Shown in pieces: positions 1-64,000 of a stretch of 64,000 nt of DNA. A program made the position numbers and the translations under genes. The stretch comes from Hypomyces perniciosus (taxonomy: Eukaryota > Ascomycota > Sordariomycetes > Hypocreales > Hypocreaceae). The stretch's first letter is position 1, and every line of letters starts with the position of its first letter. The notes under the pieces are model-generated. The model had not been told where the DNA came from and did no database searches. It was given only the letters and a program-made list of their open reading frames with translations. Location of the stretch: positions 2,046,001 through 2,110,000 of the forward strand of contig SPDT01000004.1 in the NCBI GenBank assembly GCA_008477525.1, read 5' to 3'.

Positions 1-401
1 GGCGATGTTGAGTTCCTTGGCGAGGGCCTGATAGCGAGCAAGATAGGGAGCCTGTTCCCGCGCCGAGGCGAGGAGGATGGCTGTGTCGGGCTTCCAGGAG
101 GCGAGGTGATATTCGGGCAGGACGGCTAGGTTGGCGCCCTGGGAGGCGGCGTTGCGGATGTATGTCTCTGCGCGAGCGAAGTTGTCTGCAATGTCGAGAG
201 GCTGTAGAATACGGTGAGCTTGAGATATCCAAGTATAACTCACTATTTTGGGGTTTGGATCCAAAGTGAGGTTGCATCTCCCCCACTTGTTTGGAGATGC
301 TCCAACATGAGGGAGACATCTGCGGGGGAGGGGAACTGGAGGGGCTCAGAGCTCACTTTAGAATAGAGCTGAATCAGTGCAATCTTCAAATGAGTTGACA
401 T
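1..401 (-). CDS. Carbon-nitrogen hydrolase (nitrilase superfamily), 5' part, runs off window
   Basis: Members of this superfamily hydrolyse amides or nitriles with a Glu-Lys-Cys triad. The ATG is at 401-399. Exon 1 (401-357) encodes 15 residues beginning [16 protein letters not shown] 155-bp intron (356-202, GTGAGC...CTACAG) follows, and exon 2 (201-1) stays open to the window edge. The visible 82 residues include the first beta strand, a helix with [11 protein letters not shown] and the segment LAVLPEYHL, whose Glu fits the first catalytic residue. The Lys and Cys motifs lie outside the window, so catalytic integrity is not shown. Removing the intron joins two segments that are continuous in the family, which supports the splice. 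The substrate (omega-amidase-like or other) cannot be told from this part. Confidence 0.82.
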
Positions 402-966
402 CTTGGCGGATTATTCGGTAAAGTCTTGGTCATAAATTGATAGGTAAATATGTGTATGTAGGTAGGTGAATATAGTGAATGAGCTGTATGTTTATTAATG
501 TGTTGTGATCGGCAGAGTTGAGACCGATGACCGGCGAGATAAGCCGAGATGCGGGACCACGTGGCAAACCTCTTAAGGATTCATTATCCATGCCAAATCC
601 CAGAGATTATCCTTCTTGACGAAAATCAGGCCCTTTCGGAATGAAAAGGCTAGCTTTGATGAAATGGCTGACTATCGATGAAGATATAAGGTCGCTTCTG
701 CTAATCTAGCGTTGGTCATAAGAACGCCTCCCCATGTAAGATGGTAAACCTTGCCGCCTCTCCACCTTATATCTTGAGCCAGTTTGTGCTCCGAAAACTC
801 CTGATCCCATACTCAACGCAGATTTGTATCCATATGCCGAAAAGAACAGGAAAAAATGGTTCAATAAACGCCAATCCCAAATGCGAAACCTCCCTTGATC
901 CCACCCATCCGTATGTAATATTGCTGATCCCAGAAACCGACCCGCTAACGAAGCCCATGTGTTAGG
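402..966. other. Intergenic, no gene seen
   Basis: This stretch lies between the start of the nitrilase-type gene and the 3' end of KAR5. The only open frames are short and lack family similarity. It probably holds the nitrilase promoter and the KAR5 3' UTR. Confidence 0.6.
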
Positions 967-2820
967 TTAGTATGCGTCCTGAGTAAATTTTAACTGCCGA
1001 AGATTCCCCTTATCCTTAATGTCGCTGTGAACTGTTTCATCAAATGCTATCGTCGAGTTGGGGTGTGTATCCGGTTGGTGAGGCACTGCCCGACTGTCAT
1101 GTGTAATTGCTGCAAGGAAATCACTTCCATGGCGTTTTGCCAGGGATACGGCCAACCCAGCAACCTCACCCAAGCTAACGAGTATAAAGTTCCTCATTGT
1201 CGAGGGCGGGAGTCCGTACGACCCAACGACGAGAGATGTGACCGGACAGAATACGTATGGCCACCAAGAAGTCCAGCCAAACCCGCTAGAAATGGAGCTT
1301 TGTAAAGTTGCTGCAGATGATGAGGCAGATTCGAGAACACCTAGGATATTAGAAGCCGTTTGATGTGCATGGTCCAGACGTTCTTGATGACCTTCATGCC
1401 GGATGAGGAGAGTATCGGCCAATTTTTCAAGTCTCCTCATGCCCTTCATATGGTTATTGACAGGGAAAATAAAGATGACAGCGACAGCATACCATTTCTA
1501 TTTTTTCTTGCCTATTGGCGACCTCTGCCGCTCGGAGTTGTGAGTTTTCCTGCCCAGACTGGTTAGAGCTGAGTGGCCTAATAATTGGCTTCAGAGGAGA
1601 ATTGACTTACAATTTCCTTCTGCAGCGATGTTGAAGATACGATCACCGCAGCCAAGGTTGACATCATGACTTCCATCTCATTGTTTACCCTTTGAGTTGT
1701 TACCTCCAAGGCAGACTCGTGAGCTGTAGCAATTTCTTCACTCTGAGTCCGCATCTTCTCGATTAGCATGCCCAGTAGTTCTTGGAGGTGTCTCGCGTCG
1801 TCAAGTCCATGGTTGATGAAAGTTGCTGATTGCTATCGACGTCTTAGAAGTTGAATAACGCTTTGAGGGCCAATGAACATACCTGCGCATTTCGAACGAT
1901 TCGGTCTTGGAGGACCATCTCCAATTCGGAAAATCCATCCCTCAAGTGATCTACCCGCGGTTTCAGGCCTTCAACGGCGACTCCTGCGTCTTGAAGCCTC
2001 TGATTGAGCGACTGGAGGCGAGTGTCCATTTCCTCCTCGAGCTGAGTTGTCAGTCTGGCGAGAATCTTGGTGATTCTTTGATGGAGCTTAATGTTTTGAT
2101 CTTGAAAATGGTTTGAATCAGTGGGTTTCCATAGGGTGCTACAGGGCTCAGATACATACCTTTCTCATTGTCGGCACGAGCAGCCTCGCAGAATCTCAAA
2201 GCCTTGTGGCGATAGCTCACCCACGTGTTCCATGCCGAATCCGACTGCGCCAAGCCCTCCAGGCAGTTATCGATCTCGGACGTTGTGACGTGGAGTTGCG
2301 GTTTCGACGGAGCAGACATTCCAGCCAGTGTTGACTCCCGAAACTTGGAACACGACGAGGGAATGACGAAGCTGCCTCTCTCCAAGTCGCATATAGCCAA
2401 GCTAGCAGCGTAAGAGTCCACAAAGTCTCTCGCCGCTCTCCCGCTATCTGTCAACACAGTTGCGTCATCCCGTCCGTCGAGGAGCTGGCAGTTATTGACC
2501 AAAAGACGTGCCGCGGTCCGGTGACAGAGCGGTTCAGATTCCAGATCTTGGAGCTCGTTCAGCGCCACTGCATACATGTTGGGCAGTTGTGACTCGAATC
2601 CAGGAGCAACCAAAGGCCTCTGTGGGCTATCGGAGAGTCCAGTTGAACTTCTCGTCCCTGTGGCATCTTAGCGGGCTGTCAAAGAGTGGACCGGACTGAG
2701 AGACTCACTGTCCACGCGTCTTCCTCCACCCCATGAGAAACCCTGGGTATGAGTAGCCAGGAGGAAGAGGATCACCGAAAGGCTCCAAAAACGGAGCGGC
2801 GCTGGCAGCACCCTGACCAT
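967..2820 (-). CDS. KAR5: Nuclear membrane fusion protein Kar5/Tht1
   Basis: Kar5 (Tht1 in fission yeast) acts in the nuclear envelope during karyogamy and promotes fusion of the two nuclei. Six exons are inferred: 2820-2709, 2657-2160, 2100-1883, 1832-1611, 1558-1493 and 1443-967, giving 530 residues in frame. The N-terminus is a signal sequence (hydrophobic [16 protein letters not shown]). The conserved Cys-rich luminal domain follows, with [32 protein letters not shown] and [21 protein letters not shown] long coiled-coil-like region comes next, then two hydrophobic segments near the C-terminus (around [15 protein letters not shown] and [19 protein letters not shown]). The order signal, Cys domain, coil, transmembrane hairpin is the family's. 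Exon 5 (66 nt) and its boundaries are the least certain. No stop codons or RIP damage are seen. Confidence 0.86.
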
Positions 2821-4578
2821 TTCGAAGACTTGAAGAGCACAACAGCCGCTGTGAAACGGGAGGCTGCAAGCACACAGCTGTCAAAGCGGTCCTTTACCCA
2901 GATGTAGAGAAGAGAAACCTGGTCTGGCTGGGGTTGAGGCGCGGGAGTCAAGAGTTGAGAAGCTATTTCGGAGTCTGAAGGTGGTGGGTGAGTCGAGGAT
3001 CTGACTGTTCGCTTTGTTTGCATATTCACGCAGTTTTTCGGCTTCCTTATTGTTTCTGACGCACAGTCGGCTCCCCTCATTTTTTTTGTGCGCTGTATTG
3101 CAAAAATCAAGAACAATGGCGATTGACGAATTGTGGTGTTTGTGTGCAGTTCCCATTGTGGTAGGCGCTGCTGGTCACACCTGCCCAGTGCCCAAGACTG
3201 GCAGACGGTGCACCTTCCCCTTTTTTTCTTTTTTCCTACTTCCTGAAGCTTTATCAATTTCCAAGTACGAAGACTGCGGTAACCTCAGTAGATTATAATT
3301 TCGCATACGCATTATTCCATAATGTTGCCGTCATAAATCCTTGGAAATTCGGTAGTCCAGCTCCTGGCTGTCTTGGAGTGATATTTGTATCGCAAACCGA
3401 CAGCAATCCATTTTCGGCATCATGTCACGATCTCTCATCCGACTCAACCTCACCGCTTCTTTATGGCTCTGACGATGACCTTTGAGCAATCTTTGGCAGC
3501 TGGTTCTACAATGTGACCTGGCATCACATCACGCGATCGTTCTTCATGTTTATGTGAACATTCATGACAACTCAAGCCATTAACCCACTTATCAACATAT
3601 CAGGGCAAACAATCCATAATATCCCAAAAGTCCGGACGGGTTCGGCGTCTCCCGGCACTTGGACAACGGCTGTGAGGACAAGGTATGGAATCATCCACAT
3701 GCAAATTGGTCTAGTTCATGCGAAAGATTCCATACTCCAACCTTCAGTGCCGCTTTTACGGACGCCACTTCGGCTCTTCTACAGAGTACTTTTATGGTTA
3801 TTGCCCTGTGCTGGGCAACCCACAGTCAGCTTACAACATTCCACTGGGCCCTAGGAATACGATCAAGCATCCCCAGCAATTGGTTATGTGTGGTCTTTGC
3901 ACCTTGATGGGCTATATTATATGTAATACTATTACTGCCTAATATTTATCCACGAGAATGAGAGACAACTGTAAGATCTGATAACAGCGTTAAAGAGACG
4001 GAGCAGTCCCATGGTCGTCTACTGATGTCTCAAATACGCCGAATAATGCTTAGTAGATCTAGATTGTTTTCTCTAGAAGGCAAATAAGGTTGTGAAGGTC
4101 TTGTTACGTCTTCCATAGTCACCGTATTGTAAATAGATTTGAAGAAGCTCTAGTCTAATACGAAGTCTATGCAGATAGACCTTCTATAGACCGGGATTAC
4201 ATGTTAAATTAGCTTCTGTTTAAGCTAAAAAATTACATTCTATCTGGTGGGGTTTTCTCTCGGTCCTAGTTGAAACCTGTATTTCGGTGCCCGACTATGC
4301 GATGCTCAAGTATAGTCAGCCCTTGAAGGGACTGCCTTTGGGGTAATTATTCATAAGTTGGTGGTCCAATTGAATATGTCCTCCGATTCAGACTAGCAAT
4401 TAACCATAGCAGCTAGAGCAGTGCTCAGTGGGATGTAATCTTTTGAACTCTTTTGTAACCTAGCAAAAATTCTCAACTTCTGTTAAGATATCGTAGTATA
4501 AAGACTGTGCTGTCCAGCGCAGCTACCCAACCAAATAAAGCAAATCTGGCCCTTGGATTTGAGTGTTTGCTAGATTTT
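2821..4578. other. Intergenic, upstream of KAR5; no convincing gene
   Basis: About 1.7 kb without a supported gene. Short overlapping open frames at 3564-3942 do not form one protein. One frame (about 3745-3850) has a stretch CRFYGRHFGSSTEY that faintly recalls a hevein-type chitin-binding motif with Cys lost. From about 4050 onward base composition drifts to AT. Confidence 0.5.
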
Positions 4579-4796
4579 GGCACATGGATATAAGTGATTT
4601 GGTTGCTTTAACTTAATTTAATAGCTTTAATAATAAAGCTATTCTTAATTAACCAGTATTATTAAAAAGATAAACTCCTTGCTTTCCTATAATATTACTC
4701 CTTCTTTAATTATCCCTTTACCCCTGTTATATAAAATAGCGGCCCTTAACTATAATTGCACTTCTCTATATCTAATTCTTTATATATTCTACCTTT
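4579..4796. repeat. AT-rich block, probably RIP-degraded repeat
   Basis: Strongly AT-rich, TA-dense sequence without open frames, directly left of an LTR-like insertion. It resembles in composition the degraded TE blocks at 58.6-64 kb. The parent element is not recognisable. Confidence 0.45.
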
Positions 4797-4801
4797 TTAA
4801 G

Positions 4802-5187
4802 TGTCACGACCCGACCATGTCGAAGACCTGGTCACGAGATCACGGCAGAACATCAGAGCCTCTGGCCAATCACCGACGGATCGCAACTACGAGCGCGATC
4901 CCATAAGAAGGATCACTGTATGAAACCGTGATCCAGGATCACTAGGATCGCTATGATCCAAACGATCCAAGTACATTCACTATGCATCCCCTTTGTATAT
5001 ATGCGACTGGCTTGTCACTCGTTTAGTATAGTTACTTAGACAGTCGTTAACAATTGTATTCACCAGAACCGCCTGTTCTACAGAATCGTGACTACGTTAA
5101 CCTGCTCAGTATTCATCCCTGACCTCTCTGCCAACATAAACCCACGAGCCTCGGTTTATCCCTTGAGAATCAACCCGGATCGTCACA
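4802..5187. mobile_element. Solo LTR-like element, 386 bp, with 5-bp target duplication
   Basis: The element starts TGTCACGACCCGACC and ends CCGGATCGTCACA, so it has the TG...CA termini of an LTR. It is flanked by a perfect 5-bp direct repeat TTAAG at 4797-4801 and 5188-5192. No coding sequence, primer-binding site or second LTR is present, which fits a solo LTR left by LTR-LTR recombination. Its base composition is far less AT-rich than the surrounding block, so it inserted after, or escaped, the decay around it. The family is not identified. Confidence 0.7.
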
Positions 5188-5198
5188 TTAAGCGTTAA

Positions 5199-5317
5199 TG
5201 TCACGATCCAAGCACGTTTCCCTTATATACAGTTGGTACCGTCATGATAATTGCTACAAATGCGATTATTAGCCTATTCTTTTGCCTATTGGCGTGACGG
5301 TATGACGGTTCGTCACA
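5199..5317. mobile_element. Short LTR-like element, 119 bp, with 5-bp target duplication
   Basis: This starts TGTCACGATCC and ends GGTTCGTCACA, sharing terminal sequence with the 386-bp element 11 bp to its left. It is flanked by perfect GTTAA copies at 5194-5198 and 5318-5322. The shared TGTCACGA and TCGTCACA ends suggest the same or a related family. The small size suggests a non-autonomous or internally deleted derivative. Confidence 0.62.
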
Positions 5318-5322
5318 GTTAA

Positions 5323-5638
5323 TGACTTCATTGCATATTGTTGGGCTTTTTTACATTAAAGACTATATTAAGCTGGTTGCAATAGCTTCCTTTACTTTAA
5401 TTAACTTAACTAGAGATCTCTAGATTAGGCTCTTTAATAAAATTTTGGAAGAATTTATTACTAAAGATTACGAAAGGATTATCTGTATTGATAATAAAGC
5501 CAATGTAAAGTTTATAAATCTTTTATATTTTTAATTAAGGGATAATTGCGTTATTATATCAAGATCGCTTAAAAGGAGGAGCTAGATCTTCGGAAGTAGA
5601 GCTGATTAATGATCTAGTATTATTTAGTTCGTATACTT
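5323..5638. repeat. AT-rich block, probably RIP-degraded repeat
   Basis: TA-rich sequence with no meaningful open frame, continuing the degraded block interrupted by the two LTR-like insertions. It ends abruptly where coding-like sequence begins at about 5640. Confidence 0.45.
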
Positions 5639-6037
5639 TATAATATTTTTCAAGGTAGTCAACATCCAGCGGGTTATGTAATTACCAGCACCATTTCAAG
5701 CGTGATTGAGGACATGGTCCGCAGCGCTGTGTCAGATTACGGCTCGGGCATCATCAACAGCGGTCTTGCGCAGCCTGACGGCTCAACAGTTGATGCCATT
5801 GCAATCGCTGCGCAGCTTAATACCGGGGCGTACTCGAGCTGGTATAATCTTTTCCATAGCCTCGGCGGCGACTCCCAGTATTTGATCAGTGCGTTGATGT
5901 ACAAAGCCCTGCTAGACATGTCCCATTATGGGTGGGCTGGGGCTGTTTACCATGTTTACAATGAAGCGGGCGATATCATTATATCGTTTATTTTCAATGG
6001 TGTTACGGGAACGGTCTCTGCGCTGCCGTCTTCCTAG
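5639..6037 (+). pseudogene. 3' fragment of an unrecognised protein gene
   Basis: One frame is open from about 5639 to a TAG at 6035-6037, roughly 132 residues, with balanced codon use and normal GC. It includes ITSTISSVIEDMVRSAVSDY, SSWYNLFHSLGGDSQYLISA and SHYGWAGAVYHVYNEAGDI. There is no ATG near the upstream end, where the frame runs straight into AT-rich repeat DNA, so the 5' part appears lost or lies in an unrecognised exon. I do not recognise the family. It may instead be a last exon of a real gene whose upstream exons I could not define. Confidence 0.4.
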
Positions 6038-6257
6038 ATGTTTGGCTGAAGTCTGGTCAGAATTACTGGTAGCAGTCGAAATTCGGTCAGGTTCTGTTGA
6101 AGATCAACCGGCAATATGCCCCTACTAGGATATCCCCTTCTTTCATATATGTTATCCCCAATACACTTTGATCAGAAATATTTATGAAAGGGCTGATTGC
6201 GGATTCAAGATGCTACCCTGAAGCCGATTTGGGGTGAACTTGGTCATGTACAAGGTC

Positions 6258-6860
6258 TTAACGGTGATTCGCATTGTTAGTGATAGTACTCCGTACTCCA
6301 TAAAATTCCCATAAACAATCCACCCAGGCTGTCGTCAAAAGGCCCAAAAGGTCCAAAGCTTCGGGTGGCTGCTTTCCCTGAGACAACATCGCGAAGCCGG
6401 CTCCGGGCCCAGGTTCTGACCGAGAACACTGACGATTTGTCAATTCCAAATACTCTCATGGTGATTTCAGGCTTGATGTTCCGGTGAACACTAGCAGCCA
6501 GTGAGGGCCCTGCGACAATACAGGGCTGACAGCCAGGTGCCAGAGTGAGAATGGGCTCATTGGGATGAGACAAACTTAAGTGCATCAGTCATATCTCACA
6601 AAGCCCTGTCTAGCCATACTACGAGTAGTTAGCGACCCCAGCCGCTTACTCGTAAATACAGATCGCCATTGATGAACCAATTCCAATAAATGACCGACAA
6701 AGGGGATCCACGGCGGAATTACTGTCAGTTCACCTGCAGTTTCCGCCCTGATGCATAACGCAGAGCGATCGACAATTTCAACAAGCTGACGAGGATGGCA
6801 AACCGAGCTCAAAGGCCAGGCGTGAAGCTGATGTTCGTCATTGTTTTAATTAATGCACTA
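6258..6860 (-). pseudogene. Cytochrome P450-like N-terminal fragment, broken
   Basis: Read on the minus strand, adjacent frames give a hydrophobic stretch (ILVSLLKLSIAL near 6790), then IPPWIPFVGHLLELV (about 6690), then EPILTLAPGCQPCIVAGPSLAASVHR pieces (about 6560-6480). The first proline-rich motif followed by a G-H-x-L segment is typical of the start of fungal P450s, and the beta-1 strand-like segment follows at the right distance. The frames are not joined without shifts or stops, and nothing resembling the I-helix, ExxR or heme-Cys motifs is found further along. This is best read as an N-terminal P450 relic; identification is tentative. Confidence 0.42.
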
Positions 6861-7964
6861 GCACTTCCTGCTGGTAATGATGCCTCGATGGTATCAGAAT
6901 GACAAACGATGGAAGCGATAGCACCAGACTTCATGAAGTGGCTAATAGCTACCCAGGCTGAGTTCTCATCATATTGACAGCTTACGACCGAGGCCGGGTT
7001 GCTAATTTAGAGCCCTGGTGATGTTGCAGGATTCGGGATAGCTTGACAGTACCCTGAGGGTTGGATATCTCGATCAGGCATTGTGCGGTCGCTTTACCCC
7101 CGTTTGCGCGCGCGCATCATTTGCGAACTATCACATATCCCGTACATCGAAGCGACGACGACCAACAACTCCCCGACAGAATGATTCTGCGAATGGCCGT
7201 CCAAACACTAAGACTCTGATAGTAATCGGTTATATCTAGGTAAGCCCTGCCAGAATGTCCAATCAAATGCCGCCGACTCACATCGAGGGTCCTAGCTGGC
7301 CGGCTGTTGGGACAGAGGCAGAGGCTCGATCCTACACCAGGGATTAACATCACGCCACGCGCCATGTGCCAAACGTCCCTTGGGTCGTCTCACCTCGACT
7401 AGCGGGAGGCTTTCTCAGAGTGGAGTGGTGGCTTGGAACGAAGAGGCATCAATGCCAGTTCCCATGCCCCGAACAGAGGTAAGCTTCGCGCCTATCGCGC
7501 TGCGCTCCGTCTGTGTGTGGGAAGTAGCGGAGTGAGTGTCATACTACTCCACGGTGAACCCTGGAGGCTTGTAAATTTTCATCATTGTTGCAGTGCAGAG
7601 TGTTCTCTGCTCCGCTCTTTGCCCTTCATCTCTGTTTTGTCGCGTCCTCGGCGGCAATAAATCAGCGACCCTTCCCATACCCTTCCCACGCCTTGAAAGC
7701 ACGAACAAACACGCCCAAGAGCCCATAGCAAGCGCTGTTGCTGGACAGTCTGCGTTTTAGGATGCCAGGCCTTGTGGAAGCTGACGCATACGCCCTCCGA
7801 CGATCGATCGCAAGACCTCTATGGCTGCTCGCGTACGAGTATTAGATTCCGAATCGAATACAGCTTCAAAGGAAGATTCACCGAGACATCGCCACCACGG
7901 AAAGGCCAAGCGCACCGTACCTGGTGGCCGCACAGTACCGGGACGGCGGGGGCGCCAAGCAAAG
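6861..7964. other. Intergenic, no gene seen
   Basis: Open frames here are short, overlapping and without recognisable motifs. The right half probably holds the promoter of the small Cys-rich ORF that follows. Confidence 0.5.
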
Positions 7965-8150
7965 ATGTGTATCCAGGTGGACAAGCAATGGTCTTGCGGT
8001 CACATCGGCTACTACAACGTCAAAATGTGTGAGCGCCTATTCAAGGGGTGTAAGGGGACGTCGGCTAAGCACGAGATCATCTACGAACCTCAAGAATGTA
8101 GCGACTGCTTGAGGCGTAAGACTCTTCCCAAGCCTTGGGTTGCCAAGTGA
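7965..8150 (+). CDS. Small Cys-rich hypothetical protein
   Basis: A 61-residue product from the ATG at 7965, with MCIQVDKQWSCGHIGYYNVK and CERLFKGCKGTSAKHEII followed by a C-x2-C pair (ECSDCLRR). The spacing of Cys and His (C-G-H early, C-x2-C late) suggests a small metal-binding fold. I recall similar short uncharacterised proteins in Hypocreales but know of no function. The same frame is open upstream to an ATG at 7821, giving 109 residues with a basic low-complexity N-terminus. The internal ATG is preferred because conserved-looking sequence starts there. A GTGAGT at 8147 overlaps the stop codon, so a further 3' exon is possible; the nearest acceptor would leave an unusually short 39-nt intron. 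Confidence 0.5.
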   Translation: MCIQVDKQWSCGHIGYYNVKMCERLFKGCKGTSAKHEIIYEPQECSDCLRRKTLPKPWVAK

Positions 8151-11100
8151 GTTGTGATGGCATCTCGATAGAAATCGTACAGCAGAACCTCGGGCTGTCC
8201 CGAAAGCTCGTTGCAAAAGGTAAGAACAGCCGCAGTTTCCGCCTTCAGCTGCCTGCATTCATTTCACGGTTTGGGTTGTGCTGATCGAACTGTGACAGGG
8301 CAAAGCAGCAAGATCAACACCATCAGCATGTACATAATATGTAAAGAGCACCGCTTGCCTGTCTCTGTACAACTGACTCAAAGAAATATGAAGCATGTGA
8401 AAAAAATCCCATGGTAATAGTGGAGTATGGAGACTTCCATAACATCTCATCCCCGTCGACCTCGGCTACCAGGATGAGGACCCATCTCACCGTTTATCCC
8501 TCCACTTCCGGTGGAACATCAGCTCGTTCGGATCTGTGGTATTTATGCCCGTAAACAAGGGCATTCTGGGGTCGGCCGCTCGCGGGTTTGCGCCCCTTCA
8601 TAGCACCATCTGCGATATCAGGCTGTATTATAGCCCTTATCTCCGTGCCCCTAACCGACAACATTGTTTCCAAGCCTGTTTTCCATCATGACCTTGGCAC
8701 GGGGCAGGCTAGGCTGGAGGGACAATAATAGTGTTGCAATATTCTCTGGGATCGTCGGCAGAATTGCAGGCAGCTTGCCTTCTGTATGGGAACGGAGGAA
8801 TTGGTGGTCCGTCGCTGTGTCCATAAGGGCGAAGCGAACTGCTGTAGCAAAAACAGTGAATTCTGTTGCTAATCGGTATGTTCGTTCGCGAAATCGGAGC
8901 CCAAGGCCAGCTCACTATCAATTGATTCGATTCTCTGCAAGACTCGGTGATTGGATAGTGAGATGAGTCACAGCTGAAGACTGAGAACGCGAGGTCATGA
9001 TATTTTCTTTGAATCTCTTTGTGTGGGCGTTTCAAGAATGCATCCCGTCATCGGTAGACGACGAAGGCAGTCCGTGATCGGTCAATATGTCGGAGCTTAC
9101 AACTGGGAACTGAGAAATCGCGAAATATCGTTGCATGCTGGTCTCGCCGTCAAGCTCGCCGTCTTGGCCTTCGTATGAGTGCTTGGCATGTCACATCTGT
9201 ACCTCCAGTTGACCAGTCACGGTGCTGAGAACGTCCACCCGCGAGACTCTGCAGACCATCACACTTGACTTGTCATCGCCTTTGGCTATCTCATATTCAG
9301 CTGTCTCGCGAAGCAGTTTGGCAGTGCGCCACATACTCGCGAGGTCCGATTATCCTTGATGTGAGAAGGAAGGTGGCTATGTGATCGCTTGTCTTGATTT
9401 TATTCGACACACATGGCAACAGTAATGCATGCGACTGCTGGCATTAGCCATCTTGACAGAATTTGTAACCAGTATTGCCGAACCTGGAAGCCAAGGCGAA
9501 GATTGTGCTGTTCAAGCACATAGGTAGGCATGGTGATCAGAGTCCTGCATGGTCGGTCACATTGTCCTCGACGGATACCAGCTCCTCCGCAAGGTCGTCA
9601 ATTAACACCGGACTCGCCTTCAACGGTTCATTGGCGTATGGATCAGCAATCTTGCAGCGGGATGCTCCGATCGGCCAATTTTCCCTGTCCGCAAAACAGA
9701 GTCGGAAGCCGGTTGGCTGAAGTGTTATCCATGTTGTCCAGAGGCGCTTCAGGACATTATGGTGAAAGCTCAGCTGGCTTTAGCGAGTTCCTGATTCGCG
9801 CTAGGTGTTCGAAGCCGCAAATACGGGATGAGCTGAGCGTCCATCTCTCTGATAGCGCGCGGTGACCTTGGGCAAGGCAACTCCAATATGTTATGTGTTA
9901 TAGCAGACCTTGCACAGGCGATGGCACAGGCGATGGCACAGTCGCATGTTGGGTGCAGCGACATTGCCATAGCGTAGTACTAATAGTAGTAGTAATGCGA
10001 GGGGATGAACGAGATGGGATCACGTTTGGCTGGCGCGCATCGAGATGGCAGATTGGCAGAGTAATAGTACTACTTCTACAGAGTACAGACAAGGGGCCTC
10101 GGAGAGTTTGTTGGTCGTTTCTCGTATGTACATACGGAGTACTCGTATGTACTCGGACTCTGGCCTAGGCTTGGGGGCCCATGTGGGAAACTCGTACGAT
10201 TTGGTCCCAGACAACTAACCCAATGTTTGATAGGTGGCAAAGAGCTGACAGAGAAGTGGAAATTCTCGGGATATGCTTAAGAACCTGCATTGCCCCGTGT
10301 CTCAGATTCCCGATAGAAATGGCAGATGAGCGCGATCTGCTCTGGAGAGAAAGCCTGTTGTCAGTCTGTTAATATGGAGATGGGCGAATTCCATGCTACT
10401 CCGTACAAAGAAAGGACTTGACTTGCCTTTGTGTCTGTCGTCTTTTTTGTCGCGCCTGGTTGTGCCTAGTCGCTTGTCGCAACGGCGCCACTAACGGCGC
10501 GCTAGTACTATAAGGGCACTAATACGCCCCAAGGCCAAGCCGCCGAGAACGTTGGGTTTTCCGCCCAATCAGCGCTCTTAGTCAACGCCTCGTTTCCTCC
10601 CTCCACCCTTCAACAACCCTGCGAATCATACGATCTTTTTTCAACGATTTTCTCCCATGCATGACCTCGAAACGCCTCGACACGCATCGACACGCCTCAA
10701 CACGCTCTGGGGGGGGATTGATTGAATGGATTTCAATGGAATACCCCTCTCCGGCTGGGGCCGTCTGCCGGAAAGGCTCCCCGAAAGTCACGCCATTTCT
10801 AGAACGACATTTTTGTCGCAATTCCCACGCCTTCGAAGCGTAGTTGACAGGTCATGTATACTCGACAGCTTTGACCCGGCTCTCGCCGAATCAGGTCCTC
10901 TGCCAAGGGCTCCCATCGCGTCCCGTTGAACCGGGCCCGGCTCAGGCTTGAACATTTTCTTTCTCGCCCTCTGCCGTCTGTGACTGTGTCTGTGCATATG
11001 GCATGACTAGTGGACCGCGATGCTGCATTGGGGACTCTGACTCTGCCCGCTAGTGCAACACTGCAGCTTCCGATGTCTGTGGCTCTCGTCATCTGTCCTC

Positions 11101-11631
11101 GTGCGCGTTTTCATGTTGCAGAGCCTTCTTCTCGAGGTCCGGATCGCTCAACGGCAACACGGAGTTGTCCGATGAAAAATCTCCCGGGCTTGGCACAAGC
11201 TTCCTACATGTCAAGCTGAAACGGTGCCTCCTCGTATATACACGGCACACGTTCGCTGCCATGCCTGTCTGTCGTCGACACGGCAAACCACTCTCGACAA
11301 ATGAAAGCTAGTTATTCATTATCCATTACATACACACTGCCCCCTTTAACGACGCAATTGTCTCCGTCCATCCGAACCGAATCTTCAACCACTCACCTCA
11401 CAGCTCACATACTTTACCGAACGCCACCCAAAGCAGCTTTTTCGATAACTGTGATTTCTTCTGAGAGCCAACTCATCTAATCACTTTCCAACTCTCCTCA
11501 CGGCCCCCAACACCTGTCGAGGACCTATCAATTTGTTGATGCCATTGGCATTTGGCGCGAGCCCATCGCATGCCTCCGGAGTGCTGTAATCCGAGCACCC
11601 TGCATTTCGGTAGCCGCCTACAGCGGTGGTC
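8151..11631. other. Long intergenic region, no convincing gene
   Basis: About 3.5 kb with only short, overlapping, low-complexity open frames on both strands. It contains a TACGGAGTA-type motif near 10131-10150 and another near 10399. The part from about 10.6 kb is CT-rich and likely contains the promoter and 5' leader of the bHLH gene. The leader may contain introns or upstream ORFs. Confidence 0.5.
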
Positions 11632-13249
11632 ATGAACCGAAATATCGCCTATTCCTCATTATCCAAGGGACTGCCCATCGTTCTACCAGAAAGACAAGTC
11701 GCTTCTTCCTTCGTTACCCCTCCGCCACTTGCGCTGCAGGATTCGTCTGCTTGGAACTCGTCGCCATTGGAAACCAACATGGATATCTTTGATTTCACAA
11801 CTGCCACCGCAGTGCCGCCAATACCTTCTTTCGCCCCGGCAAATGCCAACACCATGACTGACATGACATTTCTACAATCCTCTGCATCACGCCCCCACCG
11901 GAATCCTTCACAATCAGGACTCTCTCAAAGCAGCAAAGAATCCCACGACGCCAAACGGATAAAAGTTGAGTCCCCACCGGCTGCATTGGACTCAATAGAT
12001 TCATGGCTTCGATTCGACGATGATGCGGAGCAGTTTGGGAGCTTTGAGATCGACTACTCAAAGAATTACAGACCAACAAGTCAAAACAGGTGAGCATGAC
12101 AATCTCCCAATCAACAAAACGCGGCAGTTTCTGATTTTATGGCCATTAGACCGACCACAGACTGGACGCCTGGACTAGGGAGCGGGCTCTACGCCAATCC
12201 AACCGCCCCTTTCAGAGAAGAAGATTTCCTCGACGATAGCGCTTTCGATCATTCCCTGTCCGAGGATGAGGACATATTCGAATCGATGAACTTGGATGAG
12301 CAGTTGTCGAAAATCGACACAATGCCCCCACCAGAACCTCCATCTCAAAGGAGCCTTTACTCCACGCCACTGAGTTGGGATAAGCCTCAACCAGGAATCC
12401 ATCCAAGCGCTGTAACCATGTCAAACGAGATCCCCAGGCGCATGGGCGGCAATACTAGCTGGGATACCATTCCTCAAGACACCACCAACTACGTCCTAAG
12501 CGCAGATGAACGACGTCGTCTAATTGAGATTGCTATGGGTCCAAACAGAATCCCCACGTATGTGTCACCCAGTCGATTCAACCTCGGATATGGACCCGGG
12601 ATGCAGTCGAGTTCGCAGACCAAAGAATTCAGCATTGGGGGCGACACAAAACAAGGACTCTCCCACGTGGAAATGGACCGACGACATACCTCTGCGGATA
12701 CGTCCACCTCTGGAATTTCGCCGCAAAATCAAGATCTGAAACACAAACAGCCAAAGAATGAGGCACCCCCACCTAAATCTGCGCCATCAAAACGGCCGAA
12801 TTCGCAATCCGGACCTGGCGCTAAGGAAAAGCAAAGATCGGCAGATCGAATAGCTCACAACGATGTCGAGCGAAAGTATCGCACGAATCTGAAGGACAAG
12901 ATCACTGAGCTGCGGAACGCGGTGCCGGCGCTGCAGCAAGTAGCTGAAGCAGATGGCCAGGATGAATCACAGGGTGTTGCTAAAGTGAGCAAGGTTAGTT
13001 TATCAAGATGCAGGTTTTATGAGAATATCAACAATGGCTAACAGCACCTATTCACAGGGCACCGTGTTGACGAAAGCTACCGAGTATATCCACCACCTAG
13101 AGCAGCGAAACAAAGACATCATGACGGAGCATCGGCAATTAATACGACGGCTCCAGGCCTTTGAGACTCTGCTCAACAGCTCCATGAGGGGTACAGAGGC
13201 GATGCCCAGTCACAGCATGGCGCTCTTCGACCCACGAGGGTTCTGCTAA
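11632..13249 (+). CDS. bHLH transcription factor, SREBP-type basic region
   Basis: Three exons (11632-12089, 12150-12993, 13058-13249) give 497 residues in frame. The basic region and helix 1, HNDVERKYRTNLKDKI, begin at about residue 389. The Tyr at about 396 replaces the Arg of most bHLH proteins and is the hallmark of the SREBP class, which can bind both E-box and sterol-regulatory sites. Helix 2 (GTVLTKATEYIHHLEQRNKD) begins exactly at exon 3. The N-terminal 380 residues are acidic and Ser/Pro-rich, likely an activation region. No transmembrane segments follow the bHLH, unlike membrane-bound SrbA/Sre1, so it should be a directly nuclear factor of the type including Neurospora SAH-2 and Aspergillus DevR. 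That assignment is from memory, so no symbol is given. Confidence 0.85.
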
Positions 13250-13677
13250 AAGCGTGTATTATTATTCGATTTGATGAATGATGGCAATCTTTGGAGACAT
13301 TCCCGTAAAAATATTTCCCTTTTTCTTCTTTTTTATCCTCCTTCAATTTTTCTTTCTTTTTTTAACAAGGACTCTCTACTTTTTCGGCGTTGGTGGTGGT
13401 GGTGGTGGTGGTTACATGCCTTACATCATATGAAAATACCAAGGGATTAACTTACGATATGTTTGGCTGTTTGGCACAGGCTGGCGGAAAGGAAGAAAAC
13501 CCGATACTAACGGGTTACGAATCTTACGAAGAGGATTAGACGACATGGGATAGAGAGTTCAACTCCCAGAAAAGCACATATCAGGTGTTTGTTTTCAGTT
13601 GACACAAGTGTAATAGCTTGCGACCCTCTTGGGGTTGGTTGTTTACCCTATAATAAATAATAACAACCGAAGAAAAA

Positions 13678-13806
13678 CTCGAGCAGTGATGATGATGATA
13701 TTTCGCGTCTGGAGGGCCTTCATAAGCCAGGAAGTGGTGTTTATTTTCCTTGCTTGTAGAGCCCTCCGGACGTGAAATATCATCGTCATCATCATCATTG
13801 CTCGAG
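13678..13806 (+). promoter_or_regulatory. Large imperfect hairpin in the convergent intergenic region
   Basis: The left arm at 13678-13717 starts CTCGAGCAGTGATGATGATG and ends CTGGAGGGC. The right arm at 13761-13806 starts GCCCTCCGGACG and ends ATTGCTCGAG. The arms pair over about 40 bp around a 43-nt loop. The right arm carries two extra ATC-type triplets. All three substitutions between the arms (near 13686, 13705 and 13710) leave G-U wobbles when the + strand is transcribed but A-C mismatches on the other strand. The hairpin sits in the 3' region of the bHLH gene, facing the 3' end of the aminopeptidase gene. A function in 3' end formation or as a double-stranded RNA source is inference; a small MITE is another explanation. 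Confidence 0.6.
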
Positions 13807-13934
13807 AAATGATACCCAACAGCCATAATACCCAAGGTAACATTGTAGTATCCGTTTTAATTTCATGGTCGCATAATTCAACATGTCTACACTTCTTTTT
13901 ACCTCATAAATATCCCACGGGCCTCGTTCTTGGC

Positions 13935-15510
13935 TTAATTCCTCAAGGCCTCGATATCAACAACTTCCTTCACGGCTTCCGTCGTGAGTATGTATGGCGC
14001 ATCCTCATCCACACAGATACTATCCTCTATACGAATACCCATGCCCCTAAAATGAGCTGGCCATCGCTCATCGTTGGGCACATAAACACCAGGCTCGATT
14101 GTCACGCAGTGGCCCCTGCGGAGGATCTCTCTCCTGCTATATCCGGGACAATCATGCACATCGAGGCCGATGTAGTGTCCGACGTGGTGGGGGAAGAGCT
14201 GGTCTATGTTGCTCATATTGACGTTGAAGCCGATGGCTTTGAGCTGGTCAACTAGGCCCCGGACCGTGGCGCCGTGGATGTCTTCGAGGGACATGCGGGC
14301 GGACTCGCGGCAGAGGGATACGCTCGTACGCTGGACCTTGAGAACGGCTTCGTAGAGATCGCGCTGAGCGGCGGTGAATTTCCCAGAGACGGGCCAGGTT
14401 CGCGATATGTCGGTGATGTATGTGCCATACTGGCCACCCGCATCGACGAGGATGAACTCACCGTTCTGAAAGATATTGTTGTTGACGGTGTAATGGATGC
14501 AGTTGGCGCGTTCTCCGCCTGCTATGACGGGTATGTAAGCCGGCCCGTCACAGCCATTGATTGTAAATTCGTAGTCTAAGAAAGCATGCAGATCCTTCTC
14601 CTTTGTCCAAGACTGTCTCATCGCATTGGTGATGGCGCGGCCAGAGATTTGGCCGGCTAGTCTCATGTTGGTGATCTCAGCTGGGCTTTTGATCACCCGC
14701 AGCTTGTTCATAACTGGGTATAGAGGTGTCTTGGCCGGGCCGCCAGACGGACGACTGGCGAAGAGCTTCCACAGAAAGCTGGCCTGTTCCTTGGTCGGCT
14801 GGACATCGGTGTATATAAGCTTCGCAGACTCGAGGATTTGAGGTAGCACCAGGTCGACCTGGTCTATAGACCACGCTTCATCTGCGTTGAATACATCTTC
14901 TGCGGCCTGCACGCCGTTCCGGTAGCCGGACCATTGTTCCTCCCTAGGGTTCTTGGCCTTGACGAACATACGGAAGATGTAATCCCCCCACTTCGGGCCT
15001 GTTCTCTCAATGATGGCCACGGCATCGGGCTCTTCCCAGCCAGTCAACCAGAGGAAGTTTGACTCTTGTCGGTATGGGTGGAAGACAGCACCGGACTTGT
15101 ACTGGAGGGACGCGGCGTGCAGGACAGCAATGGCGCCCTCGGGCATCGCATCGGCGAGGGCTGCTCGACGTTCGGCATATTCCTGGGCGGTGATACCGGA
15201 TGTTACTGTGCAAGGTTATCGTATTAGCTGATGCTTGTGGCACAGTCCTCAATAAACGCAGAAGCTGAAAATCACTGTACGAGTAAGACCTACGTTCGCC
15301 GGCCTTGAGGATGTGGGGATGTGTCTCATGGATGGGCTGTCCAAACTGGAGGTTTGCCGCTGAGACGGAGGAATAGCCCCTTCTTCTCCCTGCAGCCCGA
15401 GAGAGGGAGGAAGACGACAATGGTGTTATTAACAAGGAACATGCTGTGCTGCGCTGCAGGGGCAGCTGTTGGGACAGCAGGCTCCGGAATGGTGGGCGAG
15501 GGAGCTTCAT
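13935..15510 (-). CDS. ICP55: Mitochondrial Xaa-Pro aminopeptidase, ICP55-like
   Basis: Icp55 trims one N-terminal residue from mitochondrial proteins after removal of the presequence. Two exons (15510-15294 and 15205-13935) give 495 residues. The first 45 or so residues are basic and Ser-rich without acids, a typical matrix-targeting presequence. An aminopeptidase-P N-domain follows (LTSGITAQEYAERRAALA, NFLWLTGWEEPDAV), then the pita-bread M24 domain. Its metal ligands are visible: Asp in ILVDAGGQYG, Asp in TDISRTWPV, His in FPHHVGHYIGLDVHD, Glu in TIEPGVYVP and Glu in IRIEDSICV. Length and order match ICP55 rather than the shorter cytosolic aminopeptidase P. It converges with the bHLH gene across about 685 bp. 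Confidence 0.9.
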
Positions 15511-16415
15511 TTTATGGAGGCGGGATAATTTCTGAAGGAATTGCGAGGTAGGGATGGGATCATGATCGTCGGGAAGGGATCCCTTGGTACTACCGTACGT
15601 ACGGAGTAGAAGCGGCCCTATTGTTTACTCGTTTCTTCCCTGTCAATGGAGAAACTGGAGTTCCATCTCGGCTCTGATCGTGGGCAATGGTGGTAGTAGT
15701 ATGTAGTATGTAGTATGTAGTACTAGCAGCAGGACTATCACGATGTTTGATATGATGTCTGAGTGAACAATGCATTGAGGTTGCACAACTAACACAGCAA
15801 GCGCATGGACAATGACGTGCCGTTTTTGGCACCGTTTTTGGCGAGTTATGCAGTGCTCCCCAGCGGCTGAAAAGGCCAACCCCCCACTAATCCTCGCCGC
15901 GTTACAGGCGTTCGTGTCGTGTCGCTACACAATAATTTTTTTATGCCTCAGCGGCTTTGTGTGGCGGTTGCTGGTGCGCCGGGTGGGTCCGTGCATGTTT
16001 TTGGAAGAGAGACCCAACCGGGCTTAGCGCTGTTGTGCCAAGCGCGAAGGCTCCATCAACAACCACTGCTCTTCAAAGTCACGCCTTGTTTCTTTCCCAC
16101 ACACGGTTTTCCTCTGAGCCTCGGACACCAGCGAAAAAAAAAGGGCCCCGATAACTCGCCATCTGCCTCGTTTCCTCTCGCAGGCCGTTTTCGCACCTTC
16201 AATGCCTTCGTAACATCACTTAGCTATCTCCTCAGCTCGCTTCGGAGACGTGTCCGGCCCTGCACGTTGCGCGTGCTCGTCCCCGAACCCGAACCCGAAC
16301 CCGCAACCCAGCCCCTCCTCTTGTCTCGTCAGACGCCGTTCACGCACGCTCCGCAAGGCTCTGCAAAGTTCTTCTGGCAGAGCATTCAGAGCATGGTGGC
16401 TTGAGTTAGGAGTGC
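15511..16415. other. Divergent promoter region between ICP55-like gene and DBF4
   Basis: No coding sequence is supported. The two flanking genes are transcribed away from each other, so both promoters lie here. A TACGTACGGAGTA motif lies near 15595-15608, a TAGTATG trinucleotide-like run near 15695-15720, and a short CCCGAA repeat at about 16283-16300 in the probable DBF4 leader. Confidence 0.55.
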
Positions 16416-18487
16416 ATGGCAACCGTATCTCTATCGCCAACGCCCGTTGCTGTCACGGCCATGTCCTCGAGGCGGGCCCCTCTCGCCAACAACCCCAATG
16501 TCGTCAATTCGCCTCTACGCGGACCTTCGGTCTTGGCCGGATATGCTAAGCCTAAGCGTTCCTTTGCTACCATCCAGCGCGAAGAACCGTACGGCCAGCC
16601 TCCTCCGGTGAAGAAGCAAGCCCTCGATAATGGCAGCCAGCGCGCCGTTCGCTCCCCGTCGAAGCCTGCGCCCCGCGCCCCGGTCCTCGTCCAACGTAGC
16701 ACAGCGCGTCCTGTGGTCAAAGATCGCTCTTCGAGGACTGTTTCAACCACCAAGGCTACTCACGATACCGATTATGACAAGGAAGTCTGGAAGAAACACT
16801 TCCGGTCAAAGTTTCCCAAGATGGTGTTTTACTTTGAGAGCATACCAGATGATATTCGGGCCAAGTTGACTAAGAGGGTCACTTACCTCGGTGCTGTAAG
16901 TTTCTTCTCACGTCCCTCTTACTCGTTGATCACATATTCACCTTCAGATCTATAGCGTCAGGAGCCTTTCTTCTCAATCGATGTTACGCACGTAATCACG
17001 ACTCGATCCATTCCACCCGACAAGACGGAGGCAGGAGATGTGGAAGTTGTGGAGCCAGAGGAGCAACCGCCTGAAGAACAACCCCAGACTATCAATCCCT
17101 CACTTCTGGATAGAAACACTGCCGCTAGACGAAGATTACTGTTCGACTTTCGCCAGACCGCGATACCGTCTCAACAGTTGGATGACCTCACAAGACGAAG
17201 CAAACCCACGCGCAACAATGACGTGCTGCACAAGGCTCGGGAGATGGGAAAGAAGATATGGTCTCTGGACAAGTTCCAGACTATGCTGTCGGTCCTTTTG
17301 GAAGCCGAGACCACACACGGCAGCTACAGCTCCAGGACTACGAGTGTGCGGAGTCACTATGGTACTTCCAAGGGCTCACATGAACCAAACCTATACCAGC
17401 TTCTGCATAACGAACGAATCAATGGTCCCTCTGATCGAGATCCCACTGTAATAAGCAGGGAATTGACGTACTTCAAGGGCCCATACATGTACATCTGGGA
17501 TATGGATGAGAAACAGAAGCCGATCATGGTTCGCGAGTACCAAAAGGTCGCGAACAAGACGGATGGCGAATGGCCTCAGTTTCGGAGTGTTGGAAACGGA
17601 CGTTGTCCTTTTGTGGAGGAGGTGGAGGTTCCTGAAAAGGACTATCGAAAGACTCGAGAGAGGGAAAAGGCGCAGGTGGTCAAGAAAGAGGAACCTAAAC
17701 AACAAGTTCTGAAGGCTCCCGAGATCCCTCAACCCAAGCCGGTAACTGGCAAGCGGACGTTGACGGAGATGGAGAACGGACACAATAAGGTGTCCGCCGT
17801 TGCACCAACGGATATCTTCAACTCAGCCAGAGCTGTTTTGACCAAGCAAACGGAGATGCGGTCTCAAAACGCCTTCACTAGCCGAGCTGAAGGTGGACGC
17901 TTGTTTGGGGGCGAACCTGTGGCATCTGGTATCCAGAACAACATCACATCAGCTATCCGCTCACAGATGATTTCATCTACATCTGGAATCAACGGCGCCA
18001 AGGCTGGTACCAGCAAGGAGGTCCACGGGCTGCAGAGGAAGGTTTTGCAAAAGGCTAACCCGACTTCTCATGACGCCAGTTCGCGTCGCCTTACAGAAGT
18101 TTCGGTGGATGTCGCATCTAGCCGATCGATGACAATGGGCCGAACGACTTCCAGGACTGTTCAGACCCAAGACGATGATGGCCAGAAGATGGTGGAGAGG
18201 AAGACTCAGTCGCAATCGCTTAAGAGCAAGCGAGACTTGAAGCCGGGTTACTGCGAGAACTGCCAGGACAAGTTCCGCGACTTTGATGAGGTGAGTACAT
18301 TCCTTCAAACTGATGCTGTGAGGGACTGGACAGTGAGCTAACTGCCTCATAGCACATCTTATCTCGAAAGCATCGGAAGTTTGCAGAAAACGACGATAAC
18401 TGGGTAGAGTTGGATACTCTCCTTGTGCAGCTGAAACGAGCCCCGAGATACTCGTCCATGGTCTCTGAGGATGAAGGGGACTGGTAG
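16416..18487 (+). CDS. DBF4: Dbf4, regulatory subunit of the Cdc7 kinase (DDK)
   Basis: Dbf4 activates Cdc7 kinase to phosphorylate the MCM helicase at replication origins. Three exons (16416-16895, 16956-18290, 18353-18487) give 649 residues. A divergent BRCT-like N-terminal region spans about residues 125-200 (WKKHFRSKFPKMVFYFESIP, RQEPFFSIDVTHVITTR). Motif M follows near residue 320 (GPYMYIWDMDEKQKPIMVREY). The C-terminal CCHH zinc finger (Cys 593, Cys 596, His 606, His 612; GYCENCQDKFRDFDEH) is split by intron 2. The order BRCT, M, C is diagnostic. Intron 1 uses the acceptor ending TATAG at 16955, which keeps the conserved YLGA-RQEPFFSIDVTH join. The Aspergillus orthologue is nimO. Confidence 0.93.
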
Positions 18488-19331
18488 CAATGTGTGACAA
18501 CTTGCTTCAACCCTCTGATCCTGGGTCTTGATACCACGCTTCTCACTCTCTTATCTAGGCATGCCTGCTACTCTCACACTTGACTCTCAATCACCATACC
18601 ATCAACTGCGTTTTTGTATCCCTGCAGAGGGATCTAACCACCTGGCTTTCAATTTTCTTGCATCTCGATCAGATTTCTGCGCCCTGGTATAGATACTGCC
18701 TCGGTCGATACTTCTGACTGAGCTATACCCTGTTTTTATTTTCTCTTCACACCGGCTATACGGAACTGCATGTGACTTTGGCACAGCGGGCATGGTTTGG
18801 CATCTTGGACTGCATGACATGGCAGCGGCGTTTTTAACGAACTCGGTTCTTTTCACAGAGGGGTGGATATTGGTGGTTGGGGGCCCTGGGTAGGGTGGAA
18901 GGAGTAGGGCTTTATGATAGAGAGATGGCCTGTACATATATGGTCACGAAGTGGCAACGGTTGAGCGGCGAACGGGTATCTGAGATGAGGAGATACAGGA
19001 GCATAATTCTACGACCGTCGTGGAGGAACGATGGCTGTACATGGACAGGTTCAGTCGTGTATGTGTAGCTTGTATGTTACAATTACGAAAGTGTATAAAG
19101 AAGGAATTGACGATCGATACGTGCACAGTATGACCAGAAGATGCTTCGATGTACGTTTGCCATACTGTGCCGCGCACTGTATGATTAGGCTGCCAGTAGT
19201 ATCCATGTCTGGAGAGCCTCACTGTCACTCACCAATACCTCATCTCACATTGCATATTCCCCACGGAAAAGAAGGACCACTACCACCATATTATAGTATA
19301 CGCCGCAGAAATACTATAATAATAAGTCGCT
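18488..19331. other. Intergenic, DBF4 3' end and ATG12 promoter
   Basis: No gene is supported. Short frames on both strands have no motifs. A 3' UTR for DBF4 and the ATG12 promoter are expected here. Confidence 0.55.
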
Positions 19332-19894
19332 ATGGATCTCGACAACCCATCACCACACTCGGCCTCCCCGATGCCCGACACGGATTCAGACAACAACCGA
19401 GGCAGCGGCTCCGCCTCGCCCGAGCTCCCACTCACCATGAGCGCCTCCGCCCTGCTGGCCGATCTGCCGCGGGACGCGATGGCCGCTTTGGCCAGCGCGG
19501 GCGGGTTCCTGCCGGAGAGCAAGGTGGTGGTCAAGTTCAAGCCCGTGGGGTCGGCGCCGGGGCTGCAGCAGGACGTGTGCAAGATCAGCGCGGCGCGCAA
19601 GTTTGAGGAGGTTGTACGGTATCTGCGCCGCAAGCTGCGGTGTAAGGATACGGACAGTGTGTTTTTGTATGTGAATAGCGCGTTTGCGCCGTCGTTGGAT
19701 GAGGTGGTGGGCAATTTGCATCAGGTGAGCTTCATACAGTCAACATGCTACTGGTTGGTCTATGGATTGTTGGGCGGGAGGCATTGGGGATGACGATGAG
19801 TTGGAATTAGCCGGCTGACGATGAGATGCAGTGTTTCAGGAATGCTCAAGATCAGCTTGTGGTTGCCTATTCTATAACCCCTGCGTTTGGATGA
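19332..19894 (+). CDS. ATG12: Ubiquitin-like autophagy protein Atg12
   Basis: Atg12 is conjugated through its C-terminal Gly to Atg5 by Atg7 and Atg10; the conjugate promotes Atg8 lipidation during autophagosome formation. Two exons (19332-19724, 19832-19894) give 151 residues. The N-terminal 45 or so residues are acidic, Ser/Pro-rich and variable. The ubiquitin-like fold follows with [33 protein letters not shown] and [14 protein letters not shown]. Exon 2 encodes only 20 residues, [20 protein letters not shown], the family's invariant tail ending in the conjugating Gly. Without this short exon the protein would lack the tail, so the splice is well supported. It converges with the ketopantoate enzyme gene 248 bp away. 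Confidence 0.94.
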
Positions 19895-20142
19895 GAGCAC
19901 CTTTCTCGGGTCATCCTGGCAGTCCTCCCCCTGCTTCACCTTCGCCTGAAAATGCTCAAAATGCCTGGAATGAAATGCAACATGCTCGCCAAAAACCGCG
20001 CAGCAAACACAAAGTCCTCCCGCTCTATCAATCTTAGTCTACGATGCAGGATGATGTCGGAAAGGGAAAAAGAAAGAACAAAAACAAAACAAACAACACA
20101 AAACAAACAACACAAAACAAAAGCCAACATGAGCCCTCCCCG

Positions 20143-21331
20143 TTATACACCAATTACGTCTTTCACGGCCTTGGCGAACGCCTGGAATTCCTCCGCTGGC
20201 ATGGGATAGGTGTGCTCTTTGGCAGGGTACTCCCGGCTCTTCACCTCATCCCGGTAGGATTCGATGGCCTTCATGGCCTCGCCCCAGACGTCGCCGTATT
20301 TCTTGACGAACTTGGGGAGGAATCTACCAGCGGGGAAATTACCCGTCATGTCGGTTTGCACGAGAACCTGGCCTGAGCACCCGGAGCCGGCGCCGATGCC
20401 AATGGTCGGGATGGTCAGCTTTTGGGTCACTAACGCGGCCACCTCGGCGGGCACTGCTTCAACAACAACGGCAAAGGCACCGGCTTCCTGGACGGCCAAT
20501 GCGTCCTCAAGGACTCTCAGCGCACCGTCAGATGTCTTGCCCTGGACGCGGAAGCCTCCGAGAGCGTTCTGCCGTTGCGGCGTCAGCCCCACGTGGCCGA
20601 GGACAGGGATGCCAGCCGTGGTGATTTTGCGGATGGTTGGGGCAAATTCCTTGCCGCCCTCGAGCTTGATGGCCTGGACTCTGCCCTCCTTGATGAAGCG
20701 GATGGCAGTGGTCAAGGCTTGTTCGGGGGCGATTTCATAGGAGCCCATGGGGAGATCTCCGATCTGCAACGGGTAGTTTTGTTGTCAGCGATCTAATCTG
20801 ATTGATACCATGCATCCATATCCGTCTGGCCCCTGAAGGGACTTGTGGGGCCAAGGGTCTCTCTAGACTTACGGTAAAGGCACTCTTTGTAGCTCGTGCA
20901 ACAGATCGACAATGAAGCAGCATCTCTTCTACCAGGACTTCGCTTGTATCTTCCATGCCCAGGGCCACCATAGCCAAACTGTCGCCGACTAGGATCATGT
21001 CCATGCCGGCATGGTCAGCAACGTGTGCGCTGGGGAAGTCATGTGCGGTGATGACGGTGATAGGCTCGCCCTTTTTGTACAGGGACTTGAGAGTGGCCAT
21101 TGTGACTTTCTTGCGAGGATTGGCTGGCAGAGCACCCATGGGCGAGTGAGAGCTGCATCGCTTTTGGAGGGATATGGATATGGATATGGATATGGATATG
21201 GGTGATGAGGAGGGCCGTGTAAGTACAGCAGCCGCGGCTATGGTGGTGAGGCGGCTGCTGCTAATACGGGGTCGCGTGCCTCTGCGTGCCAGGGCAGCGC
21301 ACGACCTGCTGAAGGGTGCTGCCAGTGACAT
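20143..21331 (-). CDS. panB: 3-methyl-2-oxobutanoate hydroxymethyltransferase (ketopantoate synthesis)
   Basis: The enzyme transfers a hydroxymethyl group from methylene-tetrahydrofolate to 2-oxoisovalerate, the first step to pantothenate and CoA. Two exons (21331-20873, 20763-20143) give 359 residues. The first 65 or so residues are basic and Ser-rich, a likely mitochondrial presequence, and contain an (Ile-Ser)n run encoded by an ATATCC-type hexanucleotide repeat (21169-21200). The TIM-barrel core carries ITAHDFPSAHVADHAGMD, MILVGDSLAMVALGMEDT, AIKLEGGKEFAPTI, VLGHVGLTPQR and IGIGAGSGCSGQVLVQTD, including the metal-binding Asp and catalytic Glu regions. The second in-frame ATG (SPMGALPAN) could give a shorter cytosolic form. 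Confidence 0.93.
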
Positions 21332-22362
21332 GGCTACAGGGGAGGTGTCTGCAGTACGAGCACTCCGTGTAATAAGCTGGTACCTGTCTGTACATTCAAT
21401 ACCACTACTTTGTAGTGTAATCGGATTCTTTAATTCAGACAGAAATTAGGGAGAAAAAAAAGGGAATTGGCAATTAGGTTTCAACCTAGGATGACAAGAA
21501 GAGGGAAAAAAAAATCAAGTGTGACAATCCGATGGCGGACAAAGCGCTTTTATTCCACCCCCCCAGTCATGATGGTTTTTACGATGTAGAATTGAGTATC
21601 TCTGAGAGTCCCTGAAATTGGCAACTTTAGGCTGTCTGCCTGGCCCATCCTGTCTTGGGGCGGCGGGTGCTGGAAACTACAGGGCAGATTTCAGCACTAA
21701 AAGAAAAACATCCGCATTCAGTGCCCTCTCAGCCTCTGTCTCTCAGCCATTGGGGAGGGGATTCGGTTGAGTGATGGACGGATCCTCCGGACGGCCGGTG
21801 TGGAGCCTTGTTTCGCTGGGTTGACTGAACATGATGCTCTGTTCTTGACAGATGAACATATATACACAACAACTACTAATAGGTAGCTATCGATCTATTC
21901 ACTGTTATGGACAAGAGAAACTAGACTTGATCCGTCCTTTCACAAGTCAGTCAATGAGTAGTACCTGTACGGAGTCTCTCCGCTAAATCCTCGGCGCTTG
22001 TATCGCTGTACTTATCGAGTCCGTCCGTACTCGTATCACACGTCATGGCCCGTTCGTTACATTAGCGAACCCCTCGTGACTCTGACTGATCTCTCCCTCA
22101 CGGTCCCCTCTTCAACCTCTTCAACCAACCGCCATCTTACTTGGAGTCTCTCTTTTGACGACACGACACCAAGGCTTCAACCATTTTTGTAGCCCTTGCG
22201 TCCAATCCCGCCACAGCGACCTATCGCCACTGTGAGTGACGTCGTCGAATATTATCGGAGCGACCCTTGAAGACTTGACAATCCCGACAGGAACCCCCCC
22301 CCCCCCCCACCTCCACCTCCACCTCCACCTCCAATAACTGCCGACCCCATCCAACCGCGAAA
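21332..22362. other. Divergent promoter region, with C-tract and CCACCT repeat in UBC8 leader
   Basis: No gene is supported between the two divergent genes. A run of 15 C lies at 22294-22308, followed by CCACCT-type repeats to about 22332, immediately before the UBC8 start. Both probably lie in the UBC8 5' leader. Confidence 0.6.
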
Positions 22363-23449
22363 ATGAGTAGCCCACGCCGTCGAATCGAGACTGATGTGAG
22401 TCCTATCAATGTCGAGATTTGCCTTCTGTGTCGAGGCTGACCTATTGTTTTTTTCTTCTCTCTAGGTCATGAAGTATGCTGTTCTTCTGGAATGCATTGG
22501 CGAGATGGTCTGACTAACATGTTTACAGGATGTACGATGACGCTCGCCTCCAACACCCGCCCACGGCGCATGACTGACACCATCCAGGCTCATGAGCGAC
22601 TACGAGGTGACGCTCGTCAACGACAACAGTAAGTGCTGGCTATCATTCACACTAAAAAGCGGCACGGTCCTGACTCGCGGCAGTGTAAGCGTTTGCATGA
22701 ACCCGCGTCGTCCCCTGCAACCCTTTGAATCCACGTCCTTACCGACCGAAACAAAACAGGCAGGAATTCTTCGTCCGATTTAAGGGTCCGGCCGAGAGTG
22801 AGTTTGCGCTGTGCAATCCGGAGGATCTGTGTTGCTGACGGGGTGGGCGTGACCACATAGCTCCATTCGAGGGAGGTCTCTGGAAAGTCCACGTCGAGTT
22901 GCCGGATACCTACCCGTACAAGTCGCCCAGCATCGGTTTCGTGAACCGCATCTTCCATCCCAACATTGACGAGCTGTGAGTCTGGAATCATTCGTGGTTG
23001 TGGGAAAGGAGAAGGCGGGGAAAAAAGTACTGAGACGAGGCTTTGGATAGGTCCGGTTCCGTGTGCCTGGACGTCATCAACCAGACTTGGTCGCCCATGT
23101 TCGACATGATCAACATTTTCGAGGTCTTCCTGCCACAACTCCTCCGATACCCGAACCCGACCGATCCTCTGAACGGAGAGGCAGCTGCCTTGTTTATTCG
23201 GGAACCCAAGAGCTACGATGCCAAGGTCAAAGGTGGGAATGACGAAAGCAACCTCGGGATATCAAAATAGCGACGCGGTTTCTTTCATACTAACCCCTTT
23301 TTGATGCAGAATATGTTCAGAAATACGCCAACAAGGACGCCGCGGATGAGGCTGGTGCGGAGAGCGATGACGAGGACGACATGTCCTCGGTGGCGAGTTT
23401 CGACGAAGAGGAGGAGGAGGAACCCGCCGGCCAGATGGACGATGTATAA
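22363..23449 (+). CDS. UBC8: Ubiquitin-conjugating enzyme E2, Ubc8/UBE2H type, with micro-exons
   Basis: Ubc8 is the E2 that works with the GID/CTLH ligase, for example in turnover of gluconeogenic enzymes. The inferred exons are 22363-22395, 22466-22473 (8 nt), 22529-22531 (3 nt), 22588-22628, 22684 (1 nt), 22760-22797, 22861-22975, 23051-23232 and 23310-23449. They sum to 561 nt, 186 residues plus stop. The 8-nt exon is GTCATGAA; the 3-nt exon GAT completes Lys-Met; the single T completes the Met before QEFFVRF. Omitting the T shifts the frame; omitting GAT deletes one residue the family keeps. The UBC core has [20 protein letters not shown], the active Cys at 85 in [12 protein letters not shown], and the acidic tail ending GQMDDV typical of Ubc8. 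Confidence 0.9.
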
Positions 23450-23720
23450 ATTTCCCCAGGAATTCAACTTTCCAGCGGATGATTCCCTACGCCTATGGGA
23501 CTCACGACACTCTACTTACAACTTATCATTACTTCACGGCGTCAACTTGGGAGGGACGGATACGGCACAGCAATGGGAGTTTTTGTTTTCCGAGTTTCTT
23601 CTTTCTTTCCTCCTCACAACTACACAGGATCGGCATTGCATAAGCCAGTTTTTAGGGCAACCCCCAACCCGGCGCAGGGAGGGAACTATCATCCGCTTTT
23701 TTGTTATATGTTTCTGGAAT

Positions 23721-23767
23721 TAGGTAGGTAGGTAGGTAGGTAGGTAAGTAGGTAGGTAGGTAGTTAG
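23721..23767. repeat. (GGTA)n microsatellite
   Basis: About eleven tandem GGTA units with one AAGTA interruption, in the 3' region of UBC8. The rest of 23450-23992 shows no gene. Confidence 0.9.
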
Positions 23768-23992
23768 TCGCGTTAATAAGTGGCCCTTTGAGCCACACAA
23801 GAATGGATGATGATGCTGCTCATTAATCTCATTCATGTTCAGGACCTTTTGCTCCAAATACTGTGTACCGAGGCCCTCTTTCCTCGATAAACGTCAGTCC
23901 CAGGGGTATCATAAGTCTACATGTCATTTTATCATTAATCATACGCCCGTCATTTCCCAACGCCATCCCGAACAACAACAGACACGCATATT

Positions 23993-25102
23993 TCAATCAG
24001 AATCGTAATGCACCAGTCCACTCAAGGCACTTGACTCCTGCGCAGGCACCTTGGCAGGCGAACCGGTTTGATTGCTCCCATCACCCGCAGAGGATGACGA
24101 TACACCAACGTCTGCAGCAGCGCGTTTCCGCTTTACGCCGAGAAGCAGTCTATTGGAAGACTTGGGCTCCGAGCTGCGCGCGTTTTGAAGGAGGAAAGGG
24201 TCGTGAGATGCCCTCGTGTTGGCCAGGAGCTCCGAGACGAGACTTTCTTTCCTCTTGGACGCTTCCTTTTCGGATTTATTGAGCTTGGTGGTTGACGACA
24301 GCTTTGGAGTTGGCGTCTGGTTTTGTGAGGTTGCGAATAGAGGCTTGGAGAGGGCCTTGTCGTGCGAGGAGGAGGAGGGGGGGAAGTCATCTTGAAGCCC
24401 GAAATCCACGAGAGAAGCCCTCTTCGCATCGGCTTCCGTCTCCGGGAGGATATCGATGCCCAGGCTCATCCGGTCCTTGAGGTCCTCCGTCGCAGCAGCC
24501 AAACGCTCCCTGTCTTTCCTCCCCGCCCGAAACGCCCTGCGCAGCTTCTGATTCTGCGCGTAGGGATCATCCCAATGCCGGGCCGACACGTCCATGAGAT
24601 CATGGATCCTTTCCGTTGCTTGTTTCAAATGCTCCCTGTCCTCAATCGTCTTCTCCAGACTCGCAAACGCGTTTTTCCTCAAAGCCTCCCGCTCCTGGTC
24701 CGTCATGATGACTGTATCGCCCTCCCTGGGCTTATCCTCACCCGTATCCCTTTTCGTCGCGCCAGAAACAACCACATATGCCGTATTCTTAGGATCGGTG
24801 CGCATCTCAATGGCACCCCCGCACTCGGCGTGCTTAAACCGAAAACTCCATATCGGCGAGGTGTAGTAACTGCCCGCGCGCTTCTTCTCCGCGTTGAAGC
24901 GCACGCCCTGGCCGATGACCGTGGGCTTCGGGCACGAGGAGCACCATATCGGGAAGGGCATTTCGAAGCGCACCGTGAGGATGCCGTGGGAGGCGAGCTT
25001 GGAGGCGCGATGGCCGAGGGCGTGTTTTTTATGCAGTTTGTTCCCGGACGTGGTGCCTTCGAGGTCCGGGGGCACGTAGCGGCCCATGTTGAAGCCCTGC
25101 AT
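23993..25102 (-). CDS. SAF4: CWC16-family splicing factor, Saf4/CCDC130-like
   Basis: CWC16 proteins (Yju2, CCDC94, CCDC130) associate with the spliceosome; the Saf4/CCDC130 branch is named for splicing-associated factor 4. One uninterrupted exon encodes 369 residues beginning MQGFNMGRYVPPDLEGTTSG. The conserved N-domain runs to about residue 120, with HKKHALGHRASKLASHGILT, the zinc-site pair in IWCSSCPKPTVIGQG, and a second region FKHAECGGAIEMRTDP. A coiled, basic middle and a low-complexity Ser/Lys C-terminus end in GLVHYDSD, a tail I also recall in CCDC130-type proteins. The MQGFNMGRY start favours Saf4/CCDC130 over Yju2, which begins differently. It lies tail-to-tail with UBC8. Confidence 0.88.
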   Translation of the reverse strand: MQGFNMGRYVPPDLEGTTSGNKLHKKHALGHRASKLASHGILTVRFEMPFPIWCSSCPKPTVIGQGVRFNAEKKRAGSYYTSPIWSFRFKHAECGGAIEMRTDPKNTAYVVVSGATKRDTGEDKPREGDTVIMTDQEREALRKNAFASLEKTIEDREHLKQATERIHDLMDVSARHWDDPYAQNQKLRRAFRAGRKDRERLAAATEDLKDRMSLGIDILPETEADAKRASLVDFGLQDDFPPSSSSHDKALSKPLFATSQNQTPTPKLSSTTKLNKSEKEASKRKESLVSELLANTRASHDPFLLQNARSSEPKSSNRLLLGVKRKRAAADVGVSSSSAGDGSNQTGSPAKVPAQESSALSGLVHYDSD

Positions 25103-25430
25103 GATGGGCGATTTTGCGGAATCGTCGTTTTCGTTTGGGGGGAGGGGGGGAGGGGGGGGCGGTTGTGGAGGATATGAAGATGAAGAATGGTGGAGTGGAA
25201 TTTGAAGTTCGGAGGACCGAGTACGTCACTTCAGAGCTAACCCTAACCCTAACCCTGGATATGGATGTGGATGTGGATGTGGATGGCGGGGTGCTGAGAC
25301 TCCATGTTAATTGCATCTGGCTTCCCAGACATACGACATGCTTGATCTTCAATACTCCCTCGTGATTGATCATGATAGGGCTAATGAAGCCTGGTATGAA
25401 CCCCTGAAAAACGAACCTCAGGAGATGTGG
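25103..25430. repeat. Telomere-like CCCTAA repeats and ATGTGG repeats in the splicing-factor promoter
   Basis: At 25237-25256 there are just over three copies of the telomeric unit (CTAACC CTAACC CTAACC CT). They are followed at 25257-25284 by ATGTGG-type hexamers. The block lies about 140 bp upstream of the splicing-factor start. It may be an interstitial telomeric tract or a telo-box-like promoter element. No gene is seen here. Confidence 0.65.
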
Positions 25431-25559
25431 ATAAAACTCTCCTAGCCAGGACCATGGATGAAGAGCATCCCAGATGTGCGGGTCTCAACTCATGGGTTCG
25501 GGCATACCAATACTTCTTACATACTTTACCACCCACACACCTCATGTTCTTATTTATAC

Positions 25560-26372
25560 AGTGTCCAACTCGGAGGCCGATGGGATCTCGAAAGCCCCAT
25601 GTCCCATTCTGGTACTTGGGCTGGAAAAATCCCACGAATCCTGTATCCTTGTCGTTGATGAATGACGCTTGATCCTGCTTCGATAGGTTCTGCCAGTTCA
25701 TGCTTCGTTGCAGATACTCGAGCCGCAAATCATGCTTGCCCAAACCCCCAGCCAGTTCTGCTAGACAAAAGTCATTGTATGCATGCTCCAGAGTGCGCGA
25801 GACGCTGCGCGAGTTGGTGCCAAACCCAACAGGGTCAACTTCCAGGTAGGGGATGTAGTTAAGCTTCTTCCAGCTTTGCAAACCGCCGTGACTGTGGTAT
25901 GACCACTCCAGAGGCTCCTTCTAGGCACCGGTCATGATAGTCTCAAGTGCGAGCTCCCAGTCGATTGTGGTGCTGAGGTTTTTCAGGTATGCGTCCACAA
26001 GGACAACATCGGCGTTAGATCCGCCCTGGGTCTATCTTTTGTAGAGGGACTTGCAGCAGTCAGAGCCATTCTTCGTGCTTATAGATACCTATCCAGCAGA
26101 ACCTCTTCCATCTGTGTCTGAGTGCAGGGGTCACGATGGTCAAGAGAGGGTGTTGAACACGAAAAGCTATCCCTTATACTAGACTTAAAACCAGTCATGT
26201 TGCTGCCATCTAGACCAAGGCCGCCAGTATTCTGACCATCGACATCCGCTACAGCTTTGGCGAGGTCGTAGGGAAGCGTAGCATCCGGGTCAACTGGACA
26301 AGACGCTGTAATTTCTGCGTATAGCGGCACTGGTTTCCAGACTTTGCTGGAGATGTCGGCCATCTGCAGCAT
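25560..26372 (-). pseudogene. GH92 alpha-1,2-mannosidase pseudogene
   Basis: GH92 enzymes are exo-alpha-mannosidases acting on mannoproteins. An N-terminal piece (about 26300-26200) has GLGLDGSNMTGF followed by a decayed DSGTGG-like region. A second piece (about 25975-25560) has TQGGSNADVVLVDAYLKNLS, GGLQSWKKLNYIPYLEVDP, GTNSRSVSRTLEHAYNDF, SFINDKDTGFVGFFQPKY and NGTWGFRDPI, all typical of the GH92 barrel. Several TAG stops interrupt the frame (about 26088, 26032 and 25922). The roughly 300-residue middle of the family is missing between the pieces, and the C-terminal third is absent. Codons such as TAC where Cys is expected suggest C/G to T/A mutation. It is clearly non-functional. Confidence 0.8.
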
Positions 26373-27746
26373 CTCACCTCTATGGACATCTCCATGTCTC
26401 TCTACTAAGGCCAGTCCGAGGAGGTTGTATTTCCTCGTACTACTCCGTACTCCCCCCCTACTGACCCCGCCTATATTTTAGCGAATTTAGGCTTTAGCGG
26501 ACGATCACCAGGGCTTAGCGACTTGCCTAATGCAGAGAACTAAATCCCTGCGAGTCCTGTTATTGGACGTTCTATCTGAGGGGCAGCAAAGCCTCACAAA
26601 ACAGCAGACGAAGTGAAGTCAAAGCAAGATATGGCAGATGTTTCCATATACTATTAATTAAATCTCTATTTCACTCGCGCAACTTTCTTCTCTTTCTCCT
26701 GGTGTCGATAGAGAGCTATCAATAGGCTTGATCCGAAGACCGGCGTTTGCTAGTTCCCCTTCTAAAAGGCCAAGACCTGGTCTTCAACATGAGATACGAG
26801 ATCTCGGCCTTATCCCGAGCCACATGAGGATCTCTTTGTGAGAAATGCATGGAACCATTAGTTCCTTTTGTTTAGGAAAATAAAAGATAGAATAAAAATC
26901 AAAGTGCTGATTACTTCTCTCCGATGGTTTACGTCCCAGAGTCGTCAGCTATATTACTTGTAGGCCGTCGTTGTGTGCGACCTGACAGGTCATTTATTTA
27001 GTTTCTCTTTACAAATCATAAAAAAAAAAAACCCTCAGTTTGTTTAGTATACACGATACCATCGAATCGCAGTCTGCATTGAGCATAATCAAGAAAGGGA
27101 TCCAACCCCCAGACTGCTGGCCACGTACGCACAGAGAGCAAGTGACGCGGCATAGGGAAACAAAAGACTACAAGTTAGCCAAGAACCGCCTAGTATGCTG
27201 TTCGTAACCGTCGCAATCGGCTATAGAATACGAACGGCTTTATGCACATATGGAGCCTTAGCGGTTTCTACCGTACGCGCCATAGCGTTCATTTCGTAAA
27301 TTGGGGATACGACAGCAGTTTATCTCCATGACTAATATTGACAGATCCATATTCTATATCTTTATTGTTTCTAGCTACCAACTAGTGCAAATGAAACCCA
27401 TGTCAGTCTTGTTTATGGCGTGTATCATGCGGCTCTGTAAAGCACCCGTCAAAGATGACAACACCTCCTCCCACCAGATGAAGCCCCCTGGAGTAAAGGA
27501 ATGGCCGGAATACCATGACTTTGGTTGTTATCCCCCAGCCCCAGGATGATGAACCCCGTATTCCCATGACCATGATATCTTCGTAAAGTAGACCAAAGAC
27601 CGCCCTTTCCTTAAACCCCAAAAGATGTGCCCACATACGCCCCAGCCAACAAGTTTAGGAAGAAAGAAAAAGAAATGCAAGAAGGGAAGTTCGGGGGAGG
27701 GGAGGGGAGGAGGAGACATACAACAAAAGAGGGACCGTTTAGTCCG
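26373..27746. other. Intergenic, no gene seen
   Basis: About 1.4 kb between the mannosidase pseudogene and the sirtuin 3' end. There is one TACTCCGTACTCC motif near 26440. No motif-bearing open frame or RNA gene was recognised. Confidence 0.5.
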
Positions 27747-28885
27747 TCATCGCTTTACAAACTCGCCATTTCCGTTCATTTTCCCGATGACGGGCTCGAG
27801 CAAGATGGGTAAGCACTCAGCGGCATCTCGTCCAAATGCAAAGTCCCCTGGTCGGATCTTGTAGACCTCTGTTGAGTCCTCTGCTTCCGGGTTGATGGTG
27901 ACGACGCGTGCTCCGTGCTGCCTTGCCTTGCTGATGTAGCCAGCTGCGGGATAGACCTGCGCTGAGGTGCCAACAACAAAAATAAGATCCTTGAAGTTTT
28001 GCAAATTAGTAAGGTTAGAGACTAGGGACCAAGCAAACCACCAGCGAACGATGATGCTCCAGAAGCAGATGCTGCAATACTGCACACGTACCACGTTGCC
28101 CTTATCCAGCCATGCATCAACACCCGCCAGCATACCCGCCTCCAAATCCTCACCGAACCACACCACGCCCGGCCGTTGCAGACCTTTCCGGCACTGGGGG
28201 CACTTGGGCAGCTCATCCTCCGTGATGTGCTCGATGCGATGGTACGGGTCCAGCAATGGTAGGGGTTCACCGTTGGGCATATCCACAGAAGCCGGGGCCA
28301 GCGCAGGGCAGAAAGGGTCGTCAAAGTTGCCTCGTTGCACCCAAGCACAATCTTCATCCGAGCACTTGATGTCGAAAAGGGAGCCATGGAGAGTTCGCAG
28401 CTGTTCAGGGGGGTGGTTTGCCCGTTGTGAGAGGTCTGTACATATGAGGAACGCGAGAGAAGCCCCCATGGTTAGCCAGATTCCTCGGAATTTCAAGTCT
28501 TATGATAGCGAATCCTGTCCTTCCAATCTCTTCGCTTTCCGGGGAGGTTTTTTTTTCACAACCTACTGTCAACGTTCTGCGTCAGACACAAAAAGTCCTC
28601 ATTGTCCCTTGCCAACGCCGCCAACGCCTTGTGAGCCGGGTTAGGCAGCGCTTTCAGCGCCATATGTCTTCGATACCCATAGAACAGCCAAACCATGCCC
28701 GGATCCGTCCTGAAAGCGCGCATAGTGGCCAGCTGCGTCGCATCATAGTTCCTCCAGAAGCCTCCCGCGCCGCGGAAGGTCGGTAGGCCTGAGGAAGCAG
28801 ACAAGCCGGCACCGCAGAGGGCGAGAATTCGGCGGCTGGACCGCAAGACTTCGTGGAAAGCCTCCACGTCGTTGTGAGGCGCCAT
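27747..28885 (-). CDS. NAD-dependent protein deacylase, SIRT5-like sirtuin
   Basis: Class III sirtuins remove acidic acyl groups (succinyl, malonyl, glutaryl) from lysine using NAD. Three exons (28885-28567, 28435-28092, 27989-27747) give 301 residues. The NAD-binding motif is ALCGAGLSASSGLPTFRG. The Tyr-x-x-Arg pair that recognises acidic acyl groups is present as Y69 and R72 in LFYGYRRHM. Other motifs are LCLTQNVDNLSQRA, the catalytic His in LRTLHGSL, zinc Cys in KCSDEDC and KCPQCRKG, and FVVGTSAQVYPAAGY. Intron 1 (131 bp) and intron 2 (102 bp) are long for this window. A frame is open upstream of the ATG through a G-tract (28886-28898) but is low complexity. Mitochondrial location is common in the family, but no clear presequence is visible from this start. 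Confidence 0.9.
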
Positions 28886-29480
28886 GGGGGGGGGGGGGGG
28901 AATCAGCCTGCTCGGGGAGGGGAGGGTGCTTTTCTTTGCCGATGGATATGCGATGCTGCTGTTCTTTGGGTGCTCTTTGGGTGAAGGTGAGTCTGATAGA
29001 GTCGTATAGGCGCAGAGATAGGGCCTTTTTCGTTGCAGATGAAGAAATAGAAATGACTCAGAAGGACTGAACGAGATAGGACGGGAGGTGGTGAGGGGGA
29101 GAGGGACCGGGGAGGGGAAAAGCGTAAGGCATAGACAGCACAGCACAGCACAGCACAACACAGCGCAACACAGCGCAACAGCCTGGCTCGTAACCTAAGC
29201 AGCAAAATAAAAGCCGTATCTCGTGTGTGGATATGGATGTGGATGTGGATGTGGATGTGGATGTGATGTGATGTGGATGGAGGAAGAAGGAGAAACAATG
29301 TGGTTTATGCGAAGCCGCTGGTTTAGTGAAACAACAGGGCGTGGCGAAGCCGTTGAAGACAAGGATGAAAGGGAAACTGCCGAAAAAGGGCTCGGGACCA
29401 ACATACCATACATACGGAGTACTAGATACGAAGTACATACATACAAAGTACACTTATGCTTATGCATACACACATAAGGT
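28886..29480. other. Sirtuin promoter region with low-complexity tracts
   Basis: Contains a 13-nt G run directly before the start codon, an AGCAC/AACAC pentamer-like run at about 29137-29180, and a GGATGT hexamer run at about 29228-29280. A TACGGAGTACTAG motif is at about 29413. Long open frames here arise from the repeats and are not genes. Confidence 0.6.
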
Positions 29481-29674
29481 ACACACATACACACACATAC
29501 ACACACACACACACATACACACACATACACACACATACACACACATACACACACATACACACACATACACACACATACACACACATACACACACATACAC
29601 ACACATACACACACATACACACACATACACACACATACACACACATACACACACATACACACACATACACATAC
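29481..29674. repeat. 10-bp minisatellite, unit ACACACATAC
   Basis: About 19 near-perfect tandem copies of a 10-bp unit, with one longer CA run near 29501-29513. Because 10 is not a multiple of 3 and no stop forms, several frames on both strands stay open and create spurious ORFs. Confidence 0.95.
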
Positions 29675-32600
29675 AAACCACAAGATATCCTCCTACCTGC
29701 GTCATGGGCCTGACGTAGTTGGTTCTTTTTTCCCTGTCCGTTTATATTCAAGGCTCTTTTTTTCCGGTTTTTTTTCCTTCCCACTTTCTCACCTTGGGCC
29801 TCAGTCTCAATTCGAGGTGATTGGCCAAGCGCCGCTTAAGCATAAGACGGCGCTGTTTTGCGCTGGATTGGCGAATAGGTGCATTATTACGGAGTACTCC
29901 GTAGTATACTCGTATGCAGCATTGCGGCCCAATATACATGGTGCATATGTGAGGCACCAGACCGTTTTTTTTTACTTCTCCGTACTAATAATTCCTGATG
30001 GCTCATCAGCAGCTTCTAGAAACGGCCAGGGGATCGATAATAGTATCAGCGTCCACGCAATGCAACACGAGGTATATCTAATAATAGCACTCCGTAGTAG
30101 TATTGGCTCCAAGGGTCCATACGAATGAACCGATTCCACAGTTGTGGACTCCGTATTAACGGTTTATTACGGTTGAGTATTACTCCGTACGGAGTCCTGA
30201 TAATTCCCGTTCTCACACGATGGTTTCGCAGTACTATTACTTCGTGGTGCTAGGTAGTAGTACTTCGTACTGTCAGATAGAAGGTGGCGCATGGTCCTGA
30301 TATATCGTGCTAGTAGTAGTATATCCGTATGAAGGCCCCCTAAATTTTTTTTAATACGCTACGATACCGTGTGTATTTTGGCAAATATCTTTATTCATTG
30401 TCTTTGCGGCTTGTCAGCTGTAATCCCGGAATTCGGATAGGGTGACTGTTGCATTTATCCTCGCCAATACCCATGTTTCAAGCTTACGTGTTACACAGCG
30501 TCATGCATGCTTATGCAGTCACCAATTAATTGTGATACTCCACCAAGATGGCCCAAGAAATGCTTTTGTCGCCTTACTCTGTGACCAGCCTCACTTTGCA
30601 GACCAATTCTTTACAAAGGGATATTAGAGTCCGTTTTAACTGGCACCTTGGTCGTAACGCCAAACGGATATTGGGCGCCAAAAGCAACATAATGAATGGC
30701 AAGGTGCTCAATGTTGCCGTAATTATCAGTCCAAAAGCTATTATCCTCATTGCCGAAAGTGCACCCTCCCGGGTAAGTCAGGTGTCGTAACACCTTGTAG
30801 ATAACTCATATTCGGAAAAGTCTGTGGGCTGCTGACAAGTCCAAACTGACAAATCAGGCTGGACATGTAGTGAAACGGATTCGAGGTGGATGTTGATCCA
30901 CTTTCTCTACCAAATGTGAGGTGGTGGTGGATCTCGTCCGTAACCATCCGTGACGTTGACTTTGAGTGTTTAAAGGTCTGACATACCGGCCATGGTTCGC
31001 AATCGTGACGTCCCTTCATTCCTCTCTTGTGAATGAGACCGAAGCTGGAATGACGGGTGCCGGCTCCGCGTGGTGAATTCATTCCTCTCTGACTACCTGG
31101 ATAGGACCCAACACACCGTCTTGCACCATGTTGTGTAACCACGTTGTCCTACAGTGAACGGGTACCTGTGCATCTCCCGCACTTGGCAACTTTGCCGTAA
31201 AGGGACAACATACAGGTGCACAGCGTTTAATTGGACTGAAGATTTGTTGTGCTTGAAGAAATAGAATAATCTCGAGACATGTGTTAATGCTTCTCCAAAG
31301 ATTGGTGACTACTTGTGGTTCAGGACTACTCGTGATTGCATGTGCAGTGGTAGTAGAGTAGTATTGTGAAAACTCAGTGGAGATGAGAGGTGAAGGGTCC
31401 TTCACAAAGCTTTCTTTGCTGGCCAATGCATTAGCAAGACTTGGCCCACGACAAAATGTCGCAAGGCAATTGACACAGTCTTACGAAATGAGACATAAAA
31501 AGCACGAGTACTGTAGAGTCCATCGTGAATGTCTCGAACGATTGGTCGAGGGGTAGGCGAGCTATTGTCTCATCCGCCCTGCGTAGACAGGCAGAGCCCT
31601 TCACAAAGGGATGCAAACGTGGACATGAAACGACGCAGCACCTTGTTTCCCCATTGAGAAGGCATATTTCTTCACGAGAGAGGAAAGAAGCAGAAGTTTC
31701 GTGCGCGATATGTCCGAAACAGAAGCGCTTGCTGGAGGGAGATTCTGTTGAGTTGGTTGATGTGTCTCGTATTGGACAACAATGGATCATAGATGGAACA
31801 GTAGTAGTTCTGACCGCTTCGAACGTGAGAAACAGCAAAAGAAATGAGAGATGTCCGTATGCGAGATTGCGGAACTGACACCGACAGAATGGCGATGCAA
31901 CATACGAGTACAGAGTACTCCGTACTACTATCGATAGACACACAACATTGCCCTCATGCACTCGGGAGAAGGAGGGATGTCGAAAAAGAAGGCCTCCACG
32001 GTTTCGGTCCCATGTTGCCGACAGAGACGTCGGGCTTTGTGGATCAGCAAAGCGGCAAGTCAGAGATGTTGAAGAAAATGATACAACCCAGGATGTTATG
32101 CATCAACTCCGTCGTTGTGTTCCCTATGTATGAAGTAATAGTAGGAATACGAAGCACACGTAGCAAAAGGTAGAGGCTGAGCGAAAGGCCCAGAACGTTT
32201 GGAGGGATTTGCGGTGGATGGACAGCGAGCTTGTTTGCGGACTAGCTGATGTAGGATGTGAATAAATTTAGAAATCCGTGATGCAACAGCGGAGGGGCTA
32301 GCACGGGCGACACCCCCATCGTATCGTATCGTCCGGAAGAGTACGGAGTAGTACACGAATCGGCGAATTTGTGTCTTGCGTTCATCTAAGCCTAGGGCCG
32401 GGGATCTTCGACGCGTCTGAGGTCTGAGAGCTGTTGATAATAGTACGAAGTAGTACGAAGTAGTACGGAGTACGGAGTACTAGCAGCAGTATCCACAGCA
32501 GACTCGAAGAACTATACTCGTACTCGTACTCATAGTTGTAGAAATGGTAACCGAAATGAGCCGAGAGCGTTGGTCGATTGCCAAGGTACCAAATTACATG

Positions 32601-34713
32601 TATCGCAAGTGACACACAGCATTTGGCTCATTGACGCGACGACGGTGATAGCTCAGTTTGCCGGCCAAATTAGGCAGTCACCGTGCCAGGGTACGGGAAA
32701 TTGAAATTGGCGAGGCGCATCATTGCATCGGAGACAAGTCTGACGCACAGGTGACGAGAGACACAGCCCCACGGCCGGTCCAGCACGAGGTCGATGCGGC
32801 GGAGAGCCGATGCGGTGATGGCTCTAAATACGAAAGCCTCTTTCGTCTTAAGTCTCTGAGAGCGATAGCGACCATGCCGTCCTCCCGCAAAGAAAGTGCA
32901 CAGAGCATTTCGGACAACAAGGCTAGATGGAACCAAAGGCCAAGATTTCTCGTGTTCTGTGGACACAGGGTTGAGTGAATCAGGCCACGCGATGTTGAGA
33001 ATACGATGGTATCGTCGCCACCGTCGCGCTCGCTCAGTTGAGAGACAAGCATTTTTTTCTTCTCCCTGCCTGAATCCTCGGCACAGCGACAGCGGTGAAT
33101 GGAAGCTCTGAATTGATTGACTGATTGACTGATTGCATGTATCCAATGCGTCTCTTGTGGTAGTACTACTGGGTTTTAGTCTTCAGCCAAGACGCTTCGC
33201 TTATCCCCAGGTTTCAAAAGACAAAAAGGCAAAGCATAGGCCGGCCGTCTGTCATCTGCACGCGTGCATATTGTCGTTGCCATGGGATCCTGGGTACGAG
33301 GGGTCATGGATTTCTCGAAATGGCTGGTGAGAGCCACTGCCGAGTATTTCGTACGACTCGTAACGTGGGAACAACAAGGTGCACAACACCTTTCCGGTTG
33401 AGGCTGGTAGTACTTCGCAGTAGCAGTTTGGAGCAGCGGGGTTTCGTTCGGGGCCCAAGAAAGTTTCCAAGATCTGGCTGGCGCTTGGTGTAACGATGGA
33501 GGATTGAGGCTCGGCTGGGGGTGACCGAGGCAATGGAGGCCTTCTTGGAGCCAGGCTTGGATGCACTGTGGATATGCACTGTCAGGTTGGGGCAATACGT
33601 GTATGACCCCGTACGTTATCGCGATGCGCTGTCTACTCCGCACTGTACGTCAGCCCGACGGTAGCTACTTTAGCTTCGAGGCTTTGGCTTAGCTTTGTTG
33701 TTCTCACGCCTATCAATGGGCTGTCAAGGGCCATCAAGGGCCATCAAGGGCTATCAAGGGCTATCATCAGGCATCATCAGGGGCAACCGGCCACCAGTCA
33801 TGTTAGCTCTAGTGCTATCGTTTGCCAAAAATACGGCACTGCCCAGGTTGCCGAGCACTTTGTCCGTACGAGATACAGTGATTACCTGCTACCTTAGGTA
33901 TCTACTATCCCCCGATCAAGCAGGTAACCGTCAAACTTTGTCGAGATGCATCACGCCGCCCTCCTGTCTCCTCTTTTGCCTCGTATATGCCACAGATGCG
34001 CCGGCAATTCGCAATTCGGAATACTAGCAGTCACCGACGCCATCGACTATCTAAATCCGACTGACAGACTTGACTGACAGACTTTGTTGATAGTCGCCCG
34101 CCCCTCCCAACGCCACCAACCTCCCAAAACACCGTCTCCAAATGCACGTCGAGGGCTGGGGTCCAAGGCCCATCTCAGCCGTCTGGTGGTTCCTGGTCCA
34201 TCACGGGCCCTGGTTGGCCACAGCTCTCCGGCTGCTCGGCGCCAAGGGCAGGGATACCCTCGCCTCCGGGGGGGGCTTGGCAGAGACATGGAGGGGGGCG
34301 GGACCCTGGTGACTGACCCTGGTTGCCTCAGCAGAGAAAGACGAGCACTCACTCGTCCATCATGGTGAATGTACGTACATGGTAGGAGACATTAATAAGA
34401 CAGCGTCTCAGCACCGCACTCCAAACCTTCCCTCTCATCCTAATCTTCATCTCGCTCCTCCTATCTCACACCTCACTTCGAGCCTCGCGCCTCTCTCGAG
34501 TTCGTATCCGGTTGCTTTTTTGTCTCTCGCTATCAGCCTGAATATCCGACCATCGTTTTTTATTGCGGCCCGGCTCCTCGCTGGTCATCTTCGCCTGCGT
34601 ATCTATAATCCGCGGATCGCCTCGTTTTCATCGTTCGAAACCCATCTCTTCAAGCAGCCATACGATAATAGTAATTCACCATCACCATCACACCTTAGCC
34701 GCCGCCCGCAACA
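29675..34713. other. 5-kb gene-poor region rich in TACGGAGTA motifs
   Basis: No gene is supported. The palindrome TACGGAGTACTCCGTA is complete at 29888-29903, and half or variant copies lie near 30088, 30181-30195, 31913-31925, 32338-32352 and 32441-32480. A short tandem ATCAAGGGCC-type repeat lies at 33722-33770. A minus-strand frame at 30611-30793 reads like protein (TFGNEDNSFWTDNYGNIEHL) but has no start, partner exon or known family. The last 300 bp are CT-rich and form the promoter and leader of the next gene. Confidence 0.5.
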
Positions 34714-36061
34714 ATGCTCTCCAAGGCTTTCACCACAGCCGCCCTGGCCTTGGCTGCCTCGTCTCTGGTCTCTGCTCAGACCCACTCTGACTGCAACCCG
34801 CTCAAACAATGTGAGTAATATCATACCATCACGAGTCTTCAGCATGTTGGGACAGGCAGATTGGAATGTGTGGTTGGGCTGGAGCGGGACATGATATCAG
34901 ACATCCAGATCATTCATGGCTGACCGATGATGCTTGTACAGCCTGCTCTGCTGATCCTGCCTTCGGCAACAACAAGGTTGCCTGCGACTTCACAAAGGGC
35001 GCTTGCGATGCCTTTCACACGCTTGGCAGCACTTCTCTCACTTATAACGGTAACGGCGCTGTCTTCACGATCAACGGGGAGGACGATGGACCTACCATCC
35101 GCACTGGCAACTACCTCTTTTTCGGTCGCGTCGATGTAGTGGTTCAAGCTGCCCCTGGCGTTGGCATTGTGACCAGCGTTGTCCTCCAATCCGATGACCT
35201 TGATGAAGTATGTCTCCTTCTAGATGCCCGAGTCCTTTGTGATAGTCTTACTGACTGACTCTTCAGATCGACTGGGAGTGGCTTGGTGGTGATAACGCTC
35301 AGGTCCAGACCAACTACTTCAGCAAGGGCGACGACTCGACCTTTGATCGTGGTCGCTTTCACCCCGTTGCAAACCCCACAGGATCTTTCCACACGTACTC
35401 TATTGAGTACACGTCTAAGGGTGTTACCTGGTCTGTTGATGGCCAGATCGTCCGAACCTTGACAGCGCAAGAGGCTGGCGCCACTCTGCCCCAGACCCCT
35501 GTGCAGGTCAAGCTTGGGACTTGGGTTGCTGGCCACGAGGGTGCTCCCGATGGTACCGTCCAGTGGGCTGGTGGTTATGCTGATTTCTCCAAGGCTCCTT
35601 TCCTCGGCTACTACAAGAGCATTTCCATCACTGATTATGCTGGTTCTGATGGCCCTACTTCCAAGAGTGTCAAGGAGTACATCTACGGTGACAAGTCTGG
35701 CAGCTGGCAGAGTATCAAGGTGGTGCTTGGCGACGGTAGCTCCTCCAATGGAGGTTCTTCCGGTTCGACCACTACCTCTGGTCCCTCTTCTACCACCACG
35801 GCCTCCTCACAAGCATCCAGTTCCACGAGCAGTCCCAAGACCACGAGCGTCGAACAGACGACAACTTCAGCAGCTCAGACAACACTGAGCACCGTCGTTC
35901 CTACTACCAGCTCCAACTCGACTGGCCTCCTCCCATCTGGTTCCGGTACCCATTCTGCTCCCGCCACCGTCCCCACGAGTGCTGGCTTCCGCGGTGTCGT
36001 TGCTCTCAGCAGTGTCTTGGCTGCTGGAGCTGGTGCCATGATTGCCCAGCTGTTCCTGTAA
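34714..36061 (+). CDS. GPI-anchored CRH-family chitin-glucan transglycosidase (GH16)
   Basis: CRH/Utr2 enzymes cross-link chitin to beta-glucan in the cell wall. Three exons (34714-34810, 34942-35207, 35267-36061) give 385 residues. A signal peptide (FTTAALALAASSLVSAQ) is followed by a GH16 domain. The catalytic DEIDWEWLG motif is split by intron 2: Glu 121 (nucleophile), Asp 123, Glu 125 (acid/base). SIEYTSKGVTWSVDGQIVRT and VKLGTWVAGHEGAPDGTVQW follow and are typical of the family. From about residue 290 a Ser/Thr-rich stalk leads to a hydrophobic tail (VALSSVLAAGAGAMIAQLFL) that marks a GPI anchor. All three introns and exons are phase-consistent. Several paralogues exist in fungi, so a specific symbol is not given. 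Confidence 0.92.
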
Positions 36062-38041
36062 ACGGAACCTTCGACTCCTGGGATCTACTGTTTCATGGTT
36101 ATGAAAAGCATGTAGTATGAGCAACGGCTGCGCGCGCGGAGAGCAGACCGGCTAATATGTTATACAATTCGAGTTCATCCCTCTTTGGATGAACAGTCGT
36201 GGGGAGTTCCTGGTCGACTTGTTGCCCGCCTTTTTCGCTTTCTGGATGAAACGTTTATACTGCCCTTTTAATGGAAACTGCTCTCCCCCCACCGAGCTGG
36301 ACCGGTTTTGGCGTCCATGACGAATGTCTGCTGACGACTTGTTTTGGATTATGGACAGACAGTGATAGTGTCTTGATGGTGGCTTTGTTTGTTTTCTACT
36401 TTGGGTTGGCACTTGTTCGTCTTTCCTTGCAGACGCCAGCTGCTACTCCACTGGATCATGTATGTAGATTTTGCATGTCTCTTGTGAGGCATGCCGTATG
36501 TAGACACATGGGATAAACCAAAGACTGTATTTCAACACGGGTCGTCTCCCCTTGCCCAGTAAGGACTATTTTTACCACGACTTGATGTTGGTCACGGGCC
36601 TCCACAAACCATTGCTACATGATGAGGTATAACCTCACAGTGCAGCCCCCCGTTCTTCTCGGCCCTAGTGTTGCCGTATCGGCTGATGCTGGGAGCGATG
36701 CTTTCCGAGAAGGCTTTTATAAGCGAGAGGGATGGAGATGATGGAAAGTCTCGTCGAAGGGTATTATTTTTGTGGCTGGAGTTGGAATGGAGATTTCACA
36801 ATGTGCGATTGGCCACTTGGACAGGAGAGAGTTGGGGCTGTAACGTTGACAGGCACTCGTTTGTGTGACATTTAACGGCTGAAAGAAGCATAATTCGTAC
36901 GTTTCTCTATCAGAGAGTTTCGACGATTGGTGCGCCACACGGATCGGAGCGGCTACCGGACTCGCCGTGATTTCCTATAATGGCACGTCTGGCCGATAAT
37001 AATGATGGATAAAACCCTAAAATGGGAACAACAAGGTGCTGGAGCTCATCCGATGTCTTGAGCGATGCGGGTGATTTGGATTGTGATATTGGCGGTGGCG
37101 CATCGCTGCCGCTGCCTGTGGAACGCAGTACAAATTCAGGTGCCACATCACACACGAAAGCTGTGGTGGTGGGGGTGATGATAAGGCAGGATTTGGAAAT
37201 GTTTGCAATGTGTTTGATGCGGAGATCTTGATGGGCTGGCACCTTTTTTATTTTATTATTATTATTATTTTTCTATTCGTCGGCTTGTGCATTATTATTG
37301 CATGATCCAGTTCCCCAGCCACTGAAGCCCAGCTGGCTGTAATACTTGGAGAAGCATCAATAATAGGCTGTCTTGCCTGGTTTCTGCATCTTTCTTTGCC
37401 AGCCATGTACATATCTTATATTCACGGGCTACATTCGGGAATTGCGCCCAAAACATCGAAAACGGGCGTCAATATCACTCAATAGTCTGGAGCTTCGTCA
37501 GATGTACTACCGGTAGTCGAAGGGCCTTTTGCCAAACTTGGTAATCATTCGCGCCCACCGAGAGCATCTGTTCCTATTAATGTTTGAGGCTTGATGTGGG
37601 ACGACCGAAATGGTGACTGTCACGAGGGCAGGTTCTCTCGATGCGTCACTCTCGCCAACGTAAGCTTATGCGTCCCTCCCTATTCTCTTCTCGGCAAGTG
37701 GACTCTATCCATGCTACATTGTACATTGCCGCCTGGCAAAGTGTCATCTGCAGTCGACGACATTATGCGTGAGGGAGGCACGGAGTACAGCTCCTACAGC
37801 TCCGCATCAGCTGGGCTGCATGTGACGATGGGAGGGCCTATAAAGAGGCAGGCAGCGGCCCTCTGTCCTCCAACTTGAATCCCATTCTCAACTCGCATCT
37901 GCACACTTACACACACACAATCGCCCTCATTCTTACTATCATCGCCATCATCATACATATACAATCCATCTATTTCATCACCTCGTTGCCCTCAAGTGGT
38001 CCGGTATTACCTTGCAAAACAACCAAAACCTCGCCTTCACC
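36062..38041. other. Intergenic, promoter of the M4 peptidase gene
   Basis: About 2 kb without a supported gene. A TTA-type run lies at about 37247-37275. A TATAAAG sequence at about 37839 lies roughly 200 bp before the next start and could be its TATA box. Confidence 0.5.
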
Positions 38042-39415
38042 ATGGCTAGCCGATGCTATATTGTCCCTCCTCACCTCCTCCGGGCCATCGCCAACTCCAC
38101 CCACAACTCGGAGAGCATCCGCAAGTCGGCTGAGGCGGCCCTTGTTTCTCGTGAACGGGTCACCACCCTACGCCAAGAACGCCTTGCTGCTGTGAACCTG
38201 AGCCTTCGTGAGAATCGGCCCCTCCCTGCTGCTCGTCCGTTTGTGCCCACAGAGGTTCTTCGTCATCTCTCTGAGTCCGAGCATGTAGATGAAGGTACCC
38301 GTGTGCGTGCCCAGAGGGACCTTGACCACTGTCTGGCTGTGACTACTCGTGTCGAGTCTGCCCATGAGCAGGCCCAGCTGTTGGAAGCTGAAGCTGCGAA
38401 GAAGAAGGACGCACCATATCGAGCCGTCTATGATGCCAAGCATACCTTCAGCGAGACCGACCTACCAGGTAAGCTGGCTCGAGCTGAGGGCGAAGGGGCA
38501 GTCAAGGACAAGGCCGTCAATGAAGCCTATGACAATGTTGGAACTGTCCTCGACTTCTACAAGGACAAGTTTAAGTGGAAGTCCATCGACAACAAGAATA
38601 TGGATGTCATCAGCTCTGTCCACTTTGGACGCGAGTACGAAAATGCCTGTAAGTGACATGCAATCACGATGACTATAATGACTGGGTGACTGACTGACTG
38701 GGCGCAGTCTGGGATCCTCAGGAGCGACAGATGGTCTTTGGAGACGGCGGCGATTTCTTGAACAACTTCACCGGCTGCATCGATGTCATTGGGCACGAGT
38801 TGGCGCATGCTGTTACTGAGCACACCAGCCCCCTCGACTACCAGGGCCAGCCCGGCGCCTTGAATGAGCACGTATCTGACGTGTTTGGAATCATGATAAA
38901 GCAAAAAGTCCAAGACGAGAAATCCGACAAGGCTGATTGGCTCATTGGAGAGGACTGCATTCTCCCTGGTGTCAAGGGTGTTGCTCTGCGTAACATGAAG
39001 GCCCCTGGCACAGCATACGATGACCCCCGTTTTGTAAGTTAATCTACGGAGTACTCCGTACTGACTAGCTAGTGATTCGTGTTTTTGACTAATACTCTTG
39101 CAGGGCAAAGATCCTCAGGTCGACAACATGACCGACTTCAAGGATATGTACGATGACAATGGCGGAGTCCACATCTTCTCGGGCATTCCAAACAAGGCGT
39201 TCTACCTGGTGTCTGTTGAATTCGGAGGCTACTCGTGGGAGAAGGCTGGCCAGATCTGGTGGAAGACGATGCGGAGTGGCAGGATCCCCGAGAGATGCAC
39301 GTTCCTTCAGTTCGCTGATGTGACGGTTGACATTGCCAAGGAAGAATATGGCGAGGGTGATGCCAAGAAGGTTCGCAAGGCTTGGAATGATGTTGGTGTG
39401 AGCAGGAGCATCTAG
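38042..39415 (+). CDS. Protealysin-like M4 (thermolysin family) metallopeptidase
   Basis: M4 peptidases are zinc endopeptidases typical of bacteria. Three exons (38042-38648, 38708-39033, 39104-39415) give 414 residues. There is no signal peptide; the start CYIVPPHLLRAIA resembles the PPY-type short propeptide of protealysins, which are not classically secreted. The zinc motif HELAHAVTEH is at 232-241, the third ligand Glu in ALNEHVSDVFG is at 256, and the transition-state His in DNGGVHIFSGIPNKAFY is at 334. The segment FWDPQERQMVFGDGG matches the active-site strand of the family. Both introns have normal GT-AG borders, and intron 2 contains a full TACGGAGTACTCCGTA palindrome (39045-39060). 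Horizontal origin from bacteria is inferred from the family's distribution. Confidence 0.9.
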
Positions 39416-40093
39416 GGGAAGCCGAGCGACTGGTGCAACGCCCTATGAGATTTACTCCTGAATTGCGGGTTCTTTCTGCTCGTTGTCGTACCTGGGAGTT
39501 TGAATTGCTGTTAGTATAATCAACAAGGATTATTATATCAAGTCTGCCTGACAATGACTACCACGATGACATATGCCTGGTAAGCCAATAAAGGGGATGC
39601 ATATCCTCTTAAATACGAAGTAATTGAGATGCTTGTACGGCCCATGGCTTGCGGTATGCTCGGAAGATGCCGTACGCGTCATCGCCTTGTGTAACAATTT
39701 TACTACTGCGAGTATTTATTAGTCGGTTGTGTCCCCAGACGTCATCTTCGTTGGATTACTCCGTATGCCTCCCTCAAGCCTATATCTTCAGCGAGACGGA
39801 CCCGACAAAAATGGCCGATGATCTTCCGCATCTCCTAAAATGACATAGGAGGCAGAAAGGCAGGAGCGCGGGTTGGGGTTGATGATGCGGTGAATGGTCG
39901 GGAAGTTGGGAAGGTGCAATCCAGTCTGCCCGTGACCAGGCCATCTAGCAATTTGTCGGCTCACTGGGCATTGAAGGTTTGCCTTCTTCAAAATGACATC
40001 TCCAGTCTTTTTCTAAGAGAAAAACTGCCTTTCAAGTGGTTCAAAGCGTCGATCAACGCTAGGTCTCTAGCATTGAGCACTACCCGTGAAGCA
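39416..40093. other. Intergenic, or 5' leader of the HFM1-like gene
   Basis: The frame of the next gene is open from 39890 without an ATG before 40094, so part may be leader. A TTACTCCGTATG motif is near 39757. No helicase-motor coding sequence was found here on the plus strand. Confidence 0.5.
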
Positions 40094-41278
40094 ATGGAGC
40101 CACGGACCAGCTCAACGGCTTCGCCACCATCAGCAACATCGGCTCTGAGTCATTCAGCAGAGACCGCATCACAGGCCTCTATCACTGCTAGCAGTCCGCA
40201 GACATCAGTATCCCCGCAATCCTCTACTGCTTGCGCAAAGCCAGGTCCCTCGGGCAGCAATGAGATCCAGCTTCGGTACAAGCTCTCACTGCCAACCTAC
40301 AAGACACTATGCACCATCGAGAAATCCCCCGAGAGGCGTCATGTGCTGCAAACCGCCTGCCGGGCAACCGAATTCCGGTCATTTCCAATCAGGCAGGCTG
40401 AGAGGGCCCTGTTCCGGGAAATCAACGATCATACCGCAATCCCATACCCCCTAGGCGAACCCGTCACCCAGCCGTGGCACAAAGTCTTCTTGCTTGTCCA
40501 AATTGATCTTTTACGATCGGGTTGGCCGAACAAGATTTCTGCCAACGGTCGCAAGGAGCTTTTCCGGGAAAGCGGCCGCATTTACTCCCTGCTCGATCAA
40601 GTGCTCAGATGTCTGGTGGATATACTTGGTCAGAAGCAGGATGGCCGGGGAGTTACTGTTGCGTTGGACGTCCTGAGAAGCGTCAAGGCCAAAGTTTGGG
40701 AGGGCAATGAAATGGAATTGTTGCAGGTGGACGGTATCGGTGCGGCCAAAATGAGAAAGCTAGTCGATGCGGGCGTCAAAACCATTAAGCAATTGTCCTC
40801 CTTGGAGTTCTATCACGTTGAACGATTGCTCAGCCGAAACCCGCCTTTTGGACATCAGTTGCTGCATCAGCTGTCGAGCTTTCCGTCTCTAGTCTTCCGA
40901 GTGGAGGTAATTTCCAGGTATTCACCACCGTCAGATGCACAAAGGCCAGGCCAGTCCGAAATGCACGACTTGGCTTCCAGTCACGGTTCACACGAGCGCT
41001 TCAGGCCTGAATCACACCATTCTTGGATGGTAAAAGTGGTCTTGTCATACAACAATGAGAGCCTGCCAACATGGTGTAAGCGGATCCCATACATAACCTT
41101 GGTCATTGAGGGCAGCGATGGCCGGCTCGTCGGGTTCTGGCGAGGGCTTGCGAAGAAATTAACCGGCTGCAAGATGATTGTCATTTGTGTTGATGCTGAG
41201 AAAGGAGAGTCTCTCAAGGCGACAATGGCCTGCGAGGATATTGTGGGAACCATTGTCCGAAAAACATTTAGCATCTAA
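40094..41278 (+). CDS. Stand-alone HFM1/MER3-like C-terminal (Sec63) region protein
   Basis: HFM1/MER3 is a meiotic crossover helicase with a motor followed by a Sec63-like region. This single-exon ORF gives 394 residues from the ATG at 40094. A Ser/Thr/Pro-rich N-terminus of about 60 residues precedes sequence resembling the post-motor part of MER3: FRSFPIRQAERALFREINDH, PWHKVFLLVQIDLL, YSLLDQVLRCLVDIL, a helix-hairpin-helix-like LLQVDGIGAAKMRKLVDAG, and VERLLSRNPPFGHQLLHQL. A beta-rich C-terminal part with YITLVIEGSDGRLVGFWRG follows, also as in the Sec63 region. No Walker A, DExH or helicase motifs precede it in the window. It could be a decayed-in-length duplicate kept as an open gene, or an independent accessory protein. 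The frame is intact over about 1.2 kb, arguing against a simple pseudogene. Confidence 0.7.
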   Translation: MEPRTSSTASPPSATSALSHSAETASQASITASSPQTSVSPQSSTACAKPGPSGSNEIQLRYKLSLPTYKTLCTIEKSPERRHVLQTACRATEFRSFPIRQAERALFREINDHTAIPYPLGEPVTQPWHKVFLLVQIDLLRSGWPNKISANGRKELFRESGRIYSLLDQVLRCLVDILGQKQDGRGVTVALDVLRSVKAKVWEGNEMELLQVDGIGAAKMRKLVDAGVKTIKQLSSLEFYHVERLLSRNPPFGHQLLHQLSSFPSLVFRVEVISRYSPPSDAQRPGQSEMHDLASSHGSHERFRPESHHSWMVKVVLSYNNESLPTWCKRIPYITLVIEGSDGRLVGFWRGLAKKLTGCKMIVICVDAEKGESLKATMACEDIVGTIVRKTFSI

Positions 41279-43165
41279 GGGAGGATGTTCAAAGGATACT
41301 GACACACATGTCTCAATTAGCTCTCATGATGTGAATCTAGGTTTGTCTTGAGCTCCTGTCCAATACAAATTGCTACATGATTGACATTGTAGGAGAAACA
41401 ACAACAGTGAGTGATGTTGCCAGGAAATTGCAAGGGACTTCCGATTGCATTGGCTTGCAGATCAGAAACGAACCAATCTCACCAAACTATTTGTGGTGAG
41501 CTGTGCGAGTGTAAGGTGGACCTGGGCTTTTTTATCTCGATCTGAACGACCCTTCCATGCGATACCCAGTAATATACGGAGCACTCGCAAGCCAATTTGT
41601 TGAGCCGCATAAGACGGAGCAAACGACGAGCCGATTCAGCCTAAACAGACCTCTGTTTGTGGTTGCAAACTTACCCTAGGCGTTCCTTTACACGACGGAG
41701 GACGAGAATTGCCAAAGCATGTGCAATACCCCACCGCCTGCTTGTTGACCGGATTGTTCTCCCGATGAATCGAAGCGCCGTCCGTGCAATCCTGGACCTG
41801 TCGAGACTCTTCACGCATCCAGGCTGGCTGGGCTGAAAGCTTGATTCTGCCTTATGGTTCAGTCGACTGACCCTTGCAGAAGCGCGCTATCAAGTTGATA
41901 AATTACTAGCAGTTCAGCCCCAGATCTTTTTTGGGATGGCACTCGATGATCCCCGAATCATGTTTTCAGCGGATACGATGTACGCTTTAGCGCGAGCTTA
42001 TTGGAGCGATTCCGAGCGACGATCCGTGTCAATCAATTTCCTTCAGAAAAGGTCTCATATCAAGCTTAAGTCAAGCTTCTTTGTGCAGGCCTAGCCGGCA
42101 TAAACTTGCATCAGCCGTTAATTGGAGCCACCGCCACGCATATAGGAACGGGAGGAACTGACGGTCTTGTGAACTGTTAGGCAACAGTAACCTGGTGACT
42201 GATGATGCCTCGATATTTGCGCCCGACAACGCCCGCTTCTGGCGATTGCCCCCTTCAGTCGGAGAGCTCAGATGTCAATAAATCGACAGCCATCTCAGGA
42301 GCGGTGTGCCAGTTCGAAAATGGAGATCGTCTGCTAGTATGATGGTCCAGCCCGGACCACTCAGTAGCCCAACCAACCTCGTCCAAACAAGACGAAAAAA
42401 CCATCGGTCTCCCTCGCCGCCCACATGGCCCGGTGAGCTGAATACTATCTATCTCCACTTGGAATTTCCGAAATCGTCTCCCAATTGACTTCGCTTAGTT
42501 CCGTTGGTAAACATTAAATCTCCGTCGCTAATCTACGATGCTTACAAGGGCAGTCCGCGGGTATGACTCCTTTGACGCAATAGTCGGAGTCGGCTCTGGT
42601 TTGTTGCGACAGCGCGAGACAGCATGTTTGCTCTGTTGGCCAGGCAGCATGCCACGCGAAAATAGCCAAAATGGCTGGGAACGCCGTCGGCAGTTCACGC
42701 CGCCCTTTTTGAGGACCCTGGTGCAAGGCTTTCTGCAATATGCCAACATTGCTAGGCGAGATGGGCTGAAGTGACTAGTGTCGCCCCGGAACTCGCGCCA
42801 GTCAAACCGTTCTCCTGTTTCCCCAATGTGCACCTTCGTGGCGTTCTACTTGGCCAAACCTCCCTGGGGCTGTTCACATACGAAGTGGACTGTGTGATAG
42901 CTTTGGTTGAGCCTCCATGGTTTGCCATGTCCGAACCCCAGGCTGCCCCAGTCAAGCTGTGCGGCTCTGAGTCAAGGATTGCAACCCCCTCTCTCCAGCT
43001 GCCTGGTCAGTAGTTGCATATAAGACAAGTTCAGGCCCCATACAGATTTTCCCGTTGTACTATTCCTCCAGCAGAGCAAATCTTTCAATCCTACGGAGTA
43101 TTTCGCGGTAATCATCTGCCGCCTCTCGATAGACACACTTCCCCTCTACCTCTCCTGTTCACACC
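41279..43165. other. Intergenic, no gene seen
   Basis: About 1.9 kb between the HFM1-like gene and the GPI protein gene. Frames are short and without motifs. TATACGGAGCACTCG lies near 41574 and CTACGGAGTATTTCG near 43093. Confidence 0.5.
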
Positions 43166-44104
43166 ATGGTCGTTTACTCTACACTCATCCTGGCTGTTGC
43201 TGGGTTCGTTGCTGCGGACAGTCTCAATGGCCTGAACATCGGGGCGATGTACCTGCCCGGTAATACTCTTCCCGGCAAGGGCTCGGCTGCCTTTGTCAGT
43301 CTCGCCGGTGGTTCCTGTGGCATCGCCCAGACTACATGCGACACCGGCTGCATGCCTTTGGGCGGACACTGCTGCGGCTTGGGCAACGGAGCCTACTGTG
43401 ACGCTACCGACAGTTGCGTTGCTGACGGATGCTGCCCTATCGGAAAGGTTTGCAGTGGTGCTCCCACCGGCTGCAAGAGTGGTCGAGAACTCTGTGGCGA
43501 GTTCTGTGTGACGACGGGCACTTGCAACGGCGGCGGTGGCTCCGGTGGCGGTGGTTCTGGAGGCGGCTCCGGATGCCCCAGTGGCTATGAAGCCTGCGAC
43601 AATGAATGTATGCCTAAAGGTAGTGTCTGCTGCCATAACGGCTACCACTGCAACGCCGGCCAGACTTGCACAAGCGACTACAAGTGCACTCAGGGCAGTG
43701 GCGGAAGCGGTGGTGGTGGTAGCGGCGGCGGAAGCACCGTGGGCGGCAGTCAACCTACCGGCGACAGCTCGCCTCGGCCAACTACCTACAGTCTCTCTCC
43801 CGACCCAGTGCCTTCTCCCACACCTACAGACTCGTTCCCTGGTGGCTCTGGTGGCGACTCTAGCACTGCTTCCGGCAGCCAGCCCACTGGCAGCAGTGGT
43901 GGTGACGGTAGCAACGGTGGTAATGGCAACAACGGAGGCAGCGGCAATGGCGGCAGCGGCAACGGAGGTAGTAGTGGGAGCGGAAATGGAAGCGGAAGTG
44001 GAAGTGGAAATGGTGGTACTAACAGGCCGCCCTCAAATGCTGGCGTCGCCAACGCCCCTAATGCCCTTGGTGGTCTCCTGGCTGTTGTGGCGATGATGCT
44101 GTAA
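43166..44104 (+). CDS. Cys-rich, Gly/Ser-repeat GPI-anchored surface protein
   Basis: A single exon encodes 312 residues. A signal peptide (VVYSTLILAVAGFVAADS) is followed by two Cys-rich modules. The first (about residues 50-120) has CDTGCMPLGGHCCGLGNGAY and CVADGCCPIGKVC. The second, after a Gly/Ser linker, has CPSGYEACDNECMPKGSVCC. The repeated pattern C-x3-C-x6-CC resembles granulin- or EGF-like knots, but I cannot name the family. The last 140 residues are Gly/Ser/Asn repeats ending in a hydrophobic tail (NALGGLLAVVAMML), fitting a GPI site at the Asn/Ala just before it. Cell-wall or plasma-membrane location is inferred. The Gly-Gly-Ser repeats make copy-number variation between strains likely. 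Confidence 0.85.
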   Translation: MVVYSTLILAVAGFVAADSLNGLNIGAMYLPGNTLPGKGSAAFVSLAGGSCGIAQTTCDTGCMPLGGHCCGLGNGAYCDATDSCVADGCCPIGKVCSGAPTGCKSGRELCGEFCVTTGTCNGGGGSGGGGSGGGSGCPSGYEACDNECMPKGSVCCHNGYHCNAGQTCTSDYKCTQGSGGSGGGGSGGGSTVGGSQPTGDSSPRPTTYSLSPDPVPSPTPTDSFPGGSGGDSSTASGSQPTGSSGGDGSNGGNGNNGGSGNGGSGNGGSSGSGNGSGSGSGNGGTNRPPSNAGVANAPNALGGLLAVVAMML

Positions 44105-44794
44105 AGAGGCAGCATATCACAACATATCTATACGACTTATATATGGAGGAAGTATACGATGTGAGGATTTATTGACGGAATAAGTGATGGATAATATGAG
44201 ACTGGAGTATGGATTATACCTTTTACCCTTGGAAATGGTCAGATGAGGATTACGCTCGGGTTTTGGAATTTAATATGGGCATGAAACAGCGATTTGCATA
44301 CATTACTTTTAGTTACCTTCACATCGAGATTTACGATTCGTGTTAATACGCATTTGCCTACAATTCCTTGCACGCCCTTGAGCTTTACTCTTGAAATTTG
44401 CTACGATGCCATAGGTTTGTATTTCACCTTGGGTACTGATCGTATAATTAATGACCACCCTCGACAAATAGGGATTGATTGTCTTGTCCTTGACTGTTAT
44501 ATGGTGCGAGTTGTGATCGCAAATCCATAACCGTATGAAAGAATAGAGTGTTCATGTGTAAATTTTAAGGCGCCTATAATATACCTCTGAGGTAGGTCAA
44601 ATATTCGGCTATTTTAGATCTAGTCATCTATGGATCAGGTACTCGGGACGTTTTGCCTTGACATGCATGCTAGGTAGTGTTCAATCAAGTCTTCCCTCAC
44701 TCAATCGGCCATGAACTTGGTGCTGAGGTGGTTTGACGTCGGGATCTGGTATTCATAAGTGACTTTCAAACATCCCACGTCAACAACAACTAGA
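44105..44794. other. Intergenic, no gene seen
   Basis: 3' region of the GPI protein gene and flank of the tRNA genes. It is moderately AT-rich and has no supported coding sequence. Confidence 0.55.
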
Positions 44795-44882
44795 GCCTCT
44801 ATAGCTCAGTGGTAGAGCGTTGCACTTGTACCTAGTACAAGAAGTGATGCAAAGGTCCATGGTTCAATCCCGTGTGGAGGCA
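44795..44882 (+). tRNA. tRNA-Thr(UGU) with a 16-nt intron
   Basis: The acceptor stem GCCTCTA pairs with TGGAGGC, followed by discriminator A at 44882. The D arm is GCTC/GAGC, the anticodon stem TTGCA/TGCAA, and the T arm CATGG-TTCAATC-CCGTG. The anticodon loop begins CT-TGT-A, giving UGU (Thr, ACA codons). Sixteen extra nt sit after position 37, the canonical place for nuclear tRNA introns. Internal A and B boxes (TAGCTCAGTGGTAGAGC, GGTTCAATCC) are complete. A T6 run at 44888-44893 serves as the Pol III terminator. Confidence 0.93.
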
Positions 44883-45058
44883 CTTTCTTTTTTGCCCCTT
44901 CTGCTTCTATATAACCCGAGTAAGTGTACGGAGTAGCATGTACTTACTAGAAGAGAGACTATGTGGGGGCATCTTTTTGCGCAGTTTTATTTTTTTATTT
45001 GCACTTCCTCGCAATACCGTAGACTTAATAAATCCACAGAAGCTAGCGCTTACTAACA

Positions 45059-45152
45059 GCCCTTATAGCTCAGTGGTAGTAGCGCTACACTTGTACCCAG
45101 TACAGCGTGCTGAGCAATGTAGAGGTCCATGGTTCAATCCCGTGTGGGGGCA
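45059..45152 (+). tRNA. Second tRNA-Thr(UGU), 21-nt intron, slightly decayed D arm
   Basis: A diverged duplicate of the tRNA 180 bp upstream. The acceptor GCCCTTA pairs with TGGGGGC including two G-U pairs. The anticodon stem is CTACA/TGTAG with compensatory changes relative to copy one, and the T arm is identical. The loop again reads CT-TGT-A, with about 21 extra nt before the closing A. The D arm has a two-base insertion and its 3' strand TAGC leaves one mismatch with GCTC, so function is less sure. T-runs at 45163-45168 and 45172-45179 can terminate Pol III. Confidence 0.8.
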
Positions 45153-47200
45153 TGTTGTTTTCTTTTTTGTCTTTTTTTTCTCATCCAGCAAATAATAAAT
45201 AACCTGCATTCAGGTAGTGGGTTTTTTTGGGGTTTGATTCTATTGTGAACGATTGTGTAGTGTTTTTTGAATTACCTAGACTACTCAAGATTGGCTAAGG
45301 CGTAATCCGCGACTTATTGAGTTGGCTTTTATGAACTATAAGGTATATATATGGTTAATGTGAATAGACTTAATACGGCCACACTCATCTTAGACCAATG
45401 TGTCATTAAGAGGCGAGAAACGATAACCGTGTTAATACGGTCGTTAATGGCGAGAGACTAGTTAATATCTAGTAGCCGTCAGTTAAACCCTCAATGCAGC
45501 AACGAATTGAGGTTACCAGAGTCTATAGTATACATATCCTCAGCTTGGCTAATACGATCCGAAACCTCTGAACTCGTTGGAACAAATCCCTCCTCTACCC
45601 ACAAGTATGCCATGACTCAGAGTTATCTCCTTACGTTAATGGTACAGTGATTGGTACATTAAATTGCCTGGACCTGAATTTAGACTGAAGACTTTTGTTG
45701 TGTTGAGGATAGTATTAGAGCTGTGGCTAAGAAAGAAACGGAAATATATCCGATAATTGCACGTGGGAACTCTGTTAGTCTATGAGTGTTGTACGGAAAG
45801 ACAAATCACCCCCATAAGCCGTGTGTCGAGAGAGAGAGAGAGAGAAAATATTAACTTGGTTTGAGACCACGAAGACGTGTCCTGTCAAGAAGTTGGCAGA
45901 AATGTCCCAATTTGTTGATGAGGGTAGTACGCACGCTCTGATAGGAAGGTCATTCCGCTTCAGCCCCTTTCTCGTACGAGCGGCGAGAAGATTGATGGCT
46001 TCACGTGTCCAACTCAAGTGACTAAGTGGCCGGCGGACTAGTCTGTCAATATCTAAATATATGACATATTCCTTCTCCTTATCAGTGGTAAACAATGGGT
46101 ATCACCTTTTATTGATATTACAGCCCTTCTCTTCTATTAACTCTCCCATCTCGTATACGTTAATGTACTCGTTTTGTGTTTGGATGTCTTGTGCGCTTGT
46201 TTGTATTTTAACTAAGCGCCGTACCTCGTTGTTAGGTACTCAGCCTCCTGGCTCTAGATATTCCATTGTGTTCTTTACAACCATCGACGACGGTTTTAAC
46301 CGTGAAAGATCCGTTCCAGGTATAATATCATATGCATTCTCCTTCAGCTTTCAATTTTATTCACCATTATCTATGAGGAGACAGAGGTTGGCGGGTATCC
46401 ACATAGGTGGAGTGATGCTAGGTTTATACCGAGGACTAATGCGCCGCGGTAATTATCAGTAAAGTCTCCTTGTTAAATCAGTGTCTATAAGAATTCATAT
46501 ACCTATTGCCTAGTTCCCTAGACCTGTACCGGTACTCAACATATTCTAAGGGTTCAATATTCGCGGGCAAGGCCGCTGCAAAGTTCGCTGTGACGAGATC
46601 AGATAAAATCCCTATTTGAAGAATAAGTATGCCTCTCAGGGTGTCGAGGCAAGTTCGAAACGTCACACAAACTGTTCGTCCAACCAGTCCGTAAATCCAT
46701 GCGTTCGGTTTCCACATGCGACTTGCGCCTCGGCTATGTAGGATGCATGAGACATTTAATGGACGCGGACCACGACAACCCCTAGGCATTTAAGACCATC
46801 CCTTCTCCCGTCCGGGGTGATGATGATGCCTCGCCACCCTATCCCAAGGTATAATTACAGGTACACGTACATCTGGGATGACAAGCCCATATTTACCATT
46901 CGTATTTGGACGACTTGGAACGATGATCCTCCTTCATGGACTTTGGCATTTTACTCAAGGGCATTGGAGGATATAGGAGTGCACGCATCGAAGTACAGTA
47001 CTTTCAGCGGCGAGAAACTGTTCTTAGGCAGGGGCAGTGTAATACAGACCGCCCGCCCAAAGAAATGAATGGGTTTCAAGACAATATCTAGGTACCCATC
47101 TCAGGTTCGGGCATCATTGACTTGCTCTTCGTATACCTACACACCCATCAGGGGCATAGCCACGATCCTGAGGGCTTGCGCGTATTTCCACAAGTCTCCT
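45153..47200. other. Gene-poor region, probable relics
   Basis: No gene is supported. A plus-strand frame at 46817-47068 (YTYIWDDKPIFTIRIWTTWN, WTLAFYSRALEDIGVHASKY) reads like real protein but has no known family and no clear start; it may be an exon fragment. A GA run lies at about 45831-45845. Confidence 0.4.
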
Positions 47201-47209
47201 AAGTGTTAT

Positions 47210-47824
47210 CTTTTAGTATACTGAGAACCGTTAAGAAGAAGCTGACAAGAACACTGTCGTACTCGGTAACCTTGGTGAAGTAAACTAGAATCGATATAAA
47301 CAATTCCAGCACGTCGTTTTCGAGTGCGTTGAGCAGCCGGGCAATATGCGGTGCTTCCGGATCACAGCCGGCTCCTAAACATCCGTTAAATTATCGATAT
47401 CCTCCGTAATTGCCTCAAATGCCTCCTTCTGGCTTTCACTAAGCCTCAACGGCGGAGTCTCCGACGGGTCATCGAACGCCATGGCCCACACGATATATGT
47501 CAGCACCTGCTTGCAGACAGTTGAGTACCGCTTTCGAGTCTCTGTCTTAAGCCTGGAATGAAACGGCCTGCTCCTTTCCTTCGCAAGGTCCTTTTGGTTA
47601 ACTTCAAATAACGCATTCCACGACACCGCCTTTGTTTTGGCAACGGCTCTCGCCCGGCCAACTAGACGGTCAAAAGCGTAGTGGATCTGCTGAAGCCCTG
47701 GATCGTCGCAATCATTGGGGCTATCCAGGTCAATGCTATAATCTATTGATATTAGACCTCGTAAAAACCGTTTCTTTGGGCTGAAGTCTTTCAAGTGGGC
47801 GCAGACCCTAACCGGCGGAGCCAT
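47210..47824 (-). pseudogene. Fragment of a telomere-linked-helicase-type or similar mobile-element protein
   Basis: A 149-residue frame (47824-47375) has LQQIHYAFDRLVGRARAVAK, SWNALFEVNQKDL, FHSRLKTETRKRYSTVCKQV and LRLSESQKEAFEAI. A second frame continues at about 47340-47215 with LENDVLELFISILVYFTKVT and EYDSVLVSFFLTVL. From memory this layout matches the region upstream of the helicase in repetitive fungal proteins of the telomere-linked helicase/C2H2 type. Helicase motifs are absent. It is likely a truncated relic; the family assignment is tentative. Confidence 0.42.
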
Positions 47825-48707
47825 GAGCTCGGCGGAGCAAAATCTCCTTGTTCCTCAATCGTATCTGCCTCTTCTTGCCGGACACACTTTCCCCTGGCTT
47901 GGAATGCTTCCATCACCTGCTGTATGCCTGCTGTATGCCTGATTCACTATTATTATCACTGGGCCTCAACCCTTTGATCGTTGGGCCTCTTGCGACTTCA
48001 AAGTATTCGCTTTGGGGATTTTTGGCTTTGGATTATATCAAGATTAGATGCCCACTGCTCTGCTTGCCTAACATGTGACCCCCTGAGATTATGTGGCAGT
48101 GCCCCAAGATGTACTTTAATTCAACATCCAATAATAAGCGTTTTGCATGTATAACAGCCATGTAAGAGCAGCCGTTTTTAGCTAATACTTGCTTTACGGA
48201 GTATACGGAGTATGTACTATGTCATGCTAGCGTGGAACTTTTTCCCAGACAAAATTAATTGCCGTCTACTAGTAAACGGCAAAGACAATAGATGCCGGGC
48301 TTAGACGGGGCTTAGACAGGACGAACGCTGAGAATTCCGCCTGTTTGTCCCCTCTAGGCAGGTTCTGGACAGTAATGGTTAGCCTCCGTCTGTTGGAAAG
48401 CCCACGCTACGCCACGCTGCCCCCCACCCACTTCGGCAATCTAGAGGGGGGTCACTGTCTCGCTTTCTAACATCTACCTTATGCTTTATTATTATCATAA
48501 AACTGAAGCTCTTCTCTTCTTACTTCCTACTTATACTTCTTCTTCCACACACCAAGCTGTTGTTTCTATCGCTTCCTCAACATTCTAGGCTACCAGCTAC
48601 CCACGCTCCTTTTTACTATTTAACCTTCCCATTCGTTCGTTTTTAGTAACGACACCTGCATCCTTTTCAGATCCTTTTACCCAAGCAAACCTTTCGACTT
48701 GATTAAA
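47825..48707. other. Intergenic, promoter of the KRE9-like gene
   Basis: No gene is supported. A double TACGGAGTA motif lies at 48195-48213. The last 200 bp are CT-rich as in fungal leaders. Confidence 0.55.
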
Positions 48708-49534
48708 ATGCATTTCTCCGTGACCGCTCTGCTGGCTTTGGCTGCTTCTGCCTTTGCCCAGAACCCGACTCCCGATTTCGACCCTATCTATACTCCTACC
48801 CCTAACCAGATCATTCCTGCTGGTTCAACCTTCACTATCACCTGGGAGGCCCCCGCCAAGTATGCCGCTGATACTATTGCTATTACCCTGATCGGTGGTA
48901 CTACTCGGGACACCCAGGTTCCTCTGGGGACCATTGCCAGTAAGTCCCTCCTATAATCAGGGTTTCCCTAGCGATTACTGATCTTATTCTTCCTCACATA
49001 GCTGGTGTTAAGAACTCTGCCTTGTCCTATGAATGGCATGTTGATGCTTCCCTCGGCAATGAGGCCATCTATGGCCTGGTGTTCGAGCTTGAGCGTGACC
49101 CTGATATCTTCGAGTACTCCAACTCTTTCTATATCAAGGCTAGCAGCGGCAGTAATACCAAGACTGGCAGTTCTACGTCAACCATCATCACCCCCACTGG
49201 TGTCAAGAACGTCACCCTGTCTAGGTATACGACCACTTCGGCGGCTGCTCCCCTGACCACCAACGTCACTGTCATCATGAAAGCGACTACCACGGTTCCC
49301 TGCTATAACTCAACCACCCTGGCTACCTACACCAAGATGCCTTACCCTCCTCAAACCACCTTCCCCTCTCCTACCAAGGTCATCGTTGCCAGCACCGCCT
49401 GGGCTGCGCCGACCAACGCGACTACCCCAACCGCTATTGTTCCCACTATTCGACCTGGCAATGCTGGTTCCCATATTGGCGCCAGCTCCCTAGCCCTTGT
49501 CGGCGGCCTGGTCGTGGCCTTCCTCGCCCTGTAA
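48708..49534 (+). CDS. Ser/Thr-rich GPI-anchored surface protein, KRE9/KNH1-like domain
   Basis: Two exons (48708-48939, 49002-49534) give 254 residues. A signal peptide (VTALLALAASAFAQ) is followed by a KRE9/KNH-type Ig-like domain with YTPTPNQIIPAGSTFTITWE, TIAITLIGGTT and EWHVDASLGNEAIYGLVFEL. A Ser/Thr-rich stalk with several N-glycosylation sites follows, and the tail SSLALVGGLVVAFLAL fits a GPI signal. Such proteins are cell-wall or plasma-membrane associated and have been linked to beta-1,6-glucan through the KRE9 name, but the biochemical role is unclear. The intron (48940-49001) joins in phase. Confidence 0.85.
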
Positions 49535-50393
49535 GCGCAAGGGATAGGAACTCTTGGTTATTTCTCTTGCTTTCTTCTATCTGGGTGTCAATTTTGATAT
49601 GCAGGGGTCTGCCGGTTCTTCTCTAGAAGGGGTGACCGCGCGCTGCTGCAATTCATTGCATATATGTTTACTCCGTGCTTGGAAAGGAGTTACAAAAAAG
49701 ATATGTTCCCTCTTGATCTGGTTAGAGATAAGTGCGAAGCTTAATGACTCCTTTTTTATCCTTTGGGCATCGTATTTTATGTAGGATACTCTAGTGCTTG
49801 GTGTGTCAATAGAGAGAATGGGGTTTAAGCTGAATTGGTCCTTTAAAGTGAAATTGTACGCAATAAACGACTACCCACTGAATGACCACATATATCAGTA
49901 GACCTGCAGGATCTATCGTTCATCGTGTCAATAGCTTAATTGTCCTAAATTGATTGTCGTTGGTGCGACAACTGTGCGCCATGGATAATGACGATATGTG
50001 TCTGAGACAATGTGTTCTCGTTTTGGCCGCGATTGTTGATTGTTTTTTTTCTGTCTTGCATACGAAGAGCCAAGACAGGCCAAGATCGATGCAATGGATA
50101 CGCAAATTGCTTTCTTATTTCATGATGGATCCCATGGATAGAGTCGGACTCGGATTTCTTATTCTGGAATTCATTATAGAATTTTTATTAATTCTAGTAG
50201 ATCTCTTGTTCTTGCTTATGAACGACAGTGTTTCCGTTTCTCGCTGTACCTTAGACAGCCATCCACTCTCATATCCAGTCCCCAAGCACCGCTAGACCCG
50301 CTCTATACATGCTTTAGTAGATAGGATGAAATGCTTAGGAAGAAAATATAACCATTGCGCGGAACACCTTTTCACTCTCTCCGCGTTGCCATG
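49535..50393. other. Intergenic, no gene seen
   Basis: 3' flanks of two convergent genes. A hydrophobic plus-strand frame at 49954-50295 is short, lacks family features and is probably chance. Confidence 0.5.
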
Positions 50394-51599
50394 CTATTCC
50401 AGCCCGGCACTTGAGCAAGCAAGCGGGAAGCTCGACCATTGCTTTGTCCAGTCCTCCCCAAGCCCAGGCCACAGATCGGTCCAAACCCTCTTCACATCAT
50501 GATGCCCATGGAAATTATTCATCAGCAACTCTGCCTCACAAGGAGATCTATACCTCTCACGCAAGATAACGCCACCCCCTGAGCCATCCTTTTTGCAAAC
50601 CCACGTTCGTGCAATCCATCTCAAGGCATCCGCAATTTGTGTGTCCCGCTGGCCGAAATGGAAGGACCCCATTCCATGTGGCTTTAGCTCGACGTATTCG
50701 ATGCCCCCCTCACCTGCTATCGTGTGGAAGATGGACCGAGCTAGAGTTGAGTCGATCGCACAGTTGATCATTATCTCACGAAGAGTCGACGAGGGCAATT
50801 TGTTATCTGTGTCCGGTAGAAATACCGCTTCTTCGTCTTCAGCTGCCTCCCGGGTGTCGTACTTTGAGCAATGGAGATGTAGTGAGACACGCTTTAGTCG
50901 GGGCATTCGTCCTAGAGTGCGGTAAATGGAGACTTCGTGGTCGTCTCCATTAGTTCGAGGAACTAGGATTTCGAGTTCCTCGATATGAGGACACATTAAT
51001 ACGAGCTCCTTAATAAGATCATCAGATATGATAAACGGATTGCCCAGCATGTAGTGGAGGCGACCCGGAATCAACTTTAACCATTTTAATGACGGGCCAT
51101 GGCGGTTTAGCACAGTATTGAAGGTGTCCTTGGAAACAATATTCGTCAATCCCAAGAATTGAAGGGGATTCGACGCCTGAAGTAAGAGGCGTATCTCCTT
51201 ATCCATATAGTCATTACCGCCTTCTTCATCTTGCATTTCGAGGGATATGTTCAAATGGCGAAGAGATTGGAAGCCGGTACTCTGAGAATTCCTGTTCAAT
51301 GCTTGAATTGCTGCCGATGTCGCATATCCATGTGATACGAAGGTTTGTACTTCACTGAAGGCGGTATAGTTGGTCCACATCTCGATATCTTGTGCGTCGT
51401 AGCGCAGAGTCTTGATGCGCCCCTTGGAAAATGGTAAAGCTTTTGGACCTTCTAGTGGCTTAAAGATGTTCATTGGAGACATTGGAGAGCGGACAGTAGT
51501 CCGTCGTTCAACAGTGCCGTTTCCAAGGATACGTCTAAATACGACAACGCCGCCAATGCCCCTGACGGCTTCTACGAGCAAGCGTGGGAGGAACTGCAT
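50394..51599 (-). CDS. F-box/LRR-like hypothetical protein
   Basis: A single-exon frame of 401 residues. Leucine-rich segments typical of fungal F-box-associated repeats are spread through it: FQSLRHLNISLEM, PLQFLGLTNIVSKDTFNTVL, LKWLKLIPGRLHY, CPHIEELEILVPR and MPRLKRVSLHLHC. The C-terminal ALRWIARTWVCKKDG also recalls such proteins. A canonical F-box is not visible at the N-terminus; it may be lost, diverged, or in an upstream exon ending near 51660, where a GTGAGC donor is followed by an AG at about 51629. No function is claimed beyond possible substrate recognition in SCF-type ligases. Confidence 0.62.
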   Translation of the reverse strand: MQFLPRLLVEAVRGIGGVVVFRRILGNGTVERRTTVRSPMSPMNIFKPLEGPKALPFSKGRIKTLRYDAQDIEMWTNYTAFSEVQTFVSHGYATSAAIQALNRNSQSTGFQSLRHLNISLEMQDEEGGNDYMDKEIRLLLQASNPLQFLGLTNIVSKDTFNTVLNRHGPSLKWLKLIPGRLHYMLGNPFIISDDLIKELVLMCPHIEELEILVPRTNGDDHEVSIYRTLGRMPRLKRVSLHLHCSKYDTREAAEDEEAVFLPDTDNKLPSSTLREIMINCAIDSTLARSIFHTIAGEGGIEYVELKPHGMGSFHFGQRDTQIADALRWIARTWVCKKDGSGGGVILRERYRSPCEAELLMNNFHGHHDVKRVWTDLWPGLGEDWTKQWSSFPLACSSAGLE

Positions 51600-54080
51600 T
51601 GGGATATTCTGCCAGATAGAAATTGCGTCTGCTTAGGATGTCACCCAGGTGGTGGCTCACCAGGAGGCGGCCCCGATGAATACAAGAATCCTTGAATAAC
51701 TTCGGACTGCGAAGTTGAGTGCAGTGGGCTCAAGTACCGAACAACAGCTGGCAGGGTTCAGAGGCCAAGGGGTTTTTGGAGGGTATCATTAACCAGAATC
51801 AAACCTATTACCCTCGGTGCCCATGGCAGTCTGTGTCAACATTACTGACGACTCCCTGAGAAAGAACCCCGATCGTACAAAGCACGTTATTGGTCCCGCG
51901 GCACAAGGTGTGCCTGATGATCAGCCTTGCGAGTATATGTCGGCTTAGGGGGACAATGCTACCGGAAGAAGCCAGACGAGCCGTGTGAATTTTGTATTCG
52001 TTCCAATAGGAGGTGCTCTACTAATCTGGTGAACATATTAAGAAAAGGACCGTATGCGAGACTCTCCTAGTTTGCATTCAGACCTGGGTGTCGATGCCAA
52101 TTGATACATTAATTTTGACCGTGAATCCTTCGCAAGTAATACACGGGGCTAAGACTGGCATCCTCAAAAAACGGAACTATGATTCCAAATCTGTGCTCAG
52201 GTGTTAACCACAGAAGGCATTGGACTCAAAGCATAGCCTTCAGGGGATAGTGTCTTCAATTACATCCAATTACAAGCTACTAGGTACATACTGTGTGAGA
52301 CATAGGTATCTTTAGATAATCGGACTATCGGTAAATCACACCAATCTCACTTGTAGCAAAAGCCATCAGTGAACTATTCAGAAAGCCACCCGCATTACGA
52401 GTCAGTTTTGCTAACAGACTACTAACAGTAAACGGTATGGTCGTCAAAAGAGCTATACTGGTATTCCAGAGGGGGCAGCCTTGAAGCGGCCCGTCTACCC
52501 CCACAATCCAGCGGATCGCTAGCATTCGGGGTTAGTTAGACCCCTTTGTGAATCTGAGCTAACTTCAGCTGATGTATACACGTCTCGGATAGTTCAGAAT
52601 TCTCAGACTTGGTTTATAAAATAGAGATTTGTGATATGATTCCCTCCTTCATATGTGACATGAAATGGGGAGGGTTCTTAATACCGTTTGTGTGGATAAG
52701 ATCATGGGCGATAATGACTCCAGAGAATATGGCTGACTGTTCAGTGGGATTGATAATGAAGACGACCTAGGGGCTGGAGCCAACAGTCGCGCAAACTTTA
52801 ATTATTAACGCGTGAGTATCCGTAAATTAATAACTGTTTCGTGCCAGTGGCTCGTATTGACACTCATCGAGGCTGGTGCCACAATGCCGATTGCATTATC
52901 AGCGGCAGCTATCTATCGCCCGGCAGTTAATGATTGTTTTGCCGTCGGGGTAGCAGTGCAGCTTTAGCCCAACTCTTTAGCCCATTGAGAGCTGAAGGTG
53001 GAAAGACAGCAGTATCAGTCGGCAGTTATTCCAGGTCAAAACCAACTATCCCATAGACGGTGGTAAGGCAGCACAGCGGGATTTCGCCTACTAATAACAC
53101 AGTGCAGGGTAGTAATGCAGAAGATGAAGGTTAATCGTACGTGTATATATCACCAACTTGAGCAGCCCTATTTTATTAGAGTTACTCCGTACTACTTCGG
53201 TTACGGTAAGATGGCCGCGGACTTGTGAGAACAGCCGGGAATGCCTCGGTGTCAGCCTGTCATATCTGACAGCGCACGGTCCAAACAAAGACGGACGTTA
53301 AGTGAGTTGTCATTACACTACTAGTACGAGTCGTAGTTTAAGCTTATGAGTGCCAAGCCCTAAATGAGTATTCCGAGTACTAGTGTAAACCAGGGGGAAA
53401 GCAGATTATACCTGCTCTGGGAGCTAGCTGCTGGTTTAAGCTGTATTCTGAATTTTACTAATAATTAAATAAAATAAATGTGACTATTGATTCCCCCCCG
53501 CCGTATTTTGCAATACGGAGTACGATTTATAAGATCGTCTCTCATTTTAGCATATGACTGGCTATGTCCCTATCAAGCGTTAGTAATTGTCATATTTGAG
53601 CTAAGTAAGATAGAGCGGGCGTCACAAACTGGCTAAGAGTGCCGTGAAGGTGCCCCGGGAGTCGCCGCGAGGTAGTCTTCATACTAAACATTCTCGCAAT
53701 TATTGGAAAATCCAGTCTATTGGGGCCTTGTGAGACCTAGTGCTATGGTTGAGACTGTAGATTGAAGGACATCTGCTACGAAGGAGGCAAAAGATGCCGT
53801 TTGACACCCCTAATAATCCCAATGCCAATGCTTACCTAGCTACACTAAGTCTACGCCACGACAAGACAAGAGTTAGTCAGAGGTAATCCATTTGCATTTA
53901 TACGGAGCATTCTCCCGGCTCGTCCCATCGTCGTCAGCTCCTGCTCCTCTATTTGTCTCTTTATTACCAACTTATCACACTCATTCTGTCTCGTCTCGTC
54001 TCTGCTGCTGTTTCTCTTCCATCGCCAATCTCTACCACACTTACACGTGAACCAGTCGATCAGTCGATCAGTCAGACAAT
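51600..54080. other. Gene-poor region with a decayed zinc-cluster fragment
   Basis: About 2.5 kb with no intact gene. It contains the zinc-cluster fragment listed separately. TACGGAGTA-type motifs lie near 53183 and 53513. The last 150 bp form the CT-rich leader of the receptor gene. Confidence 0.5.
51928..52050 (+). pseudogene. Degenerate Zn2Cys6 DNA-binding domain fragment
   Basis: Six Cys codons occur at 51928, 51938, 51957, 51984, 51993 and 52014. The last four share a frame with spacing C-x8-C-x2-C-x6-C (QCYRKKPDEPCEFCIRSNRR), as in fungal zinc-cluster regulators. The first two are offset by +1 and then -2 nt from the expected C-x2-C-x6-C spacing. No rest of the regulator is recognisable. 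It looks like a relic. Confidence 0.4.
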
Positions 54081-54732
54081 ATGGCCACCGTAGATGGCGT
54101 TACTGTCCTGGTACCACCTCCTCCAGGCTATGTCGTCCACTTCAATAATCCCGAGCGTCAGTCCGCCATAGGGACGTACGCTGTCTGCGGCGTGGGCATG
54201 CTATTTGCGGCTTTCATGATGGGCCAGCGGCTATATGTCAAGGCTGCTTTGCGCCACAATCTAGGTCTCGACGATTGTGAGTCTCTATCATCCTCCGTGT
54301 TATCTACTATTAAATGCTCAATGCTGACTTACCCGCGCACAGTAATGCTTGTTGTTGCTTGGGTATGTCTCCACCATGGTCGGCCAGTTTGCCGTGTCCC
54401 AATGATATACATTTATTAATGTAATTTCGTGGCATCTTTAGCTCGCATCAGTTGCCTTCCAAGGCATTGTTTTGTGTAAGTTGTCGTTCTCGTCCCTCGT
54501 CATACCCACGCAAACTTTTACTAAATCATGTTAGATGCTTTTTCACAGGAACTTCTAGGCGTTCACGTATGGGAGATATCGATTCAAAAAGCCGAGATGT
54601 TTTTCAAGGTAAGCCACAAAGGAAGTCTTTAATTGACGAGCTGTGTCTGTTGACACAGGCCTAGTATGCGATATGGATCTGCTCTATCCTCTACCCGATA
54701 CCGACGAACCTTGCCAAGATTGTCATCCTCCT

Positions 54733-57466
54733 CAGTGCTGCATAGACACGCTATGAAACTGAAACTGGGGTGAGTTTCAGTTTCATGAAACCGGACGCCA
54801 GTATAGTTTCAGTTTCATATGAATCAATATCTAATTCCTTTGTTGTTTCCCCCCTCTCTTTGGCAAGCTCCGAGACACCTTACCACTAGGCACTCAAAGA
54901 TGTCTGGCATTGCCTGCCTACCTATGCTACCAATTCGCCAGGCTCGCCATCGCTTTCTTCCCCCTTGCCCATCTCTATATCTTCTTGGAGTATCCTTACA
55001 GCCGCGTCGATATCATCCACTCCCCTAAACACCCCTGCAAGAAGCGGCCTGCTTTTTCCCTTTGGAACACTTATCCAGCTTTTAATGCACTCACATGCCT
55101 CTACCATTTTGGCAGACATGCTACTTCTATCCCATGTAACCTGCCGTCTTGCGCCTGAGAAAATTCGCTCTGCTTCCGTAGACATCGGAGGGATGCAGAA
55201 TATGTCAATGGCCATACGGCAGAGGAGGGGAAAATTCTCTCGCTGGGTCGGTTCAAGCCACCACTGTAAGGCCGTTTGTTGTCCAATCCCAACTTGTGAG
55301 CCCTGCGAAGTATCGTCAAAACCTGGCCATTAGGTAGAAGGCTTCAAATTACTTACATAAATAAAGCGGTCGAATTCATCCTTCACCTCGCTCGCTGTGC
55401 TGTACACCTTCTGCCTCCAGCGATCGAACTCGTCGAGTTCTTGCCCTTTCTCCTGTTGTTGATCTTGGAGCTGGTAGCTCTTGTACTCTGTGGACCAAAT
55501 CTTTCTGACAGACTTCACGGCATTGCTAACCCAAGCTGGGTTTCTCTTCCACTGCTCACTCAGATAGCTCTTTCGGAGTGCTGGGTGGAGGAGGATACCG
55601 GCCACGTACACGGGGGCCTGCTCGGTAAGCTGGTAATACTTCTCGAACTTTAGCCAAGCCACGTGAAAGCGAGCGTAGAAGCGTGGGTTACTGAAAGCCT
55701 TGTCTTTAGCCTGCGTGAAGTGATGATGGAGGAAATCCATATGAGATAGAACTTCATCGAGTGTGTTCTCCCGGCCTTGGCGTACCGAGATCTGGTGAAA
55801 TGGTTGTAGAAACGCATGGATGTCTCGGAGCTCGTTCCAGTCGTTGTGGTCTAGTGCATCTTTCTCGATCTTGGCATGATTTTCTTGAATCCAATCCATG
55901 AACTTTGCCCGCCTCTCAATTGCCACGTCAATAAGACGAAACCATGAATTCCAGCGTGTATCATTGTCCCTCGGCAAGGCCCTGCCAATCTTGGCCTTGA
56001 AGTCGTTGCAGATGCTGGTAGAGCTCCTTGAATACATGCACAAGTTGTGGAGCTTCCCCAGAACATTAAACTCCCGCCAGTCCTCGGTGGCTTGTGCCTT
56101 CGTAATGACGCCCCCTTCTTCTTTTTCGGATAGCCTGCACAGTCGCTCATACGCCTCGTCAATCCCCTCTTGCTCATCCCCCTGAATCTTCTTTGCCTTA
56201 CTCCGAAAGAGGAAGGCTTGAACGATGAGGTTCATGATGTGGCCACTGCAGCGTAGTCGCCTGGCAACCGGATCTAAACCATCAATCTCTTTTGCGATAT
56301 CGTCAAGCATAGTATCGTTGGCATCGTGATTATCCATCGTAAAGTAGCCAACCTTTCCGCTGAGGTTGTACTCTTCGACAACATCCAGGAAAGCCTTGGC
56401 TTGCAATTTCCCGTTGTGGCTTCCTTTGAACTCGCGCAGTGACAATAACGCTTGAGCGACTTCTCTCGTCTCCGCATCTACAAAATGGACCACGATTGCC
56501 TGGTATGCCGCCTTCTGTTCCGATGAGGTCCACATGTCAATGGTGAAGTGAACCATGGATGAGAGAGAATTATGAAGCTTCTTGACGAGGCCTTGTTTGT
56601 GTTGAGCGAAAGTCTTTTCGAGAAGCTTCGGCACCGCACTGCGGCTGCGTAGGAGGACGTCCCGGGCCATATAGTTACAGCAGAGTATAACAGCATGAAA
56701 CTCGGGGTATTCGATGAATGTGTGGGCGATATTGCGAACCGCAAGAAGCCTGGCGAGTGCTTCCTCGAATGCAGGAATATTAATGGCATTTGCCAAATAT
56801 TTTTCCTCATTAAGGTCTCGATTGGCTTGACGTTCCTCCTGCCTTCCAAACAAATCCGTAATGGTGCCATGTTGCCGCTTCTTCAGATCCGACCTTTCTA
56901 CACGCTCTATAACCCGGATGCCATGAAAGTCCCGCAGGTGCTTGCGGGCTCGGCTCAGGTTCGTCGTTACCGAATTAGGCTTTTTCGTGGAGTTGCAGTG
57001 CTTGCAGTACCAAATTTCGTGGTATGAGGTATCGCGAGCTTTCTCCCCTCTCTCTTCATAAGGGTCACGCGCCTCGTTCCAGGTGCTTTTGTTTGTACGG
57101 CCTTTGGCGCGCTTGCTAGCCCGATCAGAGGGAGAACGATGCAATGCGCGCTTGGCGGGAACGGGAGAGTCAGGCGAAGCAGGTCCCAAGACCTCGTCAG
57201 AAAGCCCCGATAACAAGGGAGCGGGAGAAGCTGATGACATATTTACTGTTAGCAAGTTTCTAACTGCGTTGAAGGCATTTGGTTTGTGAAATTTTCTTGG
57301 TTAAGTACTAAGATATTTGGGTCTCATCGGGCGTATATGAAACATATGAAACCGACTGAAACATATGAAACTGGGAGAGTTACAGTTTCATATGAAACTG
57401 GGTCCAGGGACTGTTTCAGTTTCATATGAAACAGTATGAAACAACACGCGTGGCTATACAGCACTG
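54733..57466 (-). mobile_element. hAT-family DNA transposon, 2734 bp, with 8-bp target duplication
   Basis: The left end CAGTGCTGCATAGACACGC and the right end, read inward, CAGTGCTGTATAGCCACGC form terminal inverted repeats. The flanks are perfect copies of ATCCTCCT (54725-54732 and 57467-57474), the 8-bp duplication expected of hAT elements. Subterminal regions carry several copies of GAAACTGAAAC and CATATGAAAC-like motifs in both orientations (54753-54820, 57338-57443), the kind of array transposases bind. One gene fills most of the interior. The element is free of the RIP decay seen at 58.6-64 kb. Confidence 0.95.
54922..57240 (-). CDS. hAT transposase
   Basis: Two exons (57240-55357, 55302-54922) give 754 residues; the 54-bp intron is phase 0. 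A BED-type zinc finger is near the N-terminus (WYCKHCNSTKKPN then RARKHLRDFHGI). The RNase-H-like catalytic core follows, with Asp in HFTIDMWTSSEQKAAY, Asp in VGYFTMDNHDAND, CSGHIMNLIVQAFL and the DTRWNSW motif. Exon 2 has the hAT C-terminal dimerisation region (LQWWLEPTQRENFPLL, IPPMSTEAERIFSGARR), which supplies the catalytic Glu. All hallmark residues are present and there are no stops, so the element may be autonomous. The start could also be a few codons upstream at a non-ATG; the ATG at 57240 is used. Confidence 0.93.
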
Positions 57467-58559
57467 ATCCTCCTGTTCTACCGCGAAATCAACAGCCACC
57501 AGGTCTGGTATCGCCGGTCGATATACTTTACCATGTTCGTCGTCGCTGCGTCTGGAGTCAGCATCTTCTTCTCTGCGCTGTTCACTTGCTTCCCATTCGA
57601 GAAAAATTACAACCTTGCTCTCACGAGCGTGGGATCGTGTATAGACCGCAAGGCAGTTCCCGAGGCTACTGCTAGCATAAGCGTCGCGACGGATGTGCTT
57701 ATTCTTTGCATACCCATCCCGATGGTTATCGGCTTGCAAATGTCCCGGGCAAAGAAGCTTGGACTCATTGTTATGTTTGCTGTTGGCTCGGCGTATGTAT
57801 CTTTTCTGTTTTGCCTCATCCCCGATTTCATTTATAGCACAAGACTGACACATTTGGTGTGATCACAGGACCCTCATTACCTCCATGGTTCGATTGATTC
57901 TGCTCATGTTGTCCTTGAATAATATGGATATGACTTGGGGTGGCGGCCCCATCGCTCTCTGGGCGTGCGTATATTGCTACAAACCACACCGTCCATAGCG
58001 TTCTAACATGAATTATCAGCTGCCTCGAGGCCAACCTATTCATCATATGCGCGTCGTTCTCTACGCTGAACTACTTCATCAAAAGTATAGCCCCCCGGCT
58101 TCTATCGAGTGCAGACAGGTCCTCCGAGAGGAAAAGTTCCAGAAAAATGTCTTCTAACCAGGATTTGCAAACGATTGGCTCTGTCAACTTGAAGATGCTA
58201 TACCGCGATCGCTTCGATGGGACAGACACCGTCACAGGTACAACCATTGACGTCCAGGGCCAGCCGCCGAAATCTATATCCCAGGACGGAAGCAGAGCCA
58301 GCGGCGAGGACAGCCGCAGCGACAAGGGAATTGTTCAGACCAAAGAAACTCGGATATATTATGAAGATGTATGATGAGGTCTTGTTGGAGGAGTAATGGT
58401 TCTTTGACGTGGATATGGCGCGATGCAATGAGTTCTGGCATGGCTGTTATTGTCTATGCTACCGCTATTATGTGGCCTATTGCCACTCAATAGCTGCTAA
58501 ACAACTTATTTTCATAGTTCGGCTTCTCTTTCCATCAGAAGACCACCGTGTAAAGGCAT

Positions 58560-61500
58560 ATTCGTCACTAACAGAATGATTATATTCAGGACTCTTATTC
58601 TTTTTATTTTTTTTATTACTATTTACGACCACTCTGTATCTAGGTACAACAGCCTCGTCTAGGCAATAGGTCGGTAGGAGCTAGGGGGCTAGACCCTATT
58701 TGCTACATTTTGCTAGACAAAGGAAAGTTTTAGTATATTCTTAATCTATATTTTATAAAGGGGGGCTGTATAGGTTTACCTCCTCCACTAACTTTTAGAA
58801 AGCCTTGCTTCCTTTAGGTCCTAATAGGTATATAACTAGTCTCTCGCCTTTTAGTGTTTTAGGGAGGAAGCTCCTTATTATGCGGCATTCAGTAAAGTGC
58901 CCTGGCTCCTTAAAGGAGCTGTATCTGCAATGGGATTGCATATTATGGCCAAAATGGTCATAGTAGCTTTAAAAGTCTTTATAACTAGACCTTTCTACTA
59001 ATAGCTTATATAAAATAAGTTAAAGGAGTTTTAATTCTAGGGGATTTATAGGCGCTTTTAGGCCTTATAGTTAATAGCTTTTTAAAGAGTTTACCTTTTA
59101 ATACTTCTTTTAAAGGGTTATTCTTTCTGTTTTTATTTAGTGTTTAATATATATTAAAGTGCTTTAATTTTAAAAAGGGAGGTTATAGGCTATCCTTTCT
59201 TTTATTAGTTTATCTGCCGTTTTATTGCCTTATATATCTTTATAGCCTAGTACCTAGGAAATAAATATTTTATAAAAGTATATCTCTTTTACTATATATT
59301 AAAACTATATAAACTTTTCTTATAATAAAGTTAAAGCTTCGCCTAGCAGGCCTTTAATTATTAATATATTATTAAAAAAGATATATATTTTATTAATTTT
59401 AGGGTTATTCCTTATAAGTCTAGCTACTATTTTAATTACTTTAGCAGCTCCTATAGCTTCTATATTATAGACCTCTGCATTAGCAAGTGGCCTGCAGTCC
59501 TTATAGACCTTAGCTTTATAGTACACTACTGCTCTTTATTTAGTCTTCCTGTTAAGTTAAAAGCCGTCTAAATAAGCTACTGCTGTCGATACTGGCAATA
59601 AGTCTATTAGTTTAAGGTGCCTCCGCGTAGCTATATCTTTTTTAAGTGTCTTAAAGTTTAGGCTAGTTTTAACGAAATAGGGTTTATAGGCGAAAAGAGT
59701 AGGTTAGATAGACCTGCCGACAAGTCTAGCTGTCCTCTATAGGCGAGTTGCAGGGAGCCAGACGTTCGGTCTGTTAATCCTGTCGGTTAGCGGATAGGAA
59801 TAGTCTAGACCCGCAAGTTAAGCGGCGTTTCTCAGTCTTGTTTAAGCGAGAACCATAAATGCAGGCGGGATACTAGACTCTCTGTAAAGCACTGGGATAA
59901 AGGTAGTCTTCTAGACTAAAAAGACAGCGCAGGCTGCAGTTTTAAAGGCTTTATCTAGTTTTGCTGCAAGGTTATTAACGCCTATACTTATTATCCTGCC
60001 TAGGTTATTCTTAGATTCTCTCTTTAAGCCAGGCTATTATACCTCTATACTATAAAGGGCGACTAGTAATATATAGGCTTTAGCTGCTATAGCTATTATA
60101 TTAAAAGGGGAGCCTTTTTAGGTTTTATTAAAGCTTTTTAAGAAATTAGCTGTCTTTAAGGCTTTACCTGCTTAAGCCTTTATATATTTTTTAAATAATA
60201 GCTTAAAGTTAAAAATAACACTAAACTACTTTATATAATCTTTAAAGTTAACCTATCTTCTTTTTAATATTACTAAATATTAAAGATTAAGTCTATATCT
60301 TTTATAAAAGTAAAGGAGTTCTGCTTTATTTAAAGTAAAAGAGATTATATTTTCCTATCCTTATTAGACTGCTTAGTTTAACTTGTTTTATAGTATTACT
60401 AAAGTATAGCTTATATAAGGGCCTATAGCTAAAAAGGCAATATTATCTATATAGCTAAATTGTTTATTGCTGGCCTATTTTATTCCTAGGAGCAGGGCAA
60501 TATATAATATAAATAAAATTAGTAAAAAAGGGGATTTTTAAAGAGTTTTACATTTTAATTTACTATAAAGGAGGGTAATACTGTCTTTTTTCTAAATAAA
60601 AACTATATAGTTATTTAAAAAAGACTTTATTTATTTAGTAAACTAATCTGGCTATCTTTATTCTTTAAGTTAAAGGGTTATGCGGTTTTTTATTATAATA
60701 TTAAAAGCTCCCGAGATATTAAAGGTAAAGATTAATACCTCCTTTCTTTTAAAAAGTACTAGTTTTATATTATAAATAAGGCAGGTAAAGAGGTCTATAG
60801 TGCTTTTTTTCAGCAAAGCTTTAAAGTATTATCTTAGGAGCATTTTATATTTAAGTACATCTCTTATAATCTTTTATACTAATAGCCTTTTAAAGCCTTT
60901 ACTTATATATAATAGGAGTAAGATTAACTGCTAAGCTTTATACTTAAAGTAGTCTACTTTATTTAGCTTAGGTATAAAGGTTATTTTAGTGTTTTAGAAA
61001 AAGGCTAGGTAGTATTTAATTTTTAGGTATCCTTTAAAGAGCTTATATATAAAGTTACTGACTGCTAGCTAGGCTATTTTAAGAAATTTTACTAAAATCT
61101 TATCTACCTTAAAGGTAGTGTTCCCTGCTTTGGTAATAGCTTTTATTGCTTTTTCCTTATTTAGTTCCTTATTTTAGGGGATATTTTTAAAGGGGCAGAC
61201 TAAGTGGTCTTAAAGGGTATCGATATCTTTAAATGTTTCCCTGCATTTAAAGACTATCCTCTGTAAAAGGGTAGCTTTATCTGTTAGGTCTATAACCTAA
61301 TAGTCCCTGTTTATTAAAGGTAGTGGTTGGAACTAGTTAATAGCTTTCGTTTATTTAGTTACCTGGAATATACCTCTGCCTAGTCCTGCTGCAGCTATAA
61401 TCGAGTCTTAGTAGGCTGCTTTTTTTCATAAAACAGTTATATATAAAGTCTTTTCGGCGGCTTTTTTTCCTTAGATATATTAGCGGTTACTGTTATAGCC

Positions 61501-61735
61501 CTTTATACCTTTCTGCAGTTATAGTTTTACTATAGGGCGCTATAGCTGTTTTAATGCTTTCTTTTCCTAGCCCCTGTTATAGCAGTAGTAAAAAGGTCTT
61601 ATAAAGCCTAGGCTATTCTGTTTAAGTCCTTTTATATAATACTATTAAAGTCTAGGTCTAGTAGGCAGGATTTATAGCTGTATATTAGTTAGCTAAAGTC
61701 TAAGAGGGATTTAAACAGGATATAAAGTTTACCTT
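58560..61735 (-). mobile_element. RIP-degraded LINE (non-LTR) retrotransposon relic
   Basis: AT-rich sequence with coding traces on the minus strand in the LINE order. A reverse-transcriptase box near 60437-60453 reads YIDNIA, a likely mutated YADDIA. An RNase H region at 59526-59320 includes EVYNIEAIGAAKVIKIVARL. A Cys/His segment sits near 58960-58880 (SHCRYSSFKEPGHFTEC), as at the end of Tad-type elements. A T-rich run at 58590-58612 fits the 3' tail of a minus-strand LINE. Stops are frequent, and changes are mostly C to T and G to A. The ends and target duplication are not defined. Confidence 0.72.
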
Positions 61736-61736
61736 T

Positions 61737-64000
61737 TGTTACGGCACTGACCGTAACGCGATATTGACGCCCTGTCACGTGAGCCCCAGTCACGTGACCA
61801 GGCCCTAACGCGTTCCTAGCTATAGCTTTCCGTAAAGCCTCAGGGCTTTCTCGCTCTCCACGGCACAATAACGATATTTGCCCTGACCTGCCCTTCCGTG
61901 CCGTAATAGTTTATGCTATCCCTCAACTCGGCTGCGCCGTCGCGAGGCATATACCTAACCGATTACAAATTCCCCCTAAATCCCCCTTTATTCCCAAACC
62001 TATAATAATGCCTTTATAGCCTAGCCCTTATCCCTTGAACCCTGTATTTGTAGGAAACTAATTATAAGCGAGATAAATATAGATGCCTTAAACCTTACCC
62101 CGCAGCTTAACCTAGCCTAATGGACTATAGTCCTAGCTATAGAGCTTACGCCTTTCCCTTTTCTCTTTGAAACCCTGTAAAAATCTGGCGTTAATGGCGA
62201 CTGTACGCGTTTAATAAACGCGATCGTTAGGGATAACGATCTTTATTACTAATTCTGTCTCTTTAGCTAAGCAATTAAAAAAGGCCTAGCTTAATAAGAA
62301 AAATGAAAATAAACCTTTAAATAGGAAATCTTAAAGCAGGCAGCCGAAAATTAAGACCTTAAAGTATAAATCAAGGCCTAGGTTAAAGCTTTAAATGCAG
62401 CCTTGCTATTAAGCCCCAGAAATAATAACCTACTTGGCTGCTGTTAGACTAGAGACTTTAAATAATTTAATAATAAATAAAAGGATATTATTAAATATTA
62501 ATAAAAATATATTAACTGGCGTTTTTAGATTAATATTACTTTTATAGGCAATTAATTAATCTTTTTAATTAAATTTAAAAAGATTTTATATATTATAGGT
62601 CTTTTAAAGGGAAGTATATACTAACTATAATAAAGAAACTTTAATACTATTATCGAGAGTTTTAATAACCCCGCCTAATAGTACTGGGAGATTAGTATAG
62701 TACTTTTTACTGATTTTAATAAGTAATATAAAATAATTAACCTCTTTTAAAAGGCATTGCAGTCTTTCGATAACCTATATATATTGAATAAGCCTTTTTA
62801 GAACTTTATGGCAGAGTTGTCTGTACTAGGCAGTAAATGCGGCAAGACTGCTAAGCAGATAGTAAAGGCTTTAAAGATAAAAGTCTTTTAAGAGCTTGCC
62901 AACGCTATAAAGACTTAAATAACTAAGCTAGATAAGTTTAACTTTACTAAATGGTGCTAACTCTACTAAACTATTTATAATAGGCTCTAAGAGGGCGCCT
63001 ACTATAATGCCTTCCGCGCTGCCTAAATGGGCCGGCATTAATAAAGCTATTAATAATAGCAGTGTTAGTATTAACAGTAATATTATTAACGCCAGTAAAA
63101 CAATTAAGCCGCTGCCTTAGCGCTAGCTAGTAACCTAATATAGCTAAATATTATATATACCCTACTACCTTGCCTTTAAGTCTCTTGCAAGGAATATATT
63201 ATTAAAGGACTTTGCTTTTACTATAAAAAAGCAGGCTATAGCTTTAATAAATATAATAAAAAAAAGCAGTTTAATATATATTAAAGCAATCTATACTAGA
63301 TATAAAATTAAAATCGCTAAGTTTAGCTATATTAGCTATACTTTAACCTGGCAATACCCTAGGGCTAATAATAAAATAGCCTAGTAAGGTATAATAATTA
63401 AACCTTAATAGCGCGTTAATATTACCTGCAATGCCTGGGTAACCTATAAATCTAGGCCCTGAATGATATACCTTCTCCGAGTATTAATGAGGATAATAAT
63501 AGTGGCGCTGCCTTATTAACTTTTAGTCTACCTTAGTTTAGCCAGCCTTATTTATCGGGAATTTAGACTTAACTTGCGAATTAGGGAAAAGATTAACCTT
63601 TATTGAAAGTTATAAGCAGAGGTTAACTGTAAATAGGACTGTTATCTTAGAATAGATTTACTGCTGTTTTTTTAGTTAAAAACCCTTTAAATTTAAATTA
63701 ATAGATAATAAATCCCTTTTAGTATAAACTATACTGTTCCTTGCATATAATGTCTATATTAATATAAAAGCTTTAATAGATAGTGGCTATATACCCTAGG
63801 CTTTTATTAACTGCGCTTTTATTAAGCGATTTAGTATTATTACTTAATAACTGCTATTTATTAAGAATTTTTTATTTATTAATAAGAGTATAGCTGATAA
63901 AATTTTAGACTTTTTTATTATGTAAACTGTAATTGGCTTTTATAAAGAATTCTGCCTTTTTTTTATTATAAATATCCCTGATAATATATTTGTAATCTTT
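61737..64000 (+). mobile_element. RIP-degraded Gypsy-type LTR retrotransposon relic, runs off window
   Basis: A GC-normal stretch starts TGTTACGGCACTGACCGTAACG at about 61737 and may be the 5' LTR (to about 62070), with two CACGTGA sites near 61776 and 61793. Plus-strand gag-like sequence follows (about 62790-63010: MAELSVLGSKCGKTAKQ, KFNFTKWC), with CAA/CAG turned to TAA/TAG. A CCHC zinc knuckle at about 63205-63255 has its second Cys, His and last Cys changed to Tyr. A protease-like Asp-Ser-Gly is at 63778-63786. The pol part continues beyond the window, so the right LTR is not seen. Confidence 0.68.

Follow-up and report, generated by a model that had tools for sequence, protein, structure and literature searches.

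Can a single nucleotide serve as an exon in a fungal nuclear gene? This question is raised by a UBC8/UBE2H-type gene at positions 22363–23449 on the forward strand of the window, the 64-kb stretch of DNA analyzed here, which is a piece of one contig (C16) of a 44-Mb genome in 23 contigs. When its nine exons are joined, the gene encodes a 186-aa ubiquitin-conjugating enzyme (E2) of the family that works with the GID/CTLH ligase. The identification as UBC8 made in the preliminary description was borne out: the product has a UQ_con domain (PF00179, 133.3 bits against a cut-off of 27), its closest solved relatives are Ubc8 and UBE2H, with which it is colinear, and SVCLDV is kept. Among solved structures, 8pmq_E (deposited as E2-24 kDa, which we take to be yeast Ubc8) ranked first with 241 bits, followed by UBE2H structures 8pjn (232) and 2z5d (227), and then by 2onu (207) and 1yf9 (186), the next structure reaching 99 bits. 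The protein built with the micro-exons aligned gap-free with 8pmq_E over residues 1–178, in agreement with the earlier statement that yeast Ubc8 has residues at both of the places where the smallest exons contribute; human UBE2H is one residue shorter just before the Met position, and the stretch around GAT is gap-free with the human protein. The closest relatives among the best 120 of 5,655 matches were mostly Hypocreales (Beauveria, Trichoderma, Claviceps, and Fusarium). The predicted structure of homologue P0004 (and 18 other rows) was poor, with a mean pLDDT of 47.1, and was not used. UBC8 is single-copy in this genome: a search with its protein gave 15 matches, of which three were exons of this gene (82–97% identity) and the remaining 12 were other loci (31–46% identity).

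The preliminary description had read micro-exons of 8, 3, and 1 nt separated by GT-AG introns of 70, 55, 56, 55, and 75 bp, and every coordinate and length was correct (see the table). Its remark that several introns contain CTAAC or CTGAC also held, with CTRAC boxes in six of the eight introns and branch-like CTNAY boxes in seven. The box of intron 5 is CTTAC, intron 7 has none, and the A of the box in intron 4 lies 10 nt before the intron end.

Exons and introns of the UBC8 gene, in window coordinates
Feature	Position	Strand	Remarks
Exon 1	22363..22395	+	33 nt; alignment with 8pmq_E starts at residue 1
Intron 1	22396..22465	+	70 nt; GTGAGT..TAG; CTGAC box
8-nt micro-exon GTCATGAA	22466..22473	+	Splice-path scoring; traces in relatives' models
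Intron 2	22474..22528	+	55 nt; GTATGC..CAG; CTGAC/CTAAC
3-nt micro-exon GAT	22529..22531	+	Finishes Lys14, starts Met15
Intron 3	22532..22587	+	56 nt; GTACGA..CAG; CTGAC 10 nt before end
41-nt exon	22588..22628	+	Last base of Met15, 13 residues, first base of Met29
Intron 4	22629..22683	+	55 nt; GTAAGT..CAG; CTGAC at 22670-22674
Candidate 1-nt exon T	22684..22684	+	Middle base of Met29 ATG
Intron 5	22685..22759	+	75 nt; GTAAGC..CAG; CTTACCGAC at 22738-22746
Exon 6	22760..22797	+	Last base of Met29, 12 residues
Exon 7	22861..22975	+	Frame reconstruction
Exon 8	23051..23232	+	Holds SVCLDV; aligned with VCLDV of human UBE2H 2z5d
Exon 9	23310..23449	+	Ends with stop codon

The base T22684 stands alone between a complete AG and a complete GT, with workable introns on both sides, and joining it to the flanking exons (AACA/T/GCAG) produces the Met29 codon. 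As previously claimed, this base makes the Met and restores the frame: when it is omitted and donor 22628 is spliced directly to 22760, the frame shifts and a stop follows 40 codons further on. T22684 is needed for the frame with donor 22628; a donor 4 nt downstream (+4) keeps the frame too. Omission of GAT leaves the frame open and gives VMK-LMSDYE with one residue fewer, which upholds the statement that GAT adds one residue at this place. Keeping the later exons unchanged, we then enumerated all GT-AG chains with introns of 45–140 nt between the ATG and 22797 and obtained 5,382 open paths encoding 4,671 distinct proteins. These were scored against a profile of 26 of the 41 non-NCBI proteins described below, all of which have the Met, so that the ranking is a test of homology and no independent proof; the path with the 8-, 3-, and 1-nt exons ranked first with 401.8 bits. 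The second path used a different 1-nt exon, C22690 (398.4 bits), the top path without any 1-nt exon was the +4 donor form (392.8 bits), and the top path in which every exon is at least 9 nt scored 379.8 bits.

The 131-nt gap between the flanking exons (22629–22759) contains one CAG/T/GTAAGC. When this gap was resampled 20,000 times with a first-order Markov model, any YAG/N/GTRNG with both introns of at least 40 nt appeared in 0.34% of the sequences, the same with N = T in 0.12%, and T followed by GTRAG in 0.03%. The double-intron composite occurred a single time in the 64-kb window, both strands counted, and a stringent pattern combining intron 4, N, and GTAAG, written post hoc, occurred once in the 44-Mb genome, against 0 for the reversed-pattern control. 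RNA folding of 22588–22797 gave nothing unusual (z of 0.74), and structural masking is not claimed.

The junctions were compared in 223 relatives, a non-random sample collected by three protein searches (the best 120 of 5,655 matches, all 29, and the best 120 of 5,214) with overlaps merged; the sequences are kin, and the counts below do not represent independent events. The sample comprised 41 non-NCBI proteins and 182 NCBI models, or 180 fungal NCBI models without plant P0001 and P0103. The non-NCBI contigs are probably cDNA because the complete frame runs unbroken on contigs of mostly 0.9–2 kb. The T junction was intact in 38 of these 41 proteins and the GAT junction in 37; the exceptions were P0121, P0123, and P0125, which read introns, plus P0021, which begins with MKMLMS and is an exception for GAT alone. 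A clean loss of one residue was found in 0 of the 41. Among the 182 NCBI models, the T junction was intact in 16, the GAT junction in 47, and both in 9, where "not intact" means that a text pattern was unmatched and 61 of the 182 models lacked an anchor (36 classed as without QEF, 25 as none). For the fungal NCBI models, the corresponding figures were 14 of 180 for T and 8 of 180 for both junctions. In the readable NCBI models, the breakage was located at the micro-exons. The Saitoella protein P0109 was intact at the junction and is uninformative on its exon structure. Across 19 aligned homologues, all picked as intact, the Met29 position hardly varied.

By translating introns, the wrong gene models expose the underlying DNA, which makes them informative; the junction DNA of the relatives discussed here was deduced by back-translating such protein models. 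Among inserts between NDN and QEF that start with S and are at least 28 aa long, 11 of 13 allow AG/T/GTRNG at 47–58 nt from the donor, a fit that shuffled inserts reach at 0.4–7% each; a 14th insert (P0126) was mis-parsed and left out. The fitting inserts came from Fusarium flagelliforme (two), F. coffeatum, F. pseudograminearum (two), F. culmorum, two metagenome ORFs, Clonostachys rosea, a Hypoxylon sp., and Aspergillus niger, and P0062 and P0124 showed no fit to AG/T/GTR. In a scan for AG/T/GT over all inserts of at least 5 aa, the short ones were uninformative, as they do not span both introns. Fusarium read-through models also have L-T-D (CTNACNGAY) shortly before QEF, in the equivalent of intron 5. 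A separate group of 26 models reads NDN-M without QEF next. Of these, 21 continue with Y, which in 19 is followed by a codon starting with G, equivalent to T/GTAYG; two continue with F (T/GTTY), and three, NDN-M-H/P/S in P0037, P0177, and P0202, do not fit. The 19 models fall in four classes (looked up for five species): Sordariomycetes (Beauveria, Fusarium), Eurotiomycetes (Aspergillus, Penicillium, Paecilomyces), Dothideomycetes (Hortaea), and Coniocybomycetes (Sclerophora). The other two Y models, from Ophidiomyces and Lasallia (Lecanoromycetes), read MYM, equivalent to T/GTAY without G at +5. Thus judged from back-translated read-through models, the 1-nt exon appears to be conserved.

Similar traces were found at the other micro-exons. 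Among 35 models broken at VMK, 16 read VMK-MY[A/D/V], equivalent to GAT/GTAYG, and 13 NCBI models read ETD-DV[R/C], which together with the VMK-MY set fits GAT/GTNYG. At the 8-nt exon, 12 of the 35 read VMK-[YC], equivalent to AAG TAY/TGY, running into GTAY or GTGY, and the metagenome ORF P0125 reads IGHEVC, which corresponds to ATHGGNCAYGARGTNTGY. Past the junction, the intact contig P0114 (2.5 kb) shows no difference from A. niger P0145, whose model reads through CAG/T/GTATGCA, or from A. carbonarius P0149, which also reads through the sites; this pairing holds at the genus level only because P0114 is equally identical to A. fumigatus P0152, A. fumigatiaffinis P0180, and A. tubingensis P0135. 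Four models (P0034, P0045, P0072, and P0116, from Monilinia, Dothistroma, Baudoinia, and Ascochyta, respectively) read NDN-R-QEF, which neither the T nor the +4 donor yields. The traces in the gene models suggest that filamentous ascomycetes widely share the UBC8 micro-exons and that most of the listed models miss them, and the micro-exons look Pezizomycotina-wide.

In Morchella P0207 (NDN-SKLPT..) and Tuber P0221 (NDN-SE-QEF), the T junction is broken, and P0221 also lacks the GAT residue (VMR-LMSDYE). Both genera presumably belong to the Pezizomycetes, and their breakage hints that these micro-exons were already there when Pezizomycotina arose.

The preliminary description had allowed that other junctions might keep the frame, and a concrete one does exist (GTAA/GTGCTG): the 41-nt exon would extend by 4 nt to 22632 and be spliced from a GTGCTG donor to 22760, giving NDN-SK-QEFF without a 1-nt exon. 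This form is in frame, leads the paths that lack a 1-nt exon, and is matched exactly (NDN-SK-QEF) by 11 of the 182 NCBI models; however, it is found in 0 of the 41 non-NCBI proteins, its product is one residue longer than 8pmq_E, its intron would be 127 nt, and its donor has no G at +5, whereas the overlapping GTAAGT matches the consensus. Every GTAAGT donor has a built-in GT at +5, where gene finders may therefore go astray. With both the homologues and the splice-site quality against it, we regard the downstream donor as improbable here. C22690 (AAG/C/GTTTGC), 6 nt past T22684, would likewise restore the frame and ranked second in the scoring, but it places Thr where Met is nearly invariant in the homologues picked as intact, and both its splice sites, the acceptor AAG and the donor GTTTGC, seem to fit the consensus less well, so its use is scarcely credible.

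A base might also be missing near 22628 through an assembly error, or the gene might be decaying, with the apparent T exon a coincidence. Against this, 166 of the 180 fungal NCBI models are not intact at the same junction by the text pattern, models of other species show AG/T/GT at the same place, and the rest of the UBC8 frame is unbroken, which makes this account very improbable. Finally, T22684 could be skipped and the loss compensated during translation; programmed frameshifting is reported for PaYIP3 of Podospora (PMC3777964). The nucleotide-derived non-NCBI proteins have the Met within one frame, however, and we give such compensation next to no weight.

The best explanation, to which we assign a probability of approximately 0.9, is a working single-copy UBC8 gene whose mRNA contains the 8-, 3-, and 1-nt micro-exons, with T22684 a genuine exon, introns 4 and 5 removed stepwise, and an old arrangement shared across Pezizomycotina. 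Both the inclusion of the micro-exons in this species' mRNA and the age of the arrangement are what we infer from the sequences compared. T22684 would supply the middle base of Met29 and so restore the frame. With a distance of 1 nt between their splice sites, introns 4 and 5 probably cannot both undergo spliceosome assembly simultaneously; most likely they are removed successively, each being recognized across the intron (intron definition). Removal of intron 4 first may be favored because ligation of A to T would turn AGT/GTAAGC into CAT/GTAAGC, a better fit to U1. For the 1-nt exon of APC11, Guo and Liu considered simultaneous splicing of the flanking introns very unlikely and proposed intron definition with recursive splicing (PMC4674806), and by analogy the same logic would apply to UBC8. 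The order suggested for UBC8 is opposite to the precedent that they cite, a 9-nt exon of potato in which the second intron leaves first (PMC4674806). A more far-reaching idea, which we consider doubtful, is that the 8/3/1 run is ancestral to Pezizomycotina and the oldest and most widespread fungal 1-nt exon, and that skipping of T acts as a switch that sets the E2 level: mRNA without T would be frameshifted and probably degraded, and the efficiency of stepwise splicing could tune the amount of E2.

Exons of 1 nt are an established kind, known from APC11 (PMC4674806) and VPS55 (PMC8831610) of land plants and from CYP621A of Fusarium, which was detected with RNA reads and called the first fungal case (PMC12940212, 2026), and UBC8 is an added member. 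The earlier statement on rarity was thus right that APC11 had been described, but APC11 is not the sole case. Like UBC8, CYP621A is a nuclear gene of filamentous ascomycetes in which the middle base of a conserved codon lies in AG/N/GT, found via frame and homology; its double intron is 139 nt in F. graminearum versus 131 nt in UBC8. The CYP621A base is G, in a P450 gene supported by RNA reads and described there from Fusarium species only, whereas in UBC8 the predicted exon is T, in an E2 gene with two neighboring micro-exons and traces in several classes. The UBC8 exon apparently occurs in more fungal classes than that of CYP621A. The APC11 and VPS55 exons are likewise 1 nt, widely conserved, and overlooked by annotation, and, like UBC8, APC11 is a gene of the ubiquitin system; they differ in being in plants and in other genes, with the APC11 exon lying within a 422-nt interval.

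Ascomycete stwintrons (spliceosomal twin introns) consist of two U2 introns removed successively by intron definition (PMC12403724). In these, a splice element of the outer intron is interrupted by the internal one and no base should be left behind, whereas UBC8 would retain one coding base. Introns 4 and 5 were rejected as a stwintron, since all their splice sites are complete and excision without a remaining base causes a frameshift. Recursive-splicing ratchet points have juxtaposed sites in long introns (PMC8605326); they resemble UBC8 in that acceptor and donor nearly touch and stepwise removal is expected, but UBC8 would retain 1 nt and its introns are 55 and 75 nt. As one base separates AG from GT, the T site was also rejected as a zero-nucleotide ratchet point. 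The Xlr2 micro-exon of Trichoderma is, like those of UBC8, from a filamentous fungus, but it is 20 nt long and its inclusion is conditional on carbon source (PMC11121469). A single-nucleotide exon has also been described in a mitochondrial gene, placozoan cox1 (PMC5436844), and two fungal mitogenome papers (PMC12308204, PMC8208691) use the term. No report of the UBC8 micro-exons was found in the literature searched, mostly at the level of titles and abstracts; within that literature, UBC8 would bring the number of fungal nuclear genes with a 1-nt exon to two. Because Aspergillus and Penicillium orthologues have the same traces, the handling of 1-nt exons could be tested in laboratory fungi. 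The micro-exons also offer a reason for the wrong UBC8 models in most of the listed fungal genomes, a warning for annotation pipelines.

Just 5′ of the UBC8 ATG, at 22294–22332, a run of 15 C is followed by repeated ACCTCC-like units. The tail-to-tail neighbor of UBC8, at 23993–25225 on the reverse strand, encodes a Saf4/Yju2 protein (PF04502, 244.8 bits), presumably a member of a splicing-factor family.
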